A DNA stretch of 27,864 nucleotides, taken from IMG/VR virus record IMGVR_UViG_3300022752_000307, positions 1 to 27,864 of that record; one strand, written 5' to 3'. Shown piece by piece: positions 1 to 27,864 of this stretch. Position 1 is the stretch's first letter. Each line of letters begins with the position of its first letter. The notes below the pieces were generated by a model. The model searched no databases and was not told where the DNA came from. It saw only the letters and a program-made list of their open reading frames with translations. This stretch comes from a virus. A program made the translations under genes and the position numbers.

Positions 1-68
1 AATCTCGTTGTCAGTCATACCGTTTAGGCGTTTAGGGCTTAAGGAGTCTACAATGGAAATAAGCTTTT
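1..68 (+). other. Left edge: tail of an unseen gene plus a ribosome-binding site
   Basis: No gene can be assigned here. One frame stays open from base 2 to a stop at 89-91 and another ends at 31-33, so this is probably the 3' end of an upstream gene. AAGGAG at 41-46 is a strong Shine-Dalgarno sequence, but it is spaced for the ATG at 53, whose frame stops after 12 codons, rather than for the ATG at 69 that opens the 171-residue gene. Confidence 0.4.
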
Positions 69-584
69 ATGTCAATCATGTTGCTTCTTGACGGCAAACC
101 GCTTAGCCCAGACTCAGCATTTACAGATCCAAAAACAGGTACTCAGTATCCGGCTAACTGGTTGCGTTTAGCTAGCTCTGAAGATCGTGCTGCAATTGGA
201 ATTACTGAAGAACTTGATCCAGCACCTTACGATCAGCGGTTTTACTTTGGGCCAGAATTACCGAAAGATCATGGCCAACTCGTTGAGCAGTGGATTGCTC
301 AAACACGTACCACCGCAAACACATTGCTGGCACCAACTGACTGGCAGGTAATCCGCGAGGCAGATAATGGTAAGGTTATGAGTGCTGACATTAAAACCGA
401 GCGCCAGCGTATCCGCGATACAGCAGGTGTTAAGATCGCAGCGATTAATGCCACCACTACTACCGCTGAACTAGCGGCATATATTACAAGCAATGATTAC
501 AGCAATTGGAGTCCAGTTGTTATTAGTGAAAACATTGATGAAGCAGTTACTTTTAGCGGTTCGAGCACTACGTCAGCATTCTGA
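69..584 (+). CDS. Tail-fibre-associated phage protein (putative)
   Basis: 171 residues. The N-terminal half contains a YPANWLRL motif and a YDQRFYFG motif. The C-terminal half contains LLAPTDWQVIREADNG followed by a helical stretch (residues about 105-140). That ending is often seen in small proteins encoded after tail fibre genes in phages, some of which are fibre assembly factors. The gene sits just before the lysis module, where such proteins occur. ATG at 69 is the first possible start after an in-frame stop at 60-62. The strong Shine-Dalgarno lies 22 nt upstream, which is far, so initiation may depend on the small frame at 53. I recognise the general type, not a specific family; a plain hypothetical virion-associated protein is the alternative. 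Confidence 0.55.
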   Translation: MSIMLLLDGKPLSPDSAFTDPKTGTQYPANWLRLASSEDRAAIGITEELDPAPYDQRFYFGPELPKDHGQLVEQWIAQTRTTANTLLAPTDWQVIREADNGKVMSADIKTERQRIRDTAGVKIAAINATTTTAELAAYITSNDYSNWSPVVISENIDEAVTFSGSSTTSAF

Positions 585-593
585 ACCCGTCGA

Positions 594-604
594 GGCAATC
601 TAGC
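594..604 (+). promoter_or_regulatory. Start-associated element, variant copy
   Basis: GGCAATCTAGC lies in the gap between the 171-residue protein and the small membrane protein, 26 nt before the GTG at 631. It is a two-mismatch variant of the recurring GGCAACYTAGA element. Confidence 0.4.
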
Positions 605-630
605 CTAGCTGCCTCCACCCCTCAAAACCG

Positions 631-873
631 GTGCCTGAAGATACCCCACCTTCTGCACCCCCCGGCTCACAGGTGTGGATGGTGCAAAGCATTCCAGCAC
701 TGTTAGTTGCTGCTGTACTTGGTTTGTGCGGACTATTTTTACAAGTAACAAAAATCGAAACTGGATTAGCCAAGGTGTTAGAAGACGTGCGTGAGCTTAA
801 AACAGATTCTAAAGAGAGACTAAACAACATCGAGCAGCGGGTTCGCTCGTTGGAAATACAGCGCTTGCGTTAA
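631..873 (+). CDS. Small membrane protein with coiled-coil tail, lysis-associated
   Basis: 80 residues from a GTG start. Residues 1-15 are proline-rich, about 20-40 form one transmembrane helix (IPALLVAAVLGLCGLFLQV), and 42-78 are charged and helical with a heptad-like pattern, probably a coiled coil. This topology occurs in phage holin-associated or haemolysin XhlA-like membrane proteins, although XhlA carries its membrane segment at the C-terminus. Together with the 46-residue hydrophobic protein and the endolysin downstream, it suggests a role in host lysis at the inner membrane. The order of segments is seen directly; the lysis role is inferred from context. Confidence 0.6.
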   Translation: MPEDTPPSAPPGSQVWMVQSIPALLVAAVLGLCGLFLQVTKIETGLAKVLEDVRELKTDSKERLNNIEQRVRSLEIQRLR

Positions 874-875
874 CC

Positions 876-886
876 GGCAACTTAGA
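876..886 (+). promoter_or_regulatory. Start-associated element, exact copy
   Basis: GGCAACTTAGA lies in the 30-nt gap after the 80-residue membrane protein, 17 nt before the ATG at 904. It matches the copy at 22127-22137 exactly. Confidence 0.5.
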
Positions 887-903
887 GCACCCGCAGCTTC
901 TCC

Positions 904-1044
904 ATGGAAACCACCGCCGTCATCGCATTAGTGCTGCTTGTTATCAGTGAAATCCTGCCGTTCACGCCGTTAAAAGGGAACGGAATCGTGCAGCAGATTT
1001 TAAAAGTGCTGCGTGAGGTGTTCCCCTACACCAGCCTCAAGTGA
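904..1044 (+). CDS. Holin-like small hydrophobic protein
   Basis: 46 residues. Residues 4-20 are strongly hydrophobic (AVIALVLLVISEILPF), followed by a PLKGNGIVQ motif and an amphipathic C-terminus (QILKVLREVFP). Very short proteins of this build sit beside endolysins in cyanobacterial phages and are usually annotated as hypothetical or holin-like. The ATG at 904 follows a start-associated element. The stop overlaps the next GTG by 4 nt (GTGA), implying translational coupling. The holin role, making lesions in the inner membrane, is inferred from size, hydrophobicity and position. It could instead be an accessory membrane peptide. Confidence 0.6.
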   Translation: METTAVIALVLLVISEILPFTPLKGNGIVQQILKVLREVFPYTSLK

Positions 1045-1376
1045 AGCCGGGGGTTTACCGCAAATGGGCGGCGATTTTGCATGAAATCGTTCTCCTGTTG
1101 TGCAAAAACGCCCCCGACCTGCGCAACAACAACTTAATAACTGCGCTACTGGCGCATACATTCTCTGACTGGATCGAGTGGAAGACCGAAAACACGTTGA
1201 GAGATGTAGATATACAGGTCGCCAACATCCAAGAGGCGTGGGCCAGTAGTGACCCCCAACCTGTAGTCAACTTTAGCGATGAGTTAATGGGCGAATTAAG
1301 AATTTCTGCACCTTGGTTAGAAACTCACCCCACACCCAACCCAAATGAGTGTTCAACGCCCAATCCGCCTAATTGA
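1041..1376 (+). CDS. Hypothetical lysis-module protein
   Basis: 111 residues from GTG at 1041, which overlaps the previous stop by 4 nt. The N-terminal 60 residues are helical and mildly hydrophobic (HEIVLLLCKNAPDL, then LITALLAHTFSDWIEW). The C-terminus is proline- and asparagine-rich and looks unstructured. It overlaps the endolysin start by 32 nt, so the end of this frame may be a linker tolerating the overlap. I recognise no family. Its place between a holin-like gene and the endolysin suggests lysis regulation or delivery, which is inference only. Confidence 0.6.
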   Translation: MKPGVYRKWAAILHEIVLLLCKNAPDLRNNNLITALLAHTFSDWIEWKTENTLRDVDIQVANIQEAWASSDPQPVVNFSDELMGELRISAPWLETHPTPNPNECSTPNPPN

Positions 1377-2484
1377 TGCGGTTAAGTTCACAAAGAACGA
1401 ACCGCACCAGCTAGCAGCGTGGAAATGGTTAGAAGATGCACTGACAGACGAGCAGCGAACTGAATTTGCACTTTTATTTCGTGCCGCACCATTACCAAAA
1501 GCCGGGGTAGGCATTACCAACACCTGGGACGGGATCATGGCGGCAGCTAGTAAAGCAGGTGCGGCATTTCCAGAATTAGTTGCGGCGCAATGGGCGTTGG
1601 AAAGTTCGTGGGGCAAGAAACTAAGCGGCACTCACAACTACTTTGGGCTTAAGGGCAGTGGCTCCAGCAAGGAGACGCAGGAATTTGTTAATGGCGACTG
1701 GATAACAATAAAAGACGACTTCTTAAACTTTCCCGACATATCGACATGCGTACAATATCTTGTTGATCGCTGGTATAAAGATTACAAGCAATACGTAGGT
1801 GTTAATAAGCAACTTAGTCGTGATTTAGCCGCAAATGCCCTAGTAAAACAGGGGTATGCAACAGACCCGAGCTATGCCGAAAAGCTAATAGAATTAATGA
1901 ACGAGCAGTCACCAACATCAAGACTGCCAAGTCCACAACCCAAGGGTAATCCGTTGCGAGTGCCTTACTACAGCCAACGCGATAGTAATGAACCCGGCCA
2001 AGCAATGCGAATGTGTTTTAGCTCCAGTTGTGCGATGTTAGTTGCGGCATTAAAGCCAGGTGTAATTACGGGACCGAATGCCGATGATCAATACTTAAAG
2101 CGGGTGCAAACATTTGGCGATTCTACTGATGCTACTGCGCAACTTAGAGCTTTACGCAGTTACGGGATCACAGCAAGATTCACGCAGAATGCAAATGCAA
2201 TTGACCTAGAACGCCAAATAAATAAAGGAGTACCGATACCATGCGGTTTTCTGCATCATGGCACCAGCCAAGCTCCTACAGGTTTTGGCCATTGGTTGAC
2301 AGTAATTGGTTACACAAAGACTGCATTTATAGTCAACGATCCATGGGGTGAGATGTCAGTTATGGATGGTGTTTATATTAATTCAAAGGGTGCAGGTTTA
2401 GCTTATAGCAGAGCTAATTGGCTACCACGCTGGGAGGCGGATGGGTCTGGCACCGGCTGGGCAATCTTGGCGGAACCGCAATGA
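1345..2484 (+). CDS. Two-domain endolysin: glucosaminidase plus C39-like peptidase
   Basis: 379 residues. Residues 7-48 form an N-terminal helical segment. Residues about 60-190 resemble GH73-type N-acetylglucosaminidases, with likely catalytic Glu86 in AQWALESSWG and the following NYFGLKG motif. Residues about 203-375 resemble C39-like cysteine peptidases: VPYYSQRD, Cys224 in MRMCFSSSC, His316 in GHWLTVIGY and Asp332 in VNDPWG form a plausible catalytic triad. It would cut both glycan and peptide bonds of peptidoglycan. There is no signal peptide, consistent with release through a holin. ATG 1345 overlaps the upstream gene by 32 nt. The domain calls are from motif recognition; the peptidase domain could be a binding module that lost activity, but all three residues are present. 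Confidence 0.85.
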   Translation: MSVQRPIRLIDAVKFTKNEPHQLAAWKWLEDALTDEQRTEFALLFRAAPLPKAGVGITNTWDGIMAAASKAGAAFPELVAAQWALESSWGKKLSGTHNYFGLKGSGSSKETQEFVNGDWITIKDDFLNFPDISTCVQYLVDRWYKDYKQYVGVNKQLSRDLAANALVKQGYATDPSYAEKLIELMNEQSPTSRLPSPQPKGNPLRVPYYSQRDSNEPGQAMRMCFSSSCAMLVAALKPGVITGPNADDQYLKRVQTFGDSTDATAQLRALRSYGITARFTQNANAIDLERQINKGVPIPCGFLHHGTSQAPTGFGHWLTVIGYTKTAFIVNDPWGEMSVMDGVYINSKGAGLAYSRANWLPRWEADGSGTGWAILAEPQ

Positions 2485-2690
2485 GATATTTAGTAGATAT
2501 TGAAATGCAGATGCTGGTGGACAGCAATCTCGACGCGGAGGATGTAGCGGAAAACTTGTATGCGCGATTATGTGAGCTTGCTTATAGCGACGAACATTTA
2601 CTGCAATTATCAGTTTTTCCCAAATGTTTACCACCGGAAAATGACATTGAACCACTCGATAGCGGGGACGCAGCTTTTCAACAAGCGTGA
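2481..2690 (+). CDS. Small acidic hypothetical protein
   Basis: 69 residues. The ATG at 2481 overlaps the endolysin stop (ATGA), the usual coupled arrangement in this genome, so I prefer it to an upstream in-frame start at 2418. The sequence is acidic and helical (DSNLDAEDVAENLYARLCELAYSDE spans residues 14-38). It overlaps the start of the HNH gene by 50 nt. No family recognised. Confidence 0.55.
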   Translation: MRYLVDIEMQMLVDSNLDAEDVAENLYARLCELAYSDEHLLQLSVFPKCLPPENDIEPLDSGDAAFQQA

Positions 2691-3003
2691 AGCCAAACGT
2701 TTATTTAGGGATTACATATTTTGTGCGTGGCAAAATCGTTGTGCCTATTGCGGTGTTGAGAATCCATCAACGCTAGATCACATAAAGCCGCGATCAAAAG
2801 GTGGAACAACTAACACACAAAACCTAATACCTGCTTGCAGCAGTTGCAACAGGTCTAAGGCATCTCAGGAAGTGTTTTCGTGGTTTCGGTCGCATCCAAA
2901 GTGGACTGCAAAACGCGAAGCGGATCTGCTGCTGTGGGTAAACCAGCCGCCACTTGGAGTTGATGCAGATATACCGCTGCTTGCCAGTCCTGATGATGAG
3001 TAA
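2641..3003 (+). CDS. HNH homing-type endonuclease
   Basis: 120 residues. The core is a classic zinc-binding HNH fold: Cys34-x2-Cys37 (CAYCG), Asp46-His47 in STLDHIKPRSKGG, Asn61 in NLIPACSSC and Cys66-x2-Cys69. A C-terminal helix (QEVFSWFRSHPKW) completes the usual cyanophage type. It would nick or cut DNA in a metal-dependent way. HNH enzymes in phages act in packaging with the terminase or as free-standing mobile endonucleases; this one lies at the end of the lysis module, far from the terminase, which favours the latter. ATG 2641 is preferred because upstream sequence in this frame does not resemble the family and overlaps the preceding gene. Confidence 0.85.
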   Translation: MTLNHSIAGTQLFNKREAKRLFRDYIFCAWQNRCAYCGVENPSTLDHIKPRSKGGTTNTQNLIPACSSCNRSKASQEVFSWFRSHPKWTAKREADLLLWVNQPPLGVDADIPLLASPDDE

Positions 3004-3079
3004 AGCGCATACCACCACCCTCAACGACCCAAAGCGTCCTGCCAGTGTCGTCCACTGTTTTCTTAATCGTAGGTTCCAT
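2855..3079 (-). CDS. Possible small protein antisense to the HNH gene end
   Basis: 74 residues. The first 42 residues read like a real protein (TLWVVEGGGMRFTHHQDW then AAVYLHQLQ). The C-terminal half is less convincing and lies opposite the HNH coding region. It follows the sigma gene on the same strand with a 40-nt gap, and that gap contains a start-associated element (minus strand 3113-3103) 23 nt before its ATG, the same arrangement as at clearly real genes. The two genes would overlap tail to tail by about 149 nt. The product is unknown. It may be spurious. Confidence 0.4.
   Translation of the reverse strand: MEPTIKKTVDDTGRTLWVVEGGGMRFTHHQDWQAAVYLHQLQVAAGLPTAADPLRVLQSTLDATETTKTLPEMP
3043..3064 (+). 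terminator. Weak hairpin terminator after the lysis operon
   Basis: CAGTG (3043-3047), a 5-nt loop, CACTG (3053-3057), then TTTTCTT. The stem is short. It lies 40 nt past the HNH stop, where the rightward late transcript meets a leftward operon. It also falls inside the possible minus-strand gene at 2855-3079. Confidence 0.3.
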
Positions 3080-3102
3080 TAGACCCTAAGTTTTTAGTGC
3101 CT

Positions 3103-3113
3103 ACTAGGTTGCG
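3103..3113 (-). promoter_or_regulatory. Start-associated element, minus-strand copy
   Basis: The minus strand reads CGCAACCTAGT here, just past the sigma stop codon and 23 nt before the ATG at 3079. Its 9-nt core GCAACCTAG matches the copies at 25501 and 26866. Confidence 0.4.
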
Positions 3114-3119
3114 CTGTTT

Positions 3120-4058
3120 TTAGCGTGTTGCGTAGGCCAAAGGCGGATTAATTATGGTGTTTTTCTCATCCCGATCTAAAGAATGTGTAAATGCGAGGCT
3201 GCGAACAGCTCGACGCAGCTTGTTGATTGCCCTGCGCTGAACGTCAGTGGCATGTTGGCGGCTACAGCCAGTGCTTTTAGCCCAGGCTTTAAGAGTCATT
3301 TTGGCCGCTCCATCTATTTCATAGTAATGGCACATCAGCAACCGCTCCTCGTCATCTAAAAATTTAAGTGCGTGTTTAAGCTGATCTAGTTCGTAGGAGT
3401 AGATAGGGTTATCTTTAGTTGTGTTTGGGTCTGGTAATAGATCCACTAAAGCAGTTCCATCATCTTGAAATGTTTTATCTAAGCTGGCTACCCGCTGATT
3501 GCGATTAATTAATAGCGCTAGTTCTGCCTCAGGTATTTCAATATCAGCGGCCAGTTCTTTGCGTGTTGGTGATCTACCCAGCTCATGGACTAGGCGATGA
3601 GTTGCCGCCTCTAGCCTGGGAAGCCGATCCGCAATTGCGTATGGAATGCGAATGTCCCGATCCATTTGATTAAGAGCGCGAGAGATCGCTTGCCGTATCC
3701 ACCAGAATGAATAAGTGGAGAATTTGTAGCCACGGGTAGGATCAAATTTCTCAACTGCCCGCACCAGCCCTAAACACCCCTCCTGAATAAGATCCAGGGC
3801 TGATAATTTGCGAGCAACACGTTCGTATTTCAACGCCAATCGTATTACCAGGCGCAAGTTTGCATTAATCATGCGCTCTTTTGCCCTGTTACCAACCCGC
3901 ACAGTGCGCTTCTCAATTGGTGTGAGCGAACGGGTTTTGGCTTCTTCTATAAGCGGCACGGAGGCTTGAACCTGTCGGCCCAAAATTAACTCCTCTTCAG
4001 GTGTTAGCAGGGGGTGGCGAACGCACTCCCTGAGGAACGCATCTAAGTTGCTAGTCAT
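3120..4058 (-). CDS. Phage-encoded sigma70-family factor, group 2-like
   Basis: 312 residues. There is no region 1.1, as in group 2 factors. Region 1.2 is at 5-30 (HPLLTPEEELILGRQV), region 2 at 58-128 with LDLIQEGCLGLVRAVEKFD and FSTYSFWWIRQAISRAL, region 3 at about 140-215, and region 4 at about 225-290. It would direct RNA polymerase to a promoter set. Regions 2.1-2.3 are well conserved, so core binding and melting should be intact. Region 4.2 (KAWAKSTGCSRQHATDVQRR) departs from the usual SRERVRQIE helix, and the region 2.4/3.0 stretch IRIPYAIADRL is also unusual, so promoter choice probably differs from the host's. It is fourth in a leftward operon, 12 nt after the zinc-ribbon gene. A captured host factor is the likely origin. 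Confidence 0.92.
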   Translation of the reverse strand: MTSNLDAFLRECVRHPLLTPEEELILGRQVQASVPLIEEAKTRSLTPIEKRTVRVGNRAKERMINANLRLVIRLALKYERVARKLSALDLIQEGCLGLVRAVEKFDPTRGYKFSTYSFWWIRQAISRALNQMDRDIRIPYAIADRLPRLEAATHRLVHELGRSPTRKELAADIEIPEAELALLINRNQRVASLDKTFQDDGTALVDLLPDPNTTKDNPIYSYELDQLKHALKFLDDEERLLMCHYYEIDGAAKMTLKAWAKSTGCSRQHATDVQRRAINKLRRAVRSLAFTHSLDRDEKNTIINPPLAYATR

Positions 4059-4070
4059 AAGAGTGTGTAG

Positions 4071-4343
4071 TTAACCGAGGTTTCCTGTTTTAATGTGTTT
4101 CCAACGATTAGATGCAGCAGTTGGCATAGAACCCCTGCTAGTAAATCGCAAGTCTTCATAGAGCAAAGTTCGAGTTGGATTACCATTAAGTAATTGAACA
4201 GCGTTTAACGGCAGCGACACTTCAACCGTCCACCATTTGTGATTGCAGTGTTTACAAACACGATGATGAAGTTGTGTGTCTGAGGTGTCGTGATGAGCCT
4301 TGGCAGTTCTGGAATACTTTCCGCCACAACTAGGGCACAGCAT
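4071..4343 (-). CDS. Zinc-ribbon protein, NrdR N-terminus-like
   Basis: 90 residues. Cys3-x2-Cys6 (MLCPSCGG) and Cys30-x2-Cys33 (CKHCNHKWWTVEV) make a four-cysteine ribbon with the spacing seen in NrdR and Ogr/Delta-type regulators. No ATP-cone domain follows, so it is not a full NrdR. The remainder (about 40-90) is of unknown fold. It probably binds DNA or RNA polymerase, given its place directly upstream of a sigma factor gene. The ATG at 4343 follows a GAAGAAG stretch and overlaps the DUF3310 stop by 14 nt; a TTG at 4352 is the alternative start. The last codons contain a GGAAACCTCGG sequence 16 nt before the sigma start. Confidence 0.7.
   Translation of the reverse strand: MLCPSCGGKYSRTAKAHHDTSDTQLHHRVCKHCNHKWWTVEVSLPLNAVQLLNGNPTRTLLYEDLRFTSRGSMPTAASNRWKHIKTGNLG
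4075..4085 (-). promoter_or_regulatory. Possible start-associated element before the sigma gene
   Basis: The minus strand reads GGAAACCTCGG, a one-mismatch match to the copy at 19657, 16 nt before the sigma ATG. It lies in the last codons of the zinc-ribbon gene, so a coding coincidence cannot be excluded. Confidence 0.25.
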
Positions 4344-4575
4344 CTTCTTCAACCGTGGGATTGAGGGTTTTAACTAATTCGTTGGCATACCAAATACTTT
4401 TCTTAACATCTTGTGGACCGTTTTTTAAACGTTCTCTCCAGATGTATTTGAGGATGTTGCCTTTGAGATAGCCCCTAAACTCCTCATGAGTTAGTGCTGA
4501 TTTAATTGCGTCGATGCACTCGATCGGACCAGACGTGTAGTGACTGGGAGAATTAACAATATCTTCAGGATTCAT
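4330..4575 (-). CDS. DUF3310 family protein
   Basis: 81 residues from ATG 4575. It has the family pattern HYTSGPIECIDAI, FRGYLKGNILKYIWRERLKNG, then a helix ending KKSIWYANELVK. DUF3310 proteins are common in tailed phages and are sometimes annotated as nucleotide kinases or nucleotide-metabolism accessories; their biochemical role is not settled. The gene overlaps its upstream neighbour by 11 nt and its downstream neighbour by 14 nt, so it belongs to a coupled operon. A longer frame beginning at 4629 is less likely because its extra 18 residues do not resemble the family. Confidence 0.85.
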   Translation of the reverse strand: MNPEDIVNSPSHYTSGPIECIDAIKSALTHEEFRGYLKGNILKYIWRERLKNGPQDVKKSIWYANELVKTLNPTVEEDAVP

Positions 4576-4789
4576 GGTTTTGCCTCTTGACTTCGTGATT
4601 GCAAACGCTGCGGATACCCTGCAGGGCATTTCTGACTGCTAGCAGGGCGGTCTGGATTTCAGCAACATCGTCAGGATCGCCGCAAAACGATAGATCGGAT
4701 AATTGGTCGCATAAATGCCGAATTTGCATACATTCTTCCCCGCAGCTGTCAGCGACAAGTGAAAGGCGTTCCAGGACAGTTGATTTCAA
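4565..4789 (-). CDS. Hypothetical protein, first gene of the sigma operon
   Basis: 74 residues from TTG 4789, chosen because GAGGA lies about 7 nt upstream. The sequence is helical with five cysteines (SCGEECMQIRHLCDQL region, residues 15-29) and looks like a small alpha-helical bundle. No family recognised. It is translated just before the DUF3310 gene, with an 11-nt overlap. Early regulatory or DNA-metabolism accessory is the best guess from position. Confidence 0.6.
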   Translation of the reverse strand: MKSTVLERLSLVADSCGEECMQIRHLCDQLSDLSFCGDPDDVAEIQTALLAVRNALQGIRSVCNHEVKRQNHES

Positions 4790-4813
4790 GCTTTTTCCTC
4801 TGAGTGCAAGGTC

Positions 4814-4841
4814 ACAATATCAGCCCATTAGAAGAAGACAA
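4814..4841 (-). promoter_or_regulatory. Possible sigma70 promoter of the leftward sigma operon
   Basis: On the minus strand TTGTCT (4841-4836) and TATTGT (4819-4814) are separated by 16 nt, ending 24 nt before the TTG start at 4789. Four of six matches in each box make this only a candidate. It lies in the 69-nt gap divergent to the recombinase gene. Confidence 0.35.
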
Positions 4842-4858
4842 GGGGGTATTGTTTAAAA

Positions 4859-6160
4859 ATGGCAAAACCAATTCGCATTGGATACATTCGTGTATCTACC
4901 GATACAGATGAACAGTTGTCTGCGCTACAGCACCAACGCGCTCGTATTTCTGGCGTTGTAGACCTGATTATCGAGGATGTTGAAAGCGGCCTGTCTAACT
5001 GCCGTTCTGGTTTTAACGAGCTTCTACACCTAATAGACATTAAAAAATGTTCTGAAGTTGTTTGCACACGGATTGACAGGCTGGGTCGGGATGCCAGTGC
5101 GATTGATGCGTTTTTAGCAGTCGCGGCCAAGAGAGGTGTTGTGATCACCTGCCTGGACGGGGGCACGGTTGACTCGCAAACGCCGCAAGGCTTTTTAATG
5201 AGTCGAATTGCAACCTCAATGGCAGAGGTTGAGAGCCGAATGCTTTCGATGCGAATTAAAGCAGGTTATGAGCAGGGGCGCAAATTAAACAAACCCTTAC
5301 GTGGACGAATAGCCTGGGGTTACAAGTTAAAGGAAGACAAATCAGCACTCATTCCGCACCCAGTCGAATTTCAAAAAGCTCAATTGTTTATTAAATTGTT
5401 AAAAGAGTGTAACTGGCGGACTATAAAAGCAATTCGAGAATGGGAGAAAATGGATCACGGTCGATTGCCACTCAGTTGCATGTCTGCAGTAAGAGATTGG
5501 CTTAGTAATCCTGTACTACGAGGAGGTATTGGCTACCATCGCCAACGAGACCGCACTTATAAGACTATAGTTTGGAATACCCATGAAGCTTTGTTAAGTC
5601 CGAGCGACTTCTTGTTGTTTGAACATCAACGCAAAATTAATAAGCTTTGCTGGGGCAGTGCGGCCACTCACCCACCCCGGCTACTGACCGGACTTTGTAT
5701 ATGCGCAGAGTGCGGGAAGCACATGTCAATCGTCGGTCGGCAAGGTGCTGGTAAAGATCGCGTTATATGCAAACAGATCTTATGCAACAGCAGGTACAAA
5801 TCCACGCATGACACAGTTGTTATAGCAGCCATTGCTGAAGCATTGTGCAGCCGCGCCTCCCAGCTAGCCGATTATGTAGTAGAGGAAAACCCCCAGGCTG
5901 AAGTGCTTAGGGCCGAAATTGCAAAACTGAAAGCGATGAATGACGAAGATTTAATCCCGGCTATTGAGGCTAAAGAGCAGAGACTGCAGGCTGTTTTGCA
6001 GAAGGGCAGCGAACCAGATCCTGAACTACTAAATGCGTTTGCTGATCCTCTGGTGTGGACACAATTGGATCAACAGGAACTGAGAGAGTTGTATCTTCAT
6101 TTAGTTGAGCGCGTTGTGATTGAGCGCAGGGAAGTGGTGAACGTGGTGCTTCGCCTTTAA
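4859..6160 (+). CDS. Serine site-specific recombinase, XisF-like integrase
   Basis: 433 residues. The resolvase domain covers about 5-145: nucleophile Ser13 in GYIRVSTDTDEQ, then CTRIDRLGRD with catalytic Arg71 and Arg74, and the long helix E around SMAEVESRMLSMRIKAGYE. A recombinase domain follows at about 150-240 with NPVLRGGIGY. A zinc ribbon uses Cys282-x2-Cys285 and Cys304/Cys309, then a coiled coil lies at about 343-385. This is a complete large serine recombinase. The N-terminal domain resembles XisF, which excises the fdxN element in heterocystous cyanobacteria. It probably integrates and excises this phage. AAGGGGG lies about 11 nt before the ATG. The gene points rightward between leftward operons; no attachment site was recognised. 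Confidence 0.9.
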   Translation: MAKPIRIGYIRVSTDTDEQLSALQHQRARISGVVDLIIEDVESGLSNCRSGFNELLHLIDIKKCSEVVCTRIDRLGRDASAIDAFLAVAAKRGVVITCLDGGTVDSQTPQGFLMSRIATSMAEVESRMLSMRIKAGYEQGRKLNKPLRGRIAWGYKLKEDKSALIPHPVEFQKAQLFIKLLKECNWRTIKAIREWEKMDHGRLPLSCMSAVRDWLSNPVLRGGIGYHRQRDRTYKTIVWNTHEALLSPSDFLLFEHQRKINKLCWGSAATHPPRLLTGLCICAECGKHMSIVGRQGAGKDRVICKQILCNSRYKSTHDTVVIAAIAEALCSRASQLADYVVEENPQAEVLRAEIAKLKAMNDEDLIPAIEAKEQRLQAVLQKGSEPDPELLNAFADPLVWTQLDQQELRELYLHLVERVVIERREVVNVVLRL

Positions 6161-6208
6161 TGTGTCTAGTTGCGGCCCTCAACAACAATTCTTTAAGTGA
6201 GGTGTTAC

Positions 6209-8020
6209 TCATTTGCCAGCCCAACTACTAACAACTGCACCCTCAGCCTTCATTGTCACAGCACCTCGTAGCAGAGGTGTTGCAGCATCCTCCATCTCAC
6301 CAATTACAATGCCCAGCACCTCATCCCCCTGCTCAGGTAAACACTCAACAAGCACTTCGTCATGCACCGTGGCAACCAATCTTGCTCCTTTAGGTAGTTG
6401 ATAATGGATTGAAATTAGTGCAGCCTTCATTATATCTGCACACCCACCTTGGATAGTGTTGTTGCTGAATATCTGCACCCTGTTTTCGTCGCCGAACAGC
6501 TCTCTTCTACGTCCAATTGCAGTACGTACCGGAGAGCCCTTTTCAACCTGTCGCTGACAAAATTGGTGCCAACTACTCACCTCGGGGTAAGCAGAGTGCC
6601 ACATTCTATGAAATGACACAGCTTCACTTTTCTTAATGTATAGCCCTAAGGTGGCGAAATACTGTTGCAAACCCCCCGGCGCTGCGGCGTAAGCCAAACC
6701 AAAATTACAAGCTTTAGCAGCGGTGCGCTCCTCCTTAGTCACTTCGGCATCAGGCTTTTGGTACATCAGTCCAGCAGTACGTGTATGAAGATCAGCGCCA
6801 GAATTAAAGGCATCCAGCATGGGTCCGCACCTTGACACAGCAGCTAGATAACGCAGTTCCATCGCCGCATAGTCAGCGACCACCATCGCCATACCCGGCG
6901 CTGGGCAGAACGCAGTACGAAATTCAGGATCTCTAGGTATCTGCTGCAAATTCGGGTTAGAGCACGAAAACCTGCCGGTCGCTGTCTGCAGGGGCATGAA
7001 CTGAGCGTGAATGCGCCCATCACCACCAACATGTCCTTGTAAATTAGTAGCCATAGCAGCTCTTTTATCTGCTTTCTTAAAAAACTCATAAGCCCGCACA
7101 ATCGGATAGGTGCGAAAAAGAGCTAAGTTCTTTTTATCAAGCGACACTTTCCCAGCCTCATTAACAGGCTCAATACCCAACAACTTCCAATAGTTAGCGT
7201 TTTGAGTAACCGAACTGCAATTAAAACCGGCCAAAACCTTAGTGCCCAGCCGCACACTTCCTGAGGTCTTTACGTTTAAATTAAACTCCCCCGACTCTAG
7301 CCGAGGTAGTCCCGGATGCCCAGCAGCCTGCAGCTCATCATCCAACAACTGGATATAAAAACTAACTCCTTCATTCTTAGAACAGGTATAAAACTCAGCT
7401 GCTGAGTTAAGCACCTGCTGATCGACATACAAACCGTTAAGTTCCATCTGCGCCACGACTGGAATAAGCGCACACTCCAAGCGATAAACCTCAACCAACC
7501 CACTAGAAAATATTTGCTCGTGGAGCGCGTGTGAACATTCCCAAGTAATGCGCACATCATTCATTGCGTATTCAATATCAGCTGGGGTCAGATCGGCAGT
7601 CATCCAATCCTGCGCTTGCAGCGACTTATCAATAACCCTTCCGAGCACCCGCTTTGCCAACTCCCCCAAACCGTGCTTAACCTGTCCTTTACCTTGATGT
7701 ATCAGCCGCGATGCAATCATTGAGTCATACAGGGTGCCTAGCACCTGGACTCCAGATGCAATCAAGCACTTAACGTCAAAGGCCAAATTGTGGCCATAAA
7801 CATTGAGTTCCTTGTTTGCCAGAAACACTCGCAAGGCTTCCCACTCAGCATCAGCCCACGTTTGAAGATCAAACCACTTCTCACATTTATCACTGTGGAA
7901 CTGTAGAAGTCGCTGCTGGCTCCGCCCCTGCCAACACAGCGGAACCAAAGCAGTCTCCATGTCTAAACAAAAATCAGTACCTAACTCGTGTAGGTCATCC
8001 AGCAGCTTTTGATTAAGCAC
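6209..8020 (-). CDS. Family A DNA polymerase with 3'-5' exonuclease
   Basis: 603 residues from GTG 8020. Exonuclease motifs are complete: Asp20/Glu22 (CLDMET), Asn78/Asp82 (YGHNLAFD) and Tyr151/Asp155 (YAMNDVRITWE). The polymerase part has TATGRFSCSNPNLQQIP, motif A Asp383/Glu388 (ADYAAMELR), motif B with Arg432, Lys436, Phe440 and Tyr444, and motif C His553-Asp554-Glu555 (TVHDEVLVE). There is no 5' nuclease domain, as usual for phage polymerases. It should replicate the phage genome with the primase-helicase. Motif B reads NFGLAYAAAPG where YG is usual after the tyrosine. GTG 8020 has GGGAG 5 nt upstream and overlaps the previous gene by 8 nt; ATG 8053 is an alternative without a ribosome site. 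Confidence 0.95.
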   Translation of the reverse strand: MLNQKLLDDLHELGTDFCLDMETALVPLCWQGRSQQRLLQFHSDKCEKWFDLQTWADAEWEALRVFLANKELNVYGHNLAFDVKCLIASGVQVLGTLYDSMIASRLIHQGKGQVKHGLGELAKRVLGRVIDKSLQAQDWMTADLTPADIEYAMNDVRITWECSHALHEQIFSSGLVEVYRLECALIPVVAQMELNGLYVDQQVLNSAAEFYTCSKNEGVSFYIQLLDDELQAAGHPGLPRLESGEFNLNVKTSGSVRLGTKVLAGFNCSSVTQNANYWKLLGIEPVNEAGKVSLDKKNLALFRTYPIVRAYEFFKKADKRAAMATNLQGHVGGDGRIHAQFMPLQTATGRFSCSNPNLQQIPRDPEFRTAFCPAPGMAMVVADYAAMELRYLAAVSRCGPMLDAFNSGADLHTRTAGLMYQKPDAEVTKEERTAAKACNFGLAYAAAPGGLQQYFATLGLYIKKSEAVSFHRMWHSAYPEVSSWHQFCQRQVEKGSPVRTAIGRRRELFGDENRVQIFSNNTIQGGCADIMKAALISIHYQLPKGARLVATVHDEVLVECLPEQGDEVLGIVIGEMEDAATPLLRGAVTMKAEGAVVSSWAGK

Positions 8021-8246
8021 ACTCGATCTCCCACAATGCAACGAGTGCGTCATCGCCCAGCTCAGACAGCATCAAAGCCCACTCAGTAATTTCACCTACA
8101 ACCTTGGGAGAGCACTCCCTAAAGGTCTGCTCCTGGAGTTCCATAATCATCTCGATGCGAACCTGATCGGTTAGTGGTTCGTCCGTTCTGCTTGTAGCGG
8201 TTGCTGGCATGGCAGGGCGAGCAAAGAAATTCTTCAGCCACTTCAT
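8013..8246 (-). CDS. Hypothetical protein upstream of DNA polymerase
   Basis: 77 residues from ATG 8246; a TTG at 8270 would add eight residues. The N-terminus is basic and aromatic (KWLKNFFARP), the C-terminal half acidic and helical (GEITEWALMLSELGDDALVALWE lies at about 51-73). No family recognised. It overlaps the polymerase start by 8 nt, so the two are probably coupled and it may be a replication accessory. Confidence 0.6.
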   Translation of the reverse strand: MKWLKNFFARPAMPATATSRTDEPLTDQVRIEMIMELQEQTFRECSPKVVGEITEWALMLSELGDDALVALWEIECA

Positions 8247-8326
8247 ACCGCACTTAGTTAGGTAGCGCAAGTCTACCGGGTTCGGTCAGCAATGGGTATG
8301 CTGCGACTGTCCTTTAGGCCACAGTG

Positions 8327-10573
8327 ATGCTGAGAGATGACCAGACGGCGCTACTTTTAGGTGCTCCAGAGGTGTGGAGATACGCGCTTACAGGTGGAAA
8401 CGACGACTCCAAGGTGTGTTTTGAGGATGGCTGGAATCGACCTGGAGCTGGGCGATCACTTGAAGATGTACTGCAACTGAACAACGCCCCACAAGCATTC
8501 GACAAATGGAAATCGAAAAAATTAATTGGTTTGGGTGCCATCACCGGCCCAGAATCCGGCGGGCTATTGGTAATTGATTTTGACGGTACCGGATCGCAAG
8601 CCGTCCGAGCATTTAACCAGCACTTCCACCGCAACCCAAGCGAGTTGCCCGCAACATTATGTAACCAATCAGGTAAGGTAGGCCGGGGGAAGGTGTTCCT
8701 GCGAGTGCCGCCCCACTGGTGGCCCCAGCTAGAAAACCGCAGTGCCAGTTGGAAATTAAATAACAAAACTGTGCTGGAAGCAATTTGGCTTAACAGCACG
8801 GGCAACGGTCGCCATGCAGTTGTATGTGGCGATCACCCACAAACCTCCCACCAAAAACCCCTGTATTACAGGTGGATGAAATCGTGCAGCCCGGCAGATG
8901 TTGTTTGGGCCGATGCACCCGACTGGTTACTACTGGGGATCATTGCCAAATTTACCGAAACCATTCCCAACACCCCAGAGGATCGACGACGAGCGGGAGA
9001 AAATGACCCAACGCCATGGGAACGATTGTGTATGCGCGAAAAGATATTATTAGCACAAACCGCACTTAATTTCTGCCCTAATAGAGACGGTCACGGCAGC
9101 GGAACGTATGAAAAAGTGCGGCGAATACTGTGCGGTTTACTAAATGAATGTGGCCTAGACCTCACGCTACTTATTGTTCAAAATAGCGAATGGGAATCAC
9201 GAAATAACTGGGGGCTACGAGATACGCTTGAAAGCACGTTAGTATCACTAAGTAAGAGTACAGTTGCCGAAGATCAAAGAGCTAAGATTGGTTCATTATT
9301 TCACTTTGCTAGAGCTGGTGGATTTACCTGGCCCGACTGGGCACTACCGCCGCTAGAGCAATCGCAGCTGCACATTGATGGATTAAAGAAGATATTAAAT
9401 AAGATGAACGAGTCAACTGATGATAATGCGGCGTTAGCGGCATGGACGGGCCGAGCGGTTAAAGAGTTTGGTGTAACACCTGAAACCCTATACCGCCTGC
9501 GCTTAGAGCAATATTTGGGTGTGGTTGCAAACAAAGGCCCCAGCACACTAAAAGGAGTTAAAAATCTAGTTAGAGATGACAACAAGTTTACTGATTGTAT
9601 TGATGGCCTTCTTAGTAGACGTGTGCATGTGCTAGCTGGTGGTTCACACAGCGGCAAAACAACACTTGGTTGTTTCCTTGCCAACCGCATAATCACACAA
9701 AGCCCAATAGATGTAGGCAAAACTCGCCATAGCGTAACAAGCCCCGGCAAAGTTTTGATTCTCACCAGTGATTGTTCGGATGAGGATATGGTACGTGATT
9801 TAGCAATAGAAGGACTTAATGAAGATAATTGTGGCGATCAGTTGCGTATTTCCAGTGGTGTTACATTTGACGATATGATCCCGATTGTTAAAATGTTGGC
9901 TGAGTTTAAACCAGATCTAGTTATATGCGATTGTTTAACATCTATGGCAGTTAATGGTGTAAAGATTGGTGATCCTGCATACGCAGATCCGATCCGATTG
10001 CTGGTGCGTCATAACGGCGTTAGTTGGCCCAAAACAGCGTTTTTAATTCTGCACCATACAACTAGGGATGAACCGTTGCGTTTTGCAGGGACTGAGCAGG
10101 TGAAAGCCGCGTGTGAGGAGCTGTGGGTTTACTACGACCCAGAGCTAATAAACAAAAAGGGTAAAGCCACTCCTGGCGGCAGTTCGACCCGGCACCTGCT
10201 GTTTGAGAAGAGCAGGGGTGGTTTTGCTGGGCGCAAGCTACATGTAACCAAAGATGGCTTCCAAGGCACCTGGCAGTGGATGAATCCCGGTGCAGAGAGT
10301 GGAAATCCGCTGGAGGTGTTGTGCGAAAAGTTCCGTGCTGTGCAAGACGATGAGTGGCGGCTTGCATCTGAGTGGCAAAAGCTGTTGGATCTGCATTTTC
10401 ACGAACGCAGTTTGCGTCGCTACCTAGACCGTTTAGTGGGGTCACTGCTGCTGTCCGAAAACAGGAAGCACCCCAGCGGCAGAATCCTGACCCATTACAA
10501 ATTGCGACCAGTTGTCGCAAACGCAGCTGTAGCAATGATTTCTAGCCGGGGTAATGGTGAAAACATCGTTTGA
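8327..10573 (+). CDS. Primase-helicase (Prim-Pol plus RecA-like ATPase)
   Basis: 748 residues from ATG 8327, with an adjacent GTG at 8324. The numbers below count from the GTG. Residues about 15-205 resemble the bifunctional primase-polymerase (archaeo-eukaryotic primase) fold: GLGAITGPESGG, the metal-binding pair Asp85/Asp87 in VIDFDG, and GNGRHAVV at 160-167. Residues about 425-655 are a RecA/DnaB-like ATPase: Walker A GGSHSGKTT (Lys445, Thr446), Walker B DLVICD (531-536), and FLILHHTTRDEPLRFAGTE. A winged-helix-like end may follow (about 670-710). It would prime and unwind DNA for the phage polymerase, which lies divergently upstream. A rho-independent terminator follows about 105 nt downstream. 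The ATPase assignment is firm; the N-terminal primase fold is less sure. Confidence 0.88.
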   Translation: MLRDDQTALLLGAPEVWRYALTGGNDDSKVCFEDGWNRPGAGRSLEDVLQLNNAPQAFDKWKSKKLIGLGAITGPESGGLLVIDFDGTGSQAVRAFNQHFHRNPSELPATLCNQSGKVGRGKVFLRVPPHWWPQLENRSASWKLNNKTVLEAIWLNSTGNGRHAVVCGDHPQTSHQKPLYYRWMKSCSPADVVWADAPDWLLLGIIAKFTETIPNTPEDRRRAGENDPTPWERLCMREKILLAQTALNFCPNRDGHGSGTYEKVRRILCGLLNECGLDLTLLIVQNSEWESRNNWGLRDTLESTLVSLSKSTVAEDQRAKIGSLFHFARAGGFTWPDWALPPLEQSQLHIDGLKKILNKMNESTDDNAALAAWTGRAVKEFGVTPETLYRLRLEQYLGVVANKGPSTLKGVKNLVRDDNKFTDCIDGLLSRRVHVLAGGSHSGKTTLGCFLANRIITQSPIDVGKTRHSVTSPGKVLILTSDCSDEDMVRDLAIEGLNEDNCGDQLRISSGVTFDDMIPIVKMLAEFKPDLVICDCLTSMAVNGVKIGDPAYADPIRLLVRHNGVSWPKTAFLILHHTTRDEPLRFAGTEQVKAACEELWVYYDPELINKKGKATPGGSSTRHLLFEKSRGGFAGRKLHVTKDGFQGTWQWMNPGAESGNPLEVLCEKFRAVQDDEWRLASEWQKLLDLHFHERSLRRYLDRLVGSLLLSENRKHPSGRILTHYKLRPVVANAAVAMISSRGNGENIV

Positions 10574-10580
10574 TCTAGTG

Positions 10581-10843
10581 TGTCCGAGGCCAAAAACGCA
10601 TATAAAACCCCCCCTAATACTCTGACCCTGTAGCTGTCCGGTACTCAAAACCCATTGCAATAACTACATTTTTTTTACAGGGGTGATCCGGCAACAGTTC
10701 GGACACCCCTTTTTTTGTCCTAACTAATCCAGGATCAAAAAAGAGAGGTAGTTCGGACAGAAATGGAGGTTGTCCGAATGATGCCCAAGAGTGCCGTCCG
10801 AATTAAACGCTTGCAAGAGAGTGGGTTTAGTGGGGTTCGGACA
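10581..10843. repeat. Iteron-like TTCGGACA repeat cluster
   Basis: The 329-nt gap 10574-10902 has seven copies of an 8-bp word in both orientations. Forward TTCGGACA: 10698-10705, 10752-10759, 10836-10843. Reverse TGTCCGAA: 10771-10778. One- or two-mismatch reverse copies: 10581-10588, 10635-10642, 10795-10802. The extended consensus is GTTCGGACAG. Two spacings are exactly 54 bp (10581 to 10635, 10698 to 10752). The pair at 10752/10771 is an inverted repeat with an 11-nt spacer. Next to a primase-helicase gene this could be a replication origin; it could equally be a cluster of operators. Confidence 0.75.
10680..10716 (+). terminator. Rho-independent terminator after primase-helicase
   Basis: GGGGTG (10680-10685), a bulged A, TCCG (10687-10690), a 9-nt loop, CGGA (10700-10703), CACCCC (10704-10709), then seven T. 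The right arm contains one copy of the TTCGGACA repeat. Confidence 0.85.
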
Positions 10844-10902
10844 GATAATTCGTGACCGTATTTATAGGGCTTTATATGTGTTTTTATAGAGAGGCACACT
10901 AG

Positions 10903-11643
10903 ATGAGGTCAATTCTCATGCTCCAAACCAGTTCAGTCAGCCCCCTGCTTTCATCCCTAGAGCGAGGTGGGCAGGCGTTTTACAGCACCTTCCGTCCATT
11001 CTCGAGGCAGTTCACGCAGACGAAATTAATTGCGTTATTTAAAAGCTATCTCGGTACAGCGGCATTCCACAGCAGTCAGATCAGCGGATTTTCCCGAGGG
11101 ACATTGACCGAACCTGCACCAAAGGTTCTTTTAGCCCTGGGGTTGGTTAACGTTGCGTTAGCAAGAAGCATCGGTCATCCCGAGCATCTGATCGAGCAGC
11201 ACGATCTGCCTTTCAGCCGCACCCTGCCGCATGAAATGCAGAAGGTTTGGATACACCGGCTACCGATGCTGGACCGCGAAAGCATCGCAATGGGGCCTAC
11301 GGGGCTCTTTGAGGCGTTCTGCGGCCTTAGGGAGCTAAACACCCCCACAGACCGCCACCTAGGCTTACAGGACGAGAGAGCGGCCTCTGAGGCGTTAGGC
11401 GCATACCTCCGTGCATATTTCGGTCGTCACGGCATCGACTGGTTTAGTGAGCTACCCGCCCTAACGGACAGGTGCTCAGCCATGCAACCCCTGCTACTCA
11501 ACCAACCCATAAGCGGCGAGGAGCTAGTCGAATCCCTAGATCAGATTGCAGCAATACTCGACAGCAACAGCAACAACCTGTGGGAAGTGATCCAGGACGC
11601 AATCAAACCCAAACCGGAGGAAGCGGACCATAACCTTCCCTAA
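10903..11643 (+). CDS. Hypothetical protein
   Basis: 246 residues. The ATG has GAGAGG 8 nt upstream, a good ribosome site. The sequence is soluble, mostly helical, with no recognised motif; a segment at about 135-180 (FEAFCGLRELNTPTDR, then SEALGAYLRAYFGRHGIDW) looks like a folded domain and the last 15 residues are charged and probably flexible. It is the first gene after the repeat cluster and comes before a DNA-binding regulator, so a regulatory or replication role is possible. Base composition seems similar to its neighbours. I cannot assign a function. Confidence 0.7.
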   Translation: MRSILMLQTSSVSPLLSSLERGGQAFYSTFRPFSRQFTQTKLIALFKSYLGTAAFHSSQISGFSRGTLTEPAPKVLLALGLVNVALARSIGHPEHLIEQHDLPFSRTLPHEMQKVWIHRLPMLDRESIAMGPTGLFEAFCGLRELNTPTDRHLGLQDERAASEALGAYLRAYFGRHGIDWFSELPALTDRCSAMQPLLLNQPISGEELVESLDQIAAILDSNSNNLWEVIQDAIKPKPEEADHNLP

Positions 11644-11675
11644 ATAGGTAGACTTATTACAGCAACAATCGCTAA

Positions 11676-11900
11676 GTGCCTGATTTTGTTATCCAACCCC
11701 GCCCAGCCACCAGCAGATCAACGCATTGGGGCGAACTAAAACGCTGTCGCTCACTGAATTTAACTGATAGTTGCTGGGCGATCATCACAGACCTAGCTGA
11801 TCGCCATTCAATCAACCGAAGCGAGTTAATCGAGCGTGTACTGCGCCAGGAAGCCGTGCGAGATGTTGACGATTTAAACCGACCTAGGTTGCAAAGCTGA
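11676..11900 (+). CDS. Ribbon-helix-helix DNA-binding protein
   Basis: 74 residues from GTG 11676. Residues about 24-62 fit the CopG/Arc ribbon-helix-helix pattern: a beta strand (CRSLNLTDSC), helix A (WAIITDLADRHS), then INRSELIERVLRQEA as the second helix. Such proteins bind DNA as dimers and often repress their own or nearby promoters. A sigma70-like promoter overlaps the end of the gene, and a 16-bp perfect palindrome follows at 11925, a possible target. The N-terminal 20 residues are extended and basic. The fold is clear; the regulatory target is inferred. Confidence 0.75.
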   Translation: MPDFVIQPRPATSRSTHWGELKRCRSLNLTDSCWAIITDLADRHSINRSELIERVLRQEAVRDVDDLNRPRLQS

Positions 11901-11917
11901 ACTAGACCGAGTATGAT
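11889..11917 (+). promoter_or_regulatory. Sigma70 promoter of the recombination/terminase operon
   Basis: TTGCAA (11889-11894), 17-nt spacer, TATGAT (11912-11917). Four and five of six positions match the consensus. It drives the operon starting at 11962; transcription would begin near 11924, at the edge of the palindrome. Confidence 0.6.
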
Positions 11918-11924
11918 TCGGGCA

Positions 11925-11940
11925 CCTTAGCTAGCTAAGG
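11925..11940. promoter_or_regulatory. Palindromic operator candidate
   Basis: CCTTAGCTAGCTAAGG is a perfect 16-bp palindrome covering about +1 to +16 of the promoter just upstream. No T-run follows, so it is not a terminator. A related palindrome, CTTAGCTAAG, lies inside the promoter at 17895-17923. Confidence 0.6.
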
Positions 11941-11961
11941 TCCAAAAACACCTGTAACGCG

Positions 11962-12582
11962 ATGCCATTTTTCTCCCCAACATTCGCTGAATCACTGGCC
12001 CCAGATGACCGTGACAGCTACATCAACCCGTCATCCATTGGCAAAACCCTACCTAACCCGCTTCGTTTAGCAATTCTGTCCGATGCGCCATTGGAGGGCT
12101 ATGAAATCTGGTTTGAAAAAGCCGACGGCACTAAAACCAAACGCATAGCAGCAGGAGATTCCCCCACCCCAGCTCTACTTGCCGAGTACGAGAAACTAAT
12201 TGGTGGCAAGGTTGCAAAGGAAATTGATTTTGACACCAAGCAACCTACAGATAAGAACGCAATTAAAAAATGCGTAGCGTTCTTTGTGTATGACTACGAC
12301 GCAGAACGTGTAAAGGTACTTTCGTACTCCCAGGTATCGCTGTTAAAGGACATTGAGCGTAAAACTAGCGATCCCGATTACAGGGATTTAACAAAGTGGG
12401 ATCTGCAGATCAACAAAGCCACCACCCCACAGGTTTCGTATAGCGCAGATATGAAGCCTTCGATTAGGGAACGAGATCCTGAGGTTGCAGCAGCGATCAA
12501 AGGTGCTTGGGATGAAGCGCTTGCAGCTGGTGCAAACATCATGCGGCTTACTGATGGGGGCAACCCATTTAGCAGCAAATGA
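11962..12582 (+). CDS. Putative ssDNA-binding protein
   Basis: 206 residues. The middle part carries a pattern reminiscent of phage gp32-type ssDNA-binding cores: FFVYDYDAERVKVLSYSQV (107-125), a helix, then DPDYRDLTKWDLQINKA (137-153) and a YS.DMKPS turn. The C-terminal region is acidic and helical before a short basic end. It is first in an operon with an exonuclease four genes later, a common recombination and replication arrangement. The family call rests on a weak pattern and context; a generic hypothetical protein is the alternative. Confidence 0.45.
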   Translation: MPFFSPTFAESLAPDDRDSYINPSSIGKTLPNPLRLAILSDAPLEGYEIWFEKADGTKTKRIAAGDSPTPALLAEYEKLIGGKVAKEIDFDTKQPTDKNAIKKCVAFFVYDYDAERVKVLSYSQVSLLKDIERKTSDPDYRDLTKWDLQINKATTPQVSYSADMKPSIRERDPEVAAAIKGAWDEALAAGANIMRLTDGGNPFSSK

Positions 12583-12836
12583 CCAGCAACCCCAGCAGTC
12601 AATTAACTACGCGCTATTTAATTCGCACAGCGCGAGGTTATTTTAAGACGACTCACTACCAGCAAGGTGGTTTGGAATCAGTTTGGACTCCAATTCAATC
12701 TGAGGCCCAGGGATGGGTGGATATCAACGAATGCCATCTTGCTTGTCGCAACTATACAGCTGCTACAGGTGAGAGTGCAGTCGTAGTGGTCACGATGCGA
12801 CCAGCGGCAAGCTCGGGTAAAGCTGTAGGTGTTTAA
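12579..12836 (+). CDS. Hypothetical protein
   Basis: 85 residues. The ATG overlaps the upstream stop by 4 nt (ATGA), which supports the start and translational coupling. Beta-rich in appearance (TTRYLIRTARGYFKTTHYQ, then ESAVVVVTMRP). No motif recognised and no membrane segment. The operon also holds exonuclease and terminase genes. Confidence 0.65.
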   Translation: MTSNPSSQLTTRYLIRTARGYFKTTHYQQGGLESVWTPIQSEAQGWVDINECHLACRNYTAATGESAVVVVTMRPAASSGKAVGV

Positions 12837-13040
12837 GTGACACAACTTCTGGATTACCTGGAGACTGCGACTCCAGAGGAGCAGGGCTTGGCGTTGCTTG
12901 CCACCACAGAACAACTGCAGCAGGTTAATGATGCACTTGTTTTGCGAGCGCTAGTGAAGGTGCGGAGTTTAGCGGAGGGATTGGATTTATTTGACTCCTC
13001 CATAGATCTAATAACCAACGGTATTTTGTCATCCAAATGA
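12837..13040 (+). CDS. Hypothetical small helical protein
   Basis: 67 residues from GTG 12837, which directly abuts the previous TAA. Acidic and leucine-rich (TPEEQGLALLATTEQLQQV), predicted fully helical. It overlaps the exonuclease start by 4 nt. It might be a small partner of the exonuclease; this is inference from coupling only. Confidence 0.6.
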   Translation: MTQLLDYLETATPEEQGLALLATTEQLQQVNDALVLRALVKVRSLAEGLDLFDSSIDLITNGILSSK

Positions 13041-13765
13041 TCAAACAACGCCTCAGCTCCTTACCAAATGCGCGGGGCGTTGTTACCAGACTGGAGGACA
13101 AAAGCGGCTACCTATCACCAGTAGGCAAACTCGACTCTGTAACTGCGATTCTGGGTAAAACCAGCGAGAGCAAACACAGGTTAGAGAATTGGAAAAAGCG
13201 CCCGGATGCTGCTGCTATTAGTGATGCAGCTAAGGCCCGAGGCACCTGGACCCACGAACAAATTGAAAACTGGTTGATTGCGCACCAAGCTGGCACCCCA
13301 GCTCCTGAACCAAATCATTTTGCATTTGGTGCATATTGGCGCAACATCAAGCCATTTTTAGAGGACCACTGGGTTCAGTTAGTGGCGCAGGAGTGTCCTG
13401 TTTACCACCCGACTAGGTTTGCGGGATCATTTGATGCCTTGGGCTACAGCTCATACACACAGCAGAGCGATTTAAGCAGCGAAGATGCCAGCAACCTGCT
13501 GACCTTAGTTGACTGGAAGACCTCAAAAAACCTGCGCACCGCAGATTTAGTAGATGACTATTTCCATCAACTAGGTGCATATTATGAAGCCATATCGTAT
13601 GTGTATGGCATACAGGCAGAACGCGCCTTACTTATTATTGCCCGTCCACACGGCAACTTTCCCGATATATGGGAATTAACAGGCTCCGAACTAAAAGAAT
13701 ACGGCACTAAGTTTATATATCGAGCCAATAACTACTACACAACCCAATGCGGCTTTGAACCGTGA
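13037..13765 (+). CDS. PD-(D/E)XK exonuclease (RecB/Cas4-like)
   Basis: 242 residues. It shows RGTWTHEQIENWL (His73, a conserved N-terminal motif), FAGSFDALG with Asp133, LVDWKTSK with Asp159 and Lys161, and QLGAYYEA with Gln178. These are the four landmarks of RecB-type PD-(D/E)XK nucleases. It would degrade DNA ends in phage recombination or replication and might work with the putative ssDNA-binding protein. ATG 13037 overlaps the previous stop (ATGA). No cysteine cluster of the Cas4 iron-sulphur type is present, so it is not Cas4 itself. Confidence 0.82.
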   Translation: MIKQRLSSLPNARGVVTRLEDKSGYLSPVGKLDSVTAILGKTSESKHRLENWKKRPDAAAISDAAKARGTWTHEQIENWLIAHQAGTPAPEPNHFAFGAYWRNIKPFLEDHWVQLVAQECPVYHPTRFAGSFDALGYSSYTQQSDLSSEDASNLLTLVDWKTSKNLRTADLVDDYFHQLGAYYEAISYVYGIQAERALLIIARPHGNFPDIWELTGSELKEYGTKFIYRANNYYTTQCGFEP

Positions 13766-14016
13766 TTACAGATTACATGCCACCAGCTAACACAACAACA
13801 CTTGTGTTGCATTTCAATGTGCGTCCAGGGGGGCCTCTACAGCTCGACCAGACGTTTACAGTCCTCGGTCAAAAGCGTGGCAAGGCAATGGCTTCCTGGA
13901 TCGAAACTATAGTTTCGGAGCACATTTCTCCGAGCATGGATGCAACGCTAGAGGTGTGGCATCACAGTTTAGAAGGTGTGTTGAAGCAACAAGAAATCAC
14001 AACTTGTCGGCCATGA
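13762..14016 (+). CDS. Hypothetical protein
   Basis: 84 residues from GTG 13762, overlapping the exonuclease stop by 4 nt (GTGA). Beta-rich at the start (NTTTLVLHFNVRPG), then a helix (GKAMASWIETIVSEHI). No family recognised. Its own stop overlaps the next ATG by 4 nt. Confidence 0.62.
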   Translation: MITDYMPPANTTTLVLHFNVRPGGPLQLDQTFTVLGQKRGKAMASWIETIVSEHISPSMDATLEVWHHSLEGVLKQQEITTCRP

Positions 14017-14426
14017 GCAACACAACCTGCCCTAAGTGCGACAGTCACCGACTCAAAGTGCTGCGCCCCTACAAGGTAATTAACGAACCAGCGGTAGTGC
14101 GCAGGCGCGAGTGCATTACATGTGGACACCGATGGTACACGTACCAGCAAATTGCAATAGAGCGTGAGGTTAAGGGATATGAGTTGCGCTGGCATCGCCA
14201 CCATCCAATCCACGGCCATTCAGTTGAACAGCTACATGTAGCAGAGTCGCTACAGGATTTACTAGCGAGTTGCGACAGCGACGATTATTACGAGGAGGAT
14301 GCGATTGAGTATTTGTGGATGAAGGGTATAGGTTTAAGGTCGCATTCACGCAGGTTTATCTACACCGAGGCGTGGAATTACGGATGGCGCCCAAGTTTAC
14401 GCCCCAGCAAGGTGGAGGTGTCGTAG
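14013..14426 (+). CDS. NrdR-type zinc-ribbon protein
   Basis: 137 residues from ATG 14013 (ATGA overlap with the previous gene). Cys6-x2-Cys9 (CPKCDSHRLKV), RRRECITCGHRWYTYQ with Cys34-x2-Cys37. The ribbon matches NrdR, which represses ribonucleotide reductase genes, but the ATP-cone domain is absent and residues 45-137 are of another, unknown fold with an acidic patch (SDDYYEEDAIEYLWM). A DNA-binding role is likely. It is one of three such ribbons in the window and is directly followed by another. Confidence 0.72.
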   Translation: MSNTTCPKCDSHRLKVLRPYKVINEPAVVRRRECITCGHRWYTYQQIAIEREVKGYELRWHRHHPIHGHSVEQLHVAESLQDLLASCDSDDYYEEDAIEYLWMKGIGLRSHSRRFIYTEAWNYGWRPSLRPSKVEVS

Positions 14427-14692
14427 TGATTATCGACCGCCAGCTAAGCATTTGTGAGAAATGCGGTGAGAGAAAGGCGCAGGTCGTTGAGACCCGCGCC
14501 CGAGTTGGGGGAGGAGTACGACGTCGAAAGCTGTGTAAGCTGTGCGGCCACCGATTTAGCACTATTGAGTTAAGTGTGGAGGAACATGACGCGATGTTTA
14601 AATCGCACACGATACTGAAAACCGTATTATCAGCGATATATGAGGGCGGGCAATCTAGTGAAACAATAGATACCGGTGCAACTCATGGATGA
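14426..14692 (+). CDS. NrdR-type zinc-ribbon protein, second copy
   Basis: 88 residues from GTG 14426, overlapping the previous stop by one base; GGTGGAGGTG at 14411-14420 is the ribosome site, which decides this start over an in-frame upstream ATG. Cys10-x2-Cys13 (CEKCGERKAQV) and RRRKLCKLCGHRFSTIE with Cys37-x2-Cys40 make a ribbon very close to that of NrdR. About 45 residues follow with no ATP-cone. Probably a DNA-binding regulator. It may derive from duplication with its neighbour, though the sequences outside the ribbon differ. Confidence 0.7.
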   Translation: MIIDRQLSICEKCGERKAQVVETRARVGGGVRRRKLCKLCGHRFSTIELSVEEHDAMFKSHTILKTVLSAIYEGGQSSETIDTGATHG

Positions 14693-15128
14693 GGAGCAGA
14701 CAGCTCAAAACCAAGAGTGTGCTTTAGCGAATTACGGTTCCATCACCCCAGTTAGTGAAGATTTAAGCGAGGGTGAAGTTGGTCGTAAGCGTCGATTAAG
14801 TTTCAACAGCATTGAGATTGCCCAACAGGTGTGTTATGTGCAGGATCTACTAGCAGTTGGTGTACGACCGAATTTGATCCGCCAGCAATGTGCGGAGAAG
14901 TGGGGTTTAACGAGTAAGACGGCTGAGCATCGGATCAGCGCTGCCCGGCGAATGATGATCGCCGACATAAATGTTATGGATCGAGCGGAGAAGGTTAGTG
15001 AGTTAGTGGAGAAGCTTGAGACTGTAATACAGCAAGCGATTTCAAATAATATGGGCAGCAATGCGATTGGCGCGATGCGGCTCCAGGCGGAATTATTGCA
15101 ACTAACGAACAAGAATAAGCTGACCTAA
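14685..15128 (+). CDS. Terminase small subunit-like protein
   Basis: 147 residues from ATG 14685; a GTG at 14676 is the alternative. Residues about 45-90 form a helix-turn-helix region (VGVRPNLIRQQCAEKWGL, then KTAEHRISAARRMM) and the rest is helical, as in DNA-recognising small terminases or related phage HTH proteins. It would bind the packaging site and help load the large terminase at 18286, from which it is separated by the ArdA operon. The tandem repeats begin at its stop codon. A different HTH regulator is possible. Confidence 0.6.
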   Translation: MDEEQTAQNQECALANYGSITPVSEDLSEGEVGRKRRLSFNSIEIAQQVCYVQDLLAVGVRPNLIRQQCAEKWGLTSKTAEHRISAARRMMIADINVMDRAEKVSELVEKLETVIQQAISNNMGSNAIGAMRLQAELLQLTNKNKLT

Positions 15129-15195
15129 AAATCGCATTCATTTAAGCGCAAAAATCGCATTCATTTAGGCGCAAAAATCGCATTCATTTAGGGGT
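15127..15195. repeat. Three tandem 23-bp direct repeats
   Basis: Units at 15127-15149, 15150-15172 and 15173-15195. Each begins AAAAATCGCATTCATTTA; the tails are AGCGC, GGCGC and GGGGT. Units 1 and 2 differ at one position. The period is close to two helical turns, as in iterons or activator sites. They lie immediately upstream of a TTGACA box and could also be the packaging (pac/cos) recognition site of the adjacent small terminase. Confidence 0.85.
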
Positions 15196-15224
15196 TGACA
15201 GGCCCTAACCCCCAGCGCTACAGT
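15195..15224 (+). promoter_or_regulatory. Sigma70-like promoter after the tandem repeats
   Basis: Consensus TTGACA at 15195-15200, 18-nt spacer, TACAGT at 15219-15224 (four of six). It starts in the third repeat. It would transcribe the structured region 15246-15349. Confidence 0.55.
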
Positions 15225-15245
15225 GAGTGTGCTCTAGTGGGCAAA

Positions 15246-15353
15246 GGGGGGACCAGCGTGAACCTTAACGCTACCCCCCGGATTTCCTCCCCCAGCAGCC
15301 AGATCGCCCCAAAGCCCCGGGCGCCAGAACGCCCCAAAGCCCCGGGCGCTTAA
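15246..15353 (+). other. Structured region with strong hairpin, GC-rich duplication and mini-ORF
   Basis: GGGGGG (15246-15251) pairs with CCCCCC (15274-15279) and AGCGT (15255-15259) with ACGCT (15268-15272) around an 8-nt loop. Two identical 20-bp units, CGCCCCAAAGCCCCGGGCGC, follow at 15305-15324 and 15330-15349; each can fold through CGCCC/GGGCG. A GTG at 15258 opens a 31-codon proline-rich frame ending at 15353, but it lies inside the hairpin and may not be coding. Downstream of a promoter, this could be a small RNA. The rest of the gap (15354-15445) shows nothing I recognise. Confidence 0.5.
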
Positions 15354-15445
15354 GCAATCCTTAACCTCCCCTAGGCGCTGAGCCCCGGCAACCAATCGGT
15401 CACATTTAGGACATAAAAAAAGGACTTGCCTAAACCCCAGCTAAT

Positions 15446-15471
15446 AAAAAAGGCCCCATTGCTGGGGCCTT
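15446..15471 (-). terminator. Rho-independent terminator of the ArdA operon
   Basis: On the minus strand AAGGCCCC, loop AGCAAT, GGGGCCTT, then a run of T (plus-strand A at 15446-15451). It lies 12 nt past the last gene of the leftward operon. Confidence 0.88.
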
Positions 15472-15482
15472 GGGCTGATTGG

Positions 15483-15881
15483 CTAGAGCGGCGGATCTGG
15501 TGGCGGTTTGGTGTATGCGGTACTAAGTCTAAACTTAGTCATGGGTGCGCTTATGGCCCGGCGCAGCTGAGCCACGGCAGAGAGGTGTGCCTTGGAAGCT
15601 GAAACCGCCAGCGCATCATCTCCGGTATCCATTGCCCGACCGGCAATCAATTCGAGTCTATGCAGGCTAAGGGTTGCCAGTTGGTCCAACTCGTTAGGGT
15701 TTAAGTCGTTACATAGTTCAAGCGCTGCCAAGTTTACGTATCGCCTAGCCTGCCTAAGGCTTACGCCATACTGCGCAGAAAGCAGGGACGCCGCATAAGC
15801 GGAACCCCTGCCATCGTTTAGCAACGCCAGAGCTGCGGCAACCCTTGCCGAATGCTCCCTATCGGTTGCGCGATTGGCCAT
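15483..15881 (-). CDS. Putative helix-turn-helix DNA-binding protein
   Basis: 132 residues from ATG 15881, four bases after the previous stop; a TTG at 15914 would overlap that gene. Residues about 24-56 (SAYAASLLSAQYGVSLRQAR then RYVNLAALEL) fit a helix-turn-helix with a following helix, similar in shape to small terminase or MerR-like N-termini. The middle is helical (DQLATLSLHRLELIAGRAM) and the C-terminus proline-rich. Last gene of the ArdA operon, directly before a strong terminator. It could be the operon's own regulator. No family assigned. Confidence 0.65.
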   Translation of the reverse strand: MANRATDREHSARVAAALALLNDGRGSAYAASLLSAQYGVSLRQARRYVNLAALELCNDLNPNELDQLATLSLHRLELIAGRAMDTGDDALAVSASKAHLSAVAQLRRAISAPMTKFRLSTAYTKPPPDPPL

Positions 15882-15885
15882 CAGC

Positions 15886-16494
15886 TTACGAAGGGTAAGC
15901 GTTGGCCGTCTCAACTAAATAGTCCCATAGGGATTGCATCTCATACGGTGCGGAATCCCTACGGGCTGCGAAGATGCAAAGGTCTAAATCCTGAAGCGTC
16001 CTAACCCTGTCTGATATATTCTCTCCCCATAATTCAGCCACTGCATCATTCTCAAGTCTTGAATGCTCATCCTCACTAATCAGCGGATACGCTTCCAGCC
16101 CTTCAATAGTTTCAATTACGTCTAGCGGCACTCTCAAAACATCTAAAACGATGCCCTGGCCGTTCCACCCGTAACCGATACTCTGGACACCTCCCAAAGG
16201 GTCGGGGGTGAACCCAGGATCAATTAAGCAATTGAAATTAGCCTTACCAACCAACCCCGTAGTGGCATAGTCTGAATAGCCGCAATACGTAGGCACAAAG
16301 CCAAGGGATACCCCGCGCCACCTATGCTCAAAACACACTGCTAAATGTTCATCTGGTGATTGGTGCCATTGGTGGCCGCAGTCGCGCTCCGGCTCTCCGT
16401 CCCAAATAAGCAGCCAATGGCCGGCGCAACCAGCTAGCCGGTCGATCCGATCTAATAGAACCGGCGAACCTTTGGGTTTAGTTAGGGTTTCCAT
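15886..16494 (-). CDS. Conserved phage-type hypothetical protein
   Basis: 202 residues from ATG 16494. The N-terminus is rich in Cys, His and Trp (Cys23, Cys39, His41, His44, Cys54, His57), which may bind a metal. Near 134-160 it reads LEAYPLISEDEHSRLENDAV, resembling short segments found in many phage and plasmid accessory proteins of unknown function. The gene starts right after the previous stop (16497). Its company, ArdA and other accessory genes, suggests counter-defence or host modulation, but nothing in the sequence proves this. Confidence 0.65.
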   Translation of the reverse strand: METLTKPKGSPVLLDRIDRLAGCAGHWLLIWDGEPERDCGHQWHQSPDEHLAVCFEHRWRGVSLGFVPTYCGYSDYATTGLVGKANFNCLIDPGFTPDPLGGVQSIGYGWNGQGIVLDVLRVPLDVIETIEGLEAYPLISEDEHSRLENDAVAELWGENISDRVRTLQDLDLCIFAARRDSAPYEMQSLWDYLVETANAYPS

Positions 16495-16496
16495 GA

Positions 16497-16739
16497 TTAA
16501 TAAATAGGGGTAATGAAAGCAATGGTTAACGATCCATACGGTTTGAGCGCGATAGTTTCGCCCCAATCTTCTCGCTTGCATCTGCAGCCGCTAATACCTA
16601 AGGCAGCCTTGGCAGCCCGAACAATGGCAAGCTCTGATGCCCCAGCTTTAAGACTTATTTCATAACGACGGCACCAAGAATAGTTAGCCTCGCCACAAAA
16701 TAAGTCTGTTAGTTCCACACTAAAAGTTATTGAAGACAT
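16497..16739 (-). CDS. Conserved small phage protein
   Basis: 80 residues from ATG 16739, chosen because GGGGGG lies just upstream; an ATG at 16751 is alternative. It contains FSVELTDLFCGEANYSWCRR, then AIVRAAKAALGISGCRCKRE and a C-terminal LTIAFITPIY strand. I recognise this build from hypothetical proteins encoded by varied phages and plasmids, often near antirestriction genes. Function unknown. It overlaps the ArdA gene end by 20 nt, so it is co-translated with ArdA. Confidence 0.68.
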   Translation of the reverse strand: MSSITFSVELTDLFCGEANYSWCRRYEISLKAGASELAIVRAAKAALGISGCRCKREDWGETIALKPYGSLTIAFITPIY

Positions 16740-17292
16740 ACAGCCCCCCATTAGCTCTAAAAGTATTCATCTCTAAAGCTCTGAAAGCCTCATCCCAATC
16801 TATGCAATCCAAAGGCCATTGCATATTGGCATTGATAGCCCCAGTGTCACAAGCTAAGTCCTGAGCGTATTCCGCTCCGCTGTTATAAAAGCCGCAATAA
16901 TTCTCCCAAAAATCATCAGCGCTCACAGTTGCGCTGCGATCCTCACAGATCAACTCGAAAGCTTTAATACTTGACGCTGCGCCCCTGCCAGTAAACTCAG
17001 CGCGAACCTCTATATATTCGAGCAGCGCGGCGAAATCTGGCCACTCGCTGTCTGTTAAGTAGCCAGGCAGGCCGGAGTAATCGTGCACCGCGTATTCTTC
17101 AGCCCCCGGCTCCAAACTGGTAGCCATCACCCATGCGATGCACTCCTGAATATCGTCAACACCTTCAACCATTTCAAGATCAACCCAAGCGCCGTGCAGT
17201 GTGCCGTTGTTGTAACTCGCTAAGCAGGCGATATACGCGCCCACATCGGGGCAGCCGGTAGCGATCCCGGCGGGTTTAGTTGCGGTTATCAC
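16720..17292 (-). CDS. ardA: Antirestriction protein ArdA
   Basis: 190 residues from GTG 17292. The N-terminal domain shows the ArdA signature YIACLASYNNGTLHGAWVDL (20-39), then EPGAEEYAVHDYSGLPGYL (61-79). The C-terminal part has DDFWENYCGFYNS and a closing GGLYVFNNF strand. By hand count 31 Asp/Glu face 7 Lys/Arg, fitting a DNA mimic. ArdA dimers occupy the DNA groove of type I restriction-modification enzymes and block them in the cytoplasm, protecting incoming phage DNA. It is the fourth gene of a leftward operon with a near-consensus promoter, consistent with early expression. The GTG overlaps the preceding stop by 4 nt. Confidence 0.88.
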   Translation of the reverse strand: MITATKPAGIATGCPDVGAYIACLASYNNGTLHGAWVDLEMVEGVDDIQECIAWVMATSLEPGAEEYAVHDYSGLPGYLTDSEWPDFAALLEYIEVRAEFTGRGAASSIKAFELICEDRSATVSADDFWENYCGFYNSGAEYAQDLACDTGAINANMQWPLDCIDWDEAFRALEMNTFRANGGLYVFNNF

Positions 17293-17462
17293 GCGAGCAC
17301 CTCACCAGCTTCGGAGGTTACATACCAAATAGCAGCAGAATCGAAAATGCAATTTGCAGAATTTAAGTCGGTGCACACCTGCTCCGCTGTTCTCAATGAG
17401 TCGTAACCCTGGAAGATTTCGGGCAGTGCGCCTGATTTCTCGCACCATAGATAGTAGATCAT
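17289..17462 (-). CDS. 57-residue hypothetical protein upstream of ArdA
   Basis: ATG 17462 overlaps the stop of the 44-residue gene (ATGA), and its own stop overlaps the ArdA GTG (GTGA). This double coupling is the main support for it. The sequence begins MIYYLWCEKSGALPEIFQGY and has a second half around DLNSANCIFDSAAIWYV; it looks like a small alpha/beta domain, similar in feel to short phage accessory proteins. No family or function recognised. Confidence 0.65.
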   Translation of the reverse strand: MIYYLWCEKSGALPEIFQGYDSLRTAEQVCTDLNSANCIFDSAAIWYVTSEAGEVLA

Positions 17463-17593
17463 TGGGGGAGTTGTGAATAAAGGGCTGGTTTAGTTGTTAG
17501 TTTTTGAGTGGCTACATCTTGCCCCGCGTCATAACTAAACGCAGCGGTAGCAATTAACAGCCAGACGTAGATCAAGCGCTTAGGGCAGTTCAT
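17459..17593 (-). CDS. 44-residue membrane-anchored micro-protein
   Basis: ATG 17593 follows the previous stop by two bases with GGGGGG just upstream as ribosome site. Residues 7-20 (LIYVWLLIATAAFS) are hydrophobic, a single short membrane helix or signal anchor, followed by a hydrophilic 24-residue tail. Coupled to the next gene by ATGA. Small membrane proteins in early phage operons can act in superinfection exclusion; that is speculation here. Confidence 0.5.
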   Translation of the reverse strand: MNCPKRLIYVWLLIATAAFSYDAGQDVATQKLTTKPALYSQLPQ

Positions 17594-17595
17594 CG

Positions 17596-17790
17596 CTACC
17601 CCCCGGCTACTTGCAACGCATCGCAAGCGTTGACGGTTTCGGTGAGCGCGCTGTTAATCACGCAATCCCGATGGGATAACGTGGAATTGAGTTTGGAGAC
17701 TGCTTGGATGGCAGAACTGCTGCCGACAATGAATGCAGACCCTATGGCCGCAGCCATAGACCAACAAACAAGGGTTTCGAGTGTGCGCAT
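17596..17790 (-). CDS. 64-residue protein with N-terminal membrane or signal segment
   Basis: ATG 17790 is first in the leftward operon, about 105 nt from the promoter. Residues 5-28 (TLVCWSMAAAIGSAFIVGS region) form a hydrophobic helix, either a signal peptide or an anchor. The remaining 36 residues carry two cysteines, Cys43 and Cys56, which could form a disulphide outside the membrane. An ATG-less longer frame to 17865 is unlikely. Unknown function. Confidence 0.55.
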   Translation of the reverse strand: MRTLETLVCWSMAAAIGSAFIVGSSSAIQAVSKLNSTLSHRDCVINSALTETVNACDALQVAGG

Positions 17791-17894
17791 GATTGGGTTC
17801 CTAGTGGGGTGGGGTGATAGTGCCCGCGCCAATGGCAGCAACGGCAAAAAAATTAACCGGCCCAAATTTGAAATTGAAACCGATTAACTTCTAA

Positions 17895-17923
17895 ATATTA
17901 GACGCTTAGCTAAGTAGTGTCAA
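17895..17923 (-). promoter_or_regulatory. Near-consensus sigma70 promoter of the ArdA operon, with palindrome in spacer
   Basis: On the minus strand TTGACA (17923-17918), a 17-nt spacer, TAATAT (17900-17895). The spacer holds the perfect 10-bp palindrome CTTAGCTAAG at 17905-17914, well placed for a repressor. Confidence 0.8.
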
Positions 17924-18285
17924 CATACCCGCAAGCACACTAGGCAGCCCCAGCCAACGGCACCCCGCAAGGCCGTCCCATGCTTGCGTACCTGTCTACT
18001 AAGCAGATACGCAGGACAGAACTCATTGCAGCGCAACGGCTCTCAGCCCGTCCAGCTGGTTTGCAGTGTTTGGCCAGCCTGCGCTACAAATTTCCATCAT
18101 GGGAGCCCCCACCCCCACCCAAGCGAGTACACCAGTACTAGGCGCACCCCTTGCCTCCCGTTTGCAGCGCCTTTTTCCACAACCTTACCTAGGTAGGCTC
18201 CCCCACCCCCATGCTTGTGCCTGTTTCCGCCCCAGCCCCAAGCAGCCTGCATTTATACAAAAAAGTCCTTACCCTATGTATGTAG
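17924..18285. other. Intergenic region before the terminase, no firm gene
   Basis: About 360 nt, C-rich, with runs such as CCCCCACCCCCA. ATG 17980 opens a 53-codon frame to 18141 (starting MLAYLSTKQIRRTELIAAQR) and ATG 18102 opens another that runs past the terminase start. Neither has a ribosome site, and both are proline-rich late in the frame. I see no clear promoter, start-associated element or terminator on the plus strand, so where the packaging operon starts is unclear. Confidence 0.4.
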
Positions 18286-19656
18286 ATGTCTGGACAAGAT
18301 GCTGTGGGTGTTCTTGGAATTGTTCCAGGCGGTAAGTGTTTAGACGCGCCAATAGCCGTCAGCACCAGATGCACCACCACCTATAGCGAACTCCGCACCC
18401 GCATATACGCCAGTCTTCTACCGCACCAGCAAGAATTTGTTAACGACACTGACCATTTATTACTAGGTTTATGTGCAGGTTTTGGTGCTGGAAAGACGGT
18501 GGGATTAGCTGCGAAAGCAGTATTCCTATCAATGGACAATCCAAACAAAGTCGGAGCAATATTCGAGCCAACCTATCAGATGGTATTGGACGTATGGGTA
18601 AGAAGTTTCGATGAATTTCTGGATAAGTTTGGGATTGAGTATGACTATCGCGCCAGCCCCCAGCCCGAGTACATCCTGCATTTACCGCACGGCCCCTGCA
18701 CCTTGTTATGCCGAACGTTAGAGGCTGTAAATCGTATTCGAGGAACAAACCTAGCGTTTGCGTTAGCGGACGAGATCGACACCTCAAAGTTTGAGCTAGC
18801 GCAGAAAGCGAGCGAGATGATTTTGGCGCGACTACGCGGCGGCACCAACCCCCAGTTTGCGCTTGCCAGCACACCCGAGGGTTACGGTTTCATGTGGAAC
18901 ACGTTTGATCAAAAAGCAGCACCAGACCGCCATTTAATCCGCGCCCGAACAATCGACAATCCCTACCTGCCGGACGGCTTCGTCGATTCCCTATACGCCA
19001 ACTACCCACCCCAGCTCCTATCCGCGTACCTACAGGGTCAATTCACAGCACTAGACAAAACCACCGTCTATTCATATTTCGACCGCGACGTTCATTGGAG
19101 TGACGAGGAAGTCAAGCCAGACGATGCCATGTACGTCGGCCTCGACTTCAACGTCGGCACCTGCTTCATCGAAATATGCGTTCGACGCGGGGATGTATTT
19201 CACTTTGTAGACGAATACCACGTAAAGGACACACCAACAATTGCTACCCGCTTACACGAACTATATGCAACTCACATCGAGCGCAATCTACTAACGGTAG
19301 TACCTGATGCTGCGAGCAAGCACCGAACCACCACCAACGCCAGCGAAAGCGACCTAGCGATATTAAAGCGACAAGGTTTACGCATAAAGGTGCAATCCCA
19401 GAACCCGTTAGTTGAGGATCGAGTAAACGCAGTCCAAGTACTCCTGCTAAACAACCGTCTGCGCATCCACCCCCGTTGCAAATATCTAATCCGCGCTTTA
19501 GAAACCCAAACCTACAACAACAAAGGCACTCCAGACAAAAGCGGCACGGGGTTAGAGGATAAATCCGGCCCTGTGGATGCTGCGGGCTATGTACTGCACT
19601 CATTAGCAGGTCTACGCCGCTACCAAACCGGCGGCAGCAACTTCGAGTTTAAGTAA
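18286..19656 (+). CDS. terL: Terminase large subunit
   Basis: 456 residues. ATPase domain: Walker A AGFGAGKT at 64-71 (Lys70), Walker B FALADEID with Asp162/Glu163, coupling motif region LASTPEG (193-199). Nuclease domain of the RNase H type: Asp287 in VGLDFNVG, Asp341 in VVPDAASKH, and Asp431 in GPVDAAGYVL. It powers DNA translocation into the prohead through the portal and cuts the concatemer. Length is typical. The first 30 residues do not look like terminase and contain cysteines; the true start could be inside, but no other good start codon is placed before residue 33. Starts the rightward packaging and head operon. Confidence 0.95.
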   Translation: MSGQDAVGVLGIVPGGKCLDAPIAVSTRCTTTYSELRTRIYASLLPHQQEFVNDTDHLLLGLCAGFGAGKTVGLAAKAVFLSMDNPNKVGAIFEPTYQMVLDVWVRSFDEFLDKFGIEYDYRASPQPEYILHLPHGPCTLLCRTLEAVNRIRGTNLAFALADEIDTSKFELAQKASEMILARLRGGTNPQFALASTPEGYGFMWNTFDQKAAPDRHLIRARTIDNPYLPDGFVDSLYANYPPQLLSAYLQGQFTALDKTTVYSYFDRDVHWSDEEVKPDDAMYVGLDFNVGTCFIEICVRRGDVFHFVDEYHVKDTPTIATRLHELYATHIERNLLTVVPDAASKHRTTTNASESDLAILKRQGLRIKVQSQNPLVEDRVNAVQVLLLNNRLRIHPRCKYLIRALETQTYNNKGTPDKSGTGLEDKSGPVDAAGYVLHSLAGLRRYQTGGSNFEFK

Positions 19657-19667
19657 GGAAACCTAGG
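19657..19667 (+). promoter_or_regulatory. Start-associated element, variant copy
   Basis: GGAAACCTAGG begins directly after the terminase stop, 21 nt before the portal GTG. It shares its first ten bases with the copy at 24351. Confidence 0.4.
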
Positions 19668-19688
19668 TAAACACAAAGGTAAGCAAAC

Positions 19689-21257
19689 GTGGCCGCACTT
19701 AATAGCACATACCCAGGCAGTGATTTCACCTTCCCCCGTGCATTTGAACCGCTCCCAGCCCCCCTCCCCAGCGGTGCAGCAGACAACCCCAGCGTTTTAA
19801 GTTCTGCCGTCCTATCAATGCTAAACAAATGGGACCCAATAAATATATGTCTTGGCGGCACTTCAGCGTTACGCGCCGATGCCCGCAGGCTAATCCCGCA
19901 AGAACCGCGTGAGGACGCAAGTGCGTATGAGCGGCGAGTATTCCACGCCGTACTGCCCCCATTCCTGCAACGACTAGCAAGCCAAGCTGCTGGTCTAATC
20001 CTGCGCAAGGGCATCCAGCTGCAGGGCGATCCCTACTGGACTGACTGGGCTCAAAACGTATGCGGCGATGGCACCAGCCTGAACTCATTTGCCCGCCAGC
20101 AACTTGAGACCGCGCTTCTCTACGGCCACAGCAGCGCAATCGTGGACTACCCCCCAGCTGCAGCCCCCCGCACGTTGGCGGACCAGCGCAACACAAAAGC
20201 CCGCCCCTACCTAATCCACACGCACCCGCAATCAATCCGAGGTTGGCGCACCCGCGACAACAACCCACAAGGCGACCTAATCCAAGTCCGCATCCGCGAA
20301 TTAGCGTTAGAGGACCGAGGCCGTTTTGGCGAAGAGCAAGTAGAGCAAATCCGAGTATTAGAAGCCGGTAAGTACGAGTTATGGCGCCGCGACCCAGCTA
20401 ACTCCTGGTTCCTGCACAAAAGCGGCACGACCGACCTAGACCGCATCCCATTAATAACAGTTTACGGCAACCGCCTATCAACACTACAAAGCTCCCCACC
20501 CCTGCTAGAGGTTGCCTATCTAAACATTGCATACGCACAACGCTTTTGCGACTTCATGCACAGCGTCCATGTAGGCGCAATGCCAATCTTAACAATGCGC
20601 GGTTTCGATCCAGACACCGACTCACCAGTAGGCATAAGCGTCAACACGGCAATTCTCTTGCCAGTAGATGGCGGAGCAGAGTTCGTGCAACCGACCACAG
20701 ATGCCTTCGACTCCCAGCTCAAGTGTTTAGAGGCGCTTGAGGGTCAGATTGCACGTCTCGGCATCAACACCCTCACTCAACAAAACACAACTAATGCCGC
20801 AGCGGAATCAAAGCGAATGGATCGCATCGACAGCGATTCAATCATGGCATTAATAAGTGCGGACCTATCCAACGCTTTAACATCAATGTTAGAAGTCGCG
20901 GCCCAGTACATCGGCATCGACCCCCCAATTGTCGTCATCGAGCAAGACTACGACCAGCGACTACTAGATGGCAATTCAATAACCGCAGTACTGCAACTAT
21001 TCATGCAAAATGCAATCAGCCAAGAAACGCTACTAGACATATTAAAACAAGGCGAAGTTCTGCCTGCCGGACTCAACATTGAGCAAGAAGTAACTCGCAC
21101 CCAGGATTACATCAACGAGCAGAACAGTTCAATGGGACTAGACCCACTGACAACAAGGCCAGAATCACTAAATCGCACTAATGCAGCACTAACCGGTCAA
21201 GGAATGGGCTTATCGTCCCAGACCCTACCGACCCCAATGCGTCCAGGTAATACATGA
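19689..21257 (+). CDS. Portal protein (DUF4055 type)
   Basis: 522 residues from GTG 19689, with AAGGTAAG upstream. Sequence landmarks of the DUF4055 portal group include ARQQLETALLYGHSSAIVDYP (about 135-155), a helix YLNIAYAQRFCDFMHSVHVG (about 277-296), an LLPVDGGAEFVQPTTDAFD segment (about 324-342), and AESKRMDRIDSDSIMALISA (about 373-392), close to portal tunnel-loop helices. Twelve copies form the ring for DNA passage at the capsid vertex and bind the terminase. The C-terminal 50 residues are flexible. It lies between terminase and the head morphogenesis gene, the standard order, and overlaps the latter by 4 nt. Confidence 0.88.
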   Translation: MAALNSTYPGSDFTFPRAFEPLPAPLPSGAADNPSVLSSAVLSMLNKWDPINICLGGTSALRADARRLIPQEPREDASAYERRVFHAVLPPFLQRLASQAAGLILRKGIQLQGDPYWTDWAQNVCGDGTSLNSFARQQLETALLYGHSSAIVDYPPAAAPRTLADQRNTKARPYLIHTHPQSIRGWRTRDNNPQGDLIQVRIRELALEDRGRFGEEQVEQIRVLEAGKYELWRRDPANSWFLHKSGTTDLDRIPLITVYGNRLSTLQSSPPLLEVAYLNIAYAQRFCDFMHSVHVGAMPILTMRGFDPDTDSPVGISVNTAILLPVDGGAEFVQPTTDAFDSQLKCLEALEGQIARLGINTLTQQNTTNAAAESKRMDRIDSDSIMALISADLSNALTSMLEVAAQYIGIDPPIVVIEQDYDQRLLDGNSITAVLQLFMQNAISQETLLDILKQGEVLPAGLNIEQEVTRTQDYINEQNSSMGLDPLTTRPESLNRTNAALTGQGMGLSSQTLPTPMRPGNT

Positions 21258-22111
21258 CACCAGACGAATATTTAAAAGCGTCTTACACAGCGCTACAGAG
21301 AAGCGAAAATCATGTAGGAGACGACATAAAGGCCCGCCTATTACTGCTGCTATGGCGTCTGCGCCAATCCCTGCTAAGTTCGCTCCCCGACACAGGAATC
21401 AGCCGAGAGCTAATCATAATCCCGCTACTAGAAGCCTTTGCGCTCGAACTCCAGCTGTATAGCGACGCATTTCTAGCAATCCTACTAAAACAACTTGAAG
21501 AAGTTGATGAAACCCACTCAGAACGCGCTGCCGCTTATGCCGGATTAACTCTAACCCGCCGAGATTACCGCCCCCGCCGAGGAAACGAACTGTTATCAAC
21601 AACCCGCAGCGGTGGGATGACGCTACTTGAGAAGTTCACACCCGACCCACTATCAACACTAAGCCCATACACAACCGGTCATTTAACAGCAATCCGATCA
21701 AAGATCCAAGCTGGAATAATGCGCCAGGATGCCACGATTGAGATTGCCCGCAGTTTAGTTGCTGAGCGCACGACTCGGGGATACATCCAGCCAATCAATG
21801 CCCGTGGCACCAGCTACAGCGCACTAAGAAACCGCGACACCGCACTCATATCAAATTCAGTATGGGAAGTAAGCGGTTATGCGGAGCGCGCAGTGTTCGA
21901 GCGTCAAAAATACCTAACCTCTCGCCCCACCCTGCCCCCCACCCCAGCCCCATTCGGCGCAAAGGGCTGGCAATGGCACGCAATTTTAGATCCCAAAACA
22001 TGCCCAATCTGCCGCCCACTTGACGGTTTAATCCGACAAAACTTCAACGAATTCCCTTACATCCCCCCTGTCCACCCGCGTTGCAGATGTCGCTTACTGC
22101 CTGTGCAATAA
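21254..22111 (+). CDS. Head morphogenesis protein (Mu F / SPP1 gp7-like)
   Basis: 285 residues; ATG 21254 overlaps the portal stop (ATGA). The C-terminus carries the family signature: Cys250-x2-Cys253 in KTCPICRPLDGL and His274, Cys277, Cys279 in PPVHPRCRCRL. A preceding helical region contains GYAERAVFERQKY. Proteins of this family associate with the portal and are packaged in the head, where they affect DNA delivery. Position straight after the portal fits. Length is somewhat short of the Mu form but normal for this subgroup. Confidence 0.85.
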   Translation: MTPDEYLKASYTALQRSENHVGDDIKARLLLLLWRLRQSLLSSLPDTGISRELIIIPLLEAFALELQLYSDAFLAILLKQLEEVDETHSERAAAYAGLTLTRRDYRPRRGNELLSTTRSGGMTLLEKFTPDPLSTLSPYTTGHLTAIRSKIQAGIMRQDATIEIARSLVAERTTRGYIQPINARGTSYSALRNRDTALISNSVWEVSGYAERAVFERQKYLTSRPTLPPTPAPFGAKGWQWHAILDPKTCPICRPLDGLIRQNFNEFPYIPPVHPRCRCRLLPVQ

Positions 22112-22126
22112 AACAACAACAAAAGC

Positions 22127-22137
22127 GGCAACTTAGA
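22127..22137 (+). promoter_or_regulatory. Start-associated element, exact copy
   Basis: GGCAACTTAGA, identical to 876-886, lies in the 45-nt gap before the scaffold gene, 19 nt before its ATG at 22157. Confidence 0.5.
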
Positions 22138-22156
22138 CCGTCCAGCCTTTACCCCC

Positions 22157-22891
22157 ATGCCAGAGCAAGTTGTAGGAGTTCCTCCCGTGGAGGAATTAGT
22201 TGAGTCCGCGATTCAACAACCTACCACCGCCCCAGCACCAGCCGCCGAAGATCCAACAGCCCTCCGCGCCAAGCTAGAACTCGTACAACGCGACAACCTT
22301 GCCAAAGGCGAGGCTAACAAAGCGTTAAACGAGCGTCTAGGCAATTCGGAGAAGCGTTTACGGGATTTAGAAGCAGCTTTGAAATCATCCACGCAACAAA
22401 CGCTTGCTGACAGCGGCGAGTACAAGAAGTTGTGGGATGACGCAACGGCAGAGAATGCTCGATTGGTGCAGCGCATCACCGAGCTAGAGACCCAGCTAAC
22501 GGATAAAGACACTGCGATCACTGCGGAACGTTTACGTGCAACAGCAATAAACGCAATCAGCAGTGCGCAAGCAGTATCTCCAGAACAGCTCTACGGCCTA
22601 CTAGCCCCCCAGCTACGAGATAACAACGGGAGTGCCGTTGTAGTTGTAAATGGGATTGAGCAACCGTTGGAATCACACCTACTGAGTTTGAAATCAGCGG
22701 GCAGTGGATGGGACCATCATTTTGCCGCAAATGCAGCTAGGGGCATGGGAGCAACTGTCAGTGCAACCACTGGCAGCGGAGCAATCAATCCGTACAAGCC
22801 CGAAAGTTACAACCTAACGGAAGTAATGCGGCTTGAGGCGGAGAATCCAGAGCTTGCGCGAGCGTTCCGACTTGAAGCAGGCGGCAGGTAA
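22157..22891 (+). CDS. Scaffolding protein (putative)
   Basis: 244 residues. The N-terminal 30 residues are proline- and alanine-rich. Residues about 32-115 are a long charged coiled coil (LRAKLELVQRDNLAKGEANK, then ERLGNSEKRLRDLEAALKSS). A small globular part follows (LYGLLAPQLRDNNG, then VVVVNGIEQPLESHL), and the C-terminal helix contains EVMRLEAENPELARAFRLE. This build, directly before the major capsid gene, is typical of head scaffold proteins that guide capsid assembly and leave before packaging. No protease motif was seen, so a separate protease or none is used. Confidence 0.78.
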   Translation: MPEQVVGVPPVEELVESAIQQPTTAPAPAAEDPTALRAKLELVQRDNLAKGEANKALNERLGNSEKRLRDLEAALKSSTQQTLADSGEYKKLWDDATAENARLVQRITELETQLTDKDTAITAERLRATAINAISSAQAVSPEQLYGLLAPQLRDNNGSAVVVVNGIEQPLESHLLSLKSAGSGWDHHFAANAARGMGATVSATTGSGAINPYKPESYNLTEVMRLEAENPELARAFRLEAGGR

Positions 22892-22919
22892 TCCACGGTA
22901 ACCCCTTGCATCCAAACCA

Positions 22920-24011
22920 ATGTCATTAAGCAACGTCGGCGGCACATTTCTATCCGCCATGATCACCCGGCCCGAATTTGCGGGCTATCTTGCAGAAAGA
23001 ATTTTCAACGAATCGCGTTTTGTCCAAAGCGGAGTTGTAGCACGCAACAGCGCCTTGGATGTACGTGCAGGCGGCACTCGCATTCGAGTACCTGAGTTCG
23101 ACCCAATCGCGCCAACCATCGAGCGCATCGACTCCAGCAGCACTTGGGGCACCAGCGGCGCTGGCTACCTAACCCCCCAAGCGCTGTCAACAGACGAGCA
23201 AATCATGACCATCTTGCGCCGTGGCTTTGCCTACAGCGTGGATGACGTATCCAAGTTAGGTAGTGGAGTTGCCGATCCTCTAGGTCACGTTCGCAACCAG
23301 CTTGCAGCTGCTGTGAACAAAGCCAAGACAGCAACACTAATGGCCCAGCTAGGAGGTTTGTTCGGCAACATCTCCGCCAACGGTGTATTAGGTGCTAACA
23401 CCATCAACAAGACCGGCACAACAACTGCAGCCGCAGCGAACTATCTGACTGCGGGTAATGTTGTAGCCGCCAAGCAACTGCTTGGTGAGCGCGGCAGCGA
23501 GTTAAGCACAATCATCATGCACAGCGCGGTTGCTGCTTACCTAGAGGAGCTAGGCTACCTACAGGTACAGAGCAGCGGCGGCAGCGTATATGCAGGCGGC
23601 GGTGTAGGTTCCGGTTTAGGCTCCGGCTTAGTCGGACGTTTTGCGGGATTGAATGTAATCGTTGACGATCAAGTCGGCGTAATTGCAGGCGGCACCGCAA
23701 CCCACCTAAACAAGTACCAGGTGTACTTGTGCGGCTCCGGCGTAATTGGCGAGGGCATCCAACAAGATATCCGCGTTGAGTACGACCGCAACAAGCTGAG
23801 CTTCCAGGACACCCTGATCGTTGACTACCACATGGGTTACCACGTCTACGGCACCCGCTGGGCAGCCAATGGCGACAACCCTACAGATGCCTCCACCAGC
23901 GGCAACTTAGGCGCCACCAGCTCCTACGCTCTTTGCTACACAACCGCAAAGAACATACCGCTAGTGCGTCTGTTGGTAAACACCCCCTACGACACAGGCG
24001 TTTACGCCTAA
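22920..24011 (+). CDS. Major capsid protein
   Basis: 363 residues. N-terminal helix LAERIFNESRFVQSGVVARN, then a beta-rich region (VRAGGTRIRVPEFDPI), a spine-helix-like segment GHVRNQLAAAVNKAKTATLM, a glycine-rich loop (SSGGSVYAGGGVGSGLGSGL, about 220-239), and a C-terminal P-domain-like stretch with GLNVIVDDQVGV and HMGYHVYGTRWA. This fits the HK97-fold coat proteins of tailed phages lacking a separate N-terminal delta domain. It forms the icosahedral shell. It lies directly after the scaffold gene, and a strong terminator follows, as expected for the most highly made virion protein. Confidence 0.88.
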   Translation: MSLSNVGGTFLSAMITRPEFAGYLAERIFNESRFVQSGVVARNSALDVRAGGTRIRVPEFDPIAPTIERIDSSSTWGTSGAGYLTPQALSTDEQIMTILRRGFAYSVDDVSKLGSGVADPLGHVRNQLAAAVNKAKTATLMAQLGGLFGNISANGVLGANTINKTGTTTAAAANYLTAGNVVAAKQLLGERGSELSTIIMHSAVAAYLEELGYLQVQSSGGSVYAGGGVGSGLGSGLVGRFAGLNVIVDDQVGVIAGGTATHLNKYQVYLCGSGVIGEGIQQDIRVEYDRNKLSFQDTLIVDYHMGYHVYGTRWAANGDNPTDASTSGNLGATSSYALCYTTAKNIPLVRLLVNTPYDTGVYA

Positions 24012-24032
24012 CTCTAGCTAGACGAGGCGATC

Positions 24033-24060
24033 AAACCCCCTGTAACAAGGGGGTTTTTTT
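24033..24060 (+). terminator. Rho-independent terminator after the capsid gene
   Basis: AAACCCCC (24033-24040), short loop TGTAACAA, GGGGG (24049-24053) and seven T (24054-24060). It should cut most rightward transcription, so genes from 24381 on need their own promoter or antitermination. Confidence 0.9.
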
Positions 24061-24072
24061 CATGCCCCGCTA

Positions 24073-24312
24073 CTAATGCCCCACCCCAGCTTCCTGCCGT
24101 TCAAACACAGCAACAGTATCAGCAGTCATCTTGTAGCTCTGCAACAAAACCTGATTAACCAAACCAGCACTTATGCGCAACTGCATTGCAATATCGGGCA
24201 CTGAAACACCAAGCCTCTGCAGGCGACGAATTTCCGTCAGCACCAGCTCCCACTGTCTAATTTCACCCCCAGCAGCTTTGTCGGCCTGAGCAGATCTGCG
24301 AACGTTTGACAT
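24073..24312 (-). CDS. Small HTH protein, minus-strand gene among head-tail genes
   Basis: 79 residues from ATG 24312. Residues about 20-58 contain a clear helix-turn-helix shape: IRRLQRLGVSVPDIAMQL followed by RISAGLVNQVLLQSYK. It probably binds DNA. It runs against the surrounding structural genes, the arrangement of an inserted single-gene cassette (moron). It may be expressed from a prophage. A start-associated element on its own strand lies 19 nt upstream. It could repress late genes, for example by binding the divergent gap next to it, but there is no direct evidence. Confidence 0.65.
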   Translation of the reverse strand: MSNVRRSAQADKAAGGEIRQWELVLTEIRRLQRLGVSVPDIAMQLRISAGLVNQVLLQSYKMTADTVAVFERQEAGVGH

Positions 24313-24331
24313 TTAATGCTTTGGCACTTAC

Positions 24332-24342
24332 TCAAGGTTGCC
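24332..24342 (-). promoter_or_regulatory. Start-associated element, minus-strand copy
   Basis: The minus strand reads GGCAACCTTGA, one mismatch from GGCAACCTAGA, 19 nt before the HTH gene's ATG. It diverges from the plus-strand copy at 24351. Confidence 0.45.
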
Positions 24343-24350
24343 GGAGTAAG

Positions 24351-24361
24351 GGAAACCTAGT
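24351..24361 (+). promoter_or_regulatory. Start-associated element, plus-strand copy
   Basis: GGAAACCTAGT, 19 nt before the ATG at 24381 and downstream of the strong terminator at 24033-24060, so this gap must hold the next rightward start site. Confidence 0.5.
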
Positions 24362-24380
24362 CGTAAGCAAGTGTGATTCC

Positions 24381-24908
24381 ATGGCCGCGACTATCAACGC
24401 AACACCAGGAGCAGCTGATGCCAACAGCTACATAACACTTGCCGAGGCTCAAGTCTTAGCGGACTCAACTATAGATTCCGTTGAATGGTACACGGCAACT
24501 ACCGATGTCAAGACCAGAGCATTAATCACAGCCACCCGCACCCTCGATCTTCTTAAGTATGTCGGCACCCGTAGCACCAGCACCCAAGCGCTCGCCTGGC
24601 CGAGAAAAGACTACGCAACCAGTGAAAAAACCTACACCGACACGGAAATACCCAAAGAAATAAAGCAGGCCCAGTTTGAGGTTGCGCTTTCCCTAATCCA
24701 AAACTCAGTAAGCGTTGGTAGCGGCTCAACGTCAATCATCCCCGGCATCAACAATGCCGACCTACAGCGGGTCAAGCTAGACGTAATCGAGATCGAGTGG
24801 AAGCGTCAACTAGGCAGCACCAGCCCAGCCAAGGTTGTAAGCCCCGGCCTGCTAAACGATCTGGTTTTAAACACCCCAGGCTCAACCATTGCAGTAGTCC
24901 GCAGCTAA
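24381..24908 (+). CDS. Head-tail connector, DnaT-like type
   Basis: 175 residues from ATG 24381; the longer frame from 24306 would overlap the divergent HTH gene and lacks family resemblance in its first 25 residues. The pattern ATPGAADANSYITLAEAQVL, then KTRALITATRTLDLL, GTRSTSTQALAWPRKDY and EIKQAQFEVALSLIQN matches the phage proteins annotated as DnaT-like ssDNA-binding, which in virion operons act as head-completion connectors (gp6/gp15-like helical bundles). Position right after the capsid gene supports a connector. A true DNA-binding role is unlikely. Confidence 0.72.
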   Translation: MAATINATPGAADANSYITLAEAQVLADSTIDSVEWYTATTDVKTRALITATRTLDLLKYVGTRSTSTQALAWPRKDYATSEKTYTDTEIPKEIKQAQFEVALSLIQNSVSVGSGSTSIIPGINNADLQRVKLDVIEIEWKRQLGSTSPAKVVSPGLLNDLVLNTPGSTIAVVRS

Positions 24909-24965
24909 CCCAACCTAAATAGGTCAAAGCATATTAGATTAGGTACGAACGTTCAATGCTTTGTT

Positions 24966-25499
24966 GTGGCCGCCCCAGCTACGAATCCACGAAAGCGACC
25001 GCGCACGGGCTACCTAGCTGAGCCTTTAAGCGTTGAAGAGCAGAGGAAGGTGGGCAGGATGTACCGGGAGCACCAAGGCATATTGCGTTTAATGGGCAGG
25101 AAAATGTTTAAGAAGTACCCCTTTGTTGCAACTGACGACTTATTCAGCTGTTGCGACATTGCATTTATTAAGACGTGCCGAGCCTGGCAACCAGCCAAAG
25201 GCACCTTCAGCACACTGCTAACAGTGTTTTGCGAGGGTGAGATTTTGCATTGGATACGCGATAACAACTGGCTAGTAACAGCCCCCGGCAACGTGCGGCG
25301 TTTAGGCCAACGCGCCCGACGACTACTAGATGCCAGCACACCAATATGCGAAGTACTCAAGGAGCTGGATTTAACAGAATCAGCATTAAAACTTGCACTT
25401 GTCGCAACACAACCAACAGATCATGACATTCGAGGTTTCGAGCTACACATTTGCCCCCGGCCAACACCATGGGACGCACTATTAAGCGAAGAAGAATAA
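24966..25499 (+). CDS. Sigma70-like protein lacking region 4
   Basis: 177 residues from GTG 24966. Residues about 30-102 align with sigma70 region 2: GILRLMGRKMFKKYPFVATD, then DLFSCCDIAFIKTCRAWQ and KGTFSTLLTVFCEGEILHWI (the FSTY.R.EI pattern of regions 2.2-2.3). Residues 103-148 resemble region 3 (LVTAPGNVRRLGQRARRLL, then CEVLKELDLTESALKLAL). After that only about 30 residues remain, so the -35-binding region 4 is missing. It could bind core RNA polymerase as a reduced sigma that reads only a -10-like element, or as an anti-host factor. The first 20 residues are basic. It lies between connector and tail tube genes, an odd place for a regulator. Confidence 0.72.
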   Translation: MAAPATNPRKRPRTGYLAEPLSVEEQRKVGRMYREHQGILRLMGRKMFKKYPFVATDDLFSCCDIAFIKTCRAWQPAKGTFSTLLTVFCEGEILHWIRDNNWLVTAPGNVRRLGQRARRLLDASTPICEVLKELDLTESALKLALVATQPTDHDIRGFELHICPRPTPWDALLSEEE

Positions 25500-25500
25500 T

Positions 25501-25511
25501 GGCAACCTAGA
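25501..25511 (+). promoter_or_regulatory. Start-associated element, exact copy
   Basis: GGCAACCTAGA directly follows the sigma-like gene, 18 nt before the tail tube ATG. Identical to 26866-26876. Confidence 0.5.
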
Positions 25512-25529
25512 CCAGTATAAATCAAGCCA

Positions 25530-26021
25530 ATGACCGGTTCATTTTTCGCAGCACTTGGGTACAAGCTTTATGTAAAAGCTGGCACCACTGCAAGCGCGAT
25601 CCCAACCACCACCACTGGCATGACCAGGGTGCTAAGTCTGGATAACAGCGGCATCCAATCGCAGAGCGACACACAAGACGTACTAGATTACGATTCTACT
25701 CAAGGATTCAAGGCTTCCCTAATCACCGGCCAGTCTTACAATATTCCCTGCAGTATGAACGTATCGCTAAAGGACGCCGGATATTTGATCTTAAAAGATG
25801 CTGCTTTGAACGCAGCTAACGGCAAAACAGTTCAATGGTATAGAGAATCGCCCGTTACCGACGGCAGCGGCAATAACCCCGAAGTACATAAAGGGGTAGC
25901 GTTAGTGGGATCGTTCAGTGAGGATATACAAGCCGGAAATGTGGCAAAGGTCACATTTGACTTAATTGGTTACGGCGCATACACATTCGTACCGCAAGCC
26001 GCCCCAGCCGGTGGCGCCTAA
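25530..26021 (+). CDS. Tail tube protein
   Basis: 163 residues. Starts GYKLYVKAGTTASAIPTTTT, with TRVLSLDNSGIQSQSDTQDV, then YDSTQGFKASLITGQSYNIP and a C-terminal EDIQAGNVAKVTFDLIGYGAY strand. The beta-rich layout and the late VTFDLIGYG match the lambda gpV-like major tail proteins of long-tailed phages. Subunits stack as hexamers to form the tube. It follows the head-completion genes; the next rightward gene is the tape measure, with two minus-strand genes lying between. Confidence 0.78.
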   Translation: MTGSFFAALGYKLYVKAGTTASAIPTTTTGMTRVLSLDNSGIQSQSDTQDVLDYDSTQGFKASLITGQSYNIPCSMNVSLKDAGYLILKDAALNAANGKTVQWYRESPVTDGSGNNPEVHKGVALVGSFSEDIQAGNVAKVTFDLIGYGAYTFVPQAAPAGGA

Positions 26022-26032
26022 CCCAGGGCGCA

Positions 26033-26458
26033 TTAAGGTTTGTTTATCTTATTCCAACGTTCCACTAGGAACGGCAGCAGGGGTTTATTGTTTAACGCAG
26101 GTGTCATCCAGTCCCTCGGGGGCGCAGTGTAAGAGGTTTCCTTACCGCTTCCCACCTCATACCCTCCTTTAAACACGTCGCTAGCGTAGGGAGCGCTATA
26201 ACTAATAAAAATTGTATTCCCCCTGACCGACTCAGTTTGCGACTGAATAAGCTCGCCAGTATCATAAATATCCCGCTTCCCAGCTTTAATAAAAGCACCA
26301 CTTTTTCGTTTAGTATCAACTGGATAAAAGAATTGCGCAGTAAGCATTTCCTCCTGCGCCTGCGCTCCAATATAAACTGAATAATCCTTCATAATGCGAG
26401 GTCCATTTGCAAGTATGGCCTTAGCATTCCACTTAGTAATTTTAAGGCGACCCTTCAT
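26033..26458 (-). CDS. HK97 gp10-like tail/connector protein on the minus strand
   Basis: 141 residues from ATG 26458, three bases after the upstream stop; an in-frame upstream start at 26476 would overlap that gene. RDIYDTGELIQSQTESVRGN then IFISYSAPYASDVFKGGYEV and APPRDWMTPAL match the family of tail-completion or neck proteins (HK97 gp10-like), which contain a D-T-G-L/Y-A..V pattern and end near P.R.W..PAL. It is on the opposite strand to the other virion genes and converges on the tail tube gene with only 11 nt between stops. Confidence 0.72.
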   Translation of the reverse strand: MKGRLKITKWNAKAILANGPRIMKDYSVYIGAQAQEEMLTAQFFYPVDTKRKSGAFIKAGKRDIYDTGELIQSQTESVRGNTIFISYSAPYASDVFKGGYEVGSGKETSYTAPPRDWMTPALNNKPLLPFLVERWNKINKP

Positions 26459-26460
26459 TA

Positions 26461-26850
26461 CTAATCCCGCGCCCAAAGCGTAATACGAGTGCCTAAGATT
26501 GCAGATAACCGTTCGCCCAAAGCGCCAGTATTCCCATACCCCAGCCGTGCTCTAACCACTTCAAATTGAACAGCCGAAGCAGTACCAAAAGTCAGCGTAC
26601 CTTCAGTACCGACTCCGATGCGATCATCAAGTTCAAGTGGTTTTATGACATAACCCTCAAATATAGTGGCATCGACGTTTATGCCGGGGTAGACCTGCGG
26701 ATCTACAGACACAGCTTTTAGGAAAGCATCGTAAGCCAAGCTTTTTACACTGGGGCTGACATTGCCAGTTGCAGGGTCGGTAACAGTCCCAACCCCAGCA
26801 ACCTGAAACGTCACTACAGCATTTTTAACAGAGGAGAGAGCACTAGCCAT
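26461..26850 (-). CDS. Head-tail connector or stopper-like protein on the minus strand
   Basis: 129 residues from ATG 26850 (TTG 26856 would add two residues). AVVTFQVAGVGTVTDPATGN then DAFLKAVSVDPQVYPGIN, FEGYVIKPLELDDRIGVGTE and LTFGTASAVQFEVVRARLGY describe a small beta-barrel protein like phage head-closure (stopper) proteins. In most phages this gene lies before the gp10-like gene, as it does here when read leftward. So the pair keeps its usual order but is inverted relative to its neighbours. Confidence 0.62.
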   Translation of the reverse strand: MASALSSVKNAVVTFQVAGVGTVTDPATGNVSPSVKSLAYDAFLKAVSVDPQVYPGINVDATIFEGYVIKPLELDDRIGVGTEGTLTFGTASAVQFEVVRARLGYGNTGALGERLSAILGTRITLWARD

Positions 26851-26856
26851 ACACAA

Positions 26857-26872
26857 GGTTGCCGAGGCAACC
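26857..26872. repeat. Inverted repeat in divergent gap
   Basis: GGTTGCC, GA, GGCAACC: a perfect 7-bp inverted repeat in the 49-nt gap between the minus-strand connector gene and the tape measure gene. Its right arm begins the plus-strand start-associated element. The left arm gives a minus-strand GGCAACCTTGT reading toward the connector gene. Confidence 0.75.
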
Positions 26873-26876
26873 TAGA
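26866..26876 (+). promoter_or_regulatory. Start-associated element, exact copy
   Basis: GGCAACCTAGA lies 23 nt before the ATG at 26900. The gene upstream on this side is on the other strand, so this gap is a likely site for a rightward start. Confidence 0.5.
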
Positions 26877-26899
26877 GCTATAGAAGCTTGTAATCAGAT

Positions 26900-27864
26900 G
26901 GCAGGTGGAGGTCAAGATTTAGGAAGCGCAACCTTTAGGGTGACATTAGATGATAGTGACCTAAGGAATAAGTTAAAGACATTAAAGGCCGATATAGAGG
27001 GATTAAAGGTAGGTCCAGTAAAGTTAAACCCCGATGGCACCGGCACCCGCAGCAAAACAACTGCAGCGGATGCTGCTAAAAAGAAGAGTGAGGCGGCAGA
27101 AGCAAGGCGTCAAAGTGCATTACAAAGGCTAGAAAACAGTAGATTCAGAATAGGACGACAGATAAATCAGCTTGAGCAGCGCGGTGTAAATGTAGATAGA
27201 TTACGCAGCAAGCTAGAGCGAGATAGGTTTTCAACGGGAACAAAAAGCTCACTTGCACAGTTGCAAGCTGCTGCTAACACAACTCGTCAACTATCGCGTC
27301 AAGTCACACTAGCAAAAGATTTAGCAGATAGGACTAAGAAAGCCGCTGCGGAAGCAGCCGCTGCGGAAGCAACAATAAATACCACCCCTGCAAAGGAAGC
27401 ACTTCAACGCCCCAGAACATTTAGCGGAGGGGCGCGTGAGTCAATAACAGCTCTTACAGACTCACAGAAAAAACGAGCACGTTTAAATCAACAATTAAAC
27501 AGTTTAGAAGCAAGTGGTGTAAACACAACTAAACTTAGAACCAAATTAGGTGAAGCAACTACAGCGCAATCCAAAAGACAATTTGGAACTTTTAATCAAA
27601 TAGCTGATTCGTTAGAAGACTCATTAAAAAAAGAACGAGCAAAGTTAAAAATACAAACGGATCAAACTCGTGAGATTAAGAAACAAGAGAATTTAGCTAA
27701 CCGAGAAGGCCGCCGTTTAGGTAGGCTAAACAGTTCACCAGTACGAGGTGGACTAGGTTTTGCAGGATCTCCAATAGCTTTAGAAACTCTGGCAAAACGT
27801 CAATTTAATGAAGGAAAGCGAATTGGTAGAATAAATGCATCACCAGTACGAGGTGGACTAGGTT
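26900..27864 (+). CDS. Tail tape measure protein, N-terminal part (runs off window)
   Basis: At least 321 residues, open to the right edge. The N-terminus SATFRVTLDDSDLRNKLKTL is typical of tape measure proteins of cyanobacterial phages and is followed by long coiled-coil sequence. Two related blocks occur: QINQLEQRGVNVDRLRSKL and QQLNSLEASGVNTTKLRTKL. Near the edge SPVRGGLGFAGSP begins a 35-residue repeat. The protein fixes tail length and helps DNA ejection; the large size and repeats fit. It follows a start-associated element. A usual tail chaperone pair with a frameshift is not found before it. Confidence 0.85.
27735..27864 (+). repeat. 105-bp repeat inside the tape measure gene
   Basis: A 25-bp sequence beginning TCACCAGTACGAGG occurs at 27735-27759 and again at 27840-27864, 105 bp (35 codons) apart. 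Each encodes SPVRGGLG, and the second is cut by the window edge. Confidence 0.85.

Follow-up and report, generated by a model that had tools for sequence, protein, structure and literature searches.

The open reading frame at 24966-25499 of the window (the whole stretch of viral DNA analysed here, 27,864 nucleotides in length) encodes, by sequence profiles and structural modelling, a reduced sigma-70-family protein composed of regions 2 and 3. With a probability of about 0.78, this short sigma functions as a phage late sigma factor that reads a promoter consisting of a -10 box only, in a manner resembling the action of T4 gp55, and derives from a SigF-like factor. The candidate promoter is a short, GC-rich element found at a preferred distance before the structural and lysis genes of this phage and its relatives. 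The reading frame was confirmed at its position, begins with a GTG start codon and specifies 177 amino acids, and the window carries a further sigma gene of conventional composition:

24966..25499, plus strand: reduced sigma gene; N-terminal tail 1-21, region 2 about 22-105, region 3 about 106-148, conserved C-terminal tail 149-177, no region 4
3120..4058, minus strand: second sigma gene, full-length and group 2-like, with regions 1.2, 2, 3 and 4

Searches with profiles and with a predicted structure agree on the identity of the short protein. In a single-sequence profile search, the window protein matched PHROG_351, 'RNA polymerase sigma factor', with E=2.9e-8, and its top NCBIfam match was SigF (PRK07408; 5.5e-5, at 22.9 bits versus a cut-off of 261). 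The window protein matched the Pfam Sigma70_r2 model below threshold (0.0034), and 6/6 members of the first family alignment matched it, the best at 2.7e-5, while the family profile built from an alignment of 37 sequences matched S. aureus SigB at 1.6e-5. The AlphaFold model (mean pLDDT 79, pTM 0.61) found sigma factors or sigma-polymerase complexes as its matches among the 50 solved structures listed. Residues 22-100 of the model align with residues 369-446 of E. coli sigma70 at 2.3 Å over 77 residues with a Z of 8.8, and although a Z near 8 may reflect an arrangement common to helical folds, the structures matched here are sigma factors and the sequence profiles concur. The initial annotation had named two outcomes that would count against a sigma, a better match to some other helical virion family and the lack of a sigma2 fold; the sigma profiles (PHROG_351, PRK07408 and SigB) beat any virion family, and the superposition on sigma70 places the sigma2 fold in the model.

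Region 3 is less tightly placed. The short-sigma profile aligns with the phage's own full-length sigma over columns 42-183, through regions 2 and 3, and then stops; the structural matches extend as far as residue 505 of sigma70 with an rmsd near 9 Å, so that the placement of region 3 relative to region 2 is loose. That both regions are recognisable, as proposed at the outset, is upheld, with the labels of the supporting motifs corrected by alignment to the full sigma: FSTLLTVFCEGEILHWI corresponds to region 2.3-2.4 and APGNVRRL to the junction of regions 2.4 and 3.0. For region 4, the short sigma gave no profile match and the structure ends at the equivalent of region 3. Because the chain ends, at residue 177, about 29 residues past region 3, there is no room for a region 4, a region that to our knowledge is present in all sigma-70 groups except reduced forms. 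Profiles, model, structural alignment and chain length together bear out the description of a sigma70-like protein without region 4 in a head-tail cluster.

Scans of viral contigs returned 157 loci bearing the short sigma gene, with 79 distinct proteins among them. Identity to the window protein ranges over 54-88% in the first 80 loci, and the proteins of a more divergent clade show 45-53% identity to the nearest of several family queries. The gene order of head-tail adaptor Ad1, short sigma, major tail protein and two minus-strand neck genes is kept in nearly all loci that show both neighbours. Within the protein, regions 2.2-2.3 are conserved, region 2.3 most of all, as is the C-terminal tail with its hydrophobic and acidic end. 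No close isolate of this family is present in the phage collection searched. Cellular genomes yielded no carrier of the gene in a first scan and, in a second, only one 3.3-kb contig (L208) binned as Rhodoferax, which is probably misplaced virus DNA. The host is probably a cyanobacterium, as suggested by sequence similarity to cyanosiphophages.

The element that is proposed to be read by this protein emerged from the noncoding DNA, where words around CCTAGG and AACCTAG are enriched. A de novo motif search of the upstream sequences of 320 ORFs returned GG[AC]AACCTAGG in more than 40% of the ORFs (log-likelihood 597 versus 58 for shuffled sequences), in the orientation of the gene and with a peak 20-40 nt before the start. 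Its consensus, on the strand of its gene, is GG[AC]AA[CT][CT]T[AC]GG, and separate unseeded searches recovered it again in subclades. Scanned with a weight matrix trained partly on the window itself, the window contains 19 sites above 11 bits versus 0-5 in shuffled copies, and most of these 19 immediately precede a gene; they include the following:

593..604, plus strand: element AGGCAATCTAGC, 38 nt before ORF 631-873 near the lysis gene; 13.1 bits
4075..4086, minus strand: element AGGAAACCTCGG, 28 nt before the full-length sigma gene, with a similar site in contig G005; 17.0 bits
14648..14659, plus strand: element GGGCAATCTAGT, 28 nt before ORF 14676-15128 in the replication half, a weaker candidate; 13.9 bits
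19656..19667, plus strand: element AGGAAACCTAGG, 33 nt before the portal gene; 17.5 bits
22126..22137, plus strand: element CGGCAACTTAGA, 31 nt before the scaffold gene; 14.5 bits
24332..24343, minus strand: element CGGCAACCTTGA, before the minus-strand HTH gene 24073-24312; 14.3 bits
24350..24361, plus strand: element GGGAAACCTAGT, 31 nt before the ATG at 24381 of the head-tail adaptor Ad1; 15.3 bits
25500..25511, plus strand: element TGGCAACCTAGA, just past the sigma stop codon and 30 nt before the major tail protein gene; 13.8 bits
26853..26864, minus strand: element CGGCAACCTTGT, back to back with the element at 26865 and facing the minus-strand neck gene 26461-26850; 14.6 bits
26865..26876, plus strand: element AGGCAACCTAGA, 33 nt before the start, at 26898, of the probable tape measure gene; 15.1 bits

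The copies at 24350, before Ad1, and at 25500, before the major tail gene, confirm that two copies of the element stand beside the short sigma gene. The back-to-back elements at 26853-26876, with diverging genes on either side, form a AGGTTGCC-GGCAACCT inverted repeat. A hairpin at the element was rejected as a general feature because it was noticed mainly at such back-to-back pairs.

A set of 226 dereplicated placed sites defines the element more closely. Most sites lie 28-36 nt from the start codon, the A at position 4 and the T at position 8 are invariant and four apart, and an A is favoured 6-8 nt past this T. Upstream of the element, information amounts to at most 0.084 bit per position and neither TAGGC nor TTGACA is enriched; because nothing is conserved upstream in these sites, the element is regarded as having no -35 box. 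The pentamer GCGTT at -47 was considered as a hidden -35 and, as the best positional 5-mer, stands above rotated controls, yet it occurs at 11 of the 226 sites and is far too rare for that role.

The bases A-11 and T-7 are the key -10 bases of sigma-70 promoters, and the GG of the element, followed by an A and a T four apart, has the look of a -10 box read by a SigF-type sigma. A mapped SigF promoter of Synechocystis carries TAGGC at -32 and GGTAA at -12 (PMC2758279). The GGMAA of the element is in register with this GGTAA, and the TAGGC box at -32 is absent from the 226 sites, an absence that fits the short sigma because its region 4 is missing as well. Counting against a promoter is the GC-rich composition of the element, given that this region must melt.

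The distribution of the element follows gene function. In contigs of 35-47 kb, most sites fall among the packaging, structural and lysis genes, and hardly any occur in the replication part; in contig G007, the first 16 kb, comprising the replication half, contain no element and all sites lie downstream of there. The window has two weaker elements in its replication half and one element before the full sigma gene, and shows no strong site before its MCP, TerL or short sigma genes. A different signal precedes the short sigma gene:

24914..24942, plus strand: upstream region of the short sigma gene, with AGGT and a -10-like box of TAGATT type and without the late element

The short sigma's own gene is preceded by a TANACT box in place of the element in the window's clade, and by the element in the divergent clade. 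In the window, this gene would probably be driven by a host-type promoter, distinct from that of the late genes.

Element and short sigma gene occur together. At least one correctly placed element is found in 146/147 short-sigma loci of at least 5 kb, which overlap in part and are not a count of independent genomes, at a density of 3.9 per 10 kb; in L128, the one locus that departs from this, the tail gene is preceded by a copy that has diverged slightly. Nine distinct contigs that lack the short sigma gene (L139, L153, L200-L206), which are partial and represent only about three lineages, contain no placed element. Of these, L139 offers one weak candidate if TTG starts are allowed, and L153 has neither gene nor element, though its Ad1, tail, neck and tape measure genes are kept in order. 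The gene is missing from L178 only because that stretch ends after Ad1. It is possible that the genomes of the gene-less contigs encode a sigma elsewhere, and because the loci are related, the pattern comes down to a small number of independent events, perhaps three losses or absences. Among isolates, S-CBS2 and S-CRES1 encode a related SigF-like sigma and carry a GGnAnnCTA motif at the same place before genes, and KBS-S-2A and S-H1, which have homologous portal genes, showed neither a detectable SigF-like sigma nor the motif. P-SS2 is intermediate, with a related sigma and a weak motif signal, and a de novo motif search in P-SS2, KBS-S-2A and S-H1 returned nothing comparable to the element.

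From this co-occurrence, the concentration on late genes, the lack of a -35 and the register with the SigF -12 box, we infer that sigma and element belong to one late system, as the initial annotation had suggested. Most late genes carry a matching -10-type signal without a -35, and this signal and the short sigma probably form a single late-gene switch. Region 2 of the short sigma would dock on the host RNA polymerase at its beta-prime coiled coil, and regions 2.3-3.0 would make the predicted contacts with DNA, reading GG(-14,-13) M(-12) A(-11) A(-10) Y(-9) C(-8) T(-7) M(-6) G G. Transcripts would then begin about 7 nt past the T of the element, at an A-rich spot, leaving a 5' leader of about 10-20 nt before each structural or lysis gene, and such element-driven transcription would presumably take place late in infection.

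Other explanations assign the element or the protein a different role. The element might be a promoter for host SigF or for the phage's full-length sigma, the short protein being a modulator that competes for or modifies the polymerase. Cyanobacterial SigF does read GGTAA at -12, and related full sigmas are present in 6/6 contigs over 31 kb in one set and in 7/7 of at least 39 kb in another; yet KBS-S-2A has an RpoD-type sigma and no element, the SigF -32 box has no counterpart at the sites, and where the short gene is absent the element is absent too, all of which makes this explanation unlikely. Strand specificity and a fairly constant distance before start codons would also suit a signal that acts in the RNA, as a leader or in translation, and does not depend on the short sigma. 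Such a role is very unlikely for an element that has no Shine-Dalgarno-like core, varies by more than 10 nt in its spacing to the start, is confined to late genes, co-occurs with the sigma gene and has GG and A-N3-T arranged as in a SigF-type -10. It is more improbable again that the short gene, which sits among virion genes, is a decayed and functionless sigma gene or encodes a virion protein derived from one, since its frame is kept open across the family, 49 positions are invariant among 37 sequences, most strongly in region 2.3, and the flanking neck genes are less conserved than the short sigma.

Compatible with the preferred reading of a late sigma for -10-only promoters is a requirement for a separate region 4 substitute at the beta flap, like T4 gp33 or Bacillus RsoA. 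The SigO/RsoA type is a two-part sigma with a separate region 4-like partner gene, T4 gp55 pairs with gp33 at the flap, and the conserved C-terminal tail of the short sigma could bind a partner; such a requirement is conceivable here but rather doubtful, and no substitute was identified among the neighbouring HTH gene and the region 4-like matches examined. The former (24073-24312, minus strand), which occurs in phages with one MCP type and lies between MCP and Ad1 on the strand opposite to the module, encodes a small HTH protein; it was rejected as a partner in that it has a homologue in L153, which is devoid of the short sigma, and none detected in many sigma-bearing loci. Two weak region 4 matches, in G007 and G002, belong to a 63-aa membrane HTH protein and were likewise set aside. 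Upstream of TerL, L218 (520-711, minus strand) and L219 (1121-1312, plus strand) encode a 63-aa protein that combines a single membrane helix with a resolvase-like HTH. Across 14 related contigs, the best region 4 match always lies within the frame of the full sigma. An extra region 4-like match above the family cut-off was seen in one contig only, within a 209-aa frame (G021:C1:22958-23065, minus strand). A bacterial-type beta clamp was not found in 14 contigs.

The closest known relatives of the short sigma are homologous SigF-like group 3 sigmas of the cyanosiphophages P-SS2 (ORF 003), S-CBS2 and S-CRES1-3, with hhalign E values of 4e-10 to S-CRES1 gp20 and 6e-11 to P-SS2 ORF 003. Regions 2-3 are alike, a group 2-type second sigma is present in the same genome, and no region 4 profile match was obtained for the SigF-like sigma of S-CRES1 or P-SS2. 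The cyanosiphophage sigmas are longer (213-244 aa versus 177 aa), the gene in S-CRES1 and P-SS2 comes after TerL and not, as here, between Ad1 and the major tail gene, and the motif is looser than the element described here and weak in P-SS2. The P-SS2 paper describes the pairing of a group 2 with a group 3 sigma and, in those of its sections considered here, mentions neither a missing region 4 nor a GGnAnnCTA-type motif (PMC2784084). No publication on a region 4-less cyanophage sigma or on the element was found in the openly accessible literature searched. Cyanobacterial SigF resembles the short sigma as its best NCBIfam match and in the register of the -12 box, but possesses the region 4 and the -32 TAGGC box that the phage system lacks.

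For a -35-free phage sigma, the textbook case is late transcription in T4. The T4 late promoters consist of a single short box, which lies upstream of the start by about one helical turn, and gp55 is a small protein with a sigma2-equivalent domain that works with gp33 at the beta flap and binds the sliding clamp through its end (PMC2988020). The short sigma is likewise a small protein with a sigma2 domain and candidate one-box late promoters, and the hydrophobic and acidic end of its C-terminal tail recalls that of gp55, a lead only. Unlike gp55, it has a region 3 and is probably related to SigF, its box is GGMAAYCTMGG and not a TATA box, and sequence homology between the two proteins is not detectable (hhalign probability 0.6%). 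Tentatively, and at somewhat less than even odds, the system may represent a lineage unrelated to T4 in which a SigF-like sigma became a region 4-free late factor that reads, by regions 2 and 3 alone and with no gp33-like coactivator, a GC-rich -10-only promoter of 11 bp and through it drives strand-alternating late genes in the head-tail module. A second, apparently independent -35-free case, derived from a SigF-like factor and with a clearly defined promoter and more than 200 natural sites, would make the question of what replaces region 4 testable in a small system, and the element supplies a promoter model with which late genes can be annotated in this family, found in many viral contigs.

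The head-tail module displays further features of its own. The MCP gene at 22920-24011 and its counterparts in related loci fall into at least two very different types (47-93% versus 26-32% identity) with the gene order unchanged, and directly 3' of the major capsid gene, at 24033-24056 on the plus strand, lies a hairpin with a T run that resembles a terminator. The neck or tail-completion genes at 26033-26476 and 26461-26850 are on the minus strand within this plus-strand module and are kept in nearly all loci that reach them. A 23-nt repeat, AAAAATCGCATTCATTTAAGCGC, is present in three tandem copies at 15127-15195 of the window. The Ad1 ORF, 24306-24908, matches Pfam DnaT_2 at 2.8e-28 as well as the PHROG head-tail adaptor Ad1, the Pfam name being probably misleading, and its true start is probably the ATG at 24381 rather than the TTG at 24306.
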